A stretch of DNA of 64,000 nucleotides from Dehalococcoidia bacterium (GTDB lineage Bacteria; Chloroflexota; Dehalococcoidia; Lucifugimonadales; UBA1123): NCBI GenBank assembly GCA_009838465.1, contig VXRN01000023.1, positions 248,001-312,000 on the forward strand, read 5' to 3'. Made by a program: the position numbers and the translations under genes. Below, piece after piece: positions 1 through 64,000 of the stretch (position 1 is its first letter; every line of letters starts with the position of its first letter). The notes under the pieces were generated by a model, which was not told the origin of the DNA, searched no databases, and worked only from the letters and a program-made list of their open reading frames with translations.

Positions 1-241
1 TATAGTCTAGTACCGATGTGGACATCTGGGGTGCGAGCTGCTGGCTCAGCAGCAATATCTTGGTTCCGCGTAGGGTGACCGTGATGTCATCGCTCTTCTC
101 GTCGTCAATGACGATGCCGAAGTCGCCCGGCCCTGTCCAGGCGGGCGGTATGGCGAGCCGGAGGCAGCGTCCGGCTCCCAGATTGCGCTGGTCCAGTAGG
201 TTCTTGAGTTCTCGTTTGGCTTGCCCGGTGACTGTCAGCAT
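1..241 (-). CDS. HesB/IscA-like protein, 3' end outside the window
   Basis: The reading frame starts at the ATG at 241 and is still open at base 1, giving 80 visible residues. The start MLTVTGQAKRELKNLL, a central GPGDFGIVIDDEKSDD stretch and the later GTKILLL...LDY pattern follow the fold of HesB/IscA iron-sulfur assembly proteins. No cysteine ligand is visible at the usual GGCSG site, where PPAWTGPGD stands instead, so it may be a non-metal-binding relative. It is the last visible gene of a minus-strand run behind etfB, etfA and an unknown gene, only 9 bases from its upstream neighbour. The family call is from pattern only. Confidence 0.45.
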   Translation of the reverse strand, partial: MLTVTGQAKRELKNLLDQRNLGAGRCLRLAIPPAWTGPGDFGIVIDDEKSDDITVTLRGTKILLLSQQLAPQMSTSVLDY

Positions 242-250
242 TGTATCTAA

Positions 251-688
251 TCATCCGTCTGCGGACCAGAGAGTATGGTAGTTGTTGCCGGTGATGGCGG
301 CGGTCAGTTCTGCGCTCTCCAGTTGACGAAGTTCTTCGAGTGCTTCGTTGCAAGCTATGAGAACGCGCTCGTCGCCAGACTCTTCTAGGCGAGCCATGAT
401 CTTATCCCAGACGCCGGAACTGATGAGGCTGGCGACGTATCTCTGCCAGGGAACGAGAGTGAGGTTCGTGGGCCTGGGGAATTCCGGCCTGATGCGTCGA
501 ATTGACCTCATGCGGTCCTGTGGAGACCTTGCCATAGGCATCAGCCTCACAAAAGGCCCAACGTCATCCTTGTAGCGCGTATCAACAATCAAAGCGCGTC
601 GAAATGTCGGGAAGAAGACCGACATTACTTCGGCCCGCTCTATATTCTGAATAACGTCTCGGATGTCGAAGAGGAAATTACCTTCCAT
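251..688 (-). CDS. Conserved-looking hypothetical protein, 145 aa
   Basis: I do not recognise this 145-residue protein. It has no membrane segment, signal peptide or cysteine motif. The N-terminal half alternates hydrophobic strands with basic residues (MRSIRRIRPEFPRP near residue 60). The C-terminal half is helical and acidic (ERVLIACNEALEELRQLE near 108-125). It starts 19 bases after the etfA stop and ends 9 bases before the HesB-like gene, so it is probably co-transcribed with the flavoprotein genes. The codon pattern matches its neighbours, which supports a real gene. Confidence 0.6.
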   Translation of the reverse strand: MEGNFLFDIRDVIQNIERAEVMSVFFPTFRRALIVDTRYKDDVGPFVRLMPMARSPQDRMRSIRRIRPEFPRPTNLTLVPWQRYVASLISSGVWDKIMARLEESGDERVLIACNEALEELRQLESAELTAAITGNNYHTLWSADG

Positions 689-707
689 GACAACTCCGTT
701 TCCGGCG

Positions 708-1700
708 CTAACTGTCCCTCAGTTCTCGGATCGTTTCTATGAATGAAGGAAGCACCTTGTTCCAGTCGCCCACGACGCCATAGGTGGCGGACTTGAATAT
801 GTTGGCGTCCTCGTCGCGGTTGATTGCGACTATGTTCTTGGAAGCCGAACAGCCTGCCATGTGCTGACTGGCGCCGGATATGCCGATGGTAATGTACAGG
901 TCCGGGGTAATCGTCTTGCCGGTCAGGCCAACCTGGTGGCTGTGGTCAATCCATCCAGCGTCGCAGGCGGCGCGCGACGCTCCCAGCGCTCCGCCGAGGA
1001 GGTCGCTCAATGACTGAAGTTGGTCGAATGGCTCAGGTCCGCCGAGTCCCCGTCCGCCGCTGACCACTATGCCGGCGTCCTCCAGTCGGACGCCCTCGGA
1101 TTCCTGTGAGACCGTCTCGACAAGACGCGCCTTGATGGTCGTGTCGTCAATGTCGGCTGAGAATTCCTCGATGCTTCCTGTACGTCCAGAGTCGGGTTCG
1201 TTGGCCTCGTAGGTCTTGGGTCTTACTATTACGACCTGCACGCCGTCCCCGGAGAACGAGATGTTTGCCAGCGCATTTCCACCGTACACGGGCCTGGTGG
1301 CACTCACTCGACCGGTATCTGCGTCCACCGACACTTCAACGCAGTCCTGCGCGACCGCGGCTCCGAGTCGGAAGGCGATCCTGGGGCCCACGTCTCTGCC
1401 GAGGGGAGTTCTGCCGATCAGTATAATCGAGGGGTCGGCCTCTTCAGCTACCTGCTCCAGGGCCGAGAGGTGGCCGTCAATCTGTGGTTCGCTCAGGAGC
1501 GGGCTTTCCACTTTGTAAACCTTGTCGGCTCCCAGGGCGATCGCGTCATCCTCTTCGCTTCCGATGGACGCGCCCTGCAACGAGACTGATACTTCATCGC
1601 CGGTTTCGCCCGCGAGCGAACGGGCCAGTGCAAGCAGTTCTCCCGTTACGCCGGCGAGACCGTTTTGATCCAATTCCCCTAAGACTAGAATGCCCTGCAT
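708..1700 (-). CDS. etfA: Electron transfer flavoprotein alpha subunit (EtfA/FixB)
   Basis: This subunit carries the redox FAD of the ETF dimer and passes electrons from acyl-CoA dehydrogenases and related enzymes towards the quinone pool. It has 330 residues, normal for the family. The N-terminal alpha/beta domain contains the IGRTPLGRDVGPRIAFRLGA stretch near residue 95. The C-terminal FAD domain holds TGKTITPDLYITIGISGA (about 252-269), the canonical family signature, followed by KNIVAINRDEDANIF. It lies 105 bases downstream of etfB in the usual order, so the two subunits are probably made from one transcript. A dispersed repeat sits between them. Confidence 0.95.
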   Translation of the reverse strand: MQGILVLGELDQNGLAGVTGELLALARSLAGETGDEVSVSLQGASIGSEEDDAIALGADKVYKVESPLLSEPQIDGHLSALEQVAEEADPSIILIGRTPLGRDVGPRIAFRLGAAVAQDCVEVSVDADTGRVSATRPVYGGNALANISFSGDGVQVVIVRPKTYEANEPDSGRTGSIEEFSADIDDTTIKARLVETVSQESEGVRLEDAGIVVSGGRGLGGPEPFDQLQSLSDLLGGALGASRAACDAGWIDHSHQVGLTGKTITPDLYITIGISGASQHMAGCSASKNIVAINRDEDANIFKSATYGVVGDWNKVLPSFIETIRELRDS

Positions 1701-1730
1701 CAGTTATCTCCGTTGTCAGTTTCTGCGTGT

Positions 1731-1785
1731 GGATTGCCGAGCGGCGAGCCCTTTCGGGGTTCCCGCTTTCTCGGGAATGACGGGG
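1731..1785 (+). repeat. Dispersed double-hairpin repeat, copy 1
   Basis: This 55-base stretch between etfB and etfA contains two small hairpins, GAGCCC/GGGTTC and TTCCCG/CGGGAA. A closely similar sequence lies in reverse orientation at 36001-36052. The conserved core includes CCGAGCGGCGAGCCCTTT. It is an intergenic repeat and not coding. Confidence 0.6.
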
Positions 1786-1805
1786 TTGATTTGGCGCTAT
1801 GCCGG

Positions 1806-2603
1806 CTAGACGAGGTGAGCTTCGCGCAGTTTCAGAGCGAGCTGCCTTCCTGCATCAGCCTCGTCCTCGCCTTCTATGAACTCGCACTGCTTGTCGCTGA
1901 CGGGTACATATAGGTCTTCCAACGTCAATCTGGGAGCGAGAGCGGACTCGTCGAGGCCGATGTCGGAAGCGGTCCAGACAGTCGGACGCTTTCTACCCGC
2001 CATCATAATGCCGCGCAGGGTAGGGTAGCGCGGCTCGCCGAGTTCGTTGCTGACAGTTACCAGCGCGGGCAGCGGAGCCTGTATGACTTCGTATCCGTCC
2101 GTTAACGCCCTCTGGACGACTATCCCGCCATCCTGAGTTTCTATCTTCTGTGCCATGGTCACGCACGGAAGGCCAAGCAGTTCGGCTACTCCCAGGGGAA
2201 CCATAGAGTTGTCCCAGTCCGAAGCCTGCCGCCCACAGAGCACCAGGTCGAAGTCGCCGACCTTCTTGATGGCCTCAGCCAGGGCCTGCGCGGTGGCAAA
2301 GGCGTCGAGTTCGGCGGTAAGAGGGTCGTCAACCAGGATCAGCTCGTCTGCGCCCATTGAGAGCGGCTTCTTCATCACATCCATGACGAACCCGTTTCCG
2401 ACAGACACGACCGTGATATTGGCTCCATCGGCTTCTTTGAGTTGAAGCGCGGCTTCGACGGCATTTTCGTCGAACCCGTTGACTACGGGCGGAATGCCTG
2501 CCGCAGGGACGACGCTTTTGGTCTCCGGGTCTATACGGAAAGCCGACGCGGGAGTCTCAGGATCCACAACTTGTTTTGCGCAGACAACTATGTTAATTGG
2601 CAC
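1806..2603 (-). CDS. etfB: Electron transfer flavoprotein beta subunit (EtfB/FixA)
   Basis: This is the AMP-binding partner of EtfA. The 265 residues match the family length. The protein opens with INIVVCAKQVVDPETPAS, includes NGFDENAVEAALQLKE (about 43-58), and has LVLCGRQASDWDNSMVPLG (about 120-138), which matches the ETF beta signature region. It is the first gene of the minus-strand etfB-etfA unit. Pairing with a CoA transferase directly upstream (start at 3969) suggests service to acyl-CoA oxidation, but ETF partners cannot be assigned from sequence alone. Confidence 0.95.
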   Translation of the reverse strand: MPINIVVCAKQVVDPETPASAFRIDPETKSVVPAAGIPPVVNGFDENAVEAALQLKEADGANITVVSVGNGFVMDVMKKPLSMGADELILVDDPLTAELDAFATAQALAEAIKKVGDFDLVLCGRQASDWDNSMVPLGVAELLGLPCVTMAQKIETQDGGIVVQRALTDGYEVIQAPLPALVTVSNELGEPRYPTLRGIMMAGRKRPTVWTASDIGLDESALAPRLTLEDLYVPVSDKQCEFIEGEDEADAGRQLALKLREAHLV

Positions 2604-2697
2604 GGAAGTACCTCACGAAAGTGAATGGGAGCTTAATCTGAACATCGCATTCGACTATAGCATCGCGTCTTGAACAGGGTCAAATTTATCGGGTGCG

Positions 2698-3969
2698 TCA
2701 GCGGGTTACGCCGCCGGATTTGAGAGCGACTATTTCGTCCTGGGAGTAGCCCATGGAGGCGAGAATTTCATCGGTGTGTTCTCCGAGCGCAGGAGAGGCG
2801 GACCTGGCTTCAAGCGGCGTTTCGCTCATGCTTATAATCGGGCCGACCATCTTTACCGGGCCCGCCAGCGTGTGTTCGAGTTTGACACTGAGGCCGTTGG
2901 CCTCTACCTGTTCATGGTCGAGCATTTCCTGCACGAATCGCACGGGGCCGGCGGGTACGCCAACACTGTCGAAAGTCTCCAGCCATTCGTCAACCGTTTT
3001 CTCCCTGAAGAGTTTCTCCGCCTGTTTGACGAGCTCCTCGGAATGAGCAATGGTCTCTTCGTCGAACGGATCGAATCCCGGGCTGAACCGCGGGTCATCT
3101 ATTCCCAGAACATCGGCAACTCGCTTTCTGAGGCGGTCGCTCAGGCAGGCGACCGCCAAGGCGCCGTCCCTGGCCTGGTATGTGCGGTAGTAGATGTTGC
3201 CTCCGCGCCAGGGAGAGACTATCTGAACATACTGTTCGTGCATATCTTCGTAGGATGCTCCGGATTCGCGCATAGCGTTCAGCACCGCCAGGAATTCTGC
3301 CCTGCGTTCGGCGTCGAAGGCGTCTATCTCCATGAAGCTGCCCGTCTGAACGCCGAGGGCAGTTCCGAGAAGGGTGGTCTCGACTTTCTGGCCCTGTCCT
3401 GTGCGCTCCCTATGGAAGAGAGCAGCGCATACCCCCCATGCGACCGCGATTCCAGTGGCGAAGTCCGCCACCGCGGTCGAAGTGATTAGCTGGGGTACGC
3501 CGTCCCTAATCTTGCCCTCGGCGGCCATCAGCCCGCTCATGGCCTGGATGATCAAGTCGTAGCCGGGACGGTAGCTGTCTGGACCGTTGCGTCCGAAGGC
3601 CGTGTTGTCGCAGTATATGAGTCGCGGGTTGACGGCGGAAAGAGTTTCGTAATCTATGCCCAGCTTGTCCGGGACGTCGGGGCGGGCGTTGATGACCACA
3701 ACGTCTATTTCACGAATCATATCGTGGACGATTTCAACCGCTTCCGGCTTCGTAAGGTCCAGCGGGAGGCTTCGCTTGCCCCTGTTGAGAGACATGTATG
3801 TCTTGGACTCGCCCGGTATGAATTCCAGCGCGACGCGCCAGGGTTCGCCTTCAACGGGTTCCACCTTGATTACGTCGGCGCCCATGTCGGCCAACATCAT
3901 CCCGCCGAACGGACCGGCGATGATCTGAGTGAACTCCAGTACCTTTATTCCTTCCAGTGGACCGGCCAT
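2698..3969 (-). CDS. CaiB/BaiF family (class III) CoA-transferase
   Basis: The family transfers CoA between an acyl-CoA donor and a carboxylic acid. The 423-residue protein starts MAGPLEGIKVLEFTQIIAGP, typical of the family. It then has LADMGADVIKVEPVEGEPWR (26-45), SLNRGKRSLPLDL (about 61-73), and the central DFATGIAVAWGVCAALFHRE region before GQGQKVETTLL. The Asp in VADFATG is the likely catalytic residue. It lies 94 bases upstream of etfB on the same strand, in line with a pathway that activates an organic acid and then oxidises the acyl-CoA. The substrate is unknown. This family also includes racemases, so transferase activity is an inference. Confidence 0.88.
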   Translation of the reverse strand: MAGPLEGIKVLEFTQIIAGPFGGMMLADMGADVIKVEPVEGEPWRVALEFIPGESKTYMSLNRGKRSLPLDLTKPEAVEIVHDMIREIDVVVINARPDVPDKLGIDYETLSAVNPRLIYCDNTAFGRNGPDSYRPGYDLIIQAMSGLMAAEGKIRDGVPQLITSTAVADFATGIAVAWGVCAALFHRERTGQGQKVETTLLGTALGVQTGSFMEIDAFDAERRAEFLAVLNAMRESGASYEDMHEQYVQIVSPWRGGNIYYRTYQARDGALAVACLSDRLRKRVADVLGIDDPRFSPGFDPFDEETIAHSEELVKQAEKLFREKTVDEWLETFDSVGVPAGPVRFVQEMLDHEQVEANGLSVKLEHTLAGPVKMVGPIISMSETPLEARSASPALGEHTDEILASMGYSQDEIVALKSGGVTR

Positions 3970-4496
3970 GTGGTTGCCTCTGCGAGTGTGAATTGTATGT
4001 TACCTATCCGTATGCGAAACGGTCAACGAGGTCGAATTCCGGGTGAAGCCACAAATTGAGGCGTTCGTTTTATGCATGGTTAGGCGCTTCAATCGTATTG
4101 TTGTCGTAACCAAAGTGGAAGCATCCAGGGTTAAATCTCGTTATGAAGGATATTACCGTCTCTCATACTTAGACAATATATTTCTTAGGAAAATTCTCTA
4201 ATATTGCTCAAAATCGCTTGTTATCCACCTTGCGAATCATCATCATGGCGGAATTATAATTGATCTTGACTTGGCCGTCTCGCCTTTTGGAGTTCCGGTT
4301 CGAATGAGCGCTCTAATGATCATCTTCAGTCATGCGTGGGGCAAATCTCTCAACATGAGTGTTTAGGGTCCCAGCATCGGACCGGCGCCAATCGGAAATC
4401 AACAATGCAGTCAGACCTTAGTATAAGTGCGCCCACGGATGTCAGCTTCTCAAGAAAAGCTCGCATGGGTGGCCGGACAGAGAGGAGTTTTAGAAA
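3970..4496. other. Intergenic region, AT-rich, divergent promoters expected
   Basis: This stretch separates the minus-strand CoA transferase from the plus-strand zinc-ribbon gene, so it should hold both promoters. It is visibly AT-rich at 4130-4260. TAGTATAAG near 4419 could be a -10 region for the plus-strand gene. No long open frame with a ribosome-binding site, repeat or tRNA was seen. Confidence 0.5.
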
Positions 4497-4925
4497 GTGG
4501 TGACATCATCACCGGCACCAAGAACCGTTGTACGGACGCGCCCACACCAGGCTTGTCCTCGGTGTAATGCGAGTCTGATAATGACCTACAACGAGCCGGA
4601 GTGCATTCAGTGTGGATTCGTGGACTACAAGTATGTGTCCCCCACTCCTATCAGCGCGAAGAGTGTAATGAATTCCGCCAGGAGATACATCTTCAGGTAC
4701 ATAGGCGATTCCCCAACTCTCAAGGAGACGCTCGTTGACGCCCGCCTGCGCCGAATTCGGAACCGTGTCGTGTATGCGGTTACCTGCCCATTCTGCAAGT
4801 CGCAGATGGACCAGTCTTCACTGAGCGGCAAGCGCCGAGAGATTCGGGAGGAACGCTATAAATGCATTCAGGGACACAGGGTCTCGCTCATACCGCGCAA
4901 GGACGGGAACATGGGGTGGAAGTAA
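4497..4925 (+). CDS. Small zinc-ribbon protein, unknown function
   Basis: This 142-residue protein starts with GTG, preceded by AGAGAGGAG. A classic zinc ribbon occupies residues 19-40: CPRCNASL, then CIQCG (two Cys-X2-Cys pairs). A second cluster follows near 99-130: CPFCKSQM and later YKCIQGHRVSL, with one Cys and a His available as the other ligands. The linker is basic (DARLRRIRNR). Such proteins often bind nucleic acid or act as small regulators, but no named family was recognised. The gene stands alone and is followed by a strong intrinsic terminator, so it is probably monocistronic. Confidence 0.7.
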   Translation: MVTSSPAPRTVVRTRPHQACPRCNASLIMTYNEPECIQCGFVDYKYVSPTPISAKSVMNSARRYIFRYIGDSPTLKETLVDARLRRIRNRVVYAVTCPFCKSQMDQSSLSGKRREIREERYKCIQGHRVSLIPRKDGNMGWK

Positions 4926-4956
4926 GCGCAACAAGAAATAATCAAGGTAATTCCAG

Positions 4957-4989
4957 GGGCCGAAGGGTAAACCATCCTTCGGCCCTTTT
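4957..4989 (+). terminator. Intrinsic terminator after the zinc-ribbon gene
   Basis: GGGCCGAAGG pairs with CCTTCGGCCC across a short loop and is followed by TTTT. This is a textbook Rho-independent terminator 31 bases after the stop codon at 4925. Confidence 0.9.
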
Positions 4990-5170
4990 CGATTCTCATC
5001 GGGAATATCTGCATGGCTTTCTCCTATAAGTTCCGGGTTTATGAAACAGGGAAAGCCGCATAAGCCTCATTATCAGTCCTCTAATCCCTGGGAGTGGAGG
5101 GTAGCGAACCTGATCGCCCTCATCCATCGAGTGAGAGGGGACTCGCAATCGTCTTTGAGATAAGCCACAT

Positions 5171-5200
5171 TTGACAACCCCAAATATATCGTCTTATAGT
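5171..5200 (+). promoter_or_regulatory. Sigma-70-type promoter for the desulforedoxin-like gene
   Basis: A perfect -35 TTGACA at 5171-5176 is followed after 18 bases by TATAGT at 5195-5200 (or TTATAG with a 17-base spacer). The nearest plus-strand gene starts at 5314. The region 4990-5170 upstream shows nothing else clear. Confidence 0.65.
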
Positions 5201-5313
5201 CTATTTTATGCTTAAATGATAACTTGTGCGGAGCCGTCTGGTTTACGTGGAACAGGGTTGCACAAGGACCGGAATCCACCGGATATAAGTCCAGGTTCGC
5301 GAGGTATGCAGGA

Positions 5314-5613
5314 ATGATTAAGGCAGGCGCTAGGTACGTTACACCAGCCGGAGCTGAACTGATTGTCACCAAAGGGGGTGACGGTGTATTGTCGGATGGT
5401 GAGATTGGCTTGCAGGAAAAGGGAGCCGGGTCGGGTTTCGACGATGGGTACGATCCGGGCGACGATGTCCAGACGATCAACCTTGGGAGACGCTACCAAT
5501 CTGAGGATGGCTCAGTGACAGTATTGGTAACCAAGGCGGGACAGTGCGACCTCCGTTACAACGGCGAGGCGATGGAAGTCCAGCAACCCAGGAAGCTGCC
5601 TTCCTCGGACTAA
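5314..5613 (+). CDS. Tandem desulforedoxin-like protein lacking the cysteine ligands
   Basis: This is a 99-residue protein. The ATG at 5314 is chosen because GAGGT lies 8 bases upstream; an in-frame start at 5224 has no such site. It contains two related units, AGARYVTPAGAELIVTKGGD (about 4-23) and LGRRYQSEDGSVTVLVTKAG (about 57-76), each followed by a Gly-Glu turn (DGEIG; NGEAM). This is the spacing of desulforedoxin (Tyr-x-Cys-x2-Cys-Gly ... Cys-Cys-Gly-x2-Met), but the metal-binding cysteines are replaced by Thr/Ser, Asp and Tyr-Asn. The single Cys near residue 79 does not match a ligand position. The fold may be kept without iron. Function is unknown. Confidence 0.6.
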   Translation: MIKAGARYVTPAGAELIVTKGGDGVLSDGEIGLQEKGAGSGFDDGYDPGDDVQTINLGRRYQSEDGSVTVLVTKAGQCDLRYNGEAMEVQQPRKLPSSD

Positions 5614-5628
5614 ATCCAGGCCGCAAGT

Positions 5629-6519
5629 TTAGACAGGATTCAGCGTGAGTCCTCCGAGGGTCGCGGCCTCGTGCTGCTCGTCAGCGTGGTAGGAACTTCT
5701 AACAAGCGGGCCTGAAGCGACGTGATGGAAACCCAGCGCCTCACCTTCCTGTCGCAATTCGTCGAATTCCGCGGGCGTGTACCATTTGGCGATAGGGGCA
5801 TGCTTCCGGGACGGTCTGAGATACTGGCCTATGGTCAACAGGTCGCAGTCCACCGACCGCAAGTCTTGCATGGTCTCGACAATCTCGTCCCAGGTTTCGC
5901 CGAGGCCGACCATCATTCCTGACTTGGTAACGGCGCCGGGAGACATCTCCTTCACGCGCCTCAGGAGTTCGAGCGACTGATCGTACTCCCCCTGTGGCCG
6001 GACCCGCTTGAATACCCTCCGCACGGTTTCTATGTTGTGATTCAGGGTGTCCGGTCCGGCGTCTATCGTTGCCGCGAGCGCGTCCCAGTTGCCCTGGTAG
6101 TCGGGAATCAGCAATTCCACTTTGCAGTCCGGCACTCTCCTGTGGATCTGCCTGACGCACTGGGCGAAGATGAATGCGCCGCCGTCCGGCAGGTCATCCC
6201 TGTTGACTGAGGTTATGACCACGTACCGCAGTCCCAGACGTTCGACTGTCTCGGCGAGCCGGATGGGTTCCTGGAGGTCGAGTCCCTGGGGTACGCCCGT
6301 GGTGACGGCGCAATACGCGCAGGCGCGTGTGCAGATGTCGCCTAGTATCATGAAGGTCGCGGTGCCGCGCTCCCAGCAGTCACCGATATTGGGGCATTGT
6401 GCTTCCTCACAAACCGTATGCAGCTCTTCGGACCTGAACTGCTCGCGAAGGCTCATATAGTTCGGCCCGCCGGGCATCGGCACTTTGAACCATTCAGGAA
6501 GACGGCGCGTTACTGTCAT
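5629..6519 (-). CDS. lipA: Lipoyl synthase
   Basis: A radical-SAM enzyme that inserts two sulfur atoms into octanoyl groups on E2 subunits and GcvH to form lipoate. It has 296 residues. The auxiliary-cluster motif CEEAQCPNIGDC gives C37, C42 and C48. The radical-SAM motif CTRACAYC gives C63, C67 and C70. The C-terminal RSSYHADEQ supplies the conserved Ser ligand of the auxiliary cluster. All required residues are present. No lipB or lipoylated E2 gene is in the window. The gene converges on the desulforedoxin-like gene with only 15 bases between stops and no obvious terminator. Confidence 0.96.
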   Translation of the reverse strand: MTVTRRLPEWFKVPMPGGPNYMSLREQFRSEELHTVCEEAQCPNIGDCWERGTATFMILGDICTRACAYCAVTTGVPQGLDLQEPIRLAETVERLGLRYVVITSVNRDDLPDGGAFIFAQCVRQIHRRVPDCKVELLIPDYQGNWDALAATIDAGPDTLNHNIETVRRVFKRVRPQGEYDQSLELLRRVKEMSPGAVTKSGMMVGLGETWDEIVETMQDLRSVDCDLLTIGQYLRPSRKHAPIAKWYTPAEFDELRQEGEALGFHHVASGPLVRSSYHADEQHEAATLGGLTLNPV

Positions 6520-6649
6520 CTGTACCCCCTTGATCGCTGCCTAGATAATAGCAGATATGGAACGGCGTTTCTCACACGACACGAACGAGTACGCGTCGCT
6601 ATGCTATATTTATCTGTCTGAAGACGGTTGCTGAGTTAGCAAATGCAGG

Positions 6650-7912
6650 ATGGCGGTCAAGGTAGAGTTGGCGCGGAGAAGAAAGAAACGCACACGCTTT
6701 GAAGATATGCCCGCGGAGTTCGCCGAACTCGAACTCGGGAACCTGACGGAACTTGGGGATACTGCCGCAGTGTTCGAGGGCGGATCCATCAACGTGGCGG
6801 GGGGAATCCCAGGCGAACGGGCGCTGGTCAGGATTTATCGTTACCGACGGCGGCGTAAGGATGTCGTATCGGGAATCGTGTCCAGGGTTATCGAGCCGTC
6901 GCCTGACCGCGTAGCTCCGAAGTGCGGATACTGTGGCCCCTGTTCGGGCTGCCAGTGGCAGCACATAGCCTATCCGACCCAACTCGAATTCAAGCGCGAG
7001 ACGGTCGAGGGATGTCTCAACCGTTACGACTCACTTTGCGACGCGAAGGTACTGCCGACGCTGCCTGCTCCCAGCGAATACTACTATCGCAACCATGCGA
7101 GATTCACAGTTCGCATGGGAGGCCAGCTAGGTTTCTCAAACCGGATAACGCGCAGATTCGTCAGGATCGAGCACTGTATGTTGATGGACTCCGTTATAAA
7201 CGGCGCTCTAACGGAATTTCAGGACAAGTCGGGCGAGACGACTAATATGTCTCTACGTGTGGGGACGAACACGGGCGACCTCTTGGCGCAGCCTACTTTC
7301 CAGAATCCTGACATCTCCATTCCGTCCGGTCAGACTCACTACACCGAGAGGATGATGGGGCGCGATCTCAGGGTCGCCTCCCCTTCTTTCTTCCAGGTGA
7401 ACACTGTACAGGCGGAGAATCTTGTTCGTCTGGTACGCGACGGACTAGAACTTGCTGAGAGCGATGTCCTCGTGGACGCATATGCCGGCGTCGGGGTTTT
7501 TGCGATCTTACTGTCGCCTTATGTGGCGCGGGCCATCGCCATAGAGGAATCGGCGTCGGCGGTCCAGGATGGCAAGCTGAATGCCGATGGACTGAACAGC
7601 GTGGAATTCGTTCAACTCAAGACCGAAGAGGCGTTGGCGGACCTGAGGGAGATTTGCGGCCTGGACGAGACGCCGGGCGCGGTTATCCTGGATCCCCCGA
7701 GAACCGGCTGTCATCCGCAGGCAATCGAGTCTCTGCTGAAGCTGAAGCCGGTTAAGGTCGCATATGTGTCCTGCGACCCGCCGTCGCTGGCGCGCGATCT
7801 CGATATGCTCGTAAGAGGCGGGTATGAGATTAACATTGTCCAGCCCGTTGATATGTTTCCCCAGACGTATCACGTGGAGTCGGTAACTATCCTGGAGTCG
7901 AATTCAAAGTAG
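6650..7912 (+). CDS. rlmD: 23S rRNA (uracil-5-)-methyltransferase, RumA/RlmD type
   Basis: An iron-sulfur, SAM-dependent enzyme that methylates C5 of a uridine in RNA. The 420-residue protein has an N-terminal TRAM-like beta domain (about 25-85) and a cysteine cluster CGYCGPCSGCQW (C92, C95, C98, C101), with RIEHCML later as a further possible ligand. The SAM motif is VDAYAGVGVFA (about 275), followed by ILDPPRTGC and the catalytic VSCDPP. The family includes RlmC, RlmD and TrmA. The 4Fe-4S cysteines favour RlmD, but the target base cannot be read from sequence. It leads a plus-strand run into maf and tat genes. Confidence 0.85.
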   Translation: MAVKVELARRRKKRTRFEDMPAEFAELELGNLTELGDTAAVFEGGSINVAGGIPGERALVRIYRYRRRRKDVVSGIVSRVIEPSPDRVAPKCGYCGPCSGCQWQHIAYPTQLEFKRETVEGCLNRYDSLCDAKVLPTLPAPSEYYYRNHARFTVRMGGQLGFSNRITRRFVRIEHCMLMDSVINGALTEFQDKSGETTNMSLRVGTNTGDLLAQPTFQNPDISIPSGQTHYTERMMGRDLRVASPSFFQVNTVQAENLVRLVRDGLELAESDVLVDAYAGVGVFAILLSPYVARAIAIEESASAVQDGKLNADGLNSVEFVQLKTEEALADLREICGLDETPGAVILDPPRTGCHPQAIESLLKLKPVKVAYVSCDPPSLARDLDMLVRGGYEINIVQPVDMFPQTYHVESVTILESNSK

Positions 7913-7950
7913 AGGGTGGATCGTCATCCGTCTCTTGGAGCGAGCGAAAC

Positions 7951-8616
7951 GTGTCGGAATCCAACGGAATTTCACTGCTGTCATCCTCACCCAGACGGAG
8001 GGAGCTTATCAAATCTCTGATGAACCCGGTGTCAATCTCAGGCTCGCGCGGGGAAGAGCCGAGGCCGGCGGCGGGCGAAATCGCCGAGAAGTACGTAATA
8101 CGCTCGGCGATTGCCAAGCTCGGTGAAAGGAGCTGGAGCGGTGGTGATGGCTGGCTGGTGAGCGCGGACACTGTCGTCGTGCTGGATGGCGATATACTGG
8201 GCAAGCCGAACTCGGACGAAGAGGCGCGGGCTATGCTCACGCGACTAAGAGACCGTCGTCACCAGGTTGTCACAGGGATTGCGGTGGCGGACGCAGGTTC
8301 CTGGCAAATGCGGTGCGAAGTGGAAACCTCGGACATATACACCCGGAACTACTCCGACGAGGACATCGAAGCCTACATAGCGAGACGCGAGCCGTTCGAC
8401 AAGGCGGGTGCGTACGCGGTGCAGGACGATGAGTTCGATCCGGTGATAAGGGTTGACGGGTGCTACCTGAATGTCGTCGGACTGCCGATGTGCCTGCTGG
8501 TGGCCGCTCTTGATACTTTGGGAGCTAGACCCAAATTGCGGCCTCTCGATCAAATCCCTTACTATGACAGGTGTAGCGACTGTCGTTTGCAAGCCGTGTC
8601 GGAGAGTGAACCATGA
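7951..8616 (+). CDS. maf: Maf-family nucleoside triphosphate pyrophosphatase
   Basis: Maf proteins hydrolyse non-canonical or surplus NTPs to NMP and pyrophosphate. The protein has 221 residues and a GTG start. The N-terminal GISLLSSSPRRRELI matches the usual L-A-S-x-S-P-R-R. SADTVVVLDGDILGKP (about 70-85) holds the catalytic Asp, and RDRRHQVVTGIAV follows. DKAGAYAVQDDEFDPVIRVDG (split over about 150-170) is the conserved substrate loop. The C-terminus has a CSDC tail absent from the core family. Its stop overlaps the next start (ATGA at 8613), so tatB is translationally coupled to it. Confidence 0.9.
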   Translation: MSESNGISLLSSSPRRRELIKSLMNPVSISGSRGEEPRPAAGEIAEKYVIRSAIAKLGERSWSGGDGWLVSADTVVVLDGDILGKPNSDEEARAMLTRLRDRRHQVVTGIAVADAGSWQMRCEVETSDIYTRNYSDEDIEAYIARREPFDKAGAYAVQDDEFDPVIRVDGCYLNVVGLPMCLLVAALDTLGARPKLRPLDQIPYYDRCSDCRLQAVSESEP

Positions 8617-8981
8617 GCTTCCTGGGTATGGGACCTCTGGAAATCGTAATCATTCTGCTTATCGCATTTATCGTACTTGGTCCGGAACGCATGATGGAAG
8701 CGGCGCGATATCTGGGACGGCTGGTTGGAGAGGGGCGCAAACTAGCGTCGGAGATGCCGCGCGTGGTCGTGGAGGACGACGATATTAAGGTCGTCAATGC
8801 GGGCGAGACTATCAGCATGACTCGTGGCGTGGACAGGAAGCCCGCCGAGACTGTTAGCGATGGCTCTCGAACCGAGGACAAGGCGGAAGCGGACGGCCCC
8901 GTGGCGTTTACGCCAGCGTCCAGTGCAGCCTCGAGGGACTCCGATTCGGACCAAACACCGGAGCGCGGTCAGACTCCATGA
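8613..8981 (+). CDS. tatB: Sec-independent translocase subunit, TatB-like
   Basis: A 122-residue protein with one N-terminal membrane helix (PLEIVIILLIAFIVLGPER, about 8-26), then an amphipathic helix (MMEAARYLGRLVGEGRKLA) and a polar, acidic tail. The GPER hinge, the length and the position before tatC fit TatB, the part that binds twin-arginine signal peptides with TatC. A second short Tat protein at 9795-9992 fits TatA. TatA and TatB are hard to separate by sequence alone. The gene overlaps maf and tatC by 4 bases each. Confidence 0.82.
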   Translation: MSFLGMGPLEIVIILLIAFIVLGPERMMEAARYLGRLVGEGRKLASEMPRVVVEDDDIKVVNAGETISMTRGVDRKPAETVSDGSRTEDKAEADGPVAFTPASSAASRDSDSDQTPERGQTP

Positions 8982-9739
8982 ATGACGAGCCGATTCCCCT
9001 CAAGTCCCATCTGCTCGAGCTTCGCCGTCGGCTGACCTACTCAGCGATTTCGGTGGCCTTGACCACTGGTGTGGCTTTCATCTTCCACAGGCAAATACTG
9101 AAGTTCCTGATGGAACCGGCGAAGCAGTTCGAGGAAATCCCAGTCGGCGGGCCGGTATATACTACGCTGACCGAGTTCATCAGCATCGCGTTTAAGACAT
9201 CGCTGCTCGTGGGGTTGTTCGCCTCGCTTCCGTTCGTGCTGTACCAGGTGGTGAGGTTTGCCGCGCCGGGTCTTAACAAGACAGAACGCAGATACCTCTA
9301 CATCCTGATGCCCGCTACGCTGCTGGCGTTTCTGGCAGGCGCTGCTTTCGGCTACTATGTAATGTTCCCCCCGATGATTGACTTCTTGCTGAACTTTGGG
9401 GAAGGCGTAGCCGTTCCCATGATTAGCATAGGCAACTACATCAACCTGATACTGACGCTGACGTTCTGGCTGGGCATAATATTCGAGATGCCGGTCATCA
9501 TCTTCTTCCTGGCGAAGATAGGTCTGGTGTCTCCCGACTTTCTGGGAAGGCACCGCAGGTACGCCATCGTGGTCGCATTCATACTGGGCGCGATAATAAC
9601 CCCGACCTTCGACCCCATCAACCAGAGCATGGTTGCAATCCCGATAATCGTACTGTACGAGTTGAGCATCTGGCTGTCTAAGTTGGCGGCGCGAGGCCGC
9701 AGAACGCGGGCAGTCGGCGCTGAACAGCCAAGCCAATAA
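8978..9739 (+). CDS. tatC: Sec-independent protein translocase TatC
   Basis: The core membrane subunit of the twin-arginine translocon. The 253 residues start MNDEPIPLKSHLLELRRRL, the conserved N-terminal motif, and are followed by six predicted membrane helices. The FPFVLYQ-like element appears as LPFVLYQVVRFAAPGL (about 85-100). The conserved Glu in the third transmembrane region falls in FWLGIIFEMPVIIFFL. A strong hairpin follows directly, shared with convergent tatA, so the three Tat genes are clustered although on opposite strands. Confidence 0.95.
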   Translation: MNDEPIPLKSHLLELRRRLTYSAISVALTTGVAFIFHRQILKFLMEPAKQFEEIPVGGPVYTTLTEFISIAFKTSLLVGLFASLPFVLYQVVRFAAPGLNKTERRYLYILMPATLLAFLAGAAFGYYVMFPPMIDFLLNFGEGVAVPMISIGNYINLILTLTFWLGIIFEMPVIIFFLAKIGLVSPDFLGRHRRYAIVVAFILGAIITPTFDPINQSMVAIPIIVLYELSIWLSKLAARGRRTRAVGAEQPSQ

Positions 9740-9740
9740 A

Positions 9741-9768
9741 AAGGGCCGCCCGTGTGGAGGGCGGCCTT
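9741..9768. terminator. Bidirectional terminator between tatC and tatA
   Basis: AAGGGCCGCCC pairs with GGGCGGCCTT (one bulged G). A-rich sequence precedes and T-rich sequence follows, so it can end transcription from either side of the convergent pair. Confidence 0.8.
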
Positions 9769-9794
9769 AATGTTTGCTGGAATCGCGGCTTGAG

Positions 9795-9992
9795 CTAGGT
9801 TGTGGTCTCCCGCTCCTTGTTATCCTTAGACGCAGAGGCCTTTTCTTGTGCGTCGTCCTCTATCGTGGACTTTCTGAATTCGCGGACGGACTTGCCCAAG
9901 GCTCCTCCTATGTCGCTCAGCTTGCCCACGCCGAAGATGAGCATGACTATGACCAAAATGATTATCAGTTCCATCGGTCCTAGGCTGGGCAT
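9795..9992 (-). CDS. tatA: Sec-independent translocase subunit TatA
   Basis: A 65-residue pore-forming subunit of the Tat translocon. The ATG at 9992 is chosen because AAGGAG lies 7 bases upstream on this strand; a longer frame from 10043 adds 17 unsupported residues. It has one membrane helix (ELIIILVIVMLIFGVGKL, about 7-24), the FG hinge typical of TatA, and an amphipathic helix (GGALGKSVREFRKST), then a short charged tail. Convergent with tatC across a shared terminator. Confidence 0.92.
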   Translation of the reverse strand: MPSLGPMELIIILVIVMLIFGVGKLSDIGGALGKSVREFRKSTIEDDAQEKASASKDNKERETTT

Positions 9993-10136
9993 CGTAAAAC
10001 TCCTTGCGCTAATGCCTTGCGCTATATGATAGCTATGGTACACGGCGCGGTCAACGCTCGTTGGCTGTCGGTCTTCTACTGATTATTGGATGTAAGTCCG
10101 CTCACGTCGGATTCCGGAAATGAGGAGCTCAGGTCT

Positions 10137-11540
10137 TTAGTTGACAAACTCTCCCAGCCTCTTAACTGCCGTGTCAGGATAGAATACGCGCCATGCGAAC
10201 CAGAAGTGGTTGGCGTGAATGAATGGCGATAGAACGCTGCCCTCCAGTGGCCCGCTGGTAGCTTTGCCGAAGATGTTCCATTCCGAGCCGGTCTGTTCGT
10301 CCACAATGGAGCCGCCCTTCGCTTCGAACGTCAGCCTGCGCCCATCCAGGTTGGGGTTATAGACGCCGGTTGAACCTACGGCCGGACTATCGGACGCGAA
10401 CTCCCCAAGAAAAGCGGACAGCGTATCCGGCGCGTAGAAGATCACGATGTCCGTATCGGCGACGCTATCGTTGACTGCGGGCATAGACTCGAAGAGCGTG
10501 AACGGGTATGCCACTGCGGTATCGCCTATGTTCAAGCCAACCACCCTTTCCACTGGAGGCAGCCTGTCGTCCAGTTTCCCCCTGAACATGAACGGACGGC
10601 CCTCTTTCGAGTCGTAGCCGGCGTAGGGAGGGCGATTGTAGTCGCGCGGATATCCCGTGTCTCTGGATAGAACACTGCCATTAGGGAAAGAGTCTCGGAA
10701 ATCTCGCCAGGATATGAGGGCTGCGGGTAGGAAATCCAGCCGTGTTCCGGTGTATTCTCCCACGATGCCTTCCCCCGTGATCTGCTGCCACCATGACTCG
10801 GTTTGTCTGTCCCACATGACCATGTCACTGTGGCGCAGATAGCCGGTTGTCCCGAAATCCAGTACTCGCTTGTCGTCACCCACACGGCGGTCGAACACTA
10901 TCGCGCTGTTGCATAGTGGGCAGTATGTGACCGTTATGGGCGCGCCGCCCAACTCGTCATTCACTATCTCGTGCCAGATCAGCACTGCCAGAGGATAGGC
11001 GCGTGTTTCGCCGCCTAGTTCCACGCTCAGAACCGGTTCGTGATCGTTTATGTAGGACGATGCTTCAGATACCGACTCGAAGACGGGTTCGTCTATGGGT
11101 GGTATGCCATCTCTTGGTGGCCCGCCGCGCTTTATTTCCGAGTATGGAACGGCGTACCTTGTGATGTCCGTTTTCCATCCGACGTAGCGCAACTCCATTT
11201 CGGCGTCTTCCCACGTCACGCTCAGCTTCAACTGGGTTAGTGCGTCGGGTGTGGGAGTTGGACCGGGCCGAAACGGAGTCGGCGTGGCAGTTGGACTTGA
11301 GTCAACAGCCAACGCAGGAGTAGCGTTGACCTTGGGCGACGCATTGGCATCTGTCAGCTGGGGAATAAGTGTCTGGGATAGTTCGGGTTTCGGATGACCG
11401 GAGGCCGCCGTCACTTTCTCCGGCGATTGGACTTCCATCTCGCCGCATGCTGCTACAGCCAGCGCCATCATCAGTAAGGCAGCGAGCGGAGAAATGCGCG
11501 CCTGAAGCGTCTTCGACTTGAGACCATTCGAGGAAACCAT
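10137..11540 (-). CDS. DUF3179 lipoprotein
   Basis: A 467-residue secreted lipoprotein. The signal segment ends in the lipobox LAVAAC (near residue 32), followed by a Pro/Thr-rich linker (about 40-95, TPTPFRPGPTPTPD). The DUF3179 domain covers most of the rest: SVELGGETRAYPLAVLIWHE near 172, then TYCPLCNSAIVFDRR, the family hallmark with its paired cysteines, and later AVAYPFT. No biochemical role is established for DUF3179. It stands alone on the minus strand between tatA and a terminator-bounded aminotransferase. Confidence 0.85.
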   Translation of the reverse strand: MVSSNGLKSKTLQARISPLAALLMMALAVAACGEMEVQSPEKVTAASGHPKPELSQTLIPQLTDANASPKVNATPALAVDSSPTATPTPFRPGPTPTPDALTQLKLSVTWEDAEMELRYVGWKTDITRYAVPYSEIKRGGPPRDGIPPIDEPVFESVSEASSYINDHEPVLSVELGGETRAYPLAVLIWHEIVNDELGGAPITVTYCPLCNSAIVFDRRVGDDKRVLDFGTTGYLRHSDMVMWDRQTESWWQQITGEGIVGEYTGTRLDFLPAALISWRDFRDSFPNGSVLSRDTGYPRDYNRPPYAGYDSKEGRPFMFRGKLDDRLPPVERVVGLNIGDTAVAYPFTLFESMPAVNDSVADTDIVIFYAPDTLSAFLGEFASDSPAVGSTGVYNPNLDGRRLTFEAKGGSIVDEQTGSEWNIFGKATSGPLEGSVLSPFIHANHFWFAWRVFYPDTAVKRLGEFVN

Positions 11541-11625
11541 ATACTCCGACTTATGGTCCGATCAGGTGGACTCTGGTCCGGCATCAGTTGCCTGATCAGA
11601 GGTAATCCGCATAAATGGATAGCCA

Positions 11626-11660
11626 AACAGCCGCACGGTAAACAACACCGTGCGGCTGTT
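11626..11660 (-). terminator. Terminator after the class III aminotransferase
   Basis: A perfect 14-bp stem (ACAGCCGCACGGT pairing with its complement) with a 7-base loop, 23 bases past the stop of the minus-strand aminotransferase. A short T-run (TTT) follows on that strand. Confidence 0.8.
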
Positions 11661-11683
11661 GCTCTCGGAAGCGGGTTAGCGGG

Positions 11684-13036
11684 CTAGACGCCGAGTTCAG
11701 ATTCAGTTTTGCCTATGGCGTCGTCAAGGCGGGAGACTAAATCGTCAACCTCGTCGCGGGTGATGCAAAGAGGTGGCGATATGGGGATTACGTCCTGTCC
11801 GCGTCCCAATATGCGGTTCTGGTTGAAGTGGTGGGTGAGCTTGTCGCTCAGGCCGGCTTCCTTGGGGAACTTCTCCTTGGCGTCGCGGTCTTTGACTATC
11901 TCGACGGCCGCAAGCAGTCCCATGCCCCCGCGAACATGGCCCACAATGCTGTGTTCGTAGAGCGTCTGGAGGCGTTCGTAGAGGTAGTCTCCCATCTCGG
12001 CGGAGTTCTCGACCATTCCCTCGCCCTCCATTATGTCCAGGTTGGCGAGTCCGGCGGCACAGGAAGCGGGGTTTCCACCGAATGTTATCAGGTGGCGGAA
12101 GGTGGATTCTTCTTCGCCGATGAAGGCGTCGGCGATCTCCTTGCGTGCGATGGCGGCGCCAATGGGCAGGTAACCGCTGGTGAGAGCCTTGGCGACCGTG
12201 GTTATGTCAGGCTGGATTCCCCAGTGTTCGGTGGCGAACATCTTTCCGGTGCGTCCGAAGCCGGTGATTACCTCGTCGCAGATCAGTATGACGCCGTGTT
12301 TATCGCAGATCTCCCGGATGGCGGGCCAGTAGTCGGGGTGCGGCACATGGACGCCCGCCGCCACCGAGATGGGTTCGCCGATGAAGGCGGCGACTGTCTC
12401 GGGACCTTCGTGTTCGATCGCGCGCTCTATCTCCTTGGCGCTTTCGAGGGCGCAGTCTCCCCTGTAAGTGTCGCACTGGGGGACATGAATGTTGCCAGGC
12501 ATAAGCGGGCCTATCTGGGCGACCGCTCCGCCTGACTGTCCGAGGGACATACAGGCGTGTGTCGCGCCGTGGTATGAGCCTTTTCTGCTGAGGACTTTCC
12601 ACCTGCCGGCCTCTCCGTTGTTGTTGTGGTACTGCTTGGCCATCTTGAGCGCGGTCTCGACAGCTTCCGAGCCACCGCTGACGAAGTATATGCGGGAGTC
12701 CTTGTCGGGGGCGAGTCCGGCGATCCTGGCGGCGAGTTGGGCGGTGGCGGGGGTGACGGTGCCTCCGGGAGAGTAGCTGATGCCCTGCATCTGCTCATAC
12801 ACCGCGTCCGCGATCTCTTTTCTTCCGTGTCCGATGTTCTTGAGGAACATACCGGAAATGAGGTCGAACCAGGGTTCGCCCGCGGCGTCGTTGACCCAGA
12901 CGCCTTGCGCGTCGGTCACGACCTTGAGGCCGGTGTCTTCGGAAACGTTGCCCGCCTGTCGGGCGTGGGGCCAGAAGTGTTCGGCGGCCTGCTGTTTTAC
13001 TTCTTCAAGCTGTTCTCCGGTGAGTGTCGTAACCAT
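11684..13036 (-). CDS. Class III pyridoxal-phosphate aminotransferase
   Basis: It transfers an amino group between an omega-amino compound and an oxo acid. The ATG at 13036 gives 450 residues and has GGAGGT 10 bases upstream; an upstream in-frame GTG at 13057 lacks a site. Seen are YFVSGGSEAVETALKMAKQY (PLP phosphate-binding region), SRKGSYHGATHA, the ILICDEVITGFGRTG stretch with the PLP-pyridine Asp, and the Schiff-base Lys in TTVAKALTSGYLPIGA. The family includes beta-alanine:pyruvate and 4-aminobutyrate transaminases; the substrate cannot be fixed. Confidence 0.88.
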   Translation of the reverse strand: MVTTLTGEQLEEVKQQAAEHFWPHARQAGNVSEDTGLKVVTDAQGVWVNDAAGEPWFDLISGMFLKNIGHGRKEIADAVYEQMQGISYSPGGTVTPATAQLAARIAGLAPDKDSRIYFVSGGSEAVETALKMAKQYHNNNGEAGRWKVLSRKGSYHGATHACMSLGQSGGAVAQIGPLMPGNIHVPQCDTYRGDCALESAKEIERAIEHEGPETVAAFIGEPISVAAGVHVPHPDYWPAIREICDKHGVILICDEVITGFGRTGKMFATEHWGIQPDITTVAKALTSGYLPIGAAIARKEIADAFIGEEESTFRHLITFGGNPASCAAGLANLDIMEGEGMVENSAEMGDYLYERLQTLYEHSIVGHVRGGMGLLAAVEIVKDRDAKEKFPKEAGLSDKLTHHFNQNRILGRGQDVIPISPPLCITRDEVDDLVSRLDDAIGKTESELGV

Positions 13037-13237
13037 CGCTTGCTTACCTCCGTCCACGGTTATTGAGCGGTCATTGGATATTCGGTGGTCAGTTTACAGT
13101 TATTCGGTGTGGATGTCATTTGATTAGCTAATAACGGTCGTCTCGCGGGAGGTCCGAGTAGTCCTGGTATATGGGCCAGGACCTTGCTCTCGCGGTTACC
13201 ATGATGGCGCTCCTGTTTCGCTGGGGCTTGGGGAGAA

Positions 13238-14134
13238 TTATCTCGGAAGCCGCTTTAGCTGGTCAACGATGTCCAGACCTACCCTTTCGCTCCAGGCTGC
13301 GAGCAACTGGTTGGTTATCGGGCCAGGGACATCGTCACCTATCTCTCTATTGTCGACACGACCTACGGGCAGTATGCAGTACGGAGTGCTGCAGAAGAAG
13401 GCCTCGTCGGCGTTGTAAACGTCGTAGGGCTGTATGTCGTCTTCGACGGCTGGGATGCCGAGCGTATCCGCAATCTCCATGACGGTCATTCTTGAGACGC
13501 CCTGAAGCACGCTGCTGTCCTTGGAGGTCCTGAGAGTCCCATCGGTTACGACGAAGAAGTTTGCTCCCGTTCCCTCGCTGAGATGGCCATCGCCATCGAG
13601 CAAGACTGGCATGGCGTCGGGGTCAATGTCGGCAGCCTCCAGCTCGGCAAGGACGAAGTTCAGGCGACTGTAATGCTTGACCTTTGGATCCAGGCTCTCT
13701 GACGAATAGCTTCGAGTTTTGGGTATGACGGCGTGCGCGCCGACATTGTATGCAGGCGCCCACCTGGGCGACCCAAGTGGGTCAATCCAGATGGAGACGT
13801 TGGGATCGCCGTCGCCGCGTCTGCCCACGCCGCCGGTCACTATCTGGGTGATCATGTAGTCGTCGTTGAGACTCCGTCGGAGGTCTTCATTATGCTCCAC
13901 TACTTCCAGTGTCAGGCGTTCCATTTTGTCGAGGGACATTCCGGGATCAATGCGCACGTATTTGAGAGAGCGGTACAGTCGCAGGAGATGGTCCCTGAGC
14001 CTGAACACGTTGCCGTTGAACGTTCTAGATGTGTCGAACACCACGTCGCCAAGACGAAAGCCGCGGTCGGTCATGCCGATCTGGGCCTTGTCGCGGTCCA
14101 CATACTCGCCGTTGAGCCAAATCTGATATTCCAT
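13238..14134 (-). CDS. Class IV aminotransferase, branched-chain (IlvE)-like
   Basis: A 298-residue fold-type IV PLP enzyme. It starts MEYQIWLNGEYVDRDKAQIG after GGAGG. The catalytic Lys lies in KVKHYSRLNFVLAELEA (near residue 155). The phosphate- and cofactor-binding LSEGTGANFFVV follows, with SRMTVMEIAD downstream, all typical of IlvE and D-amino-acid transaminase relatives. It is followed on the same strand after 201 bases by the class III enzyme. Whether it makes valine, leucine and isoleucine or degrades a D- or unusual amino acid is unclear; no ilv genes lie nearby. Confidence 0.83.
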   Translation of the reverse strand: MEYQIWLNGEYVDRDKAQIGMTDRGFRLGDVVFDTSRTFNGNVFRLRDHLLRLYRSLKYVRIDPGMSLDKMERLTLEVVEHNEDLRRSLNDDYMITQIVTGGVGRRGDGDPNVSIWIDPLGSPRWAPAYNVGAHAVIPKTRSYSSESLDPKVKHYSRLNFVLAELEAADIDPDAMPVLLDGDGHLSEGTGANFFVVTDGTLRTSKDSSVLQGVSRMTVMEIADTLGIPAVEDDIQPYDVYNADEAFFCSTPYCILPVGRVDNREIGDDVPGPITNQLLAAWSERVGLDIVDQLKRLPR

Positions 14135-14182
14135 AGTTCGCCTCCATTTGTAGCGACTGTGTACTGTTCTTTCGCCAACGGT

Positions 14183-15784
14183 TTACGGGCGCACGGCCCG
14201 CTTGGGTCTTTGGGCGAGCTTGTGAAGCATCGGCTGGGCGAGCTTGACGAAGCGGCACGCGAGCTGGCGAGTCTCGCGCGGGTCTATCAGATCCACGACG
14301 TCGCCCTTGTAAGCGGCTCTGAACGGTGAACGGAACTTGAGCAGCCGGTTCTCAATCATCTCGCGGTGGGCGTCGGGGTCCGGGGCGTTCTCGATTTCAC
14401 GCCGGTAGGCCGCCGCGACGCCGCCCTCGATCGGGATGCCGCCCCACTCTCCGGCAGGCCAGCCGAAGCGTAGATTGAGACCATTGGGATGACCGAGGCT
14501 GTGAGGCGCGTCCGCCGCGACGCCGTATGCCTTGCGGACGTTGAACTCTATCTTGGGAACGTCCGCCTCCGCGCTGGCGATAAGGGCGCGGACTCCGCGG
14601 CGCATCGTTGCCTTGCGCTCCGCGTGGGAGCCGAGCATGAATCCCGGCATGTCCAGGAATATGACGACAGGCAGGTTGAAGGCGTCGCAGAGGTCAACAA
14701 AGTGGGCGTACTTCTCGGCGGCCCAGCCGTCCATTGCGCCTGCCAGTGATCGCGGGTCGCTGCCGATAACCCCCACGCTGTATCCGTCGAGGCGGGCGAA
14801 ACCGGTTATGACCGCTCCGCCCCAGTGTCTCCGCATCTCGAAGAACTCCCCGTTGTCCACGACGAGCCGTATCAGCTTGCGCGGGTCGTAGGAACGCTTA
14901 CGGTTGGCGGGGATGATGTTCAGCAACTCCTCCGGCCTGCGGTCGGGCGGGTCGCCCGTCTCGACGCGGGGAGCGACGTCGTTGGTAGTGTTCGGAAGGT
15001 AGGATATGAACGTCTTAATCTGCTCGAAGGCGTCTTCTTCCGACTCGGCCTCGTTGTCCACCTGTCCGCTGTCGTGGACGTGCATCTGGTAGCCGCCGAG
15101 TTCTTCCTTTTCCATCATTTCGCCTATCGCGCGACGCACGACGGGCGGGCCGGACGGGAATATCTGCGACTGTCCCTTGATCATCACGGTAAAATGGGAC
15201 ATAAGAGCGAATGCGGCCGGCGCGCCTGCGACCGATCCCATTATCCCGGCGGCGACCGGAACGCGGCGCAGAAGCTCGACGTTCCTCCACCATAGATCGC
15301 CACCTGGCAGGCCCATGTGTCCGGCGGCCTCGTCCGACTTGGAGCTGTGGCCGACGCCCTCCACAAGTTGGACGTAGGGTATGCCGTACTGGATGGCGAG
15401 GGGCTGTGTGAACTGTCGCGCGCCCTTGTGCACGTTGTGCGGACTACCGCCTGAGATTGTAAAGTCGTCGCCACCTATGGCGACCGGGCGACCGTCTATC
15501 TCGGCCAGTCCCATGACGTAGGCGCCTGGCGTAAATCCCCGGATATTGCCGTCGGCGTCGAATTCGGCCGCCCCTACCATTGGGCCCGCTTCCATGAAGC
15601 TGCCCGGGTCAACCATCTTGTCAATCCGCTCGCGGACCGTGTAGCGTCCGCCGTCATGCTGACGCTTGACACGCTCCGGGCCGCCAAGCTCTTTGGCCAG
15701 GCTTCGGGCATAGTGAATATCGTCTATCGCCTTCTCCCAGCTATCGCCGGGCTTCCAGTTCTCTCGGTTCATATCTACGGGCAT
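14183..15784 (-). CDS. Acyl-CoA carboxylase, carboxyltransferase (beta) subunit
   Basis: The biotin-dependent carboxyltransferase moves CO2 from carboxybiotin to an acyl-CoA, usually propionyl- or methylcrotonyl-CoA. The ATG at 15784 follows GGAGG and gives 533 residues. It opens with a helical segment, then GGRYTVRERIDKMVDPGSF (about 45-63). Two crotonase-like halves follow, the first with AIGGDDFTISGG and MGLPGG, the second with GVIGSDPRSLAGAMDG and FLDMPGFMLGSHAERK. No biotin carboxylase or biotin carrier subunit is in this window. Divergent from an enoyl-CoA hydratase gene, suggesting a shared acyl-CoA theme. Confidence 0.88.
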   Translation of the reverse strand: MPVDMNRENWKPGDSWEKAIDDIHYARSLAKELGGPERVKRQHDGGRYTVRERIDKMVDPGSFMEAGPMVGAAEFDADGNIRGFTPGAYVMGLAEIDGRPVAIGGDDFTISGGSPHNVHKGARQFTQPLAIQYGIPYVQLVEGVGHSSKSDEAAGHMGLPGGDLWWRNVELLRRVPVAAGIMGSVAGAPAAFALMSHFTVMIKGQSQIFPSGPPVVRRAIGEMMEKEELGGYQMHVHDSGQVDNEAESEEDAFEQIKTFISYLPNTTNDVAPRVETGDPPDRRPEELLNIIPANRKRSYDPRKLIRLVVDNGEFFEMRRHWGGAVITGFARLDGYSVGVIGSDPRSLAGAMDGWAAEKYAHFVDLCDAFNLPVVIFLDMPGFMLGSHAERKATMRRGVRALIASAEADVPKIEFNVRKAYGVAADAPHSLGHPNGLNLRFGWPAGEWGGIPIEGGVAAAYRREIENAPDPDAHREMIENRLLKFRSPFRAAYKGDVVDLIDPRETRQLACRFVKLAQPMLHKLAQRPKRAVRP

Positions 15785-15929
15785 TTCCGCCTCCGTCGGG
15801 TTGATTCGTCTGTGCAGCTTGAGTTTACAACGAATACGGCTGGATATGAACCCATAGACTCGAACAGGCTTCGTTGACACCACCTATCGCTGCTAATACA
15901 CTCCGAATCAGCTTGGGCAGGAGCGAATC

Positions 15930-16724
15930 ATGACGATTTCCACCGACACAATACTCTATGAAGCGCGCAACAACATAGCATATATCACGTTGAACAGGCC
16001 TGAGTCGCTGAACGCCATCAGCCGCGAACTTGGCAGAGGGCTGCGCGAGGCCCTGGATCTCTTCAAGGACGACCCTGATTTGTACGTGGCTATCCTGATA
16101 GGCAGCGGAGGGCGGGCATTTTCGGCGGGCATGGACCTGAAGGAGCGCGCCGCGCTGGACGCCACCGGGGACAGGCCCGAAAGTCCGATACGCAGGCCGC
16201 TTGTGAGTTCATACGCCGACAGGGGCGTCTTCAAGCCCGTGATCGCGGCGATAGACGGCTACTGCGTTGCGGGTGGACTCGAAATGTCGCTCTCATGCGA
16301 CATTAGGGTGGCGACTCGCCAGTCCCAGTTCGGTCTGCCGGAAGCGCGTTGGAGCATCTTCCCCGGACACGCGGTACACAATCTTTCGCGCATGATACCG
16401 CTGGGTGAGGCGCTGAATATGATGCTCACCGGAACCCGTATAGATTCCCAGCGAGCCTATGACATAGGTCTGATCCAGCATCTCGTCGAGGACAGGGACG
16501 AGCTCCTCCAGAAGTGCGACGATATCGCAGAAGAGATCAAGCTGTGCGCCCCGCTCGCGGTGCAGGGAATCAAGCGGATCGTATATGGCGGCAAGGACGT
16601 GTCGGTGGAGCATTCTGTGCGCCTGGGCGCGCCGATCATGGAGCACGTTCAAAGCACCGAGGACGCCATCGAAGGGCCGAAAGCATTCTCGGAGAAGCGG
16701 CGGCCTGTGTGGAAGTCGGGGTAG
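15930..16724 (+). CDS. Enoyl-CoA hydratase/isomerase family protein
   Basis: A crotonase-fold enzyme of 264 residues acting on enoyl-CoA or similar thioesters. The ATG follows GGAG with 6 bases between. Seen are ITLNRPESLNAISRELGRGL (14-33), the oxyanion-hole segment GGRAFSAGMDLKE (about 65-77), and AAIDGYCVAGGLEMSLSCDI (about 107-126). The usual second catalytic Glu region reads LPEARWSIFPG. The function within the family cannot be fixed. It is 45 bases upstream of the ThDP enzyme, probably in one operon. Confidence 0.88.
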   Translation: MTISTDTILYEARNNIAYITLNRPESLNAISRELGRGLREALDLFKDDPDLYVAILIGSGGRAFSAGMDLKERAALDATGDRPESPIRRPLVSSYADRGVFKPVIAAIDGYCVAGGLEMSLSCDIRVATRQSQFGLPEARWSIFPGHAVHNLSRMIPLGEALNMMLTGTRIDSQRAYDIGLIQHLVEDRDELLQKCDDIAEEIKLCAPLAVQGIKRIVYGGKDVSVEHSVRLGAPIMEHVQSTEDAIEGPKAFSEKRRPVWKSG

Positions 16725-16769
16725 TCGGAATTGTGATTGACAGGATCCTCAGGATACGGAGGTCTGAAA

Positions 16770-18458
16770 ATGGCACTGATAGAGGGAAGCGCACTCGTAA
16801 CTAAATCAATAGCGAATGAAGGGATAACGACGCTGTTCGGACTGGCGGGCGGCCCTATCGTCGAGGTGATGGGCTACGGACCTCAATACGGAGTGAGACC
16901 GATAGGAGTCAGGCACGAGCAGGCGGCCACGTTCGCGGCCACAGCATACGGATACGTCAGAAATGAGGTTGGAGTCGCGGTACTGGCGGCGGGGCCAGGC
17001 GTTACCAACGGCGTGACCGGCGCTCACGTGGCCTTCGACAATTGTATGCCGCTGGTAATAATCGGCGGCTCGGGTCCGCAGACGGGTCGCTACTCGGGCA
17101 CGTTCCAGGAGACGGACAACGTACCTATGTTCCGGGAAATTACGAAGATGGCGGTACAGGTGGACAGCGCTTCACGCATCCCCGAGTACATGGCCATGGC
17201 TTTCAGAAAGGCGAAGACCGGACGACCCGGGCCGGCGTACCTAGACCTTCCGTCCGACGTGCTCCAGGAAATGGTCGAGGAGGACTCAGTCCACTGGCCG
17301 ACGGACTACTATACAGACGCGCCGCCACAGGGAAATCCAGAGCAGGTAGCTCGCGCCGCCGACATGCTGCTGAATGCGGAGCGACCCGCGATGATAGTGG
17401 GCAAGGGTGTGCGCTGGTCGGAGCCGACACAGCAACTCACGGGACTGGTCGAGACACTGGGTATGCCTTATCTGCCCTCCCCCATGGGACGTGGGTTCAT
17501 CCCGGACGACCATCCGATGAACTTCAATGCCGCCCGCAGTACGCTGATGCAGGGCGCGGACGTGATCCTGGTCGTCGGAGCGCGCCTGAACTGGATGTTC
17601 GACTTCGGACGCAGGTTCGCGCCTGACGCCAAGATCATTCACATCGACATCGAACCCGAGGAGATCGGTCTCAACCGCAAGGTTGACGTCGGCATCGTAG
17701 GAGACGCGGGACAGGCGCTCGGACAGATTCTAGCCGAAATGGAAGGCAAGACGGACGGCGTTAAGGACCGGGCCGAAGAAGGCCCCTGGCTGACCGCTCT
17801 GCGGGAGAAGGCTGCGTCCAATGCCGAGTCAATCCAGCCGTTCATGGAGGCTGACACCACTCCCATTAAGACTTATCGCCTGCTCACCGAGGTGAGGAAC
17901 GTGTTCCCGCGAGACACGATCTACTCGGTTGACGGACAGATAACGCTGGCAACGGGCCGCCAGATCCTGCCGAGCAACACGCCGGCCAGCCGCCTGAACT
18001 CCGGCACGAACGGCTGCATGGGTGTCGGTGTTCCGTTCGCGATAGGCGCTAAGCTCGCGAGGCCGGATGCGCCGGTCGTCAGCGTAAACGGCGACTGCGC
18101 TTTCGGATTCAACTCGATGGAGATGGAGACCGCGGTACGCCACAGCCTGCCCGTCGTGTTCATAGTGAACAATAACTCCGGCATAGTGGGCGGGAACCTC
18201 GAGTCTATGATGGGACTGCCCGAAGACTACGGCGAAAGAGTCGCTCGTTACGTGCAGGACATTCGCTACGACAAGATGATGGAGGCTTTCGGTGGTCACA
18301 CCGAGCATGTGACCGAACCTGAAGACATCAGGCCGGCGCTGGAGCGCGCATATGCGGCCAGCCAGGATGGTATTCCGTCGTGCGTCAATGTGATAACCGA
18401 TCCGATGGAGCAGATGATTACGCGCTCCAACCGCGCAAGTGCTCTGATGGGGTACTGA
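16770..18458 (+). CDS. Thiamine diphosphate enzyme (acetolactate synthase / 2-hydroxyacyl-CoA lyase type)
   Basis: A 562-residue ThDP-dependent enzyme with the three-domain POX/ALS layout. The ATG at 16770 follows ACGGAGG. The Glu that activates ThDP lies in GVRHEQAATFAATAYGYVR (about 47-65). AAGPGVTNGVTGAHVA follows. The cofactor motif is NGDCAFGFNSMEMETAVRHS (about 442-461), then VVFIVNNNSGI. It resembles oxalyl-CoA decarboxylase and 2-hydroxyacyl-CoA lyase as much as acetolactate synthase. No ilvN regulatory subunit lies nearby, which favours a catabolic role next to the enoyl-CoA hydratase. Confidence 0.83.
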   Translation: MALIEGSALVTKSIANEGITTLFGLAGGPIVEVMGYGPQYGVRPIGVRHEQAATFAATAYGYVRNEVGVAVLAAGPGVTNGVTGAHVAFDNCMPLVIIGGSGPQTGRYSGTFQETDNVPMFREITKMAVQVDSASRIPEYMAMAFRKAKTGRPGPAYLDLPSDVLQEMVEEDSVHWPTDYYTDAPPQGNPEQVARAADMLLNAERPAMIVGKGVRWSEPTQQLTGLVETLGMPYLPSPMGRGFIPDDHPMNFNAARSTLMQGADVILVVGARLNWMFDFGRRFAPDAKIIHIDIEPEEIGLNRKVDVGIVGDAGQALGQILAEMEGKTDGVKDRAEEGPWLTALREKAASNAESIQPFMEADTTPIKTYRLLTEVRNVFPRDTIYSVDGQITLATGRQILPSNTPASRLNSGTNGCMGVGVPFAIGAKLARPDAPVVSVNGDCAFGFNSMEMETAVRHSLPVVFIVNNNSGIVGGNLESMMGLPEDYGERVARYVQDIRYDKMMEAFGGHTEHVTEPEDIRPALERAYAASQDGIPSCVNVITDPMEQMITRSNRASALMGY

Positions 18459-18554
18459 TGAAGGCGTTCAATCGGCTCGTGTATGTTTATGCGCGAGATA
18501 GCGATGCGGTAAAATGACGTGAAGACTGGTCCGCTCTAGTAAAGGAGATGTCAG

Positions 18555-18788
18555 ATGCTCACGACGCTTGATCTTGACAGAAAGCTGCTCGATGCCGTGG
18601 TTGAGGCCACGGGCGAGGAAACGGAGAGCGAGGCGGTGAACGAAGTGCTGAGAGAGTATCTCTACTGGAAGAACGTTCAGGACATACGCTCCATGGCCGG
18701 CCACTCCAGGGTGGAAGATACAACCGCGCGTCAGGGAGAGCTTGATAGAAAGCGTCATAAATTCCTGGAGCGAATTCGACACGGCTAG
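18555..18788 (+). CDS. vapB: VapB-type antitoxin
   Basis: A 77-residue protein starting MLTTLDLDRKLLDAVVEATG after AAGGAG. The N-terminus forms a ribbon-helix-helix-like segment (about 1-40: TLDLDRKLL, then ESEAVNEVLREYL), as in type II VapB antitoxins. The C-terminal half is charged and probably wraps the toxin. It lies one base upstream of the PIN-domain gene, the usual order. Such antitoxins repress their own promoter with the toxin; TAAAAT near 18510 could be the -10. Confidence 0.82.
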   Translation: MLTTLDLDRKLLDAVVEATGEETESEAVNEVLREYLYWKNVQDIRSMAGHSRVEDTTARQGELDRKRHKFLERIRHG

Positions 18789-18789
18789 C

Positions 18790-19176
18790 ATGGCTATCGC
18801 GGATACATCAGTATGGCTGAACTACATCAACCGACCGGATTCTCCAAGCGGCAGGACATTGGATTCCTACCTAACGGACGGCGACGTACAGATGGTTGGG
18901 CCAGTTCTGACAGAGATACTGCAAGGGTGCGTATCTCAATCAGATTATGACTTCTGGGCAAGTCGTCTCGCTGAAATGTCGTTCATAGAAACTGACAAAG
19001 ACACTTGGTTGATAGCTTCGGAAGTGAACTATGGACTGATGAGACGAGGCAGGATGCTCGGATTCGCTGATCTGATCATCGCATCGCTGGCGCTTCAACA
19101 TTCGTTGCCGCTACTGACGCTGGACAACGATTTTGAGCGTGTGGACAATCTTGAAACTTACATACTGGAACAATAA
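18790..19176 (+). CDS. vapC: VapC-type PIN-domain ribonuclease toxin
   Basis: A 128-residue PIN-domain protein. The ATG at 18790, directly after the vapB stop, gives MAIADTSVWLNYINRPD with the first catalytic Asp (D5). Further acidic residues lie in LTEILQGC (about 39-46), GFADLIIASLA (about 94-104) and TLDNDFE (about 114-120), the four-acid magnesium site. VapC toxins cut tRNA or rRNA when released from VapB. The pair sits between the ThDP gene and NIPSNAP with no mobile-element signature. Confidence 0.9.
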   Translation: MAIADTSVWLNYINRPDSPSGRTLDSYLTDGDVQMVGPVLTEILQGCVSQSDYDFWASRLAEMSFIETDKDTWLIASEVNYGLMRRGRMLGFADLIIASLALQHSLPLLTLDNDFERVDNLETYILEQ

Positions 19177-19233
19177 TAATTCGGCATGAGGAACCTCTCC
19201 CATCGCCAATACACCGACGAAAAGGAGTCGAGA

Positions 19234-19851
19234 ATGATTTACGAGTTCAGGACTTATGACCTCAAGCCCCGGTCGGTGCCGGAGTTTGAGAAGCGGACCG
19301 CCGCGAAGTGGGAAGAAGGCCGGGGCAACTACTCCGACCTGTTCGGATTCTGGCAGACCGAGGCGGGCCCTTTGAACCAGGTGGTGCATGTCTGGCCATA
19401 TGAAGACCTCAACCAGCGCAGCGAGGTTCGCTCGAAGGTTGTTGCGGAGGGCGTCTGGCCGCCTGACAACTCCGAGTTCATGCTGAACATGAATTCCGAG
19501 ATATTCCTGCCCGCTCCGTTCATGGAATATCGTGGGGCGGCAAAACTCGGCCCAGTCTATGAAATGCGAATCTACACCTACCAGTCGGGCGACATTCCCA
19601 AGGTGATAGACAAGTGGAGCCAGCACATAGAGGAGAGACAGAAATACTCGCCGCTGGTGGGAGCCTGGTACTCAGAACTGGGAAACCTCAATACCTGGAT
19701 TCATATGTGGGCCTACGAGAGCTACGACCAGCGCGCCGAGGTTCGCGCCGAGACCCGCGCGAAGGGCGTATGGCCGCCTCCGGGTGGAATAGCCCCACTG
19801 AAGCAGGAAAACAAGCTGCTTCTTCCTCTGAGCGTCTCGCCGCTTCAGTAA
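19234..19851 (+). CDS. NIPSNAP family protein, two tandem domains
   Basis: A 205-residue protein; the ATG at 19234 follows AAAGGAG. Two ferredoxin-like NIPSNAP units are visible: MIYEFRTYDLKPRSVPEFEK (1-20) and YEMRIYTYQSGDIPKVIDKW (about 109-128). Each is followed by a Trp-rich stretch (NQVVHVWPYEDLNQRSEVRS; NTWIHMWAYESYDQRAEVRA). The near match of these stretches shows an internal duplication. NIPSNAP is a stress-related dimeric alpha/beta-barrel fold with no settled enzymatic role in bacteria. Confidence 0.85.
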   Translation: MIYEFRTYDLKPRSVPEFEKRTAAKWEEGRGNYSDLFGFWQTEAGPLNQVVHVWPYEDLNQRSEVRSKVVAEGVWPPDNSEFMLNMNSEIFLPAPFMEYRGAAKLGPVYEMRIYTYQSGDIPKVIDKWSQHIEERQKYSPLVGAWYSELGNLNTWIHMWAYESYDQRAEVRAETRAKGVWPPPGGIAPLKQENKLLLPLSVSPLQ

Positions 19852-19881
19852 TAAGTAGTCTGGAAACCGCCTGAAGAGATT

Positions 19882-19907
19882 GAGGCGCCCCCAAGCGGGG
19901 GCGTCTC
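19882..19907. terminator. Terminator between NIPSNAP and htrA
   Basis: GAGGCGCCCCC pairs with GGGGGCGTCTC across a tight AAGC-type loop. It sits between two converging genes and lacks a long T-run, so it is more a strong stem than a perfect terminator. Confidence 0.65.
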
Positions 19908-19927
19908 AGCAACTGAAAACTCAGGAC

Positions 19928-21106
19928 TCACGTCCCTCCAAGCCAGGGGTCAAGCGTTATCCTTACTTCGCGCTCCGCGCCCAGCTTGAACAGAGTTAGA
20001 GTAACCTCGTCTCCCGGAACCTTGGAATTGAGGTAGCTCACCATATCCTCCACCGACTGCACCGGAACGTCGTCAACCGCTGTGATGATGTCGCCCAGCG
20101 TCTCGTTGGTGAGGCCCCTGAATACCGTCAGCCCAGCTCTTCGCGCGGGGCTGTCCGCGAATACGCCCGTAATCACAATTCCACGAGGAAAGTCCAAACT
20201 TTCCGACAGTTCCCGTGTAACGGCCATCCCCTGAATTCCGATCCACGGTCTCTTCAGTTCCGCTGCGGTCTTGAGATTCGGTAGGATGCTGATGGCCGTA
20301 TTACTTGGAACCGCAAAGCCTATCCTGAAGTCCTCGACCGGCGCATTGGGAGCGCTCACGCGAATCGAGGAATTGATCCCAATCACCTTACCTTCGGAAT
20401 TGAGAAGAGGACCCCCTGAATTACCCGGATTCAGCGGCACGTCCGTCTGTATCATGTCTGGAATTGGCCGGTTCAGCACGCTTGTCTGTCCTCTGCCGAT
20501 TCCGCTTACCACCCCGACGGCAACCGAATTGAATTCCCTGAATGGGCTACCGATGGCAATCGCCATCTGCCCGGGTCTGACAAGAGACGAATCCGCCAGT
20601 TCGAGAGGCGCGATACTGCTTACCTCTGACGGATCAACCTTCAGCACTGCCAGGTCGTCGGCCTCACTGACCCCAAGTTTTTCAGCCTCGACCTCCCTCC
20701 CATCTGACAGCCTCACCGCGAATTCGCTACCCTCCGATACTATGTGATTGTTCGTGAGAATGTGTCCCTGATCGTCAACCAGGAATCCCGAACCTGAGTA
20801 CACGCCTGGAATTGCTCTGCCCCGGAATACGCGCGCCACGTCTATTTCGACCACCGCAGGGCCTGCCTCTTCGAAGATGCGTGAAACCTGACTCTCGTCG
20901 AAAAGTGAAGGTCCTCCGCCTTCCCGTGGGATTACGACGGACATGTACGCATATCCCAGCGCAAACCCCAGGACAATGCCAATAGCCAGAACCCCAATCA
21001 CCAACCGGCGCTTGGAATATGACCTCTGGGGAGGCGCTCCTCGAGCGTCCTCACCATATCCTCTGTATTCGTCTGGAACCACTGTCCGGGCTGAAATCCT
21101 CTCCAT
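19928..21106 (-). CDS. HtrA/DegP-type serine protease with PDZ domain
   Basis: A membrane-anchored, envelope-facing protease of 392 residues. A cytosolic basic N-terminus is followed by one membrane helix (LVIGVLAIGIVLGFALGYAY, 35-54). The trypsin-like domain shows His121 in LTNNHIVSEG, Asp151 in EADDLAVLKVD and Ser230 in LNPGNSGGPL, a complete triad. One PDZ domain follows (about 295-385: GIVITGVFADSPARRAGLT, then GDIITAVDD). The architecture matches HtrA quality-control proteases with a single PDZ. It is divergent from thrS. Confidence 0.93.
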   Translation of the reverse strand: MERISARTVVPDEYRGYGEDARGAPPQRSYSKRRLVIGVLAIGIVLGFALGYAYMSVVIPREGGGPSLFDESQVSRIFEEAGPAVVEIDVARVFRGRAIPGVYSGSGFLVDDQGHILTNNHIVSEGSEFAVRLSDGREVEAEKLGVSEADDLAVLKVDPSEVSSIAPLELADSSLVRPGQMAIAIGSPFREFNSVAVGVVSGIGRGQTSVLNRPIPDMIQTDVPLNPGNSGGPLLNSEGKVIGINSSIRVSAPNAPVEDFRIGFAVPSNTAISILPNLKTAAELKRPWIGIQGMAVTRELSESLDFPRGIVITGVFADSPARRAGLTVFRGLTNETLGDIITAVDDVPVQSVEDMVSYLNSKVPGDEVTLTLFKLGAEREVRITLDPWLGGT

Positions 21107-21468
21107 TTTCCACTGATCGTCTGTGTAATTATAACGCAGGTGGGCTTAATGGGTTATATCGGAAAGGCGCATTCGACGTAAGCATCCGCAATTCGGGGCG
21201 TGATATCCACTCTTGACCACCGCAACTCAGACGACTTAGAATTGTTGCAGACTTACAGTTATCAGTGATGTAGGACTGAACGAATTGGGAACCGTGTAGT
21301 TCTCTTCAGACGAATAACATTCTCGACTATGTAGCCTCTCGCGGGTTGTATCCGAATTGCGCGAGGGGCTTTTGTGTGTTCCGGGATATTCCTTATCCTA
21401 TCAGACTAAGACTTTCCCGGCCGGTACGCGCTGGAAGGCGTACTGGCTGAATAATGGGAGAATAACAA
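21107..21468 (+). promoter_or_regulatory. thrS leader region with attenuator-like hairpin
   Basis: This 362-base region lies between divergent htrA and thrS. Bases 21334-21374 form an intrinsic terminator pointing towards thrS. A stretch TTGGGAACCGTG at 21286-21297 resembles, imperfectly, the T-box sequence that binds uncharged tRNA. No specifier loop or other conserved T-box stem was identified, so this is a candidate transcriptional attenuator only. Confidence 0.4.
21334..21374 (+). terminator. Terminator hairpin in the thrS leader
   Basis: GCCTCTCGCG pairs with CGCGAGGGGC (one G-U) over a 16-base loop, followed by TTTT. It stands about 95 bases upstream of the thrS start with no gene before it on this strand, which is what a leader attenuator looks like. 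Confidence 0.7.
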
Positions 21469-23208
21469 ATGACGCTGCAAGTTGATTCCGAACTGATAGA
21501 GCTGCGGATGCGCATAAGGCACTCCGCGGCTCACGTGATGGCCGACGTGGTGAAGACGCTCTTTCCCGATGCCAAGATTGGCATCGGCCCACCCACAGAC
21601 GACGGCTTCTACTACGACTTCATGGTTGAAAACCCGTTCACTCCGGAAGACATCCAGCGAATCGAGAACCGTATGCGCCGCGTGATCAAGCGCAACCACA
21701 AGTTCGAGTACAGAGAGTATTCGCGCGACGAGATAAACGAACTCAATTCCGACGAGCCGCTAAAGCTGGAAGTCATCTCCGAGATCCCCGAGGGCGAGGC
21801 TATCTCCACCTACACGCACGGAAAATTCGAAGACCTCTGCGCTGGGCCGCACGTCGAATCTACCGGCAGGATACCCGCGTTCAAGCTGCTCAACGTGGCC
21901 GGGGCCTACTGGCGCGGAGACGAGAACCGACCGATGCTCCAGCGCATCTATGGCACCGCCTTCGAGTCGCAGGAGGCGCTGGACGAACACCTCAAGAGGC
22001 TGGAGGAGGCGCGCAGGCGCGACCATCGCGTCGTCGGGCGGGACCTTGACCTGTTCTCCGTGCATGACGAGACCGGCCCGGGTCTTATCATCTGGCACCC
22101 GAAGGGTGCGCGAGTGCGCGGGCTGGTAGAAGATCTGTGGAAGCGCGAGCATTACAGGTGGGGCTACGATCTCGTTTATACGCCTCACATCGGTCGTTCC
22201 AACCTCTGGGAGACGAGCGGTCACCTGGAGAACTTCAAGGAGAATATGTTCGCCGCCATGGACATGGAGGGCCAGGACTACTACCTCAAGCCGATGAACT
22301 GCCCGTTCCACATCATGTACTACCGCAATGGCCTCAGGAGCTACCGCGACCTTCCCATGCGTATTGGCGAACTGGGTTCGGTGTATCGCTACGAGAGGGG
22401 AGGCACGCTCCACGGGATGCTCCGCGTCCGGGGAATGACGCAGGACGACGCGCACATATTCTGCCGTCCCGACCAGATAGAGGACGAGGTGAACGGAGTT
22501 CTCGACCTCACGTTCCACCTGCTCAACACTTTCGGATTCAAAGACTTCTCGGTGATGCTCTCCACGCGCCCCGACAAGGCTGTTGGCTCGGAGGAAGAGT
22601 GGGAAGTGGCGACGAACTCGCTGCGCTCCACGCTCGAAGCGCGGGGCATGAGCTACGAGGTGGAGGAGGGCGGAGGCGCGTTCTACGGCCCCAAGATAGA
22701 CATTCACATTCAGGATGCCATCGGCAGGCTCTGGCAATGCACGACTGTTCAATTCGACTTCAACCTGCCTCGCAGGTTCGGACTGACCTACATCGGCGCG
22801 GATGGTGCAGAGCACCAACCCTATATGGTCCACCGTGCGCTGTTCGGCTCGATGGAGCGGTTCATGGGAGTGCTGATCGAGCACTACGGCGGAGCGTTCC
22901 CCACCTGGCTCGCGCCGGTTCAGGCCACGATCATCCCGATTGCCGACCGACACCATGAGTACGCCGAAGACGTTCGTGGAAGACTCCAGGACGCGGGGCT
23001 TCGGGCGGAAACCGACCTTCGCAACGAGCGCATGGGTTTCAAGATACGCGAAGCTCAGATGCAGAAGACACCGTACATGCTCATTGTCGGAGATCGCGAG
23101 ATAGACGCTAACGCGGTCGGAGTTCGGTTGCGGTCGGGCGAGGACCTGGGCGCGGTAGAGGTCGCCGACCTGGTGGACCGCATAGCCATGGAGGTAACCC
23201 CGGATTGA
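21469..23208 (+). CDS. thrS: Threonyl-tRNA synthetase without an N-terminal TGS domain
   Basis: It charges tRNA-Thr. The 579 residues are about 60 shorter than the common form because the protein starts directly at the editing domain. That domain shows HSAAH (H18, H22) and CAGPH near residue 125, the zinc-like editing site. The class II core has motif 2 YRYERGGTLHGMLRVRGMTQ (split over about 306-326), the zinc ligand Cys in MNCPFH, and motif 3 region near residue 465. The anticodon-binding domain ends the protein. Loss of the TGS domain is also known in other lineages. Leader hairpin upstream; a MITE lies just downstream. Confidence 0.95.
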   Translation: MTLQVDSELIELRMRIRHSAAHVMADVVKTLFPDAKIGIGPPTDDGFYYDFMVENPFTPEDIQRIENRMRRVIKRNHKFEYREYSRDEINELNSDEPLKLEVISEIPEGEAISTYTHGKFEDLCAGPHVESTGRIPAFKLLNVAGAYWRGDENRPMLQRIYGTAFESQEALDEHLKRLEEARRRDHRVVGRDLDLFSVHDETGPGLIIWHPKGARVRGLVEDLWKREHYRWGYDLVYTPHIGRSNLWETSGHLENFKENMFAAMDMEGQDYYLKPMNCPFHIMYYRNGLRSYRDLPMRIGELGSVYRYERGGTLHGMLRVRGMTQDDAHIFCRPDQIEDEVNGVLDLTFHLLNTFGFKDFSVMLSTRPDKAVGSEEEWEVATNSLRSTLEARGMSYEVEEGGGAFYGPKIDIHIQDAIGRLWQCTTVQFDFNLPRRFGLTYIGADGAEHQPYMVHRALFGSMERFMGVLIEHYGGAFPTWLAPVQATIIPIADRHHEYAEDVRGRLQDAGLRAETDLRNERMGFKIREAQMQKTPYMLIVGDREIDANAVGVRLRSGEDLGAVEVADLVDRIAMEVTPD

Positions 23209-23231
23209 AAGACGATTGCAAAGTCCCCTCG

Positions 23232-23366
23232 CAGGGTCATTCGATTATCAACCAGTTAAACAAGGTACGTTCGTGGTGAGCTTGTCGAACCATGAACGGG
23301 CCGCCCTTCGACAGGCTCAGGGCGAACGACAGAAGTGGTATCGGGAAATAACCGAAAGAAGCTGAT
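23232..23366 (+). mobile_element. MITE family A, copy 1 (partly decayed)
   Basis: A 135-bp non-coding element between thrS and infC. It is nearly the same in length and sequence as the element at 59308-59442, including the core GTTCGTGGTGAGCTTGTCGA. The left end CAGGGTCATTCGATTAT is well kept; the right end ATAACCGAAAGAAGCTGA is degraded. It is flanked by TCCCCTCG (23224-23231) and TCCTCTCG (23367-23374), an 8-bp duplication with one mismatch. Confidence 0.8.
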
Positions 23367-23470
23367 TCCTCTCGGGGCGGTGTTGTAACCCAAACTCTTC
23401 TGTGCTATATTCATTGAGACCCAAGGGGAACTTGGGGAAGTTCGCTTTGGCGAAAGAAAGAGGTGCCAGG

Positions 23471-24049
23471 ATACCACCAAGAGATTATCGCGCAAATGAG
23501 AGGATAAGGGTGCCGCAGGTCCGCGTGGTGGACGAAGAGGGCAAGCAATTAGGTGTACTTCCCACTAGGCAGGCCCTTGAGATCGCGGACGAAAGGGGCT
23601 ATGACCTGGTTGAAGTGGCGCCGGGCGCCGAGCCCCCTGTGTGCCGCCTTATGGACTTTGGCAAGTTCAAGTACGAGGCGACCAGGAAAGAGCGAGAGGC
23701 GCGAAGAGCGCGACGATTGCGGCCTACCAACGAATTGCGCGAAGTCAGAATGAAGACCAGAATAGGGGAGCATGACAGACTCGCCAAGACCAGGCTCGCC
23801 AAGCGTCTGCTTGGACAGGGCGCAAAGGTCAAGGTGTCCGTCATGTTCAGGGGGCGTGAGAACGAACATCCCGAGATCGGCATGAATCTTCTCAGACTGG
23901 TAGCCGAAGCCTTGGTGGATGACGCCGCTCTGGAAAGCCCCCCTAACTTCGAGAGCCGGAGAATGCTTTCCATGATACTAGCGCCGATTGGCAACTCGAA
24001 TGTAAGGGAACAGAAGACTAACCAGAAACGGGAGAGGGTACGTGCCTAA
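23471..24049 (+). CDS. infC: Translation initiation factor IF-3, probable AUA start
   Basis: IF-3 keeps ribosomal subunits apart and proofreads start codons. The frame runs from an upstream GTG at 23402 that has no ribosome site. A strong GAGGTG at 23460-23465 lies 5 bases before an in-frame ATA at 23471, giving 192 residues starting (M)PPRDYRANERIRVPQVRVVD, just where other IF-3 proteins begin. Non-AUG starts (AUU, AUC, AUA) are characteristic of infC and allow self-regulation. The N domain includes EVAPGAEPPVCRLMDFGKFK, the C domain KVKVSVMFRGREN. A CCAAG/CTTGG hairpin sits at 23421-23435. First gene of infC-rpmI-rplT. Confidence 0.88.
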   Translation: MPPRDYRANERIRVPQVRVVDEEGKQLGVLPTRQALEIADERGYDLVEVAPGAEPPVCRLMDFGKFKYEATRKEREARRARRLRPTNELREVRMKTRIGEHDRLAKTRLAKRLLGQGAKVKVSVMFRGRENEHPEIGMNLLRLVAEALVDDAALESPPNFESRRMLSMILAPIGNSNVREQKTNQKRERVRA

Positions 24050-24245
24050 ACTCAAGACGCACAAGGGAGCCAAGCGCCGCTTCCGCATTACGGGAACCGG
24101 CAAGTTGGTCCGCATGAAGGGGCATAGGTCCCACCTGCGCCGGAAGAAGTCCAACAAGGCCAAGCGCCTCTTCGCCAAGAAATTGGAGGTCAGCCCCTCC
24201 GACGTGAAGATGCTGAAGCGCGCGCTTCCATACGGCCTCGACTAA
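24042..24245 (+). CDS. rpmI: Ribosomal protein bL35
   Basis: A 67-residue basic large-subunit protein with the conserved start PKLKTHKGAKRRFRITGTGK and the KGHRSHLRRKKSNKAKR core. The GTG start at 24042 overlaps the infC end by 8 bases and has GGAGAGG upstream, so it is coupled to infC. Length is normal. Confidence 0.96.
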   Translation: MPKLKTHKGAKRRFRITGTGKLVRMKGHRSHLRRKKSNKAKRLFAKKLEVSPSDVKMLKRALPYGLD

Positions 24246-24282
24246 CTGCTACAATTCCCAGAACACGAATACCCGAATCTGA

Positions 24283-24308
24283 CTGCCCCTGCTCACTGTA
24301 AGGGGCGG
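24283..24308 (+). promoter_or_regulatory. Hairpin between rpmI and rplT
   Basis: CTGCCCCT pairs with AGGGGCGG across a 10-base loop, 30 bases before the rplT start. In several bacteria L20 binds leader or intercistronic RNA in this operon, so this may be a control site. No homology to a known L20 site was confirmed. Confidence 0.35.
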
Positions 24309-24337
24309 TTGTATGTCTGATAGGCGAGGTAGCTCAA

Positions 24338-24703
24338 TTGACACGGATCAGACGCGGCGTAACCAAGCGAAAACGCCACAAGAAGATACTGAAGATGACC
24401 AAGGGCCACCAGGGAGGCCGTCATAGGCTGTTCAGGCAGGCGAATGAGTCCATGCTTCACGCCTATTCCTATGCCTTCGCCCACCGGCGCGAGCGCAAGG
24501 GCGATATGCGCAAGCTATGGAACGTCAAGATAAACGCCGCCGCCCGTGCCAACGGCATCACATACAGCAAGCTGATACATGGACTCAAGCTCGCGGGCGT
24601 CGAGGTGAATCGCAAGATGCTCGCCGACATCGCCATGCGCGACCCTGACGCTTTCGCCCAGATCGCCGAAACCGCCAAGCGGGAACTCGAACCGGCAGCT
24701 TAG
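24338..24703 (+). CDS. rplT: Ribosomal protein bL20
   Basis: A 121-residue assembly protein of the 50S subunit. The frame begins with TTG, giving TRIRRGVTKRKRHKKILK, the usual basic N-terminal extension, with GCGAGGT upstream. The rest (GHQGGRHRLFRQANESMLHA, then the globular RKMLADIAMRDPDAFAQI end) matches the family throughout. Its TAG stop overlaps the TAA stop of the opposite-strand SCO gene in a 4-base convergent overlap, with no terminator between them. Confidence 0.96.
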   Translation: MTRIRRGVTKRKRHKKILKMTKGHQGGRHRLFRQANESMLHAYSYAFAHRRERKGDMRKLWNVKINAAARANGITYSKLIHGLKLAGVEVNRKMLADIAMRDPDAFAQIAETAKRELEPAA

Positions 24704-25371
24704 CCGGAATCAAGCAGCCGCCTAATATCCGCCGCCACCTCCTCCGGCTCCAGCGGGGGAGTGAACACCACACGGCGCCTTCCCTCCCGGTCAATCAGGA
24801 ACACGGGCGTCGAATGGATCACCAAATAGTGTTTCGCTATCTCCGCGCTCAGCGCATCAATCGCGCCCCTCGGTTCGGGTGTAGGACTTGCTCGGCCTGA
24901 TTCCAACGGGTCGTGGTCGCTGACCGCCGGATCCACATAGTAGGCTTTCCACACTTCCTCCAGCTCCAATCTATCACCCACCAGAAAGTGCCAATTCGTT
25001 GAAAGCCCCCACTTGTCCAGGTATTCCTGCGCCGATCCAACGGTGTCCCGGTCTGGATCAACGCTCACAGCCACGAACCGGGCGTCATCCGCGTCTGATT
25101 CGAGAAGCATCTGAACCTCGCGGAGACGGGAAGTCACGATTGGGCAGACGTCCGGGCAGTTGGTGTAGAGGAACGTCAGAACAACCACCTGGCCCTTGAG
25201 ACTCTCCAGGCTTACCGACCGGTCTGCCTGATCCGAAAGCGCAAAGTTGGGAGCGATGTCTCCACTTTTCAGAGGCGTGCCGTTGAACTCCTGCTCAGAT
25301 GTAGGGTTTGCGCAGGCCATCAGGCCAAGCGTGATGAACAGCGCCACCGGCCACACCATGGGAATGTCCAT
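24700..25371 (-). CDS. SCO1/SenC copper chaperone lipoprotein
   Basis: It delivers copper to the CuA centre of cytochrome oxidase. The ATG at 25371 gives 223 residues starting MDIPMVWPVALFITLGLMAC, a lipoprotein signal with lipobox LMAC; the ATG four codons later is equally possible. The thioredoxin-fold domain has the copper motif CPDVCP (CxxxC) and the distal His in YLVIHSTPVFLIDREG. DRDTVGSAQEYLDKWG lies between. It is the last gene of the oxidase operon and overlaps rplT at its stop codon. Confidence 0.92.
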   Translation of the reverse strand: MDIPMVWPVALFITLGLMACANPTSEQEFNGTPLKSGDIAPNFALSDQADRSVSLESLKGQVVVLTFLYTNCPDVCPIVTSRLREVQMLLESDADDARFVAVSVDPDRDTVGSAQEYLDKWGLSTNWHFLVGDRLELEEVWKAYYVDPAVSDHDPLESGRASPTPEPRGAIDALSAEIAKHYLVIHSTPVFLIDREGRRRVVFTPPLEPEEVAADIRRLLDSG

Positions 25372-25420
25372 GCTCCTGGAATACGTTGACCGACTCCTGC
25401 CGGCTTTTCCGGCCCTGTCT

Positions 25421-25648
25421 CTAATGCTCCGTAGGTTCGTTGCGCGTGAGCAGGTACGCGACAATCGGAACACCGAATACCAGTCCGGATCCAAGGATTA
25501 TGACGGCGATGGGAATTTTTTCGCCGAACGCTTCCAACTTTATGGTGTTCAACAGGATGAAGGTAACCCCAAGAGCTCCACCGTAGAGCGCGATCAGCAG
25601 GACTGCCAGAAACGGGAAGAGAATCGAGAATTTGAAATTGCTGCTCAC
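25421..25648 (-). CDS. Small two-helix membrane protein in the oxidase operon
   Basis: A 75-residue protein with a GTG start overlapping the ctaG stop (GTGA). Two hydrophobic helices are visible: ILFPFLAVLLIALYGGALGV (about 9-28) and PIAVIILGSGLVFGVPIVAY (about 45-64), joined by a short polar loop. No named family was recognised. The overlap with ctaG and position before sco suggest a role in assembly or stability of the oxidase. Confidence 0.75.
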   Translation of the reverse strand: MSSNFKFSILFPFLAVLLIALYGGALGVTFILLNTIKLEAFGEKIPIAVIILGSGLVFGVPIVAYLLTRNEPTEH

Positions 25649-26490
25649 GTTGGTGTGTCCTCCAGGCTTGTCGGATAGTTTCTTTGTCGTCTGTGTGCTT
25701 TGCGGGTGCGTTCTTCTTCTCCGTACCAGCGATAGAAGGTTACTATCAGCAGTCCGAGGAACAGGAGCCCTCCGCCGACTTTCATTATAACAGCCCCGAT
25801 CTGCTGATCGGTAAGCGCCGTCATAAATGAGATTCGGGGAGCGTCCACGTAGAATCCGTATATCGGCTCACCCGCGAATGTCAGAGCGCCGAAGACGATT
25901 AGTTGCGCCACGGACAGGCCGAACAGGTACATGATCCGCATTGGATACGAGACCCTGGGCAGCTCCGGCATTGTGCTGGTCAGAGGCCACCACATGAGTA
26001 TGGCTGTGCTTATCATCATTATGTGCTCGGCAATGTGTATGCCGTGATTGGTCAGAGAGGCGTTGTACAGGGCCGGTATGTGCCAGATCGAAAATACGAT
26101 GTTGAACGCCAGGAACGCTCCAATTGGATGGGTCAGCGCCCGCGCGACTTTGAATGACCAGTTCGGCCTCAGCAACGGACGTATGAGCCAGTCCGGTATT
26201 CCGCGTACCATGAGTGGAGGCGCGACAAGAGTCAGGAGCACGTGCTGGAGCATATGCACGCTGAAAAGGTAGTTTTCGCTGACGACGTGTATAGGCGACG
26301 CGAGAGCGATGAAGATGACGAGTACGCCAAGCGTGAAAGTCGCAATCTGCCTCGGGTCAACGTCTTCGGCCCAATTGTTGCGCTGCCTGAGCGGACCAAC
26401 GCCAAGAAGATAGACCGACTGTATTGCAATCAAGAGGATGACGGATTCGAGGTCGGCCTGCCACGCCATCCACAGCGACCCTGTTTCCAA
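25645..26490 (-). CDS. ctaG: Cytochrome c oxidase assembly factor, CtaG type
   Basis: A 281-residue polytopic membrane protein of the Bacillus caa3-type CtaG family (not the copper chaperone Cox11). Seven or so helices are visible, with the conserved pairs HMLQHVLLTLVAPPL (about 78-92), IPDWLIRPLL, and HGIHIAEHIMMISTAILMWW (about 148-167). The His-rich segments may bind copper or heme. It follows coxD and overlaps the small membrane protein gene. Confidence 0.9.
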   Translation of the reverse strand: METGSLWMAWQADLESVILLIAIQSVYLLGVGPLRQRNNWAEDVDPRQIATFTLGVLVIFIALASPIHVVSENYLFSVHMLQHVLLTLVAPPLMVRGIPDWLIRPLLRPNWSFKVARALTHPIGAFLAFNIVFSIWHIPALYNASLTNHGIHIAEHIMMISTAILMWWPLTSTMPELPRVSYPMRIMYLFGLSVAQLIVFGALTFAGEPIYGFYVDAPRISFMTALTDQQIGAVIMKVGGGLLFLGLLIVTFYRWYGEEERTRKAHRRQRNYPTSLEDTPT

Positions 26491-26577
26491 CTCCCGAATC
26501 CTCCTTCCAGCGTCAAGGCGCGCTGCTGGATTCGCGCCGCGACAACCATAGTCGCACGCGGCGGCATTTACTCCTTG

Positions 26578-26910
26578 CTAGAACAAGAACCAGCTAAACA
26601 GCGCCATCAGAGCGAATATCACGCCGGTGGCGACGAACATTCCGAAGAAGAACATACCCGAAAATATCTTCGAGTCGAACTTCAGGTGCATATAGTACAT
26701 GACCACTAGCGCGAACTTGCCGACTGAAAGAATGGCCAGCACCGGGATGATCGCATAGCCGATCTGAGTCACATAAAAGATTCCGACCTCGATGGCCGTA
26801 AGGATGGACAGTGCCATAGCGACCTTGAAATACGTCGCCGGAGTAGGGTGTCCCGTATGCGCCGCCTCCGCGGAATGCTGGTCTGCAACCTGGCTCTCTT
26901 CCTGGCTCAT
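26578..26910 (-). CDS. Cytochrome c oxidase subunit IV (CtaF-like)
   Basis: A 110-residue protein with a polar N-terminus containing several His (HSAEAAHTGHPTPAT) and three membrane helices (about 28-47, 51-70, 82-108). The middle carries GKFALVVMYYMHLKFDSK, the signature of prokaryotic subunit IV. It lies directly after coxC in the operon and probably stabilises the CuB site region, as in Bacillus caa3. Confidence 0.88.
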   Translation of the reverse strand: MSQEESQVADQHSAEAAHTGHPTPATYFKVAMALSILTAIEVGIFYVTQIGYAIIPVLAILSVGKFALVVMYYMHLKFDSKIFSGMFFFGMFVATGVIFALMALFSWFLF

Positions 26911-26971
26911 TTGAACTCCCTGAGCGGTAACTCTTTCTCTTGGCTCGAATTAGTTCTATCAGTCAGTCTTG

Positions 26972-27619
26972 TCAGTGTACCGCGGCGGACGCCGCGGTAC
27001 CCGGGAAGCCTTCGAACACGCCGAACAGGTACACGACGGTGAAGATCACGATCCACACGATGTCAACAAAGTGCCAGTACAGCGCCGCAAGGTCCACGTC
27101 CAGGTTCTTTTCGGGAGTGACTCCACCCTCCCTGAACGAATGGAAGAGTATGGACAGCAGCCATACCACGCCGAGCGTTACGTGCGCCCCATGGAATCCT
27201 GTGAGGGTGAAGAATGTGGACCCGAACAGGTTGGTGCGCGGAGTCAGGTGTCCGTGATTGGCGAATTCGTAGAACTCGTAAACCTGGAAAGCCAGGAACG
27301 TAGCCCCCATTATCGCCGTGGATGCGAGCCATATCCTGAACGCCTTCAGGTTGCCCCTGGTGAGCCATGCGTAGGCCATCACCATGCTCATCGAACTCAT
27401 CAGCAGCACGAAGGTGCTTACCGACGTAACCGGAATGTCGAATACGTCTATTGGCAGCGGGCCTTCGAGGCTCTTGTTCTTGTACACGAGGTACGTAGCG
27501 ATGAGCGTCCCGAAGAACATGCAGTCCGAGCCCAGGAAGGCCCACATCAGCAGTTTTCTGTGGTTCAGACCTGTTGTAGTTGGTTCGTGCTCGCCGTGTA
27601 TGGCGGGGGCGTGTGCCAC
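26972..27619 (-). CDS. ctaE: Cytochrome c oxidase subunit III
   Basis: A 215-residue polytopic subunit with five visible helices; two further helices of the classic subunit III are found at the C-terminus of subunit I here, as in Bacillus caa3. Conserved features are KLLMWAFLGSDCMFFGTLIA (about 23-42), GSTFFTLTGFHGAHVTLGVV (about 128-147), and the terminal YWHFVDIVWIVIFTVVYLF. It follows coxA after 19 bases. Confidence 0.94.
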   Translation of the reverse strand: MAHAPAIHGEHEPTTTGLNHRKLLMWAFLGSDCMFFGTLIATYLVYKNKSLEGPLPIDVFDIPVTSVSTFVLLMSSMSMVMAYAWLTRGNLKAFRIWLASTAIMGATFLAFQVYEFYEFANHGHLTPRTNLFGSTFFTLTGFHGAHVTLGVVWLLSILFHSFREGGVTPEKNLDVDLAALYWHFVDIVWIVIFTVVYLFGVFEGFPGTAASAAVH

Positions 27620-27638
27620 TTAATCAGCCTCCGTAGCG

Positions 27639-29549
27639 TTAATGTGCGGCGTGTTCGCCGTCCGGTTCGGGGTCATTGACCGGCTCGAACGACCATGCAT
27701 ATACCGATACCATGCCGATTATCACGCCGATAACCGTCGTTGTCAGTGCGACCCAGTTGAGCGTGCGTAGCCCGGCGTCGCTTACGTTTATCAAGTACAC
27801 GAGGCCCATTCCGCCTATGAACAGGCCAAGCGAGACGAAGAACGGCCAGTATGACGGCTGCGGCAGGTGTATGTCGTGAGCGTCGTCGCTGTCGGAGCCG
27901 CCCGCCACCACGGGGACCGGCGCGCCGGGCGCGAGTTCGCGCCTGCGCTGCTTCTCTTCCCACCAGTCGTCGCGGTCCAGCACGTTCGGTATCTCGGCAA
28001 AGTTATACTCCGGCGGCGGCGAGGGGATTGACCACTCGAGCGTCCGTCCGTCCCATGGATCGGCGCCTGCCGTCTCGCCCTTCTTCCAGCTACGGGCCAT
28101 GTTGTGGATGAAGATCAGGAACCCAACCAATAGGAAGAGAACGCCGATGGTCGAGACCATGTTCCAGAAGTCCCAGCCCATGCCTCCGTAGTAGGTGTAT
28201 ATGCGGCGCGGCATTCCGTTCATCCCGGTGAAGTGCATGGGGAAGAACGTTATATTCTGTCCTATGAACATTAGCCAGAAGTGCCACTGTCCCAGCTTCT
28301 CGTCGTACATTCTGCCGGTCAGCTTGGGGTACCAGTAGTATGTCCCCGCCAGTATGGCGAATATCGCCCCTCCGAACAGCACATAGTGAATATGTGCCAC
28401 GATGAAGTACGTGTCCTGCTGCTGCGCGTCGGACGCGGCAACTGCGTGCATCACGCCGCTGATGCCCCCGATGACGAACATCGAGACGAATGCTATGGCG
28501 AACAGCATCGGCGTCTTGTAACTAATCGAGCCGCCCCACATCGTTCCCATCCAGTTGAACACCTTGATGCCTGTCGGCACCGCTATCAGCATGGTTGTAA
28601 CAGTGAAAACCGAGTTGGCAACCGGCCCGAGTCCGACCGTGAACATATGGTGGCTCCAGACCATCCATCCCATGAAGGCGATGATCACGCCTGCAAGCAC
28701 CACTGTCGCGTATCCGAACAGTGGCTTCTTCGAGAAGACGGGCAGTATCTCGGACACGATGCCCATAGCGGGAAGAATCAGAATGTACACCTCCGGGTGC
28801 CCGAACACCCAGAACAGGTGCTGCCACAGCACAGGGTTGGCCCCTGCCGCGACATTGAAGAAGTTCATGCCGAACGCGCGGTCGAAGTAGAGTTCTATCA
28901 GCGCGACGGTTATGACCGGGAAGGCCAGCACTAACAGGATAGCCGTCACCATGGTCATCCAGGTAAACAGCGGCAGTCGCATCAGGCTCATGCCAGGGGC
29001 GCGCATATTCAGTATGGTAACTATGAAGTTGAAGGACGCCGCCAGAGACGCGATGCCAAGCACCTGTAGAGAAATGATCCACACGTCAATGCCGTGTCCC
29101 AGGTTGTAGGTGATCCCCGTCAGTGGCGAATACCCGAACCAGCCTCCGTTGGGGGCTGAGTGCGTGAACCAGCTAATCTTTAGAAGCAGCGCCCCCCCCA
29201 GGAACGTCCAGTAACTGAATGCGTTGAGGCGGGGGAATGCCACGTCTCTTGCGCCAATCTGGAGTGGCACGACGAAATTGAAGAACGCAGCCGAAAGTGG
29301 CATGACGCCGAGGAATATCATCGTCGTCGCGTGCATCGTGAATAGCTGGTTGAAGATCTCCGGCGTAATCAGATTCTGTTCCGGTCTGGCAAGCTGGACC
29401 CTTATCAGGAACGCTTCGAGGCCACCTGAAAAGAACATCAGGAACGCGGTGACTCCGTAGAGCACGCCGATGCGCTTGTGGTCAATTGTGGTTATCCACG
29501 ACCAGATGCCAGTCGGGTGTACAGGTCTCGGTATTGCCAGAGTAGTCAT
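27639..29549 (-). CDS. ctaD: Cytochrome c oxidase subunit I
   Basis: The catalytic heme a/a3-CuB subunit, 636 residues. The core has about 12 helices followed by an extension with two more (YWPFFVSLGLFIGGMGLVYL and VALTTTVIGVIIGMVSVY) that correspond to the start of subunit III, as in Bacillus CtaD. Metal-site motifs are complete: MHATTMIFLG with a heme His, FWVFGHPEVYILILPAMGIV with the CuB His-Tyr pair, WSHHMFTVG, and AHIHYVLFGG. The sequence supports an A-type proton-pumping oxidase. Confidence 0.97.
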   Translation of the reverse strand: MTTLAIPRPVHPTGIWSWITTIDHKRIGVLYGVTAFLMFFSGGLEAFLIRVQLARPEQNLITPEIFNQLFTMHATTMIFLGVMPLSAAFFNFVVPLQIGARDVAFPRLNAFSYWTFLGGALLLKISWFTHSAPNGGWFGYSPLTGITYNLGHGIDVWIISLQVLGIASLAASFNFIVTILNMRAPGMSLMRLPLFTWMTMVTAILLVLAFPVITVALIELYFDRAFGMNFFNVAAGANPVLWQHLFWVFGHPEVYILILPAMGIVSEILPVFSKKPLFGYATVVLAGVIIAFMGWMVWSHHMFTVGLGPVANSVFTVTTMLIAVPTGIKVFNWMGTMWGGSISYKTPMLFAIAFVSMFVIGGISGVMHAVAASDAQQQDTYFIVAHIHYVLFGGAIFAILAGTYYWYPKLTGRMYDEKLGQWHFWLMFIGQNITFFPMHFTGMNGMPRRIYTYYGGMGWDFWNMVSTIGVLFLLVGFLIFIHNMARSWKKGETAGADPWDGRTLEWSIPSPPPEYNFAEIPNVLDRDDWWEEKQRRRELAPGAPVPVVAGGSDSDDAHDIHLPQPSYWPFFVSLGLFIGGMGLVYLINVSDAGLRTLNWVALTTTVIGVIIGMVSVYAWSFEPVNDPEPDGEHAAH

Positions 29550-29586
29550 ACCGTCTCTCCAAACATTTACATCAGCCGTCGCGCCG

Positions 29587-30696
29587 TTACTTCAGGCTCG
29601 AAAGGTAGGCTACTATTGCAGACAATTCTGCTTCCGTCAGAGCGTTTTCCGGGTCTATGTACGCCGCGCCCTCCGAGGCCATCGTGTTGCCCGGCTTCAC
29701 ACTCTCGGGATCGCTTATCCAGGTTCTCAGATTGTCCTGCAATATAGAGAGATTCACGTTGCCGCTCTCGTCGCGGTTGTCGAACATCCCCCCGGCCAGA
29801 TTCGTTCTGCTCGCAACGTGAGCCAAATTCGGCCCCTCCCGTCCGGCAACGCCATCATTCGAGATCGGGTCTGTGGCATGGCAGCCGGAACACCCGGCGC
29901 TCGCGCTGCGGAAGACTTTCTTCCCCTCTGCCACAAGCGGGTCCTGCGACTCTTCCGGCGGGGTAGCCTCCGCTCTCAGCCAGGCGTCGAAGTCCTCGCG
30001 CGTATGGACTATCACCTTGAAGCGCATGTTGGCATGTTGCACGCCGCAGAACTCGGCGCACTGACCATAGTATGTCCCCGTCTGGTCGGACTGTATCCAC
30101 ATGGTGTTGTCGTTGTTTGGCACCATGTCCACTTTGCCCGCGATTTTCGGTATCCAGAAACTGTGGATTACGTCAACCGAGTCAAGATTCACATTTATCA
30201 CTTCGTGTACGGGAATATGCAGATCGCCCGCGAAGACCACGTCCTTCGTCGGATCGTCGGGATGGTCGTATCTGAATTCGAACCACCATTGATGGCCGAT
30301 CACGTCAACGGTAAGCGCCCCTGGTTCGGGCGATACCTGGTTGTCGAATATGGTGAATATTGTGGGTATCGCCACCAGGATCACGATGGCGGTCGGTCCG
30401 GCCGTCCATGCGAATTCCAAGGTGTGGTTGCCCTCGACCTGTTCGGGAATGTCGTCTTCTCTCTGCCTGCGGAACTTGATGAGCAGGTATATCAGAGCGC
30501 CTTGGACGGCTACGAAGACTACCGCGCCGGCTCCCAATATGATCCAAAAGAGGTTTAGCTGCGACTGAGCGACGGGGCCATCCGCGTCGAACGTGGACTG
30601 CGGGTCGCCGGGAGTGCATCCGAGCGTCAACGCCACAAGCGCCCCCAGCATTAGAAAGCCGAGAAACAGCTTGCGACGCCGGTGGAAATTGAGCAT
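29587..30696 (-). CDS. ctaC: Cytochrome c oxidase subunit II with fused cytochrome c (caa3 type)
   Basis: It accepts electrons at CuA. Start 30696 gives 369 residues with a basic lipoprotein signal MLNFHRRRKLFLGFLMLG and Cys27; the ATG 9 codons earlier is possible. Two helices follow (about 47-70 and 100-118). The CuA ligands are His178, Cys213, Cys217, His221 and Met224 (GQCAEFCGVQHANM). A C-terminal cytochrome c domain has CSGCH (269-273) and a later Met in NTMASEG, so this is a caa3 enzyme that can draw electrons directly. A longer open frame upstream lies inside ctaB and is not used. Confidence 0.94.
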   Translation of the reverse strand: MLNFHRRRKLFLGFLMLGALVALTLGCTPGDPQSTFDADGPVAQSQLNLFWIILGAGAVVFVAVQGALIYLLIKFRRQREDDIPEQVEGNHTLEFAWTAGPTAIVILVAIPTIFTIFDNQVSPEPGALTVDVIGHQWWFEFRYDHPDDPTKDVVFAGDLHIPVHEVINVNLDSVDVIHSFWIPKIAGKVDMVPNNDNTMWIQSDQTGTYYGQCAEFCGVQHANMRFKVIVHTREDFDAWLRAEATPPEESQDPLVAEGKKVFRSASAGCSGCHATDPISNDGVAGREGPNLAHVASRTNLAGGMFDNRDESGNVNLSILQDNLRTWISDPESVKPGNTMASEGAAYIDPENALTEAELSAIVAYLSSLK

Positions 30697-30827
30697 ATTC
30701 TTAGGTTCCCTCTTGAAAGACATTATACCGCTTCTGAAACCGACAAAGAATCTATCAAAGCGCCCTGTCTCAGTCAAGACACAAGCGCCCGCCGCGACCC
30801 TGAACTTTTGCGTCGAAACCTGCTGCA

Positions 30828-31724
30828 TCAGATGCGCGCCACGCTGTCCACCATGATGACCAGGAACAGCAAAGCAAGATAGGCGAGTGAGTAAAGATAC
30901 GCGGCTTTCGCGCCTTCGATGCCGTCCCGCTTCATTAGACTGAGCGCATAATAGATGAAGCCTATCCCCAGTGCCAACGAGCCTCCAAAGTACACCCAGC
31001 CGACTGCTCTCGTCGTGAAGAACATCAGCGTCAATGCGAGCAGCAGAATTGTGTAGAGCAAAATGTAAAGCTTGGTGTTCTTGACACCGGCGACCACGGG
31101 CAGCATCGGAATTCCAGCTCTCCGGTAATCGTCCTTGATCATCAGAGACAACGCCCAGAAGTGCGGGGGAGTCCAGAAAAAGACGATAGCGAACATATAC
31201 AGCGCGGGAAGTCCGAGCGCCCCGGTTACGGCCACCCAGCCCACCATTGGAGGTATGGCGCCGGCCGCTCCTCCAATGACGATGTTCTGGGGTGTGCTCC
31301 GCTTGAGCGCCTTCGTGTAAACGAAGACGTAGAAGAGGGTCGCGGACAGCGTGAGCAGGGCGCTGAGAATGTTCACGAACGCGCCCAGAATGATGAAAGC
31401 CACTACGTTCAACGCAATTCCGAACCACATGGCGTGCTGCGGAGGGATGCTGCCGTTGACTATCGGGCGTCCCGAGGTCCGTCCCATGAGTCCGTCTATA
31501 TCGCGGTCAAGATAGTGGTTGAGGGCGTTCGCGCCCCCTGCGGCCAGTGCTCCACCGCCCAGTACCAGTATGACGAGAAGTGGATCGGGAACCCCCCGCG
31601 CTCCAAGGAACATACCACCGAGCGCTGTGAACACCAGCAGGGAGATTATCCGCGGCTTGGTGAGGGCTATATACCCCTTCAGCGTGGAATTTGAGCGGTC
31701 CTGTACCGCGGTAGAGGTAGCCAT
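30828..31724 (-). CDS. ctaB: Protoheme IX farnesyltransferase (heme O synthase)
   Basis: It adds the farnesyl chain to heme b to make heme O. The 298 residues are normal. The prenyl-diphosphate Asp motif is NALNHYLDRDIDGLMGRTSG (about 65-84) with NxxxDxxxD spacing. The second motif region reads FFWTPPHFWALSLMIKDDYR (about 173-192). Nine hydrophobic helices are visible. It lies 10 bases after ctaA, the next enzyme of heme A synthesis. Confidence 0.95.
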   Translation of the reverse strand: MATSTAVQDRSNSTLKGYIALTKPRIISLLVFTALGGMFLGARGVPDPLLVILVLGGGALAAGGANALNHYLDRDIDGLMGRTSGRPIVNGSIPPQHAMWFGIALNVVAFIILGAFVNILSALLTLSATLFYVFVYTKALKRSTPQNIVIGGAAGAIPPMVGWVAVTGALGLPALYMFAIVFFWTPPHFWALSLMIKDDYRRAGIPMLPVVAGVKNTKLYILLYTILLLALTLMFFTTRAVGWVYFGGSLALGIGFIYYALSLMKRDGIEGAKAAYLYSLAYLALLFLVIMVDSVARI

Positions 31725-31734
31725 TCTACTCTCG

Positions 31735-32679
31735 TTAAGTCGCTTTCTGTCTAAAGACCGCTGTACCGAACTCAGAAGCGGGTCGGTATGAGTATATCAG
31801 AGCGGTGAGGCTTACAAGGCCAATCCAGACCAGCGTCGCGAGACTGAGATGGGTTGCCTTGAGATCGGCCGAGAATCCGTTCCATATCACGAACGCGCCT
31901 ACCACGATCTGGACTGCGAAGGCAGTCCCAAGGGACGCCGCGGCCATCCTGACAGGACTATGTGGCGCCGCTGAAGCCCAGGCCTTCCAGGCCGTCCACA
32001 GGATCACGATTCCCACGACCGCGGCTATATACCTGTGTCCCATGTGTACGGTGTAGGCCCACCCGTCGGGGAGGAGGCTTCCACGGCACAGCGGCCAGGT
32101 GGCGCAGGATGTGCCATATCCCTCTCCGACCATGTAGGAGCCGGACAGTATGAGAACGAAGGCGCCGACCAGGGAGGCGATGATCAGCGGTTTGAGCGAA
32201 TCGGCCTGCTCGGAATTGGCGTGAGGCTCGGGAGAGTATGGGTTCCAGCCCGCTATGGCCGCCACTATCAGGCAGGCAATGAGTATTTCAGCTATGGCGA
32301 GATGAAGCAGTCTGTACTGCCAGGCGAGTTCTGTCAGGACAGTTATCCCTCCAAGGATCCCGGCCACGATCACCAAAACGAGCGCGGCCACGCTCGTGTA
32401 CCACACCAGCCGGTTAGTGCGGAGGCGCATCCATGCTAAGGCTGTGGTTGCTATGACTAGCAGTCCCAGCACGGAACCGGACAGCCGATGGCTGTATTCG
32501 ATGAGTGTAGCGGTATCGAACGGGGGGATGATCTGACCGTGGCATAGGGGCCAATCCGGGCAACCGAGTCCCGAGTCCGTCACTCGCACTACTCCGCCGA
32601 GCGTTACCTGGAAGAATGCGGAAAGGATAGCGGCGACAACCACGACGCGGAATAGTGTTTGTACTCTTTCGCTCGGCAA
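31735..32679 (-). CDS. ctaA: Heme A synthase (CtaA/Cox15)
   Basis: It oxidises the methyl group of heme O to make heme A for the oxidase. It has 314 residues and eight predicted helices. Conserved His residues lie in LIEYSHRLSGSVLGLLVI (about 59-76), RLLHLAIAEILIA (about 123-135), HMGHRYIAAVVGIVIL (about 211-226) and ATHLSLATLVWIG (about 274-286). Cys pairs are seen near LGCPDWPLCHG and SCATWPLCRG. First gene of the minus-strand oxidase operon; its promoter should lie in 32680-32796, before the MITE. Confidence 0.94.
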   Translation of the reverse strand: MPSERVQTLFRVVVVAAILSAFFQVTLGGVVRVTDSGLGCPDWPLCHGQIIPPFDTATLIEYSHRLSGSVLGLLVIATTALAWMRLRTNRLVWYTSVAALVLVIVAGILGGITVLTELAWQYRLLHLAIAEILIACLIVAAIAGWNPYSPEPHANSEQADSLKPLIIASLVGAFVLILSGSYMVGEGYGTSCATWPLCRGSLLPDGWAYTVHMGHRYIAAVVGIVILWTAWKAWASAAPHSPVRMAAASLGTAFAVQIVVGAFVIWNGFSADLKATHLSLATLVWIGLVSLTALIYSYRPASEFGTAVFRQKAT

Positions 32680-32796
32680 ATTGATGGCACCGCCCAGCAG
32701 TGTGTGATAGACCGTCCAGTAGGGAATATGTGCATTATTTCACGAACTCAGATTATCACAGATTCCGATAGCGCGTCAATCAATTCGTGATTGTAA

Positions 32797-32928
32797 GCAG
32801 TGTCTATTCATCTTCGCCTCGTCTTTGATCTCTCGTTCATTCTGAGCTTGTCGAAGGGCCGTTCATTCTTCGATAAGCTAACCACGAACGGACTACTCTA
32901 GTGACGCCTGATAACTAGAAGACCCTGT
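32797..32928 (-). mobile_element. MITE family A, copy 3 (reverse orientation)
   Basis: A 132-bp element. Its right edge AGAAGACCCTGT and core TTGTCGAAGGGCCGTTCAT match the family in reverse orientation, and its left edge GCAGTGTCTATTC is a worn terminal repeat. Both sides carry the perfect 8-bp duplication GATTGTAA (32789-32796 and 32929-32936), which fixes the boundaries. It lies upstream of ctaA. Confidence 0.85.
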
Positions 32929-32940
32929 GATTGTAAGTAG

Positions 32941-33076
32941 GAGACCTTTGCACAACCACCTTCATGCTCGCGAGGGCGGGCATCCAGGGGTAGGGTGGGG
33001 TGTACGAGCAACTAGGGAACTTGCCATGCTCCACGCCTGTACAGACCTCCAAAATCCAAGATCACGCAAAGGTCTC
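32941..33076. mobile_element. Second MITE-like element (family B)
   Basis: A 136-bp non-coding segment bounded by a perfect 11-bp inverted repeat, GAGACCTTTGC at 32941-32951 and GCAAAGGTCTC at 33066-33076. No target duplication is visible at the edges. It begins only 4 bases after the flanking repeat of the family A copy. It looks like a small IS-derived element, but one copy alone cannot prove mobility. Confidence 0.5.
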
Positions 33077-33151
33077 GAGTCGGGTTAGGCTTGACTGGAT
33101 TTGTTCCGGGCGACTAGAATTATCCCGCCTCGAAAAAGACCTGACAGGCAA

Positions 33152-33225
<74 letters not shown>

Positions 33226-33252
33226 CTTCCCCAACTATCCACCCCGCGAAGG

Positions 33253-33288
33253 TCCCCTCTCCCCTTGGGAGAGGGCTAGGGTGAGGGT
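33253..33288 (+). repeat. CCCCTCTCC dispersed hairpin repeat, copy 1
   Basis: TCCCCTCTCCCC pairs with GGGAGAGGG, followed by the tail CTAGGGTGAGGGT. Near-identical copies lie at 35954-35989 and 49978-50013, all intergenic. It lies between tRNA-Lys and the end of the GMC oxidoreductase gene and may act as a transcript end. Confidence 0.8.
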
Positions 33289-33311
33289 AATCCCATCTAC
33301 TTAGCGCGGCC

Positions 33312-34862
33312 TTATTTCGCGCTCCTTATGAAGTCCGCGATTCGCTCCCCGATCATCATCGTGGTCACATTCGTGTTCGCCCGAACGCAGTCAGGCATGA
33401 TTGAAGCGTCCGCGACTCTCAGCCCCTCGATACCATGAACCCTGCCGAACTGGTCCACTACGCTTGTCGGATCGGACGACGGTCCCATCCTGCACGTACT
33501 CGTCAGGTGGTTCCCGGTGACCACTTCCCGCCGTAGCCACTCGTCCAGCGAGTCCTCCGACTCCAGCGCGGAAGGCGGCGGCTCTGTTATCTCCTCGATT
33601 ATGTCCTCGAAGTCCGGGTGCTTGGAGATCTCTATCGCCTTATGCACGCCCTCTCGCGCGCGTTCGCGGTCGAACGGGTCATCAAGCAGGTTCACATTGA
33701 TGTCCGGTTCGTCGTGTGGGTCGGCAGACTTCAGCTTGATCTCCCCTTTGCTCATCGCGAGGTAGATCGCGGCCACGAACCTGATTCCAATAGGGTCCAT
33801 CCGCTCGCCGCCCCGGTCCACCCGCGCGCTTGCGAAATTCATCGGCCAGAGCAGCATATCGTCTCGCAGGGTAGAGCCGGACGCCGTGTAACGCAGCCCT
33901 ATCTGGAGTCTTGGGGCGAGTCCGTCGAGCGGGAAGCCCTCCTTCGTTCTGAACGTAATGAATATGAGGGGGTGGTCGCTGAGGTTCTGACCGACGCCCG
34001 GGAGGTCATGCACAACAGGGATTCCATGCTCCGACAGATGTTCCGCAGGACCAACCCCCGACAGCATGAGAATCTGCGGATTGGCGACTGTGCCGCAACT
34101 CATCACGATCTCTTCCGCTTCCACGACGAACGTCTCGCCGCCGCTCTCGACTTCCACGCCGGTTGCCCGCCTGCCGTCGAAGACCAGACGGCGGACGTGG
34201 CAATCGGCGCGGATTGTCAGATTCAGCCGGTGTCGGGCCGTAGGCAGGTATCCCAGGGCGGTGCTGATGCGAATCCCGTTCGGGTTGTTGAATGCCATCG
34301 GCACTACGCCGGAGGCGTCAGGGTTGTTGATGTCGTAGGTGGTGGGACTCCCGGAATCCACGCACGCGTTATAGAAGGCAGACTGCGGCGGCAGCCAGTC
34401 CTCGCGCTTGAATCTGTGAACTACAATCGGACCGTCCGTCCCGTGGAAGTCGTCGTGGACGTCCGTGTCCGTCTCGATAGCGCGATAGAACGGCATCACC
34501 TTGTCGAAGGTCCATTCTTCGTTCCCCCATGACGCCCATCGCTCGAAATCCTCGGGTAGTGCGCGCATGAAGACCTGACCGTTGATCGCGCTCGTGCCGC
34601 CGGTCACCTTCCCCCTGGCTACGAGCATTGGCCCCGATACGTCGTTCGCCCTGCCCGTGAACTGCCAGTTGTGTTCATCGCTCACGGTGACGTCCGTGGC
34701 GGTGGCATAGCCGTATTTCAGCTCGTCAGGAAGCGTCTCGAAGTCGGGATAGTCGGGTCCCGCCTCCAACAGCAGCACAGAACGGTTCGGGTCTTCGGAC
34801 AGACGTGTAGCTGCCGCGCCTCCTCCCGAACCCGCTCCCAGAACGATAACGTCGTACTTCAT
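33312..34862 (-). CDS. GMC-family FAD oxidoreductase (choline dehydrogenase-like)
   Basis: GMC enzymes oxidise alcohols with FAD. Start 34862 follows GGGAGG and gives 516 residues. The FAD motif GAGSGGGAAATRLSED (about 8-23) and LLLEAGPDY follow the start. GKVTGGTSAINGQVFMRALP is the second family signature. VMSCGTVANPQILMLSGVGP and the C-terminal HLTSTCRMGPSSD, with the active-site His, are also typical, as is DASIMPDCVRANTNVTTMMI. The substrate is unknown. Divergent from the LLM oxidoreductase gene across a short intergenic region, suggesting joint regulation. Confidence 0.92.
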   Translation of the reverse strand: MKYDVIVLGAGSGGGAAATRLSEDPNRSVLLLEAGPDYPDFETLPDELKYGYATATDVTVSDEHNWQFTGRANDVSGPMLVARGKVTGGTSAINGQVFMRALPEDFERWASWGNEEWTFDKVMPFYRAIETDTDVHDDFHGTDGPIVVHRFKREDWLPPQSAFYNACVDSGSPTTYDINNPDASGVVPMAFNNPNGIRISTALGYLPTARHRLNLTIRADCHVRRLVFDGRRATGVEVESGGETFVVEAEEIVMSCGTVANPQILMLSGVGPAEHLSEHGIPVVHDLPGVGQNLSDHPLIFITFRTKEGFPLDGLAPRLQIGLRYTASGSTLRDDMLLWPMNFASARVDRGGERMDPIGIRFVAAIYLAMSKGEIKLKSADPHDEPDINVNLLDDPFDRERAREGVHKAIEISKHPDFEDIIEEITEPPPSALESEDSLDEWLRREVVTGNHLTSTCRMGPSSDPTSVVDQFGRVHGIEGLRVADASIMPDCVRANTNVTTMMIGERIADFIRSAK

Positions 34863-34902
34863 CGCTATGCCTCCCGCAATACTGTGTGACTGGAGGGATG
34901 AT

Positions 34903-34920
34903 ACGTCAAAAGTACGACGT
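34903..34920. promoter_or_regulatory. Operator-like inverted repeat between GMC and LLM genes
   Basis: ACGTC (34903-34907) and GACGT (34916-34920) form a short dyad in the 127-base divergent intergenic region, just upstream of the plus-strand -35 box. It could bind a regulator of both genes. The arms are only 5 bp. Confidence 0.35.
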
Positions 34921-34929
34921 TGCCAATCG

Positions 34930-34958
34930 TTGACCGAAGCTAGTCTCGTTGCTACACT
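34930..34958 (+). promoter_or_regulatory. Promoter of the LLM oxidoreductase gene
   Basis: TTGACC at 34930-34935 and TACACT at 34953-34958 are separated by 17 bases, a good sigma-70 match. The expected transcript start is about 25 bases before the ATG at 34990, with AGGAGG between. Confidence 0.65.
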
Positions 34959-34989
34959 CGCGCCGACATTGGCCCCAGGAGGCGCTGAC

Positions 34990-35916
34990 ATGGAATACGG
35001 ATTCTCTTTACCTAAATCAACCGACGGCGAAGCCCTGATAAAATTCGCCAGGGCCGTCGAAGATCTTGGCTTCGAGTCCGTCTGGATGGGCGACCACATA
35101 GTCCTGCCAACCGAGGAGACTGACCAGTATCCCTACACACCCGACGGGCGCTTCGTCTCACGCCCAGACGACCCCCAGATGGAGACCCTGATCACCCTCA
35201 GCTACATCGCCTCCTCCACAGAGCGCGTCGCGATAGGCAGCACTGTCGTCATAGTTCCCTATCGTAACCCAATACTCCAGGCCAAGATGTTCGCCACGCT
35301 CGACGTTCTCACCAAAGGCCGCGCTGTGTGCGGAGTCGGGGTAGGATGGCTTGAGAAGGAGTTCGACGTCCTCGGCGCATCTTACAAAGATCGCGGCCCC
35401 GTCACCGACGAATACCTTGAGATATTCAAGACCCTCTGGAAAGACGACGAGCCGGAGTATCACGGTCAGCATTACGACTTCGACGGCATATACTTCGCCC
35501 CCAAGCCCGTCCGCGACGGACACATCCCGATATGGGTCGGCGGACACACCAGGCGCGCAGTCCGCAGGACCGTCAAGTACGGCGACGCATGGCATCCAAC
35601 CCGCCAGTCGCCGGAGTTCGTGGCCTCCCACCTGCCTTACCTGAAAGAGTTCAGCGCCGAGACCGGACGCGACCCCGACGAAATCACCATCTCCCTCAAG
35701 CGTACCCTCCACTTCACCGACATAGGACTGGATGAAGGCCCGTCCAACCCCTCAAACAGCGCGCTCATCGCCTCCACTGGCGAGGTAATCGAGGACGTCA
35801 AGGCCTGCGCCGAAATCGGCATTCAACAACTCACCTTCGACTTTCGCACCCCGGACATCGCTGACTGCATCCGCACTATGGAGCATTTCGCGGAAGCGGT
35901 GGCAGGAAGAGTGTAG
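34990..35916 (+). CDS. LLM-class flavin-dependent oxidoreductase
   Basis: A bacterial luciferase-like monooxygenase or F420-dependent enzyme of 308 residues. The ATG at 34990 is preceded by AGGAGG; the longer upstream frame is not supported. Features are MEYGFSLPKSTDGEALIKFA (1-20), AVEDLGFESVWMGDHIVLP (about 21-39), LSYIASSTERVAIGSTVVIV (about 72-91), RAVCGVGVGWLEKEFDVLG (about 113-131), and PIWVGGHTRRAVRRTVKYGD (about 178-197). Such enzymes are typical of Chloroflexota that attack recalcitrant organics. Cofactor (FMN or F420) and substrate cannot be told from sequence. Confidence 0.9.
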   Translation: MEYGFSLPKSTDGEALIKFARAVEDLGFESVWMGDHIVLPTEETDQYPYTPDGRFVSRPDDPQMETLITLSYIASSTERVAIGSTVVIVPYRNPILQAKMFATLDVLTKGRAVCGVGVGWLEKEFDVLGASYKDRGPVTDEYLEIFKTLWKDDEPEYHGQHYDFDGIYFAPKPVRDGHIPIWVGGHTRRAVRRTVKYGDAWHPTRQSPEFVASHLPYLKEFSAETGRDPDEITISLKRTLHFTDIGLDEGPSNPSNSALIASTGEVIEDVKACAEIGIQQLTFDFRTPDIADCIRTMEHFAEAVAGRV

Positions 35917-35953
35917 GCAGTGTTGACATTTGTCGTCATTTGTATGTTGAAAA

Positions 35954-35989
35954 TCCCCTCTCCCTCAGGGAGAGGGCTAGGGTGAGGGT
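35954..35989 (+). repeat. CCCCTCTCC dispersed hairpin repeat, copy 2
   Basis: TCCCCTCTCCCT pairs with AGGGAGAGGG and is followed by CTAGGGTGAGGGT, almost the same as at 33253-33288. It begins 37 bases after the LLM oxidoreductase stop. Confidence 0.8.
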
Positions 35990-36000
35990 GAACTTTCCTT

Positions 36001-36052
36001 CGGCCATTCCCTCGAAAGAGGGAACCCCAAAGGGCTCGCCGCTCGGAAATCC
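36001..36052 (-). repeat. Dispersed double-hairpin repeat, copy 2
   Basis: In reverse orientation this matches the repeat at 1731-1785 (shared core CCGAGCGGCGAGCCCTTT and TTCCC...GGGAA). It lies 12 bases after the hairpin repeat at 35954. The bases 36053-36213 that follow show nothing clear. Confidence 0.6.
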
Positions 36053-36213
36053 AGGGAGTGGGAGTGGATGGTGCGAGTAGCCATCAATTCACAAATTCGC
36101 ACACCCATTCAGTCCTTCTGTACTCTGGCCGACCAATTGTGCTAAAATGTTCGCGTAGTAAACCCGTTGGGCGCATACGAGACATAAGGCAGGAGTTATC
36201 CATGAGCCTCACG

Positions 36214-36345
36214 GGTCGGAAGGAAAAATTTTTATGTAGCTAAACTCTGGTCAACGCAGGTGAAACTCTGGTGAAAAAGTTACCTGTTGTCCACCTGTTA
36301 CCCCACCAGAAGCCACCTGCGTAAATATAAACTTAAATATATGAA
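36214..36345 (+). promoter_or_regulatory. CAGGTG/CACCTG half-site array upstream of the first enolase-superfamily gene
   Basis: Nested inverted repeats: CGCAGGTG (36255-36262) with CACCTGCG (36314-36321), and CTGGTG (36268-36273) with CACCAG (36304-36309). Two further ACCTGT units lie between. Flanking blocks GGTCGG...GAAAAATTTT, TAGCTA and ATAAAC...ATATATGAA recur in the same order at 63385-63534 before an SDR gene. It ends 39 bases before the GTG start. A regulator-binding array or structured leader is likely. Confidence 0.55.
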
Positions 36346-36384
36346 CCCACTAATCCGCGATCAGATCAGAACGGAGTTATTCAA

Positions 36385-37536
36385 GTGAAAATCACCGACA
36401 TCAAGGCATACGTTACCAAGCCCCCCGGAGCCTTCTCAAACTACGTCTTCGTCAAAGTCTCCACCGACGAGGGGATCACCGGCTGGGGAGAGTCAAGCAT
36501 CGGAGCCACCTCTGTCGCTGCCGTGATTGAAGAGTTCGGCGCCGCGATAATCGGCAAAGACCCGTTCCGCATCGAGGAACACTGGCAGGATATGTACCAC
36601 CTCCACCACAACATCCGTGGCGGAGCCCTCCAGATGGCCGCCATTTCCGGCATTGAGATTGCCCTCTGGGACATCAAGGGCAAGGCGCTCAACGTCCCGG
36701 TCTATGAGCTCCTCGGTGGCGCGATGCGTGACAAGCTCTGGACTTATGGCCGCTTCGACGGCGTTGACCCCGCCGCCGCGGTGGACAACGCCATGTCCTT
36801 CGTCGAGGAAGGCTACACTGCTCTCAAGGGCGACCCTTTCGGACACCAGGGCATCTTCACCTCCCCCGAATCCGAGCGCGACGCCATAGCCAAGGTCGAG
36901 GCCGTGCGTGCCGCTGTCGGCGACGACGTCGAACTGCTCGTCGAGGTCCACGGACGACTCACCCCCGCTGAGGCCATCAGAATTGGCGAGCAGCTCGAAC
37001 CGTACCGCCCCTTCTTCTACGAAGAACCCGTCCCTCCGCAGAACATTGACGCCATGGTTCGGGTAGCCCAGGCGATCAATATCCCAATTGCCACAGGCGA
37101 GCGCATCTACACCAAATGGGGATTCAAGGACCTTCTCGAAAAACAGGCAGTCGCCGTCGTCCAGCCCGACGTCTGTCACGCGGGCGGCATCAGCGAACTC
37201 AAGAAGATAGCCGCCATGGCCGAGACCTACTACGTCGGATTCGCGCCCCATAACCCCTACGGCCCGATAAACACGATGGCCGCCATTCATGTGGACGCCT
37301 GCACGCCCAACTTCCTCATACAGGAAGGCGGGCACGCCCCCTGGTTCGACTCTATATTGACTGCGCCCTTCCAGCGCCAGACCGACGGCTACTTCGACCT
37401 TCCCACCCAACCCGGGTTGGGCATTGTAATAGACGAAGACGCCCTCATCGCTAACCCACAGGGAACCCCCGAAACCGGAGGCGGATACAGAAGCCGCTTC
37501 ACCATGCCATCGCGCCAGCAAAACCATTGGGTGTAA
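36385..37536 (+). CDS. Enolase-superfamily dehydratase (galactonate dehydratase-like)
   Basis: A mandelate racemase subgroup enzyme of 383 residues, likely to dehydrate a sugar acid. The GTG start has GGAG 10 bases upstream. The capping domain begins MKITDIKAYVT and includes GWGESSIGATSVAAVIEEFG. The barrel shows ALWDIKGKALNVPVYELLGG (about 93-112), the metal and catalytic stretch LLVEVHGR (about 189-196; DgoD has DFHGR, so Asp is replaced by Glu), FFYEEPVPP, IATGERIY and GFAPHNPYGP with a His. The lysine of other subgroups is absent. Expression is probably tied to the half-site array upstream. Confidence 0.88.
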   Translation: MKITDIKAYVTKPPGAFSNYVFVKVSTDEGITGWGESSIGATSVAAVIEEFGAAIIGKDPFRIEEHWQDMYHLHHNIRGGALQMAAISGIEIALWDIKGKALNVPVYELLGGAMRDKLWTYGRFDGVDPAAAVDNAMSFVEEGYTALKGDPFGHQGIFTSPESERDAIAKVEAVRAAVGDDVELLVEVHGRLTPAEAIRIGEQLEPYRPFFYEEPVPPQNIDAMVRVAQAINIPIATGERIYTKWGFKDLLEKQAVAVVQPDVCHAGGISELKKIAAMAETYYVGFAPHNPYGPINTMAAIHVDACTPNFLIQEGGHAPWFDSILTAPFQRQTDGYFDLPTQPGLGIVIDEDALIANPQGTPETGGGYRSRFTMPSRQQNHWV

Positions 37537-37578
37537 GCCGAGACGGCCGGTCAGCGAACACAGGTCGGAGTTCAGTGA

Positions 37579-37764
37579 TTGAAGGTTCGGGACATAAAGA
37601 GGGTAGTGGAGCGGGATGGATGGTATCATGTGAGAACGCGAGGTAGTCACCGCCAATATAAGCATAGATTCAAACGAGGAACGGTTACGATTTCGGGTAG
37701 GGACAGTAAGGACCTGCCTCGTTGGCTGGAGATCAGCATTTTGAAGCAAGCGGGCTTGAGGTGA
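37579..37764 (+). CDS. hicA: HicA-type mRNA interferase toxin
   Basis: A 61-residue protein starting MKVRDIKRVVERDGWYHVRT from a TTG codon with CGGAG upstream. The dsRNA-binding-like HicA fold shows the catalytic His in TRGSHRQYKH (about 20-29) and the following RGTVTISGRDSKDLP. HicA cleaves mRNA when free of HicB. The hicB gene begins at the base following its stop, so the two are co-translated. The pair stands between two sugar-acid dehydratase genes. Confidence 0.87.
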   Translation: MKVRDIKRVVERDGWYHVRTRGSHRQYKHRFKRGTVTISGRDSKDLPRWLEISILKQAGLR

Positions 37765-38106
37765 ATGTCAATGGCTAAATATGCCGTCGTGATCGAAAAG
37801 ACAGGCAACGGATACGCGGCCGGCCTCCCCTCTCTGCCAGGCTGCGTGGCAGCAGGGGATACACTCGAAGAGACCAAGGCATTGATAGTGGAGGCGGTCA
37901 GATTCCATATCGAATCCCTAACAGAGGATGGTTTGCCCATTCCCGAACCCCTCGCGCCCGAGATGTGGGAGGAAGAATACGGTATGCCAATTCCCGAGTC
38001 TGTCGTACCCGGGTTATTCATTGAGATTTCTGTCGCTCAGAACATCCCTGTCGCCATAGTTCGGGATGCTGAAGCGACCTACCAGATCCATGGGAGCCAA
38101 GTATGA
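37765..38106 (+). CDS. hicB: HicB-type antitoxin
   Basis: A 113-residue protein starting MSMAKYAVVIEKTGNGYAAG, with LPSLPGCVAAGDTLEETKAL (about 22-41) and VEAVRFHIESLTEDGLPIPE, the degenerate RNase H-like fold of HicB. The last 40 residues form no obvious helix-turn-helix or ribbon-helix-helix, so DNA binding is uncertain. The stop TGA overlaps the ATG of the next gene at 38103, an unusual link between an antitoxin and a metabolic gene. Confidence 0.83.
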   Translation: MSMAKYAVVIEKTGNGYAAGLPSLPGCVAAGDTLEETKALIVEAVRFHIESLTEDGLPIPEPLAPEMWEEEYGMPIPESVVPGLFIEISVAQNIPVAIVRDAEATYQIHGSQV

Positions 38107-39176
38107 AGATCGTCGGTTTCGAGGCCAATATCGTCGAACTACCCAGAGAATCGGGACCGCTCGGTGCGTCCGCCATGTTCGTCACGCTCAAACTGCGTAC
38201 CGACGACGGCATAGAGGGCATAGGCTACGCCGGCTTTACCTCTGCCCTGGTGATGAAGGCTCTCAGAGAAACCCTCGATGCCCTGACTTCACAGGCCGTC
38301 GGCTCCGACCCGATGATGATAGAAGCCATTGGTGCGAGACTGCTCTCTCTGGGCGGTGGCGGCTCGCCCTCCGGACTCGTTACCAGGGCCGTATCCGCCA
38401 TAGACGTCGCCCTCTGGGACATACGCGGCAAGGCGCTCGGCCAGCCCGTTTACAGGCTGCTCGGAGGCTTCGCCGACCGAGCCCCGGCCTACGCCAGCGG
38501 ACACCTATGGCGCACTTACGACCTCGATATGCTTGCCAAGACCGGTCCCGAGATCGTCGAAAGCGGCTTCAGGGCTATGAAGTTCAGGATGGGCGGCGAG
38601 GACTCCGACGCCAAAGAGATAGAGCGTATGCGCGTAATGCGCGAGGCCATAGGCGACGACATTGACCTTATGGTGGACATCAACCAGGGCTGGGACATCA
38701 ATACCACTCTCAGAATCGGACGCCTTATGGCCGACTACAACCTCTACTGGCTCGAAGACCCGACACACTACCAGGACTACGTCGGATACGCCCGCATCGC
38801 CGACGCCCTCGACACCCCCATCGCCACAGGCGAGTACCACTACGGCACCGTTCCGTTCCGACATATGCTCGAAAACCGCTCACTCGACATCGTGATGGTT
38901 GACCTGCTCCGCGTCGGCGGACTCACCGGGTTCATGAAAGTCGCGCACATGGCCGAGATATACAATCTGCCCGTCGTCAGCCACCTCGCCACCGAGGTCT
39001 TGGCACATGCCATAGCCGCCGCTCCCAACGGCATCTACGTCGAGCACATGCCCTGGACCTTCGACCTCTTCACCACCGAGCCGCTAATCGAGGACGGCAT
39101 GATAGTCCTGCCCCAGTCCCCGGGCCTCGGCGTCCAGTTCGACGAAGAGAAACTGTCCAAGTATACTGTGAGCTAG
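38103..39176 (+). CDS. Mandelate racemase/muconate lactonizing family enzyme
   Basis: A second enolase-superfamily protein, 357 residues. The capping domain is followed by DVALWDIRGKALGQPVYRLL (about 100-119). The catalytic segment MKFRMGG gives Lys and Arg, then MVDINQGW (about 190-197), WLEDPTH, IATGEYHYG and VVSHLATEV with the second base His. The Lys/His pair suggests a racemase- or dehydratase-type reaction on an acid sugar. It overlaps hicB by 4 bases, so it may be under control of the toxin-antitoxin promoter. Confidence 0.87.
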   Translation: MKIVGFEANIVELPRESGPLGASAMFVTLKLRTDDGIEGIGYAGFTSALVMKALRETLDALTSQAVGSDPMMIEAIGARLLSLGGGGSPSGLVTRAVSAIDVALWDIRGKALGQPVYRLLGGFADRAPAYASGHLWRTYDLDMLAKTGPEIVESGFRAMKFRMGGEDSDAKEIERMRVMREAIGDDIDLMVDINQGWDINTTLRIGRLMADYNLYWLEDPTHYQDYVGYARIADALDTPIATGEYHYGTVPFRHMLENRSLDIVMVDLLRVGGLTGFMKVAHMAEIYNLPVVSHLATEVLAHAIAAAPNGIYVEHMPWTFDLFTTEPLIEDGMIVLPQSPGLGVQFDEEKLSKYTVS

Positions 39177-39219
39177 GCGCTGCGAGTTGGACGGGCAGGG
39201 CGATGTCATAGGAGACGAT

Positions 39220-40056
39220 GTGCCTGAACAGACCCCGAAAACCATCGAAAACGAGGTGGTGGACTACTATCAGGGCTATGATGAGCGGAGCCGCCTTATC
39301 AGCGGCGCCGGGCTGCTCGAATTTCTCCGTCTGAAGGAAATCATTCAGCGATTCGTAGAGCCGCCACCCGGAGTAGTCCTCGATGTCGGTGGTGGCCCCG
39401 GCAGATATTCTTGCTGGATGGCTCGTCTCGGCTATGAAGTGCATCACATCGATCCTGTCCCCAAACATGTCGAGCAGGCGCGGTTGGCATCCACTGTCCA
39501 GCCCGATCATCCGTTGGCGAGCGCTTCACTCGGAGACGCTCGCTCTCTGGACGTCACCGACGCCAGCGCCGATGTGGTATTGCTTATGGGCCCTCTCTAT
39601 CACCTGCAATCCCATACGGACAGAATCCGGACGCTGCGCGAGGCCTACCGAGTCCTGAAGCCGGACGGCAAACTGATAGCCACGGCAATTAACCGCTTTG
39701 CCTCCCTGATTGACGGATTGGTTAGTGGCTACATTGACGATCCGGTCTTCATCCCGATACTGGACGGAGACCTGACCGACGGACGACATCTGCCTGAGAC
39801 AAGCACGCCCGAAGGGTACTTCACGACTGCGTTTCTTCATCTTCCCGAGGAATTGGAGTCAGAGATAGACGAGGTCGGATTCCGCCAAGAGACCCTCATT
39901 TCAGTCCAGGGGCCCGGCGAGTACGCCACTGAACTCGACGAGCGTCTGTCGGATCCGGACAGGAGGGAGCAACTTCTGGGTCTGATTCGACGGGTCGAGA
40001 CCGAAAGGACACTTCTGGGCATGGCAAGCCACTTTGTAGTGATTGCCGAAAAATGA
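39220..40056 (+). CDS. SAM-dependent class I methyltransferase
   Basis: Start GTG at 39220, chosen because AGGAG lies 5 bases upstream; an upstream TTG would add 11 residues. The 278-residue protein shows motif I VVLDVGGGPGRYSCWMARLG (about 51-70), motif II EVHHIDPVPKHVEQ, an acidic DASADVVLLMGPLYHL (about 115-130), and REAYRVLKPDGKLIATAINR (about 140-160). It is a typical Methyltransf_11/25 fold. Substrate is unknown. Stands between the sugar-acid enzymes and a PEP-mutase family gene. Confidence 0.83.
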   Translation: MPEQTPKTIENEVVDYYQGYDERSRLISGAGLLEFLRLKEIIQRFVEPPPGVVLDVGGGPGRYSCWMARLGYEVHHIDPVPKHVEQARLASTVQPDHPLASASLGDARSLDVTDASADVVLLMGPLYHLQSHTDRIRTLREAYRVLKPDGKLIATAINRFASLIDGLVSGYIDDPVFIPILDGDLTDGRHLPETSTPEGYFTTAFLHLPEELESEIDEVGFRQETLISVQGPGEYATELDERLSDPDRREQLLGLIRRVETERTLLGMASHFVVIAEK

Positions 40057-40101
40057 TTGTTAAGCGCACCCGACGCATCGCAACGTCACCGCGCGCTAGG
40101 G

Positions 40102-40965
40102 CTACGCTTCCCCTCGGAACGCGCTATCCATCCGCTCATAGTCCGAATACCGGATGAGTTCGTATAGCTCTGCCCGCGTCTGCATATCCGACAGCAGGCT
40201 GCGCTGTGTGCCAAGCGAAAGCGTCTCGGACAGCGCGCCTTCCATCGCTTTTGCTGATACCCTCAGCGCGGTCACCGGAAATATCACCAGCTTGTAGCCC
40301 AGTTCCCCGAACTGCTCGACCGTCAGATACGGCGTCCTGCCAAACTCAGTCATGTTCGCCAGCAGGGGAGCATCCACGAGCCTCGAGTATTCGGCGAACT
40401 CTTCTTGCGACTCCAGTGCCTCCGGAAAGATGATGTCAGCGCCCGCTTCCTGATAGAGCTTGCCACGCCTTACCGCCTCGCACATGCCATAAACGGCCTT
40501 CGAGTCCGTCCGCGCGATGATCAGAGATGATCGTCTCGCCTCCGATGCCGCCCTTACCTTAACGGCGAACTCTTCAGCCGAAACGATCTGCTTGCCGTCA
40601 AGATGTCCACACCTCTTGGGCATAACCTGGTCTTCTATCTGAATAGCTGCCGCTCCTGCCGCCTCCAGATCGTTCACGGTTCGGTGAACGTTGATCGCCT
40701 CCCCGAAGCCGGTGTCCGCGTCCACAATAAGCGGCAGGGTAGTGGCCTTCGTTACCCACCGTACAGCCGTAGCGAGTTCGTCCAGTGTGAATAGTCCGAT
40801 GTCAGGTATTCCAAGACTCGCCGAGAATGCCGCGCCTGAGAAGTACAATGCCCGGAATCCAACCTGCTCGGCTATGAGCGCCGACAGCGGATTGAACACC
40901 CCCGCCACTGGAAGCGCGCCATCCTCTGACATCAGTCGGCGCAATTCGTCTCCTGGATTAGTCAC
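40102..40965 (-). CDS. Isocitrate lyase/PEP mutase superfamily enzyme
   Basis: Start GTG at 40965 overlaps the upstream epimerase stop (GTGACTAA), giving 287 residues starting (M)TNPGDELRRLMSEDGALPVA. Seen are LPLIVDADTGFGEAINVHRT (with the metal-binding Asp residues), then IEDQVMPKRCGHLDGKQIV, where the Cys of KRCGHLDG is the active-site Cys of the methylisocitrate and carboxyphosphonoenolpyruvate lyase group. The gene could be 2-methylisocitrate lyase, oxaloacetate decarboxylase or a relative; without prpC and prpD nearby the first cannot be assumed. Confidence 0.85.
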   Translation of the reverse strand: MTNPGDELRRLMSEDGALPVAGVFNPLSALIAEQVGFRALYFSGAAFSASLGIPDIGLFTLDELATAVRWVTKATTLPLIVDADTGFGEAINVHRTVNDLEAAGAAAIQIEDQVMPKRCGHLDGKQIVSAEEFAVKVRAASEARRSSLIIARTDSKAVYGMCEAVRRGKLYQEAGADIIFPEALESQEEFAEYSRLVDAPLLANMTEFGRTPYLTVEQFGELGYKLVIFPVTALRVSAKAMEGALSETLSLGTQRSLLSDMQTRAELYELIRYSDYERMDSAFRGEA

Positions 40966-41779
40966 CTCTCTCCACTCCACTCCGCCCCATGAAGTCCCTC
41001 TGACCTTCACGTGGCGTCCACTCTTCACCCGCGCCATCCTCTGGCTTGTATCCTATGAGTCGCTCGCCGTCGCTTATGTCCCAGATCTTCAGGTCGTTGT
41101 CGGACATCCCATGCACTATCGCGAATCCGACGGACGGGGGAGCCTCCACCGCCTTCTGAACAAGCTGTGCGGTGTCGCGGTGGCTCATCCACAATGAAAG
41201 TGCTGCTGGATGGAAAGTCGGGTCGTCCGGCGTCATAACCCAGCCTATTCTCAGGCAGATCACCGACAGCCCGTACTCATCGTGATAGAAACTGCCGAGT
41301 ACTTCTCCGAACGCCTTGCTCACGCCGTAGAAACTATCCGGCCTCATATCCCTGTGATCCAGCAGTCTGAACGGACGCCGTACTTCCGACAGCCGCCCGT
41401 CGTATATCGCCTTGTAGGGGTCGTCCTTGAGAGGATAGTAGCCTATGACGTGATTGGTGCTCGCCAGGACCACACGCTTAGCGCCAGCCAGCCGGGCCGC
41501 CTCATAAACGTTGCGGGTCCCGATGATATTGTTGTCCAGAGTAGATTCCCACGATGCCAACGGACTGGGATCGGCTCCGAGATGGACAACCGTTTCCACG
41601 CCCTCGAACGCCGGCTTGATCGAGTCGAAATCGGCTATGTCCCCAACATGCGAATTGGCCCATCCGCAGTCCACCCTGTCCAGTCCAACCAATTCGTATC
41701 TATATCCGAGTTTGTCCCTTATGATTCCGCCTATCTGTCCGGCCGCGCCGGTCACAAGCACACGGGTATTGGTACTCAA
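40958..41779 (-). CDS. NAD-dependent epimerase/dehydratase family protein
   Basis: A short-chain extended-type NAD-dependent enzyme of 273 residues. The Rossmann motif VTGAAGQIGGIIRDKLGYR (about 9-27) uses GxxGxxG. The catalytic YGVSKAFGE (about 149-157) holds Tyr and Lys. VVHLGADPSPLA and VLASTNHVIGYYP are typical of uronate dehydrogenase-like members, which fits neighbouring sugar-acid genes. Substrate not fixed. It is the first gene of a minus-strand pair with the PEP-mutase family gene. Confidence 0.85.
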   Translation of the reverse strand: MSTNTRVLVTGAAGQIGGIIRDKLGYRYELVGLDRVDCGWANSHVGDIADFDSIKPAFEGVETVVHLGADPSPLASWESTLDNNIIGTRNVYEAARLAGAKRVVLASTNHVIGYYPLKDDPYKAIYDGRLSEVRRPFRLLDHRDMRPDSFYGVSKAFGEVLGSFYHDEYGLSVICLRIGWVMTPDDPTFHPAALSLWMSHRDTAQLVQKAVEAPPSVGFAIVHGMSDNDLKIWDISDGERLIGYKPEDGAGEEWTPREGQRDFMGRSGVERGD

Positions 41780-41831
41780 TTCTTATCTCTCGCTTTCATT
41801 CAATTTGGCTGCCGAACTGGTATAGAATGTG

Positions 41832-41924
41832 TCAGGAGCCTCCCCTGTATGCCAGAAACAGGGTTATGACAACAAGGGGGACGACTATCATCCAGAGTAG
41901 TCTTCTCGGGCTGAATTGGAACAT
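41832..41924 (-). CDS. Very small single-helix membrane protein, 30 aa
   Basis: This short frame has a strong ribosome site (GCAGGAAGG ending 5 bases before the ATG at 41924). It encodes MFQFSPRRLLWMIVVPLVVI followed by TLFLAYRGGS: one hydrophobic helix after a basic start. It lies between the divergent HAD gene and the epimerase, on the epimerase strand. The site and clean helix support translation; function is unknown. Confidence 0.5.
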   Translation of the reverse strand: MFQFSPRRLLWMIVVPLVVITLFLAYRGGS

Positions 41925-42003
41925 GAGATCCTTCCTGCGATACTAATGTCTTTAGGCGCTTGAAATACTATCACAAACCCACCCAGGCGGAGCGGCGACA
42001 CAA

Positions 42004-42813
42004 TTGGCCTACAAACTCATAGCGCTGGACGTGGACGGCACGATACGCAGCCACGACCACCCGACCTCCGAACGCACCAGGCGTACTATACAGAGTGTCA
42101 AGGACGCGGGTGCAATTGTTACTATTGCCACGGGACGGTCTTACAAGAGTGGCGCGAGCGCGGCGTCCGACGTGAATCTGACCGCCCCTATTGTTACCTT
42201 CCAGGGGGCGCACGTCGCCGACCCACGAACCGGAGAAGTGCTCTGGCACGCGCCTCTCACCCGCGATATGACCGCCGCCGCCCTCGATGCCCTGACTGGG
42301 TGGAAGGACGTTCAGGCGGCGGGCTATTTAGGCGACGAGATTTTCGTCACTGAAATGACTGACTGGGCGAGAGCCTACGGTGAGAGAACCGGAGTTGCCG
42401 TGCGGGTCGTTGATTCTGAAGAGTTGGCAACCATCTCATTGTCCAGAATCGTGGTTCACGGTGAGGATGATGTTATCGAGCGACTGGAACGATCATTGAA
42501 AACCTACTTCGATGGCGATATGTACATCACAAGGTCCCTTCCATACTTCTGCGAGATTCTCCATCCTAATGGTGGGAAGGACAAAGCCCTGGAGTGGCTT
42601 TGCGGTCACCTCGGAGTCCGACCAGACCAGACCATCGCGTTCGGCAACGGATACAACGACGTTCATATGCTCGAATGGGCGCGGATGTCGGTCGCCGTGG
42701 GAGACGCCGTTGAAGAAGTCCTGAAGATAGCGGACGTTGTAGCTCCCCCGATGGAGGAGGACGGCGTAGCCCAGATCCTCGACGACCTAATGGGGAAGGG
42801 ACTCATAGGATGA
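42004..42813 (+). CDS. HAD-superfamily phosphatase, Cof type
   Basis: A 269-residue phosphatase for sugar phosphates or similar. The TTG start at 42004 gives MAYKLIALDVDGTIRSHDHP with the DxDGT nucleophile. TIATGRSYKS (about 40-49) is motif II, NGGKDKALEWL carries the Lys, and IAFGNGYNDVHMLEWA (about 217-232) is motif III/IV. A type IIB cap lies between. Its ATGA stop overlaps the sugar kinase start at 42810, suggesting joint handling of a sugar phosphate. Confidence 0.88.
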   Translation: MAYKLIALDVDGTIRSHDHPTSERTRRTIQSVKDAGAIVTIATGRSYKSGASAASDVNLTAPIVTFQGAHVADPRTGEVLWHAPLTRDMTAAALDALTGWKDVQAAGYLGDEIFVTEMTDWARAYGERTGVAVRVVDSEELATISLSRIVVHGEDDVIERLERSLKTYFDGDMYITRSLPYFCEILHPNGGKDKALEWLCGHLGVRPDQTIAFGNGYNDVHMLEWARMSVAVGDAVEEVLKIADVVAPPMEEDGVAQILDDLMGKGLIG

Positions 42814-43742
42814 ACGCTTCCCGAAAGCCGGTGATAGTGGTTCTAGGTGGGATCAACATGGACCTCGTGGGCACGACCGAGCGAATGCCCGCTCCGGGTG
42901 AGACTGTGTTCGGCCAGTCCTTTCACACCGCACCTGGCGGCAAGGGCGCTAACCAGGCGGTGGCCGCCGCCCGGCTCGGTGCGGAGGTGAGGATGGTGGG
43001 TCGCGTCGGTCAGGATGAGTTTGGCCCTGTTCTCCTGGACGGAATGCGCCGCGAGGGGATAGACATCTCCGGCGTGGCCTCAGATCCGAATAACTCATCC
43101 GGCATTGCCATGATTCTGCTGGACGGGCGGAAGGAGAACTATATCATCGCAATCTACGGCGCGAACCTGGCGAGCAACCATGAGCAGGTCAGCGCTGTCG
43201 AATCCGCGCTTGACGGCGCCGACGCCTTGCTGCTCCAACTTGAGACTCCGCTTGAAGTGGCCGTCGAGTCTGCGAGATTTGCTAAACGCCGGGGAGTCCA
43301 TGTCGTCTGGGACCCCGCGCCGGCGCTGGATATGGGACATGACGCCTACACGCTCTGCGACGTACTCACTCCCAATCAGTCTGAGGCCGAGTATCTGACC
43401 GGCATACCCGTGACCGACCTGGACTCCGCGAAACGCGCCTCCCGCCAACTTGTATCCGATGGCGTCTCTGCCTGTGTACTGACTATGGCCGAGGCAGGTT
43501 CATACTACGCGACCCAGGACGGTGAGGGATTCATTCCGCCGTTTGATGTAGAAGTTTCTGATACCGTCGCCGCGGGAGACGCCTTCAGCGCTGGCCTCGG
43601 AGTCGCGCTGGCCGAAGGGCTGTCACTGCCCTGGGCCGTCCGATACGCTTCCGCGGCAGGCGCGCTTGCCGTAACCAAGAGGGGCGCTCAGGAGGCGATG
43701 CCCCATCGCCGCGAGGTTGACGCGCTGTTCGGCGAAGGCTGA
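42810..43742 (+). CDS. PfkB-family sugar kinase, ribokinase-like
   Basis: The 310-residue protein phosphorylates a sugar. It starts MNASRKPVIVVLGGINMDLV. The first signature is TAPGGKGANQAVAAARLGAE (about 45-64). The second is VEVSDTVAAGDAFSAGLGVA (about 250-269), with the catalytic Asp in AGDAF. VLTPNQSEAEYLTG matches ribokinase more than fructokinase. It overlaps the HAD gene and is followed within 2 bases by the giant membrane protein gene, so all three are likely co-transcribed. Confidence 0.88.
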   Translation: MNASRKPVIVVLGGINMDLVGTTERMPAPGETVFGQSFHTAPGGKGANQAVAAARLGAEVRMVGRVGQDEFGPVLLDGMRREGIDISGVASDPNNSSGIAMILLDGRKENYIIAIYGANLASNHEQVSAVESALDGADALLLQLETPLEVAVESARFAKRRGVHVVWDPAPALDMGHDAYTLCDVLTPNQSEAEYLTGIPVTDLDSAKRASRQLVSDGVSACVLTMAEAGSYYATQDGEGFIPPFDVEVSDTVAAGDAFSAGLGVALAEGLSLPWAVRYASAAGALAVTKRGAQEAMPHRREVDALFGEG

Positions 43743-43744
43743 GT

Positions 43745-46700
43745 GTGAACAGTTCGGTAAACGATACGGCGCGACCGGAAAATCGTCGGGACCTCAATAA
43801 GCGAACTGCGCTATGTGGACTTGCGGTAGTCCTTATCCTCGCGCTTGCTCTTCGCTTATATGGCTTGGACTGGGACGATGGCTTTGCCTGGACTCCCCAC
43901 CCGGACGAACGGGCGATCATGTTCAAGGTCGCCGACCTGTCCTTCCCGAGTATTTCCAATCTGCCTCTGCTGCTGGACGCCGATTCAAGCCCTTTGAACC
44001 CCCGTTGGTTCCCTTACGGCAGTTTCCCCATTTACGTCCTTAAGGCCACCGGCGTTTTCAGCGGCTTCATTCCCGGACTTGACCCTGATGATCTGCGTGT
44101 TCCCGGACGAACTGTGTCCGCGCTGGCCGACGTCGCCACCGTCGCGCTCGTCTATGCGCTTGGCGCGATGATATGGTCGCGGAGAATCGGGCTGCTGGCC
44201 TCTGCGCTGGTGGCGGTAGCCGTCATCCACATACAGCTTAGCCACTTCTTTGCCGTGGATACGGTGATGGCGTTGCTCTGCTTCACCTCGGTCCTATTCC
44301 TGGTAAGAGTCGCGCGCTCCGGTAGGTTGAGCGATTCTCTTCTGGCCGGACTCTTTCTCGGCCTCGGCCTGGCGACCAAGATTAGCGTCGCCCCGATACT
44401 CGCCGCCTATGTCGTCGCTCACTTCATTCCCGCTTTCGGTCTGGTGGACTCGGACTATTCACAGAACCTACCGTTCGCCGACCGTACATCCAACGCGATT
44501 GGCAATGCTGTACTGGGCGGCCTTGTAATCATTGCGGCCTTCTTCGTTGCCCAGCCCTACGCCCTTCTGGACTGGGAACGATTCTCAGCCGACATCACTG
44601 AACAGTCCGAAATGGTACGCCGCATCAGGGACTATCCATACACACGGCAATACATTGACACCACTCCCTATCTCTACCACGTTCAGCAGTTGTCGGTCTG
44701 GGGCCTCGGTTTGCCACTCGGCATAGTCGCCTGGCTTGGTACTCTCTACGCCGCGCTGCGCGGTCTGAGGCTCTGGTGGGCGTTGGGCTACCTGCTGGTT
44801 GGCGTCTGTATGCCCGCCGCGATTCTAGTTGCATCCAACAGCTTCGCCGCAATCATCCTGTCTTCCGCGATCGCGGTTGGCGCTATCCTGGTCACGCTCC
44901 CAGTCCGCAGACCCGACACCAGAATCACCGCCCTGTTGCTGAGTTGGGTGGTACCATACTTCCTGATTACGGGCGCGTTCGATGTCAAGTTCATGCGCTA
45001 CCTGATCCCCATTACACCTTTCCTGCTCTTATTCGGCGCAAAGATGCTGGCTGACATATGGTGCGCTGCTGGACGACTCGCCGGCGGTATTAGACTTTCA
45101 GCTCGTATCACGCTGGGATTGGTCGGAACGCTCACTTTCGCCACCACTCTCTTCTATGCTGTTTCTTACATCGGCATATACGCCGAAACCCACTCCGCCG
45201 TTCGCGCCGGGGAGTGGATCAGGTCCAACGTACCCTCCGACTCTCTTATACTCAGAGAACATTGGGACGAAGGTGTCCCAGACCTATACGGCTACGAGTT
45301 GGACGAACTGCCGATCTACAACCCGGATAACCATGAGAAATTTTCGGCCATGAGCGACCAACTCGCCTCCGCCGACTACGTACTCATTTACAGCAACCGC
45401 CTCTACGGAACCGTCGCGCGTCTGCCCGAACGCTATCCGGTGAGCCGCGAATACTACAAGCAACTCTTCTCCGGCGGACTCGGCTACTCGCTGGAAGCCC
45501 ATTTCGATACCCACCCGAATCTCTTTGGAGTGGGCTTTCTGGACGACACCTTCGGACGTCCCGACCTGCCCGTGCCCGTCGGTGTGGAGAGATCGGATCC
45601 CTACGCCGTATCTCTGAATCTCGGATTCGCCGACGAGAGCTTCTCGGTTTACGATCATCCCAAGCTGCTCATCTTCCGAAATCAAGCTCGGCTGGACTCA
45701 CAGACGATCTACGACCGCATCCTCGAATCATCCGGCGGATTCCCAACCCGGCAGTCTGGATTACGAGTCCCGCCGTCGGAATCCGGGAATTCGCGCCAAC
45801 TCATGCTCTCGCCGGATCAATTAGAGGCACGGCAGATGGGTGGAACTTGGACCGACATCATCAATCCCAACCGTCGCGCGGACTGGATGTCGGTCGCTAT
45901 ATGGATTGTCGTCGCGGAAGTCATAGCCCTGATCGTCTTCCCTCTCGCCTTCGCAGTATTCCGGCCCCTCGCCGACAGGGGCTGGCTGTTCTCTAAGGGG
46001 TTGGGGCTTCTCCTGCTCGGCCTGGTCGTATGGTTGTTGTCCAGCCTGGAACTCATGGCCTTCACTCGCACAGCCGTCATCGCCGGAGCGGTAGCGCTGT
46101 CCCTCGTCAACCTCGCGCTCCTGGTTATGAAGTGGGAAGAAATCCGCACCTTCTTCAAGAGGCGCTGGAAGACAGTCCTTGTCGCCGAGCTTGTATTTCT
46201 TGCAGCGTTTGCAGCGTTCATCCTGGTCCGAATGGCCAACCCCGACCTCTGGCACCCGTACAGGGGCGGCGAGAAGCCGATGGACATGGCCTACCTGAAC
46301 GCCGTTCTCAAATCGAGTTTTATGCCCCCTTACGACCCCTGGTTCGGGGGCGGCTATATCAACTACTACTACTGGGGACAGTTCCTGGTAGGGATGCTGA
46401 TACACGCCACAGGAATCACGCCCGAGATAGCTCTGAACCTCGCCGTGCCGCTATTCTTCGCCATGACCGCCGCCTTCTCTTACTCGGTTGTTTACAACCT
46501 TGCGAGCGCCGCCGGGAGCAGGAGATTGGTCTCAGGTGGATTCTCCCCCACACTCGCGGGCGTTCTCGGAGCGCTGTTCGTTGTTCTCCTCGGCAACTTG
46601 GACGGCGCGATACAGCTTGGACAGGGAGCGTGGCGAGTCGCGGTGGAGGGCCTTCCGATGGGTGAGTTCGATTTCTGGCGTTCCAGCCGCATGATGCCCC

Positions 46701-48280
46701 CCGACCCACCAGGCCACGAGATCACCGAATTCCCATTCTTCACGTTCCTGTTCGCCGACCCGCACGCGCACCTCTGGGCGCTGCCGTTCACTGTTCTGTG
46801 CATAGGCATCTGCACCGCGGTAGTGCTGGGTATTAAGTCACGCGCCGGATGGGATTCCTTCTGGAACACTGAGCAGTTCTTGAGGATTGCTGTCTTGGGC
46901 ATAGCGGTCGGCGCACTGAGGCTCCTGAACACCTGGGACTATCCGACCTACTTGCTGTTCGGCGCGGCGGCCATCACGATTGGTGAGTACCTTGCTCAGG
47001 GAGGTCTTTCGTCCTTGATGCTGCTGCGGTCGGGCGTAAAGAGCGCCCTGGTGTTCCTCATTGGCTATGTTGTCTTGCTGCCCTACCACCTGTACTACGA
47101 GACCTTCTTCAGCAGCGTCGAGAGGACGACCAATACCACGCCGTTGTGGCAATTCCTTGCAATCACCGGCCTGTTTGTGTTCGCCATAGGATCGTTCTAT
47201 TTGTGGCAGTTACGCGGCGTCCTGGCCTCGACTCTTTCGGCAATACGACCCACCTATGACTCTCTGTTGGACACCCTCTCAGAGCGTCGGGGGAATCCTG
47301 CATTCCAGGTAGGGCCGTGGACCCTGCTCGCGCTGGTCGTGTCTGCACTCGCGGCGGGCTACGTCCTGACTGCTCTGGCATACGGCTACGGCGCGGGAGG
47401 CACGATAATCTTTGCAATCGCGCTTATCGCCCTGATTGTAGCCGTGGCCTGGCGCGCTCTGGCGAATCCCGGACGCGACACGCCGGTCACGCTGTTCGTA
47501 TCTCTCATGTCTGGAACGGCCGTCGCACTGGTACTCGGACTCGACGTATTCAGGGTCGAAGGCGACATCGAGCGCATGAACAGCGTCTTCAAGTTCTATA
47601 TGCAGGTCTGGGTCCTGCTCGCCCTCGCCGCCGCGTTCATGGTCTGGAGACTGTTCGGCTCAGAACTGTTCAACGGAGCGAGACCATGGGGATACCGATA
47701 CGTCTGGGCTGGCGGACTGGCCGTCCTGATTATGAGCGCGGCTGTGTACCCCGTCCTCGGAACGCAGGACAGGTTGCGCGACCGCTTCAACGGCAATGTC
47801 ACGCCTCTCACGCTGAACGGCCTCGCCTACGTCGAGGGAACTATCTACCACGAATCCGAAGGCCCAATTGACCTTGAAGCCGATTTCGAGGGCATCAGGT
47901 GGCTGCGGGAAAACGTTCGGGGTTCGCCAATCATCCTCGAGGCGAACACGCCCACATATCGCTGGGGAGGCCGCGTCTCGATATACACCGGCCTGCCCAG
48001 CGTCGTTGGCTGGCAGTGGCACCAGGAGCAGCAGCGCTGGGACTATCGCCAGATGGTCGCGCCCCGCATACGCGATGTCGAGCGCATCTACTCCACCCAG
48101 GACGTCTCGGTTGCCAGGGACTTACTGGCTCAATATGGCGTTAAGTATATCTATGTAGGTCAGCTTGAGAGGTCATACTATTCTCCGGAGGGGATCGCCA
48201 AGTTCGATTCGAGCCTCTCCTCCTACGTGAGCAAGGTGTTCCATTCCGATGAAGTCACCATTTACGAAGTCCTGAACTAA
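43745..48280 (+). CDS. Giant membrane protein: glycosyltransferase 39-like domain fused to DUF2298 (Chlor_Arch_YYY)
   Basis: A 1511-residue GTG-start protein with many membrane helices in two halves. The first (about 20-480) resembles GT39-type mannosyltransferases: an early loop with acidic residues (WDDGFAWTPHPDERAI, about 40-55), then repeated helices. The second half, from about 720 to 1430, carries the DUF2298 signature HEITEFPFFTFLFADPHAHL (about 994-1013), with GGGYINYYYWGQF (about 868-880) and LLNTWDYPTY (about 1060). DUF2298 proteins occur mainly in Chloroflexi and archaea, with no settled function; a lipid-linked sugar transferase role is an inference. The final 100 residues are periplasmic and Trp-rich. 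Confidence 0.85.
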   Translation: MNSSVNDTARPENRRDLNKRTALCGLAVVLILALALRLYGLDWDDGFAWTPHPDERAIMFKVADLSFPSISNLPLLLDADSSPLNPRWFPYGSFPIYVLKATGVFSGFIPGLDPDDLRVPGRTVSALADVATVALVYALGAMIWSRRIGLLASALVAVAVIHIQLSHFFAVDTVMALLCFTSVLFLVRVARSGRLSDSLLAGLFLGLGLATKISVAPILAAYVVAHFIPAFGLVDSDYSQNLPFADRTSNAIGNAVLGGLVIIAAFFVAQPYALLDWERFSADITEQSEMVRRIRDYPYTRQYIDTTPYLYHVQQLSVWGLGLPLGIVAWLGTLYAALRGLRLWWALGYLLVGVCMPAAILVASNSFAAIILSSAIAVGAILVTLPVRRPDTRITALLLSWVVPYFLITGAFDVKFMRYLIPITPFLLLFGAKMLADIWCAAGRLAGGIRLSARITLGLVGTLTFATTLFYAVSYIGIYAETHSAVRAGEWIRSNVPSDSLILREHWDEGVPDLYGYELDELPIYNPDNHEKFSAMSDQLASADYVLIYSNRLYGTVARLPERYPVSREYYKQLFSGGLGYSLEAHFDTHPNLFGVGFLDDTFGRPDLPVPVGVERSDPYAVSLNLGFADESFSVYDHPKLLIFRNQARLDSQTIYDRILESSGGFPTRQSGLRVPPSESGNSRQLMLSPDQLEARQMGGTWTDIINPNRRADWMSVAIWIVVAEVIALIVFPLAFAVFRPLADRGWLFSKGLGLLLLGLVVWLLSSLELMAFTRTAVIAGAVALSLVNLALLVMKWEEIRTFFKRRWKTVLVAELVFLAAFAAFILVRMANPDLWHPYRGGEKPMDMAYLNAVLKSSFMPPYDPWFGGGYINYYYWGQFLVGMLIHATGITPEIALNLAVPLFFAMTAAFSYSVVYNLASAAGSRRLVSGGFSPTLAGVLGALFVVLLGNLDGAIQLGQGAWRVAVEGLPMGEFDFWRSSRMMPPDPPGHEITEFPFFTFLFADPHAHLWALPFTVLCIGICTAVVLGIKSRAGWDSFWNTEQFLRIAVLGIAVGALRLLNTWDYPTYLLFGAAAITIGEYLAQGGLSSLMLLRSGVKSALVFLIGYVVLLPYHLYYETFFSSVERTTNTTPLWQFLAITGLFVFAIGSFYLWQLRGVLASTLSAIRPTYDSLLDTLSERRGNPAFQVGPWTLLALVVSALAAGYVLTALAYGYGAGGTIIFAIALIALIVAVAWRALANPGRDTPVTLFVSLMSGTAVALVLGLDVFRVEGDIERMNSVFKFYMQVWVLLALAAAFMVWRLFGSELFNGARPWGYRYVWAGGLAVLIMSAAVYPVLGTQDRLRDRFNGNVTPLTLNGLAYVEGTIYHESEGPIDLEADFEGIRWLRENVRGSPIILEANTPTYRWGGRVSIYTGLPSVVGWQWHQEQQRWDYRQMVAPRIRDVERIYSTQDVSVARDLLAQYGVKYIYVGQLERSYYSPEGIAKFDSSLSSYVSKVFHSDEVTIYEVLN

Positions 48281-48338
48281 CGCCCGGACTGCCAATGTTG
48301 CAACTGCTATTGATGCTATGGAGTAGTAGGAGCCTCTG

Positions 48339-48866
48339 ATGCTGATCCTTGATCATCTCATCCCGCGCCGAAATGAAATTCGCCCTGACCACCAGTTCGA
48401 CAGCATAGCCGACATAGACGCTCGCGCTCTGTACGACTTGGGTGTCCGCGCTGTCGGTTTCGACGCTGATCAAACGCTGTGCGCCTTTCACGGTACAGAT
48501 ATACATGAACGACTACTGGCGAACATTGAGTCAATGTGTGATCTGTTCTCCGGTCAAATGTGCATCATCTCGAATTGCACAGACAAGCGACGCGCCGAGC
48601 TAAAGGAGCATTTCCCCCTATACGTTATACCGATGGAGGATAAGAAGCCGTCCATTGAGCCTTATCGTGAAGCCGAGCGGCACTTTGGCGTACCGGCGGA
48701 GCAGTGGGCATTCGTGGGTGATAGACTTGCCACTGACATTGTCGGCGCTAATCGCGCGGGATGGCGCTCGATACTGGTGTCCCCGCTCGCGCCGGAGACC
48801 GACCCCTTGTACATTGCCCTCGCTCGTTCATATGAACGTCTGCTTTGGCGTGTATATCGTGTGTGA
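48339..48866 (+). CDS. HAD IIIA-type phosphatase, YqeG family
   Basis: A 175-residue phosphatase. The nucleophile motif is VGFDADQTLCAF (about 33-44), with Asp-x-Asp-x-Thr. CIISNCTDKRRAELKEHF (about 69-86) is motif II. The Lys lies in EDKKPSIEPYREAERHFGVP (about 93-112) and the acidic motif in WAFVGDRLATDIVGANRAGW (about 115-134). YqeG-like proteins include phosphatidylglycerophosphatases and GTPase-linked members. It follows the giant membrane protein by 58 bases on the same strand. Confidence 0.83.
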   Translation: MLILDHLIPRRNEIRPDHQFDSIADIDARALYDLGVRAVGFDADQTLCAFHGTDIHERLLANIESMCDLFSGQMCIISNCTDKRRAELKEHFPLYVIPMEDKKPSIEPYREAERHFGVPAEQWAFVGDRLATDIVGANRAGWRSILVSPLAPETDPLYIALARSYERLLWRVYRV

Positions 48867-48931
48867 CAGAGATACTCGCTTCCCATGGCAAGAGAGTCAG
48901 TGGGATTTAGTCATATACGTGGAGTAACCCC

Positions 48932-49141
48932 ATGTGCAGAAGCATTAAGAAACTCAGGAGCGCCGACCGTCCGGCGTCTGACGAGGAGATACGCGAAGCG
49001 GCGCTTCAGTTCGTCCGCAAGATAAGTGGGTATAGAAAACCCTCAAAGGCCAACGAAGCGGTGTTCGATCATGCGGTTGAAGACATAGCCGCCGTATCCC
49101 GAAGGATGCTCGACTCGCTCCGTGTAGGGGCGCGTGCCTGA
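48932..49141 (+). CDS. DUF2277 family protein
   Basis: A 69-residue protein starting MCRSIKKLRSADRPASDEEI with the conserved Cys2 and RSI-x-LR opening of DUF2277. The core AALQFVRKISGYRKPSKANE (about 24-43) follows. The function of this family is unknown. It resembles a small helical DNA- or RNA-associated protein in size and charge. Convergent with the following SDR gene, stops 6 bases apart. Confidence 0.85.
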   Translation: MCRSIKKLRSADRPASDEEIREAALQFVRKISGYRKPSKANEAVFDHAVEDIAAVSRRMLDSLRVGARA

Positions 49142-49147
49142 GGCCAA

Positions 49148-49912
49148 CTACTGCGCCGTCGCGCCGCCGTCGATTATCAGCGGCTGCCCGGTCATGAACG
49201 AAGACTCGTCCGAGGCCAGGAACAGCGCGCCGTAGGCGATCTCTTTCGGCTGCCCGAACCGTTTCAAGAAGTTCGAGTTCGCCGCTTCCGACAGGAACTT
49301 CTCGCGATCTTCGCCCGTGAATTGGCGGTGCTGCTCAGTCGCCTGCGTAAGTATCGCGCCCGGGCAAACGCAGTTGACCCGGATGTTGTGCGGCGCGAGG
49401 TCCATAGCCAGGCAACGAGTGAGTTGAAGCAGTGCGCCCTTCGACGTGTTATACGGTACGAACGCGGGCTGCGCAACGAAACTCGACACTGATGCGATGT
49501 TGACGATTGAACCGCCGCCCGCCGCCCTCATCGGCTCCAGCGCGTGCTTCACCATGTACGAAGGCCCCAGCACGTTCACTCCTAGGACTCTCTGCCAATC
49601 CGAGTCCGTAACGTCTTGTATCTTACCGAACACGAACGCCGCCGCGTCGTTCACCAGAACATTGACCGCCCCGTACTCCGACACCGCCTTCTCCACGAGA
49701 GCTTTAGCCTTAGACTCTTGCGACACGTTGGTCGGAACGAACACCGCGCTCCCGCCCTCCCCCTCGATCAGCCTCACCGTCTCACGTCCGCCATCTGCGT
49801 CAATGTCACCGATGACAACCTTCGCGCCCTCTTTAGCGAACACTTCGCATATCGCGCGCCCAATGCCCGCCGCGCCTCCCGTAACGATAGCGACCTTATT
49901 TTCGAGTCTCAT
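49148..49912 (-). CDS. Short-chain dehydrogenase/reductase (SDR)
   Basis: A classical NAD(P)-dependent SDR of 254 residues. The cofactor motif is VTGGAAGIGRAICEVFAKEG (10-29), then GDIDADGGRE near 37. NVLVNDAAAFVFG (about 84-96) replaces the usual NNAG with NDAA. The active site has Ser in NIASVSSFVAQ and Tyr-Lys in YNTSKGAL (about 153-160). The C-terminus ends LIIDGGATAQ. Substrate unknown; several relatives oxidise sugar alcohols. Confidence 0.9.
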   Translation of the reverse strand: MRLENKVAIVTGGAAGIGRAICEVFAKEGAKVVIGDIDADGGRETVRLIEGEGGSAVFVPTNVSQESKAKALVEKAVSEYGAVNVLVNDAAAFVFGKIQDVTDSDWQRVLGVNVLGPSYMVKHALEPMRAAGGGSIVNIASVSSFVAQPAFVPYNTSKGALLQLTRCLAMDLAPHNIRVNCVCPGAILTQATEQHRQFTGEDREKFLSEAANSNFLKRFGQPKEIAYGALFLASDESSFMTGQPLIIDGGATAQ

Positions 49913-49977
49913 ATCAAAACCCTGCCTATCTAGTAGTGCGACAACTTAGCTGTGATGGATATGCAGATTCCCATTTA

Positions 49978-50013
49978 TCCCCTCTCCTTCGGGAAGAGGG
50001 CTAGGGTGAGAGT
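49978..50013 (+). repeat. CCCCTCTCC dispersed hairpin repeat, copy 3
   Basis: TCCCCTCTCCTTC pairs with GGGAAGAGGG, followed by CTAGGGTGAGAGT. This is the third member of the family seen at 33253-33288 and 35954-35989. It lies between the SDR start and the rhamnose mutarotase end. Confidence 0.78.
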
Positions 50014-50050
50014 AGATAAACCGTCAATCCAAAGGTGTTGAAACACTAGG

Positions 50051-50374
50051 TCACTCCGTGTGAAACACCTCTTCCAACTCCACCATCATCTCATCCGGCC
50101 TCGCTCCGGGCGGAATTTCGAAGTACGGAGCCATGAACTCCTGCCAGCGAGCGTTCGCGTCCTCGCCCGACATACCATCCAGCGCCGCCTCGAAGTCCTC
50201 CTCCGCCTCGAAATACCCGAATAGCAGCCCATCCTCACGCGCGAACAGCGAGTAGTTTCGCCACCCGTTACGCCGCAGAGCATCCAGCATCTCCGGCCAC
50301 ACGTTCCGGTGATGCTCCTTGTACTCGGCAAGCATGTCCTGCCTGACTTTAAGCAGAAAGCCCACTCTTTTCAT
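50051..50374 (-). CDS. rhaM: L-rhamnose mutarotase (RhaM/YiiL family)
   Basis: A 107-residue dimeric alpha/beta-barrel enzyme that interconverts sugar anomers. MKRVGFLLKVRQDMLAEYKE (1-20) and HHRNVWPEMLDALRRNGWRN (21-40), with the active-site His residues, fit the family. YSLFAREDGLLFGYFEAEED follows. A free-standing gene upstream of an SDR on the same strand, so both may serve sugar catabolism. Fucose or another sugar is possible. Confidence 0.86.
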   Translation of the reverse strand: MKRVGFLLKVRQDMLAEYKEHHRNVWPEMLDALRRNGWRNYSLFAREDGLLFGYFEAEEDFEAALDGMSGEDANARWQEFMAPYFEIPPGARPDEMMVELEEVFHTE

Positions 50375-50426
50375 GGCGTCGCTCCATGTGAATGGTGTGG
50401 TGGGGAGGGAAGTCCGAAGGGATTGG

Positions 50427-50498
50427 AGCGGGAGACGGGATTCGAACCCGCGACAGCCTGCTTGGAAGGCAGGGACTCTACCACTGAGCTACTCCCGC
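50427..50498 (-). tRNA. tRNA-Gly (UCC)
   Basis: On the minus strand: acceptor GCGGGAG with CTCCCGC, D arm with AGCTCAGTGG, anticodon arm CCTGC-CTTCCAA-GCAGG giving UCC, and T arm CGGGTTCGAATCCCG. CCA follows directly (revealed as TGG at 50424-50426), so it is encoded. Confidence 0.95.
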
Positions 50499-50601
50499 TC
50501 GACACCAGAATCATACCACAAATCGCGAGCCGAATTGTAGCCGTGTGATACAATGCGCTCGCTCAGACTCAATCTTCTCAAATCTCGCAAAGGGTATAGA
50601 A

Positions 50602-51447
50602 ATGACCTACGAATTCATCGAATATGACGCATCCGACGGCATCGGGCGGGTTTACCTTGCCCGACCCGAGAAACTCAACGCCCTCAGCCGCGAACTCCAG
50701 GCCGAGCTCGTGGACTGTATGCAAATGTTGGACGACGATCCCGATATCCGCGTTATGACACTCATGGGTAGAGGACGTGCCTTCTGCGCCGGGTACGACA
50801 TCACGCCTCCCGCTACCCCCGAAGCCGAAGTCTCCGCTCAGGCGGCGCGGGACAACATCCGCGTGGACATCCACCGCATGAAGCAAACCCCCAATACCAT
50901 GTCCCAGATACTCAACCTCTCCAAGCCCGTCATCGTCGGCATTCACGGATACTGCATCGCCGGAGGCACAGACCTCGCCATGCACTGTGATATATCCATC
51001 GCGGCTGACGACGCCCAGATAGGCTTCCCGCCAGTGCGCTCGATGGGCGCGCCGCCCACCCACATGTGGACATACATGGTCGGCCCGCAGTGGGCCAAGT
51101 GGTTCCTTCTCACCGGCGAATCCGTATCCGGCAGGCGCGCAGAGGAGATCGGATTTGTATGGAAGTCCGTCCCGCGCGACGAGCTTGAGGACACCGTTGA
51201 GGACCTCGCCCGAACCATGGCCAGGATCCCCTGGGAACTGCTTGCCGCCAACAAGAGCATCGTCAACAAGGCTATGGAACTTATGGGACGTGATACCCTC
51301 CAGCGCCTCGCCGCCGAAACCGACGCAATCGCTCACCAGGCTCCGATAGTCAAGGAATTCTCCCGCCGCTCCAGAGCCGAGGGCCTCAAGGCCGCCCTGG
51401 AATGGCGAGACGGCCCCTTCCGAGACTACCGCGGCAGCCGCAGCTAA
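50602..51447 (+). CDS. Enoyl-CoA hydratase/isomerase family protein
   Basis: A second crotonase-fold protein, 281 residues; the ATG at 50602 has AAAGGG 8 bases upstream. Features are RVYLARPEKLNALSRELQAE (14-33), the oxyanion region GRGRAFCAGYDITPP (about 61-75), GIHGYCIAGGTDLAMHCDIS (about 112-131), and VRSMGAPPTHMWTYMVGPQW. The Gly-rich segments are intact. It is larger than many crotonases because of a helical C-terminus. Neighbouring genes do not fix the substrate. It lies upstream of the exporter leader but should not share its promoter. Confidence 0.87.
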   Translation: MTYEFIEYDASDGIGRVYLARPEKLNALSRELQAELVDCMQMLDDDPDIRVMTLMGRGRAFCAGYDITPPATPEAEVSAQAARDNIRVDIHRMKQTPNTMSQILNLSKPVIVGIHGYCIAGGTDLAMHCDISIAADDAQIGFPPVRSMGAPPTHMWTYMVGPQWAKWFLLTGESVSGRRAEEIGFVWKSVPRDELEDTVEDLARTMARIPWELLAANKSIVNKAMELMGRDTLQRLAAETDAIAHQAPIVKEFSRRSRAEGLKAALEWRDGPFRDYRGSRS

Positions 51448-51456
51448 AATCCTCCC

Positions 51457-51486
51457 TTGACTTTCGATTAGACTAATCGCTAGCAT
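51457..51486 (+). promoter_or_regulatory. Promoter with operator palindrome for the ABC-2 exporter leader
   Basis: TTGACT at 51457-51462 and TAGCAT at 51481-51486 are separated by 18 bases. Within the spacer lies the perfect dyad CGATTAG-A-CTAATCG (51465-51479), which should bind a dimeric repressor at the promoter. Confidence 0.6.
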
Positions 51487-51503
51487 CAATCTATCAGGAG
51501 TTG

Positions 51504-51605
51504 ATGGTCGAAATGCTGAACATATCCCCAATCGCCACGATGATCGTGAGAACCCGCGGGCTGCGGGTTGGCCGCGTTCGTGGGGGAAGTGCGCATTCGA
51601 CTTGA
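51504..51605 (+). CDS. 33-residue leader peptide of an attenuator-like region
   Basis: ATG at 51504, with CAGGAG 3 bases upstream (a second ATG three codons later is better spaced). The peptide begins MVEMLNISPIATMIVRTRGL and continues RVGRVRGGSAHST; it is rich in Arg, Val and Gly. The DNA includes an AACCCGC/GCGGGTT hairpin (51551-51569). Codons 26-29 (51580-51589, GTGGGGGAAG) can pair with 51628-51637 (CTTCGCCCAC, 9 of 10), which would block the terminator at 51632. This resembles ribosome-mediated attenuation. Confidence 0.5.
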   Translation: MVEMLNISPIATMIVRTRGLRVGRVRGGSAHST

Positions 51606-51631
51606 GCTAAACTCTTTAAGGTCGTTCCTTC

Positions 51632-51667
51632 GCCCACTATCGCGGTAATCGAGATAGTGGGCTTTTT
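51632..51667 (+). terminator. Terminator in the ABC-2 exporter leader
   Basis: GCCCACTATC pairs with GATAGTGGGC over an 11-base loop, followed by TTTTT. It lies 27 bases after the leader-peptide stop and 49 bases before the ATPase start, so most transcripts would end here unless an antiterminator forms. Confidence 0.9.
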
Positions 51668-51715
51668 CTATTTGTCTGAAAATCCGCCGTTAGAGCGGAA
51701 ACCAGGAGAAAGATT

Positions 51716-52558
51716 ATGAACAGCGCAATGCCGCTCAGAGTCGAATCCCTTGCGAAGAACTTTCCCAGCGGCCCCGACTGGCGTCAAGTCGTTCCGGTAC
51801 TCAGAAACCGGCCTCGAAAGATAAAAGTCAGGCCCATTGACGACGTTTCCTTCGAGATTCAGCGCGGAGAGATATACGGAATCATCGGCGCCAACGGCTC
51901 CGGCAAGTCAACGCTCGTCCGCGTACTGAGCACCTTGCTGCTGCCCGATTCGGGCCTCGCAGAGGTATTCGGATACGATGTCGTCAGAGAACCCGCGAAG
52001 GTCAGGCCCGCGATAAACCGCGTCTCCGCCGACCCTTCCTTCTTCAGAAGCATGAGCGCGATTGAAAACCTGATGTTCTTTGGTCGCGTCTATGGCCTGA
52101 AGACATCGGGCATAAAGTCACGCGCCTACGACATTCTCGACCGCCTCATGCTCACCGAGCAACAGGCCCGCGAGCCTATGCAGAACCTGTCTCGCGGCCA
52201 GCAGCAGAAGGTAGCCGTCGCCCGAGCGTTTCTGACTTCGCCCGTCCTGATGCTTCTCGACGAACCGACCACCGGCCTCGATCCACGCAGCCGCCGCGAA
52301 GTCCAGGCATTCATTCAGACCGTGCGCCGTGACCACGACGCCACGATTCTGCTGACTACACACGATATGCAGGAGGCCGACCTGCTCTGCGACCGCATAG
52401 CAGTCTTCTCCGCAGGCCGCATCATAGCAGAGGGTACGCCCAACCAGCTGCGCGCCATGGTCGCGGGTGACAGGCCCTTGGAGGAAGTTGACATGGAAGA
52501 AGTCTATCTCGAACTGACCGGCAGAAGTATAGAGGAGGACGAGGAGACAGATGATTAG
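51716..52558 (+). CDS. ABC-2 type exporter, ATP-binding protein
   Basis: The 280-residue ATPase has Walker A GIIGANGSGKSTLVR (about 55-69), the signature LSRGQQQKVAVARAF (about 158-172), and Walker B LMLLDEPTTGLDPRSRREV (about 178-196). The final helical tail is acidic. It resembles drug or polysaccharide exporter ATPases. AGGAG lies 9 bases upstream of the ATG. It overlaps the permease start by 8 bases. Its transcription is probably gated by the upstream attenuator. Confidence 0.92.
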   Translation: MNSAMPLRVESLAKNFPSGPDWRQVVPVLRNRPRKIKVRPIDDVSFEIQRGEIYGIIGANGSGKSTLVRVLSTLLLPDSGLAEVFGYDVVREPAKVRPAINRVSADPSFFRSMSAIENLMFFGRVYGLKTSGIKSRAYDILDRLMLTEQQAREPMQNLSRGQQQKVAVARAFLTSPVLMLLDEPTTGLDPRSRREVQAFIQTVRRDHDATILLTTHDMQEADLLCDRIAVFSAGRIIAEGTPNQLRAMVAGDRPLEEVDMEEVYLELTGRSIEEDEETDD

Positions 52559-53402
52559 CGCAGACTTTCATACCGCGCTCGGAAGGCCCCGGCCAATCGG
52601 ACTCGCCTGGGCGTTCTTCGAGCGCCAGATAAATCTCTGGAAGCGATACTGGTGCTGGGAACTCGTCTGGCTCGTCTATGGAGTCGTGAACACCCTCGCC
52701 ATCACCTTCATTGCCGAACAGGTCGGCCAGGACAGCATCGTCGGCAGGAATGAGATCAACAGGCTCGTTATGTTCCTGCTGATTGGGACACTGGTCTGGG
52801 CCTACCTATCCGCCGTCCTCGACGATGTCAGCCTGGTCGTCGGATGGGAACGCTGGGAGGGGACCATAGAACATACCCTCATGGCCCCTGTGCCGCGCGT
52901 CATACACCTGCTCGGAATGTCCGTGTTCGGAGTCGCCCACGCCGTACTCAGAACTGTTCTCATTTTCGCCCTGGCCGCGCCCTTCTTCGACATAAACGTC
53001 GCGAACGCCGACTGGCTCGCCGCGTTCGCGGTCATAGCCGTCGGAAGCGTCAGCGTAATCGGACTCGCGATACTCGCGGGAATACTGCCGCTGCTATACC
53101 CAGAGCGCGGCCCACAGATGTCCTTCATGGTGCAGGCCGTCGTTCTGCTCGTGTCCGGCGTCTATTACAGCGTGGACGTGCTGCCTGGCTGGTTGCAGGC
53201 CGTTTCCTACCTGTCTCCGGCGACTTATATGCTCGACGGCATACGCGGCGCGATGCTGGACGGGCAAGGCATTGGAGAGATGACAAGAATCCTGGTAATG
53301 CTGCTCGTCTTCGGCGTGCTCCTGGTGCCTCTCAGCGTAGCCGCCTTCGCTCTCGCCGAGAAGTGGGCCAAGATTACAGGGCGCCTCAAGAGACACGGCT
53401 GA
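52551..53402 (+). CDS. ABC-2 type exporter, permease
   Basis: A 283-residue membrane protein with six helices, typical of ABC-2 permeases. The N-terminal cytosolic stretch RPIGLAWAFFERQINLWKRYW is followed by helices at about 35-55, 65-82, 112-135, 145-170, 190-215 and 245-270. The GVYYSVDVLPGWLQAVSYL loop is typical (about 202-220). It overlaps the ATPase gene and completes an exporter of about 2 + 2 subunits. Substrate unknown; a drug, lipid or polysaccharide are all possible. Confidence 0.9.
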   Translation: MISADFHTALGRPRPIGLAWAFFERQINLWKRYWCWELVWLVYGVVNTLAITFIAEQVGQDSIVGRNEINRLVMFLLIGTLVWAYLSAVLDDVSLVVGWERWEGTIEHTLMAPVPRVIHLLGMSVFGVAHAVLRTVLIFALAAPFFDINVANADWLAAFAVIAVGSVSVIGLAILAGILPLLYPERGPQMSFMVQAVVLLVSGVYYSVDVLPGWLQAVSYLSPATYMLDGIRGAMLDGQGIGEMTRILVMLLVFGVLLVPLSVAAFALAEKWAKITGRLKRHG

Positions 53403-53458
53403 CCATAGTTCAGGTACTACTATAAGAGTCCCTTCCTCCATGGGTGAAACATCGGCAT

Positions 53459-54226
53459 CTACAGAGCGGCCTTGACGTTCTCCAGGAAGTCTTCAGCTCC
53501 GATGCGGAGTAGTCCCCAGGCGGAAACTGTCACGAAGTTGGCGCCCTGGTTGATGAATTCGGCGACTCCCTCGGTGTCGGCGGGATTGTTGCCGCCGACA
53601 CCGGCGAACTTCCCGCCGGCCCGAATCCGTGGGATGACCTCGCTCATCACTCTGCGGACTTCTGTCACCTCAGGATTTCCCAGGCTCTGGCCCAGATCGG
53701 AGGCCGCTACGTGGAGAACGTCAGCGCCGGACACCTGGAGAATGTCGTCAAGGTTACGGACCGCTTCTACGTCTTCGACCATGGGGATAACCAGCACTTG
53801 GGAGTTGACCCAGGCCGTCGCCTCGTCCCTGGATACGCCGATGCCGTAGTCCTGGGCCCGTCCGCCGCCCATGCCACGGTAGCCCTCGGGATAATAACGA
53901 GCTGCCCGGGCTATGGCCGCGGCCTGCTCCCCTGTATTGACGTGTGGCACGATTATCCCCTGGAGGCCGCGGTCGAGGAACCGGAGTACGGTGTGCTCGG
54001 AATGGTCGGGAATGCGTGCGATAGGAGTGATATCGAAGGACTCTGCGGCGCGTACCATGTGTTCGACCTGGTCCAGGCTGGCTGGTCCGTGTTCGCAATC
54101 TATCATCACGAAGTCGTAACCCAGAGCACCGAAGATTTCCACCATGTCGGGAGCGTAGCGGGTGATGATGGCTCCGAAGACGACTCTGCCTTCGTTGAGT
54201 TTAGCCTTGGTCGTGTTAGTGCGCAT
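53459..54226 (-). CDS. HpcH/HpaI aldolase family protein
   Basis: A class II pyruvate aldolase-like protein of 255 residues. MIDCEHGPASLDQVEHMVRA (about 37-56) carries the conserved Asp-x-Glu-His. VLRFLDRGLQGIIVPHVNTG (about 74-93) is typical. VIPMVEDVEAVRNLDDIL (about 134-151) holds the metal-binding Glu, and VAASDLGQSLG (about 161-171) the paired Asp. Members cleave 4-hydroxy-2-oxo acids such as 2-keto-3-deoxy sugar acids, which fits the sugar-acid genes of this window. The true substrate is not fixed. Confidence 0.88.
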   Translation of the reverse strand: MRTNTTKAKLNEGRVVFGAIITRYAPDMVEIFGALGYDFVMIDCEHGPASLDQVEHMVRAAESFDITPIARIPDHSEHTVLRFLDRGLQGIIVPHVNTGEQAAAIARAARYYPEGYRGMGGGRAQDYGIGVSRDEATAWVNSQVLVIPMVEDVEAVRNLDDILQVSGADVLHVAASDLGQSLGNPEVTEVRRVMSEVIPRIRAGGKFAGVGGNNPADTEGVAEFINQGANFVTVSAWGLLRIGAEDFLENVKAAL

Positions 54227-54418
54227 GAAAAGTCCCCCTTGATGTGTGTTACCTACTCTACGCCGACAGTCTGCCTATTTGTGCGCTAGTGTAGTATCCC
54301 CTTCTGGCCGAATTGTCCCACTCTGCAAAGTACACGAATCCAAATAGCTATTCACTAAGTTACAAGGGTTTCTTGGTCTTTTTCTTAGACGATAAATAGG
54401 CGTTCGGACAACCTGTAC

Positions 54419-54449
54419 TTGACACGTTAGCTTTGGCGTTTGATACAAT
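54419..54449 (+). promoter_or_regulatory. Promoter reading into the tRNA-like hairpin
   Basis: TTGACA at 54419-54424 and TACAAT at 54444-54449 with 19 bases between (or GATACA with 17). A transcript would start near the inverted repeat at 54455. There is no recognisable coding gene directly downstream on this strand. Confidence 0.45.
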
Positions 54450-54454
54450 AAGAG

Positions 54455-54519
54455 TAGCCCTCCAATGATGGCTGCTCTGTCCCACAACTGAGCTACTCTT
54501 TATATCCATTGGAGGGCTA
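54455..54519 (-). other. Inverted repeat with a tRNA D-arm-like sequence
   Basis: TAGCCCTCCAATG (54455-54467) and CATTGGAGGGCTA (54507-54519) form a perfect 13-bp stem. Read on the minus strand, the loop contains TAGCTCAGTTGTGGGACAGA, close to the D-arm region of bacterial tRNAs, with an AAGAGTA/TACTCTT alternative stem. It is either a truncated tRNA-derived sequence or a small structured RNA. Confidence 0.4.
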
Positions 54520-54534
54520 TATTTAATTGTATAA

Positions 54535-54549
54535 TATGATAGTATCATA
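54535..54549. promoter_or_regulatory. Perfect 15-bp palindrome near a -10-like sequence
   Basis: TATGATA-G-TATCATA forms a perfect dyad, immediately after TATAAT at 54530-54535. It has the layout of a promoter-operator pair. Confidence 0.35.
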
Positions 54550-54634
54550 AAACAAGGCTAGGCAAATCAGAGGCAAGGCTAGGAATTTGGTTGGTGTCCG
54601 ATAGGGTGTAACCCTAGTGAAGGGCGGCTACGGG

Positions 54635-54706
54635 CTACGACTCACCGCCCCGTTTCACTCCTTTTAATGGATCAAGGTTTTGGCTCTTGTCGAGTGCCTC
54701 TCTCAC
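54635..54706 (-). CDS. Possible 23-residue peptide downstream of the transposase
   Basis: A GTG start at 54706 with AAGGAGG 7 bases upstream opens a 23-codon frame, MREALDKSQNLDPLKGVKRG followed by GES and a stop. It lies 67 bases past the transposase stop on the same strand. A GC-rich hairpin follows its end. The site is strong but a peptide this short cannot be confirmed. Confidence 0.3.
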   Translation of the reverse strand: MREALDKSQNLDPLKGVKRGGES

Positions 54707-54773
54707 GAGCGTACCTCCTTTCTGCCTTGCCTTTATGTATTTTATTACATCCTTCTGTATTGTTCGCAAGGGG

Positions 54774-55655
54774 CTATTTGTAATTCTCTGTTAGTTCCTC
54801 GTAGCTGATGTAGTTGCCATCCCTAAGCAGTTCCCGTAGAGCGAGTAGGAATTTGTCCCTGTGTCGGTTGTTGTACTTCCAAGCTAGTTCCTCAATGTAC
54901 AGGTCAAGGTACTTGGGGCTAACATGGTGGTATGCTCCCATAATGGAGCGTTTCAATAAAGCCCATACGCCTTCAATAGTGTTGGTATGCACTTCCCCTC
55001 GCGCCCATTCGTATTGACTATGGTTAACAGCCTCATGCCTGGGCAGTCCACGATAGCCGTGATGCTGGTCGGTAAAGATAGCCTTAACATTAGGGTCAAT
55101 ATGCGATAGCACGAACCTATGGAGTGTTCGCCTGTCCCTCTTACGAACTACCTGTACTATCACATCGCCGCGTCGCTCCACTATACCCACTACTAGGGTC
55201 TTGTTCTCGAAGGGGTTTTCGTAGCGTCCTCTGTTTCTCCCACCTACCCATGTTTCATCAACCTCGACGATCCCATTCAACTTAGGTGGTGGGAGTTGGG
55301 ACATGGCAAAGCGTATGCGATGGTTCAAGTACCAAGCAGTCTTCGGGGCGACATCAAGCATACGCTGTACCTGTAATGCTGACATACCCTTCTTACTTTC
55401 GCACATCAGGTAGGTAGCCAGTACCCACTTCCTCAAAGGTAAGTTGCTCCTATGTAGGGCTGTTCCCGCAGTAACTGAGAAGTAGTACCAACAGTCCATA
55501 CACTCGTAAATCTTGCGTACAGTATGGCGGGACAGGTTAAGGCTACCGCATCTGGTACAGGCTATCCCGTTATACCACTTAATCCGCTCGAACAGTCTCC
55601 GGCATTTCTTTTCGGTGTTGTAGTTGTCCAATATGTCCATTAGTGTTGTCGCCAT
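54774..55655 (-). CDS. IS1595-family (ISXO2-like) transposase
   Basis: A DDE transposase of 293 residues. The ATG at 55655 has GGAG 9 bases upstream; an ATG two codons earlier is too close to the site. The N-terminal zinc ribbon has CTRCGSLNLSRH (about 34-45) and CMDCWYYF (about 54-61). The catalytic region includes GIVEVDETWVGGRNRGR (about 131-147), IFTDQHHGYRGLP (about 191-203) and HTNTIEGVWALLKRSI (about 219-234), with the Asp, Asp and terminal Glu of the family. It appears intact. Terminal repeats of the element were not identified. This family is known to leave 8-bp target duplications. Confidence 0.88.
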   Translation of the reverse strand: MATTLMDILDNYNTEKKCRRLFERIKWYNGIACTRCGSLNLSRHTVRKIYECMDCWYYFSVTAGTALHRSNLPLRKWVLATYLMCESKKGMSALQVQRMLDVAPKTAWYLNHRIRFAMSQLPPPKLNGIVEVDETWVGGRNRGRYENPFENKTLVVGIVERRGDVIVQVVRKRDRRTLHRFVLSHIDPNVKAIFTDQHHGYRGLPRHEAVNHSQYEWARGEVHTNTIEGVWALLKRSIMGAYHHVSPKYLDLYIEELAWKYNNRHRDKFLLALRELLRDGNYISYEELTENYK

Positions 55656-55765
55656 AAGCATATCTCCATGCTTATATTATAGCAACAAACTGTCTGCCTC
55701 AGCTGCGAATAGTGCATATGTTTTCATGTAATGGCACGCATGAAAACTTTGTGGTAGGGTAAAAG

Positions 55766-55861
55766 TGCCACAACAGCCATAGCGAGGCGTGTGTCTCGAT
55801 TGGAACCAAAGGCTTGTGGGGCATCATGCCCCCTTGAGGTTCCAATATGGCTGTTGTGGCA
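55766..55861 (+). other. Cruciform-forming structured element upstream of a small membrane protein
   Basis: A perfect 16-bp outer stem TGCCACAACAGCCATA / TATGGCTGTTGTGGCA encloses a CGAG...CTCG hairpin and a second stem ATTGGAACC/GGTTCCAAT capped by GGGGCA-TCA-TGCCCC. This is a three-way junction of 96 bases. It ends 31 bases before the ATG at 55893, so it may act in its 5' leader or as a mobile-element end. Confidence 0.55.
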
Positions 55862-55892
55862 AACACCCGTATCAAGCTGAGAGGGGGCAACC

Positions 55893-56120
55893 ATGAGACG
55901 GATGACTTGGGTACTTACAATATGGACAGGCTTATTGGGAGCATTTATTCTATTCGGCTGGTGTGTTACAACTATACCTAGTCCATATCCGCCTGACTAT
56001 GATCCAATTATTGTGGCTGCGATTATATGGTTCTTGGGCTTTATCATGCTATCCCTAATATGGATAATGAACAGACTAAACGACATATACAAAGAAATAC
56101 AGGGCAACAAGGAAGATTAG
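55893..56120 (+). CDS. Small two-helix membrane protein, unknown
   Basis: A 75-residue protein; the ATG has GAGAGGGGG upstream. Two helices are visible, TWVLTIWTGLLGAFILFGWC (about 5-24) and PIIVAAIIWFLGFIMLSLIW (about 38-57), then a charged helix NRLNDIYKEIQGNKED. No family was recognised. It is flanked by structured elements and near the transposase, so it may be an accessory-element gene. AT-rich codon use differs from the core genes. Confidence 0.6.
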   Translation: MRRMTWVLTIWTGLLGAFILFGWCVTTIPSPYPPDYDPIIVAAIIWFLGFIMLSLIWIMNRLNDIYKEIQGNKED

Positions 56121-56162
56121 GGGTGATTGCAAAACGATAGTTCTAATGCTATAATGTAACCA

Positions 56163-56232
56163 GGACGGTGGAGATGCCGAGAAGCTAACTCGGACGGACA
56201 AGGGTCAAAAGCCAGCCGTGCTCCTGCCGTCC
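56163..56232 (+). other. tRNA-like structure (plus strand)
   Basis: GGACGGT pairs with GCCGTCC like an acceptor stem, followed by CCA-like bases. Inside is a perfect stem-loop CCGAG-AAGCTAA-CTCGG resembling an anticodon arm but lacking U33, and ACGG/CCGT. It does not meet tRNA rules; a decayed or unusual tRNA-like RNA is possible. Confidence 0.35.
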
Positions 56233-56238
56233 CCATAA

Positions 56239-56308
56239 GGGCAGTAGCGGAGTCGAACCGCATCTCTCGTCTTGCTAGGCCGAGCGGCTTCCATCGCCCA
56301 TACTGCCC
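56239..56308 (-). other. tRNA-like structure with canonical T arm (minus strand)
   Basis: On the minus strand: GGGCAGT pairs with ACTGCCC, and the T arm GCGG-TTCGACT-CCGC is canonical. The central CTCG...CGAG arm has an oversize loop around CCTAGCAAG, so no standard anticodon can be assigned. It lies 6 bases from the plus-strand structure, pointing the other way. Confidence 0.45.
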
Positions 56309-56314
56309 AAACAC

Positions 56315-56359
56315 AAAGACCCCGTCGAACCAACTATCACTCGGTCGAACGGGGTCTTT
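56315..56359. terminator. Bidirectional terminator after the tRNA-like pair
   Basis: AAAGACCCCGT pairs with ACGGGGTCTTT with partial pairing further in. A-rich and T-rich flanks on both sides allow termination in both directions. Confidence 0.8.
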
Positions 56360-57002
56360 AATATAAACAGCCTAGCAATATGGAGACACTCCGTCAAGTT
56401 GTTAAGTGGAATTTTGGTAGGGTACGATATAGGGGTGGTAGGGGCGACAAGGCGGACGAGGCTAACGCAAGAAATGTTACTAAACTAAGTGACATCGGGA
56501 TACATACGCTGTAGAGATAGTGCCAAATTTAGTGATTTTGGATACAAGCGGACATTACCCCAGAGTGTCGGGGTTCGCGCACAAATAGGCCCCTTGATTG
56601 CATGCATATGGGACTGAGCCGGGCGTCCAGCTATGGTCGGCGAAGACGAGTTTCCGTCACGAGCCATCTAAAAAAGTATTCTGGATGGTCAGCTTGCCGG
56701 AGTCAACAGCATGTTCGGCGTCAGCCCGGTTGATTGCGTGGGTGAATTGTGTGCCCGCAGTCGCGTCAGAGCCGCTCACTTGTGAACGATACTTTCAGAT
56801 CGGGGACTGCTGACAGCTACCACATGAAAAGGAAGCGCTGCCGTGGGGAACCACGTATCTTGCCCCGCTCGCCCGTCCTATATATGATGTCTCCGAAGCC
56901 AGCCATTGACCCGCATTGTCTTACTATCGGACACGTTTGAGGAAAATCCATGAATTTTCCGGGAAGCCATTTCCAGCGGCAGACAGGCTTGGAGGTAGTG
57001 GA
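56360..57002. other. Non-coding region upstream of the DUF1800 gene
   Basis: No convincing gene was found in this 643-base stretch. A minus-strand frame at about 56560-56805 stays open except for one internal TGA and might be a decayed gene fragment. GAAAAT-CCATGA-ATTTTC forms a hairpin at 56941-56958. The DUF1800 promoter should lie here but could not be placed. Confidence 0.4.
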
Positions 57003-58391
57003 ATGAGCAGCGAAGACGTACACCTGATGGCACACCTGATGCGCCGTGCTGGCTTCGGCGCGACCCGCGACGAGCTTGAGTCGGCGATTGCCGACGGCTA
57101 CGAGAAGACCGTGGATGCCCTGCTGGACACATCCACCGTTTCGTACATGCCCGACGACATCATCAGGCGGTACCACGTAGATCAGTCAGAGCTGCGTGTT
57201 GTGGAAGTCGCGGTCGCCAACTGGCTCTACCGCATGATGACCACGACCAGCCCGCTCCAGGAGAAGATTGCGCTCTTCTGGCACAGCCTGTTCGCCACGG
57301 GGGAGCGCAAGGTCAACAACGTACAAACTATGGTGAACCAGATCGAGACCTTTCGTAAGTACGGTCTCGGTAGCTTCCGCGCACTCCTGGTCCAGGTCTC
57401 CAGGGACCCCGCGATGCTCCACTGGCTCGACAACCAGGACAACCACAGGGACGCCGTAAACGAGAACTACGGCCGTGAGTTGTTGGAGCTCTTTTCGATG
57501 GGAATCGGCAACTACACCGAGCAGGACGTGAAGGAGGCTGCGCGCGCATTCACCGGCTGGACCTTCGAGAATGCCGAATACATGGCGCTGCGAGCCATGA
57601 AGGCCTCGATCTGGCCTTACAGCCGCGTTGCCTGCCAGTTCGAGTTCAGGTCGGACGACCACGACTACTCGGAGAAGATATTCCTCGGCGAGAGCGGTCC
57701 GTTCGACGGCGAGGACGTCATTGAGGTGATAGTCCGGCAGCCTGCCACAGCTCGTTTCGTGTGCACTCGTCTGTACCAGTTTTTCGTCGCTGACGACGTT
57801 GATGAGGAAGGTGAGGAGCTGATCGAGAGACTCTGCCAGACCTACTTCGACTCCGGCTATGTCATCGAAGCTGTCTTGAGGCACATGTTCAATTCAGACC
57901 ACTTCAAGTCAACCGCTGTCCGATTCCGCAGAGTCAAGAGTCCGGCGGAACTGGTGGCGGGGACGCTGAGGACTGCCCGGCCTTTCCCGCGACCGACTGT
58001 CGAGATGTTCCAGGTTGGTCTCGCCACCAACTACATGGGACAGGAGCTCATGAACCCTCCAAACGTAGAGGGGTGGCACGAGGGAGCCGAGTGGATTGAC
58101 AGCGGGTCTCTCGTCGAGAGGGTCAACTTCGCCTCGCAGTACCTTGGCAATCCAGGCTCGCCAGGCGTCCGAGACATCGCGGACAGGCTCGCCTCCGAAC
58201 AGCGGGCGCAGTTCGACTCGGCGACGCTGGTTGACTCCTGCCTGGACCTTCTCGGGCCGATCACGGTTTCGGATGAGACACGTGCGACTCTTGTGGCGTC
58301 CTCAGAGGCTTACGAGCAAGACGACCTCACCACCCGCGTCGCGGAGACCCTGCGTCTGATCGGTTCGACGCGGGAGTACCAACTGGCCTGA
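57003..58391 (+). CDS. DUF1800 family protein
   Basis: A 462-residue protein; the ATG at 57003 follows TTGGAGG. The family start is HLMAHLMRRAGFGATRDELE (about 7-26), then RMMTTTSPLQEKIALFWHSL (about 75-94), with HNVNNVQTM-like VNNVQTMVNQIETFRKYGLG, then DAVNENYGRELLELFSMGIG (about 157-176) and YTEQDVKEAARAFTGWTFEN. DUF1800 is usually paired with a DUF1501 gene; none is present here. There is no signal peptide. Role unknown. Confidence 0.88.
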   Translation: MSSEDVHLMAHLMRRAGFGATRDELESAIADGYEKTVDALLDTSTVSYMPDDIIRRYHVDQSELRVVEVAVANWLYRMMTTTSPLQEKIALFWHSLFATGERKVNNVQTMVNQIETFRKYGLGSFRALLVQVSRDPAMLHWLDNQDNHRDAVNENYGRELLELFSMGIGNYTEQDVKEAARAFTGWTFENAEYMALRAMKASIWPYSRVACQFEFRSDDHDYSEKIFLGESGPFDGEDVIEVIVRQPATARFVCTRLYQFFVADDVDEEGEELIERLCQTYFDSGYVIEAVLRHMFNSDHFKSTAVRFRRVKSPAELVAGTLRTARPFPRPTVEMFQVGLATNYMGQELMNPPNVEGWHEGAEWIDSGSLVERVNFASQYLGNPGSPGVRDIADRLASEQRAQFDSATLVDSCLDLLGPITVSDETRATLVASSEAYEQDDLTTRVAETLRLIGSTREYQLA

Positions 58392-58396
58392 CTCGC

Positions 58397-59290
58397 TCAC
58401 ACCAGTCGCAGCTGCACTCCCGACCTTTCCTCCTGGAGTCGGAGGAACGCAGAGCTGTCAAGGTCGGCCCATCCCCGGGTCATGGCCTCCTCCATTTCTG
58501 CCTGGCAGACGTTAGTCAGGTTCATAGGGACGCCGTAGCGCTCGGCCAGCTCAGTGGCAAGCCGCATGTCCTTTAAAGCGGTTTTCAGCGCGAAACGGGG
58601 TTCGAAGTCGCCGCTGAACAGCGTGTCGGGCAGACGAGTGTGCAGGTTGAAGTTCCTGCCGATTGCGCACTTCTGGAACACATCCACCAGCACCGACGGC
58701 TCCACCCCTGCGCGCACTCCCATCGTGAGGCACTCGACCGTCGCCATGTCCAGCGAGAACCCTGCGCAGTTGTGCGCGATCTTGCACACGCAGCCCGCAC
58801 CGATGTCACCGACGTACATGACCGTCCTGGCAATCGCGTCCAGGACCGGCTTGCAGCGATCGATTATGTCGCTGTCTCCCCCGACCAGCATGGTCAGGTC
58901 GCGTGTTCTCGCGCCTTCCGCGCCGCCACTGACCGGGGCGTCGAGCATAGCAACTCCTGCACTCTCCAGCGTACGGTGAGTGTCTCTTACAAGTTCGGGA
59001 GAGTTGGTCGTGTGGTCCACCAGCACTGAGCCGGCAGCTATTCCTTCCAGGATGCCATCGGTGCCGTAAACCACTTGCTGGAATTCAGGCGGACCCGGAA
59101 GACAGGTGCATACTATGTCGCACTGCTGGGCGAGTGCCTTTGGGGAGTCGCCCCACTCGGCCCCAGCTTCGAGTAGGGGAGTCGTCGAGCTTCGGTCTAT
59201 GTCGTGGACTACTAGGGAGAAACCCGCGGCGAGGACCTGGCCCGCCATGGGTTGGCCTATGCTCCCGGTCCCAATGAATCCAACGCGCAT
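58397..59290 (-). CDS. Beta-hydroxyacid dehydrogenase (3-hydroxyisobutyrate dehydrogenase family)
   Basis: An NAD(P)-dependent oxidoreductase of 297 residues. The ATG at 59290 gives MRVGFIGTGSIGQPMAGQVL and has GAGGAG 7 bases upstream. The dinucleotide motif is GFIGTGSIGQPM. The substrate motif MLDAPVSGGAEGARTRDLTM (about 113-132) follows, and the catalytic Lys lies in GCVCKIAHNCAGF (about 166-178). The ribosome site is formed partly by the target duplication of the MITE inserted just upstream, so the natural promoter is pushed away by 135 bases. Substrate unknown. Confidence 0.9.
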   Translation of the reverse strand: MRVGFIGTGSIGQPMAGQVLAAGFSLVVHDIDRSSTTPLLEAGAEWGDSPKALAQQCDIVCTCLPGPPEFQQVVYGTDGILEGIAAGSVLVDHTTNSPELVRDTHRTLESAGVAMLDAPVSGGAEGARTRDLTMLVGGDSDIIDRCKPVLDAIARTVMYVGDIGAGCVCKIAHNCAGFSLDMATVECLTMGVRAGVEPSVLVDVFQKCAIGRNFNLHTRLPDTLFSGDFEPRFALKTALKDMRLATELAERYGVPMNLTNVCQAEMEEAMTRGWADLDSSAFLRLQEERSGVQLRLV

Positions 59291-59307
59291 CGGTTCACTC
59301 CTCATCA

Positions 59308-59442
59308 ACAGGGTCTTTCGATTATCAACCAATTAGACCAAGTACGTTCGTGGTGAGCTTGTCGAACCATGAACGGGCGGCCCTTCGACAGGCTCAGGAC
59401 GAACGACAGAAGTTGCATCGGGAAATAACCGAAAGACCCTGT
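59308..59442 (+). mobile_element. MITE family A, copy 2 (best preserved)
   Basis: A 135-bp element with inverted ends ACAGGGTCTTTCGATTAT and, in reverse, ACAGGGTCTTTCGGTTAT (17 of 18 equal). Perfect 8-bp duplications CCTCATCA flank it at 59300-59307 and 59443-59450. Inside, a long inverted repeat pairs GTTCGTGGTGAGCTTGTCGA with its partner. It has no gene of its own and sits 17 bases from the dehydrogenase start codon. Confidence 0.9.
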
Positions 59443-59627
59443 CCTCATCAGTCATCGTCATGGACTCCTATTTGGTGATTGCGATACTATCACAACGATA
59501 TGGATCGAAAGACGAAATTCGACGCAGAGCGGAACAGTACCATCGGCGTAGCTCAGGCTTGTATGCGCATCAGCGACGCGGAGTCTGAGTCGTTCGATAC
59601 TTTGAGGTCCAGGAGGTCGGATGGGAG

Positions 59628-60635
59628 ATGGCAGCAAGACGGACGCTGAAATACGACCGTACGATTGGAATCGTTGCGATGGAGGGACGCGGGTTCAGCA
59701 ATCCGGTGGATATTGCATTCTCCAGCGACGACCGCATCTACGTAGTCAGCCGCACAAACTCCCTCCAGCCATACGGAATACGAATCGGAATCTGCGATCT
59801 GGAGAGCAACTACTACGGACACTTTGGATCTTACGGCTCGGAGCCCGGGCAGTTCGTGTGGCCGACGTCCGTGGTGTTTGACTCGGAAGACAACCTGTAT
59901 CTCGCCGATGAGCACAATGACCGCGTCACCGTGTTCGACACGTCCGGCCAGTACATCCGGCACTGGGGCGAGCACGGTTCGGGCGACGGACAGTTCGATG
60001 GCCCGTCCGGAATTGCGGTTGACCACGCTGGCGCTGTACTGGTCGCGGACGCCTATAACGGGCGCGTCCAGAGGTTCACAGGAGATGGCGAGTTCATGTC
60101 GAGCTTCGGTCGTCCGGGGAACGGTCCCGCCGAGTTCAATATGCCCTGGGGCGTCACGCTCGACAGAATCGGCAACGTGTACGTGGCCGACTGGCGAAAC
60201 GACCGCATCCAGAAGTTCTCTCCGAACGGCGAGTTTATGGCGGAGTTCGGAGAGTCGGGCGGCGGCGACGGTCAGTTCAGGCGACCGTCCAGCGTCGCGG
60301 TTGATGACGAAGGGCTTATCTACGTGGCCGACTGGGGCAACGAGCGTGTTCAGGTGTTGTGGCCTGACGGAGAGTTCCTGGAGAAACTAAGGGGACAGGC
60401 GATGCTGTCCAAGTGGGCTGAAGAGTTCTACGCGGCCAACCCGGACGAGTGGCAGGCGCGCCAGAAGGCCAACATCATGGTGACTCCGGGCCCGGATGTG
60501 GAGACTCCCTACCAGGAGTCCGCGCGAGTCGAGCCGTACTTCTGGGGGCCGATATCCGTCAAGCTGGATCGGCAGGGACGGCTGTACGTGACCGAATCCA
60601 ACAGACACCGCATCCAGGTTTACGAGAAGATATGA
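59628..60635 (+). CDS. NHL-repeat beta-propeller protein
   Basis: A 335-residue protein of about six NHL repeats; examples are GSEPGQFVWPTSVVFDSEDN (about 66-85), GSGDGQFDGPSGIAVDHAGA (about 113-132), GNGPAEFNMPWGVTLDRIGN (about 160-179) and GGGDGQFRRPSSVAVDDEGL (about 207-226), each followed by YVADxxNxRVQ. No signal peptide or catalytic domain is present, so a binding or scaffolding role is likely. AGGAGG lies 11 bases upstream of the ATG. It is divergent from the dehydrogenase and the MITE. Confidence 0.88.
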   Translation: MAARRTLKYDRTIGIVAMEGRGFSNPVDIAFSSDDRIYVVSRTNSLQPYGIRIGICDLESNYYGHFGSYGSEPGQFVWPTSVVFDSEDNLYLADEHNDRVTVFDTSGQYIRHWGEHGSGDGQFDGPSGIAVDHAGAVLVADAYNGRVQRFTGDGEFMSSFGRPGNGPAEFNMPWGVTLDRIGNVYVADWRNDRIQKFSPNGEFMAEFGESGGGDGQFRRPSSVAVDDEGLIYVADWGNERVQVLWPDGEFLEKLRGQAMLSKWAEEFYAANPDEWQARQKANIMVTPGPDVETPYQESARVEPYFWGPISVKLDRQGRLYVTESNRHRIQVYEKI

Positions 60636-60747
60636 GGCAGCGTTGTTTTTCTCCGCCCCGGTGGTTCAATGCCTGCCCGACCTTGACGTGTCGCTCCGTC
60701 CAAATGGAACACTTTTGCTGGGCCGTTCACATGTGAGCCGATCAAGG

Positions 60748-60776
60748 TTGACACAATGCAAATCGGAGAATATATT
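60748..60776 (+). promoter_or_regulatory. Strong promoter for the ABC binding-protein gene
   Basis: TTGACA at 60748-60753, 17-base spacer, TATATT at 60771-60776. This predicts a leader of about 215 bases before the TTG start at 60997. The rest of 60636-60996 shows no gene; GTTTTTTCGC near 60913 and AAAGCCCCGTAGCTTT (about 60929-60944) could form leader structure. Confidence 0.65.
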
Positions 60777-60996
60777 TCGTGAAATAGCGTTCGTAACTGT
60801 ATCCGATTTTGGGCTGCTGGAACCAACCTAAGCCCATTATCGGAGGCAGTATCGAGATTACCAGATGAGTCGTTGTATCCCGACGTTACTGAGAGCGAGG
60901 CTTCAAGGTGCGTTTTTTCGCAGCCTGTTAAAGCCCCGTAGCTTTAGTCCCACCACAACGCGCAGTGTATAGCTAGGAAAGGATGGGGTACCGAGA

Positions 60997-62991
60997 TTGA
61001 AGAAAGTGCAGTTATTGACAGCGATAGCGACTCTCGCATTAGTGTTAGTGGTGCTGATGGCGTGTGCAAGTGATACGCCGGCGGCTCCTGCCGCGCCTAC
61101 GCCGGACGTCGCCGCGATTGCGGCGCAGGCGGCTCAGCAAGCGGTGCAGCAGGCGCAGGCTGCCCAGCCTGCTCCCGCGGCGCAGCCGGCGGGTGCGACC
61201 TCTGAAGATGTCGCCAAGGCCGTTCAGGAAGCCCTGAAGGCGCAGGAGGCGCAGATAGCGAAGTCGGTTGAAGAGGCCGCTAAGAGGGCTGCCGAGGCTG
61301 CGGTGGAGGCTGCTCCACTCGCCATTGCGCAGTTGAGGCCCGAGGACGTCAAGGCCGTCGAGATAAGAACAGGCCCGTCCTATGGCGGACAGCTGAGAAT
61401 CTCGACGCCCAGCGATCCCGGCTCCAAGTGGGACATGTGCGAATTCAAGAATCAGGAAAGGCTCTCCTATTCGGTCGAGAATTTCCTGATGGGCGACTAC
61501 AACAAGGGTCCGTCTGGAACTAACGAGACAACGTATCTGCCCACACTGGGATTCGGGACGGACAAGCTCGCCACCGGGGCCCTGGCCGATAGCTGGTCAG
61601 TGCCAGACCCTCTGACTTACAGCTTCCACGTCAGGCCGGGCGTCAGATGGCAGGACAAGCATCCCACATTCGGCAGGCTGGTCGAAGTTGACGAACTGGT
61701 TGCCGAGATGAACCGCATCAAGGACTGCCGCTGGCCCAGGCACGACTTCTTGGACGAGGTCACCGGTGACGACACCGATGGCGACGGCGTCAACGACACG
61801 GTTACCTACCACACGAACAAGCCGGTCTCTTTCTGGGGTTACGAGTTCGCCTGGGGTCCTTACCTCATAGCCGCTCCCCCTGAGACCATCGAGCTTGGCA
61901 CGGACGTTCCCTGGAACCAGTCCGGCACTGGGCCGTGGATGACGGTCGAGGATGGATATGTAGCCGGCAGCAAGCTCGAATTCGAGAAGAACCCGGACTG
62001 GTGGGCCACGTACACCGTAGAGGGCACGGAATACGCAATGCCCTTCATGGATGGGATAGTCGAGATCATCATACCTCAGGAAGCCGCCAGACTGGCCGCC
62101 CTGAGGACGGGCAAGATTGACAAGCTGCGCTCAGTGCGCGCGTCCGACTGGGCCAGCATCGAAGAGTCGAACCCTGACCTCGGCAAAGTCAAGCCTCTTG
62201 AGAGAGCGCACGTGTTCTGGATGCCGATGAACAAGCCTCCATTCGACGATCTCAAGGTGCGTCTTGCGATGAACTACGCCATAGATAGGCAGGTCTTCTC
62301 GGACAACCTGTTCGAGGGCGACACTGTGCTGTTCGCATTTCCATCGTCTCCTGAGTGGCCGCTGCACTACGTGCCTCTGGACCAGCAGCCGGAAATGGTC
62401 CAGGATTACTTCAATTACGACCCTGCGAAGGCGGAAGAGCTTCTGGACGAGGCCGGATATCCGTTGGATGCTGACGGCACGCGCTTCGAGATAGACATAG
62501 TGATCAGGAACTCCATCGAGCTCGAGCTTGAGTCTGCCCAGATAGCGGTGGACTTCTGGGACGACATTGGCGTGAAGGTCACTCTGGACCTGGTGGACAC
62601 TCCTGTCCTACAGAGCCGCCTGTTCGAAAAGCAGTACGACTTCTTGTTCTGGCACGAGCCGGCGAGGCCGAACGCGCTGAACAACTTCAGGGCGGGACAC
62701 CAGTGGAATTTCTCCAACCTGAATGACCCCGCATGGCATGCGATGTGGGAGGACGTACTGGCCGCGACCGAGTCTGACGAGCAGATAGCTCTGATCAAGG
62801 AGGCGAACACCAGCTTCCTCGAGCTGGCGCCGGCTGTACAGATTCCGGCCGGGTTCAGCGGCGACTACTGGCAGCCATGGGTGCAGAACCACAATGGCGA
62901 GAGAATTCTGGCGTTCGTGGACTACTCCACGAAGTGGGCCTACGTCTGGCTAGACCGCGACATGAGGGAGGGCAGGACCGGTTTCCGGTAG
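60997..62991 (+). CDS. ABC transporter substrate-binding lipoprotein, family 5 (peptide/nickel type)
   Basis: A 664-residue binding protein, TTG start. The lipobox is LVVLMAC (about 18-24). Residues 28-110 form a long Ala/Gln-rich, likely helical stalk with a coiled-coil (AVQEALKAQEAQIAKSVEEA). The SBP_bac_5 domain includes YSFHVRPGVRWQDKHP (about 208-223), DLKVRLAMNYAIDRQVFSDN (about 415-434) and AEELLDEAGYPLDADGTRFE (about 479-498). The stalk is unusual for the family and would hold the domain away from the membrane. No permease genes are adjacent in the window. A terminator follows. Confidence 0.9.
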   Translation: MKKVQLLTAIATLALVLVVLMACASDTPAAPAAPTPDVAAIAAQAAQQAVQQAQAAQPAPAAQPAGATSEDVAKAVQEALKAQEAQIAKSVEEAAKRAAEAAVEAAPLAIAQLRPEDVKAVEIRTGPSYGGQLRISTPSDPGSKWDMCEFKNQERLSYSVENFLMGDYNKGPSGTNETTYLPTLGFGTDKLATGALADSWSVPDPLTYSFHVRPGVRWQDKHPTFGRLVEVDELVAEMNRIKDCRWPRHDFLDEVTGDDTDGDGVNDTVTYHTNKPVSFWGYEFAWGPYLIAAPPETIELGTDVPWNQSGTGPWMTVEDGYVAGSKLEFEKNPDWWATYTVEGTEYAMPFMDGIVEIIIPQEAARLAALRTGKIDKLRSVRASDWASIEESNPDLGKVKPLERAHVFWMPMNKPPFDDLKVRLAMNYAIDRQVFSDNLFEGDTVLFAFPSSPEWPLHYVPLDQQPEMVQDYFNYDPAKAEELLDEAGYPLDADGTRFEIDIVIRNSIELELESAQIAVDFWDDIGVKVTLDLVDTPVLQSRLFEKQYDFLFWHEPARPNALNNFRAGHQWNFSNLNDPAWHAMWEDVLAATESDEQIALIKEANTSFLELAPAVQIPAGFSGDYWQPWVQNHNGERILAFVDYSTKWAYVWLDRDMREGRTGFR

Positions 62992-63029
62992 ACTTCAACT
63001 TCAGCATCCAGCAAATAGGACGATAAGTG

Positions 63030-63066
63030 AAACGGGGTGTGGCGATTATGTCTCCACACCCCGTTT
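63030..63066 (+). terminator. Terminator after the ABC binding-protein gene
   Basis: AAACGGGGTGTGG pairs perfectly with CCACACCCCGTTT over an 11-base loop, 39 bases after the stop. A strong stem with a short T-run. Confidence 0.9.
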
Positions 63067-63147
63067 GTAATTCACGTCCGAAGTAAACTGTGCATACCTC
63101 ATGTTTGTGCAGGACATATCGTGCGGGGGGATTGAACGACGGGATGG

Positions 63148-63220
63148 TGGAGATAGGGGGGCTCGAACCCCCAACCTCGGCATTGCGAACGCCGCGCTCT
63201 CCCAATTGAGCTATATCCCC
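63148..63220 (-). tRNA. tRNA-Ala (CGC)
   Basis: On the minus strand: acceptor GGGGATA with TATCTCC, D arm TAGCTCAATTGGGAGAGC, anticodon arm CGGCG-TTCGCAA-TGCCG giving CGC, T arm GGGGGTTCGAGCCCCC. The discriminator A is followed by an encoded CCA. Confidence 0.95.
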
Positions 63221-63384
63221 ACTCTGTCGGATGCGCCCATTGTACCACGCTCGCGGAAGTTCCCGCCAACCCCTTGTACATCTGTGCTGAATTCACTACA
63301 ATATCCCATGTCTTACCACCATTGAACTACCATCTGGACATCCAGAACTGCCAATTGGGAATTATAAATTGAAATATATGGTAT

Positions 63385-63534
63385 GGTCGGCGGAAGAAAA
63401 ATTTTAGGCCATTTAGCTACAAATGCAGGTGAATACAGGTCAGATGCAGGTACCAGACCCCACCAGCACACTGCAGTTGGGTCACCAGCAGCCCACCTGT
63501 AGTATGACTGATAACATAAACGAAGATATATGAA
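63385..63534 (+). promoter_or_regulatory. CAGGTG/CACCTG half-site array upstream of the SDR gene
   Basis: GGTCGGCGGAAGAAAAATTTT-like start, then TTTAGCTA, TGCAGGTGAA, ACAGGT, GCAGGTACCAG, two CACCAGCA units and CACCTGT, ending ATAAAC...ATATATGAA. These blocks occur in the same order at 36214-36345. It ends 27 bases before the SDR start. The rest of the 63221-63561 gap shows nothing else clear. Confidence 0.5.
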
Positions 63535-63561
63535 ATTGATGGGACTTAGATGGAGATCTCG

Positions 63562-64000
63562 ATGGCTGAATTCGACGACAAGGTAGTAATCGTTACCGGC
63601 GGCGCGCTTGGAATGGGCGGCGACACCGCCTCCGAATTCGCTCGCCATGGAGCCAGCGTCGTAATCGCTGACCTCGACTCTGAGGCCGGCCGACGGCGCC
63701 AGTCTGATATTCGCGGCGGCGGCGGATCTGCCCTGTTCGTAGAATCGGACGTGGCTCTCTCTGGCGACGCCCGCAACGTCGTCCAGAGCGCAGTCGCCGA
63801 GTTCGGCGGCGTGGACATCCTCTTCAACAACGTCGGGATCCAGCCAATTGACTCTTATAGAAACGTCGAGGACACCCCTGAAGAAATGTGGGACAGGATC
63901 CTCGACGTCAACCTCAAGAGCTACTTCCTCATGGCCAAGTACGCCATCCCCGAACTCCGGGCGCGCGGCGGTGGAGTCATCATCAACAACGCCAGCGTAC
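63562..64000 (+). CDS. Short-chain dehydrogenase/reductase, 3' end outside the window
   Basis: An SDR with 146 visible codons. ATG at 63562 follows GGAG by 6 bases; an in-frame ATG at 63550 is a weaker choice. MAEFDDKVVIVTGGALGMGG (1-20) gives the TGxxxGxG cofactor motif. IADLDSEAGRRRQ and DILFNNVGIQP (NNxG variant) follow, then DVNLKSYFLMAKYAI and the last visible GGVIINNASV, just before the catalytic Ser and Tyr. Its leader carries the same half-site array as the galactonate dehydratase-like gene, suggesting co-regulation. Confidence 0.9.
   Translation, partial: MAEFDDKVVIVTGGALGMGGDTASEFARHGASVVIADLDSEAGRRRQSDIRGGGGSALFVESDVALSGDARNVVQSAVAEFGGVDILFNNVGIQPIDSYRNVEDTPEEMWDRILDVNLKSYFLMAKYAIPELRARGGGVIINNASV

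Follow-up and report, generated by a model that had tools for sequence, protein, structure and literature searches.

In the 64,000-nucleotide stretch of Dehalococcoidia DNA analysed here (the window), a short forward-strand leader lies between an enoyl-CoA hydratase gene, which ends at position 51447 just 5' of it, and the genes of an ABC exporter, and the question it raises is how transcription of the exporter is controlled. A first-pass annotation of this DNA had proposed dual control, by an operator within the promoter and by a ribosome translating a leader peptide. In our view, the leader is likely to be a ribosome-mediated transcription attenuator of a DrrA/DrrB-like ABC-2 exporter, induced by ribosome stalling. 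Sequence comparison backs the promoter, the leader frame, the terminator, the alternative pairings between RNA arms A and B and between arms B and C, and the enrichment of an Arg/Lys-X-Arg/Lys (+X+) motif in the encoded peptides.

Exporter genes and their surroundings

The leader is followed on the + strand by a gene for a DrrA-like ABC exporter ATPase of 280 amino acids (51716-52558) and by one for a DrrB-like ABC-2 permease of 283 amino acids (52551-53402), which overlaps the ATPase gene by eight bases. In NCBIfam, the ATPase matches DrrA (TIGR01188) best, at 247.9 bits (cut-off 312.45), and the permease has DrrB (TIGR01247) as its second-best match, at 42.8 bits (cut-off 223.05); the window pair falls under both curated cut-offs. 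The locus used for close comparison, L035, lies in genome G002 of an uncultured Dehalococcoidia from the same genus as the window genome, with an ATPase 88% identical to that of the window and a leader 84% identical; the other two members of the genus have neither the ATPase ortholog nor the leader.

Several neighbouring features were also recorded. About 1 kb 5' of the leader, a tRNA gene (50427-50498, - strand) is encoded in the opposite orientation, and the L035 leader likewise has a tRNA gene upstream (1717-1788 of that locus, - strand). Elsewhere in the window, a DUF2277 protein is encoded at 48932-49141, adjoining a HAD-type phosphatase gene, and a 295-amino-acid frame (54774-55661, - strand) with an N-terminal zinc-ribbon-like CxxC...CxxC pattern resembles, by eye, the IS1595-type transposases.

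Promoter and palindrome

A sigma-70-type promoter, TTGACT-N18-TAGCAT, occupies 51457-51486 on the + strand, with the -35 hexamer at 51457-51462 and the -10 hexamer at 51481-51486. Both hexamers are located where the first-pass annotation had placed them, and both are unchanged in L035. It is also the only promoter-like site on the + strand between the hydratase gene and the exporter. Across the leaders described below, a near-consensus promoter (at least 9 of 12 positions) is found within 90 nt 5' of the leader open reading frame (uORF) in 52% of cases, as compared to 3% of shuffled sequences.

The second half of the earlier proposal did not hold up. The palindrome CGATTAGACTAATCG (CGATTAG and CTAATCG around a central A, 51465-51479, no strand assigned) lies in the promoter spacer, and the fact that a perfect 15-nt dyad sits exactly between the -35 and -10 hexamers speaks for a TetR/MarR-type repressor additionally binding there. 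Nevertheless, L035 reads CAATTCGCCGACTCG at this position, so that the dyad is not kept, and no such palindrome is seen in the promoter spacers of the other leaders. Moreover, the window holds seven perfect 7+1+7 dyads, this one among them, and the genome contains no second perfect copy; a copy upstream of a nearby TetR/MarR gene had been suggested as a check, and no regulator gene was found among the frames neighbouring the leader and exporter. Because the palindrome is altered in L035, is one of seven equal dyads in the window and is single-copy in the genome, it was rejected as an operator. It is probably incidental, judging from the sequences compared, and we regard dual control by a repressor as very improbable.

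Conservation of the leader frame

Downstream of the promoter, an AGGAG ribosome-binding site (51496-51500, + strand), identical in L035, precedes a frame of 33 codons plus TGA (51504-51605, + strand; stop codon at 51603-51605), which starts with ATG and encodes the peptide MVEMLNISPIATMIVRTRGLRVGRVRGGSAHST. The spacing between AGGAG and the ATG at 51504 is only 3 nt, which counts against the leader-peptide reading; an alternative in-frame ATG is present at 51513. The 33-codon frame and its ribosome site, claimed in the first-pass annotation, are thus both present, and frame, Shine-Dalgarno (SD) sequence and peptide are all conserved in L035, whose peptide MVEMLNISPITTMIVRARCLRAGRVRGGSVHSA has the same length. 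The two uORFs are 85% identical, with 15 changes in 102 nt and no indels; eight codons carry synonymous changes only and six carry nonsynonymous ones. All five arginines are retained, three of them through differing codons (AGA/AGG, CGC/CGT and CGG/AGG). Codons 16-18 (51549-51557, + strand) read Arg-Thr-Arg in the window and Arg-Ala-Arg in L035, again with differing Arg codons, and, given the family-wide enrichment of +X+ described below, they are the predicted site of drug-dependent stalling; a second +X+ motif of the window peptide is Arg24-Val-Arg26. Terminator identity between the two loci is 84%, and it drops to only 57% in the stretch that follows the terminator. The earlier proposal had been made to depend on conservation of the frame and of the pairing arms in relatives, and uORF, antiterminator and terminator are indeed conserved.

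Outside these loci, weak DNA matches to the leader in genomes G004 and G006 and a peptide match in G235 all lie inside long coding frames and were discarded as chance, and a search for the leader DNA pattern in viral contigs returned none.

Alternative RNA stems in the leader

The leader ends in an intrinsic terminator (51632-51668, + strand), composed of GCCCACTATC (51632-51641) and GATAGTGGGC (51653-51662) followed by TTTTTC; it was not listed by our terminator scan because the scan is limited to 8-nt loops and its loop is longer. The antiterminator would be formed by arm B, GTGGGGGAAG (51580-51589, + strand), and arm C, CTTCGCCCAC (51628-51637, + strand), which overlaps the terminator 5' arm; 9 of 10 positions pair, as had been claimed, and GCCGCG immediately 5' of arm B pairs in addition with CGCGGT in the terminator loop region. 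Arm B is supported by the permutation test given below, by covariation and by the fold. A third element, overlooked in the first-pass annotation, is arm A (51507-51529, + strand), in which GTCGAA (51507-51512) pairs with 51596-51601 and TCCCC (51525-51529) with 51583-51587; with this anti-antiterminator, the leader has all three stems expected of a classical attenuator. The terminator region folds with -22.7 kcal/mol (z -4.6), the whole leader with z -3.05, and the antiterminator duplex reaches z -3.9 against the shuffled leader.

An internal hairpin, AACCCGC/GCGGGTT (51551-51557/51563-51569, + strand), had also been described inside the leader frame. It is present, but it is only partly kept in L035, with one compensatory pair and one broken pair, and it is missing from the predicted minimum-energy fold. 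The compensatory change, from A-U to G-C between the window and L035, is made by the nonsynonymous changes at codons 17 and 22.

The sequences of the leaders differ too much to be placed in a single alignment, and we therefore used alignment-free permutation tests, in which 54 non-redundant leaders were hybridised each with its own partner and with partners permuted among genomes. With B taken as the 3'-terminal 48 nt of the frame and C as the terminator 5' arm plus loop, the mean B:C duplex energy was -23.6 for own partners and -19.7±0.44 for permuted ones (z -8.8), while the stretch of frame 5' of B, used as a control against C, gave z -0.5. Pairing between the start and the end of the frame (A:B) was likewise stronger for own partners (z -4.4). 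In a table of the B:C helix covering the window and its five nearest relatives (11 pairs, arms aligned on the invariant GGG/CCC), 84.8% of cells pair and double changes occur at 6 of the 11 pairs, whereas slid partners give at most 54.5% pairing; the arms were extracted by hand and by eye, which biases this table towards structure, and the permutation test is independent of that choice. Furthermore, the polarity of the pairing differs between groups, C being CCCAC and B GTGGG in the window group, and C being GTGGGC and B GCCCA in Anaerolineae, a difference that speaks against mere conservation of sequence as the cause of the pairing. Since the leaders share little DNA sequence, it is the structure that appears to be kept. 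Hence the conservation of the antiterminator and terminator extends to their covariation in related genomes: an intrinsic terminator stands between leader frame and gene, and an exclusive, covarying antiterminator spans the frame and the terminator 5' arm. On the strength of these comparisons, we consider it very likely that the leader has the architecture of an attenuator.

Distribution in Chloroflexota and Bacillota

A genome scan recovered ATPases 50-60% identical to that of the window in Anaerolineae, Dehalococcoidia, Thermoflexus-like genomes and Bacillota metagenome-assembled genomes (MAGs). Nearly all of this first set carry a strong terminator directly 5' of the gene, often two in tandem, with an SD sequence and a short frame 5' of these terminators. 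An ortholog of the DrrA-like ATPase (E<=1e-70) was found in 171 of 400 Chloroflexota genomes, and the upstream DNA of 135 orthologs was examined, together with that of 42 other ABC ATPases, processed identically as controls. Intrinsic terminators were found upstream of 107/135 orthologs and of 6/42 controls (Fisher p 3e-14). Requiring a frame of 10-60 codons with an SD sequence before it and its end 10-45 nt 5' of a terminator left 70 leaders (69 of the 135 plus the window) as compared to 1/42 in the controls (p 5e-10); several further leaders have a comparable frame with a weaker SD. The frames across orthologs are mostly 18-54 codons long. The window leader is a member of a widespread, apparently undescribed family. 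In the open-access journal literature, we found no description of a drrA leader attenuator and none of 'RSVP' leader peptides, and a search combining Chloroflexi, leader peptide, attenuation and ABC transporter led only to histidine genes.

Some groups within the family show features of their own. At least two terminators are present in 24 of the 135 upstream regions, many of them in tandem, with near-identical GTGGGC stems before the exporter (e.g., among leaders L037-L059, L040:340-430 and L053:2740-2840); by their sequence, two such terminators could base-pair with each other, 3' arm of the upstream one to 5' arm of the downstream one, and perhaps make a second switch. In leaders L053 and L056-L059, from Bacillota MAGs, the peptides have 18 codons (MIRTMLEVVVKARPRLDC and kin) and the ribosome-binding region GGGGTCG is complementary to CGACCCC near the end of the frame, so that occlusion of the start site may be part of their control. 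Leaders L153, L154, L161 and L190, from large, high-quality genomes of Chloroflexota family f157, end in RRLKR or WRLKR and carry the basic +X+ at the extreme C terminus, unlike the other groups.

Motifs in the leader peptides

Arg/Lys-X-Arg/Lys is the best-known motif for ribosome arrest by macrolides and ketolides, and it is employed in leader uORFs (PMC8298421). The window (RTR) and L035 (RAR) both carry this [R/K]-X-[R/K] signature of ErmDL/Mef(E)L-type leader peptides. Its frequency was evaluated by shuffling residues within each of 54 leader peptides. RxR was observed 47 times (26.7±4.4 in shuffles) and R[LIVM]R 20 times (6.2±2.4), while RR, RxxR and RxxxR were at or under expectation. 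Without the last 12 residues, [RK]x[RK] occurs in 27 of 46 peptides as compared to 12.4±2.6 expected, and with one peptide per similarity cluster the enrichment of +X+ still has z 3.3. The X typically falls at residues 11-20; approximately 40% of the leaders have no +X+ ahead of the last eight residues. Frame +1 of the same DNA showed no enrichment, and frame +2 a milder excess of RxR (z 3.1) with no excess of R[LIVM]R, so that composition may account for some of the RxR signal.

A second motif lies at the C terminus of many peptides, where G-R-[S/T]-[A/V/L/I]-P (first position also C or R) was counted 15 times (0.2 in shuffled peptides). Within arm B, CCCA sits in the frame that reads Pro in 27 of 30 cases, and the Arg and Ser of the motif are written with several different codons; together, the locked Pro frame and the varied codons indicate that the peptide is constrained besides the RNA, at least by frame. 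Given the shared ancestry of the leaders, neither of these counts represents independent events. The window peptide has GGSAH in place of the motif. As a lead only, drawn from the sequences, the C-terminal motif resembles the R-A-[G/P]-P core of the RAPP/RAGP arrest peptides (SecM, ApdA/ApdP; PMC10951233, PMC12992588), and the two have in common an Arg-small-X-Pro close to the C-terminal end of a short peptide with a regulatory role (e.g., GRSVP and CRSAP among the leaders). The core R-A/G-P/G-P itself is not found: the leaders of the family have R-[ST]-[AVL]-P, with A, V or L rather than P or G as third residue, and even this is absent from the window peptide.

A rather doubtful possibility is that of a lineage-wide leader with two stalls, in which drug arrest at the upstream +X+ would switch the exporter on and G-R-[S/T]-[A/V/L]-P would pause drug-free ribosomes on arm B, keeping the terminator on. 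On this view, selection would act on one set of nucleotides in two ways, for pairing as an RNA arm and for arrest as a peptide, which would explain the position of CCCA in the Pro frame; GGSAH in the window would be a diverged version of the motif.

Proposed mechanism and folding of the switch

Based on known attenuators, we infer the following order of events, in which the pairing partners are those backed by comparison. In an untranslated leader, arm A would pair with arm B and the terminator would form. A ribosome reaching the stop codon would cover B, and the terminator would form again. If, on the other hand, a ribosome stalled in the middle of the peptide, it would cover A, together with any ribosomes queued behind it, and leave B free to pair with C before the terminator 3' arm is made, so that RNA polymerase would read through and the exporter would be transcribed. 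The stalling signal would most likely be a ribosome-targeting antibiotic arresting at Arg-X-Arg (codons 16-18 in the window). By analogy, induction by ribosome stalling, probably via a macrolide-like inhibitor, is a probable part of this scheme, and the leader sequences suggest that the exporter is switched on by an antibiotic-stalled ribosome. The cotranscriptional timing, the stall itself, the class of the drug and its export by the pump are likewise what we infer.

The window transcript was folded from its presumed start at 51493 with ribosome-covered RNA masked. With no ribosome, A:B and the terminator formed (1.0); when everything up to a codon-17 ribosome was masked, the full-length RNA gave antiterminator 1.0 and terminator 0.0; and a ribosome placed at codon 25 or at the stop codon brought the terminator back to 1.0. 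When a single ribosome was placed at codon 17 with the 5' RNA left free, B:C led until the terminator was complete, and then the terminator won at equilibrium; like other attenuators, the switch thus requires a queue of ribosomes or cotranscriptional timing. In a uniform equilibrium scan of leaders with +X+, stalled at X, 9 of 30 fell below a terminator probability of 0.5, and random codons were no worse (p 0.27). The terminator value of the window is sensitive to context, small alterations moving it from 0.0 to 0.41, and the 0.41 of the uniform scan is due to differing RNA ends. The earlier claim that a stalled ribosome frees the antiterminator and a finishing one blocks it agrees with the masked folds of the window (codon 17 versus stop codon), but it is less clear-cut in the uniform scan. 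The +X+ position as the distinctive switch site at equilibrium was set aside, as it was not singled out by folding all leaders.

Alternative explanations

The leader could also be a real attenuator that responds, instead of to a drug acting at an arrest motif, to translation slowing down in general or to a shortage of an amino acid (e.g., charged tRNA-Arg). All five arginines are shared by the window and L035, and +X+ is missing from many leaders, as this explanation would allow. However, amino-acid attenuators usually contain tandem codons, and here it is RxR and not RR that is enriched; moreover, the gene under control is an exporter and not an arginine gene. We thus find a sensor of this kind unlikely, and drug-induced stalling remains our preferred reading.

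Two further explanations would dispense with translation of the frame as a signal, and both appear extremely improbable. The hairpin could simply be the terminator of the enoyl-CoA hydratase gene, whose end lies immediately 5' of the leader, with the small frame arising by chance and the exporter promoter located after 51667. Yet a conserved promoter stands between the hydratase gene and the hairpin, the only promoter-like site on the + strand is that at 51457, the spacer past the terminator is the poorly conserved stretch noted above, and the order of uORF, antiterminator and terminator is repeated before the orthologs. The strong structure and its covariation would also suit a riboswitch that binds a protein or metabolite and leaves the frame untranslated, but arginines kept through differing codons, the specific spacing of +X+ and the arm B CCCA locked in the Pro frame (27/30) are at odds with this. 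In addition, a search of Rfam 15 at the gathering threshold matched only three tRNAs in the window, and ten relatives at a relaxed E<=1 gave one tRNA and two weak matches to miRNA models below gathering, none of them plausible.

Significance and comparison with known systems

If the attenuator reading is true, many Chloroflexota, mostly uncultured and not noted for antibiotic responses, wire an exporter to ribosome stalling, which implies that they encounter ribosome-targeting antibiotics in nature. Control by +X+ leaders would then reach a broad chromosomal exporter family, beyond a few mobile and Bacillota resistance genes. It would also hint at the substrate class of the pump, and the context of the arrest motif could be studied on dozens of natural leader peptides. 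Moreover, an RNA pairing arm locked to one frame is a testable case of overlapping selection on peptide and RNA.

The bmrCD genes of Bacillus subtilis, which encode a heterodimeric drug exporter of the ABC-B type, are controlled by a ribosome-mediated attenuator. The first-pass annotation drew this parallel, and it is fair in the sense of working alike, as both have a leader peptide and a terminator ahead of an ABC drug exporter, but the bmrCD leader peptide is unrelated, and the Arg-X-Arg peptides of mef(E)/mel and erm(K) bring these two nearer to the present leader. Functionally closest is mef(E)/mel, a macrolide efflux operon under leader-peptide-dependent attenuation with the leader Mef(E)L, MTASMRLR (PMC4335068); it shares a short Arg-X-Arg leader peptide, an intrinsic terminator, alternative stems and an efflux operon with the system proposed here. 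It differs in that it encodes an MFS pump and an ABC-F protein, is found on mobile elements and has an 8-codon leader of unrelated sequence, whereas here the exporter is a DrrAB-like ABC-2 type, the leader is usually longer and the antiterminator arm lies within the leader frame. The erm(K)/erm(D) leader, MTHSMRLR (PMC4335068, PMC8298421), likewise has the +X+ arrest motif in a uORF, with transcription attenuation in erm(K), but it regulates an rRNA methylase and is unrelated in sequence. The uORFC-6-1 motif before hflX, with Arg-Leu-Arg (PMC8632094), resembles our leaders in its RLR uORF, covarying RNA and proposed role as an antibiotic sensor, but it belongs to Bacillales, precedes a ribosome-rescue helicase and has no link to an ABC exporter. 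Judged by their published descriptions and not by alignment, none of these systems is known to share sequence or gene family with the leader. Overall, the attenuator varies a known kind of control, and its wide distribution had gone unrecognised.
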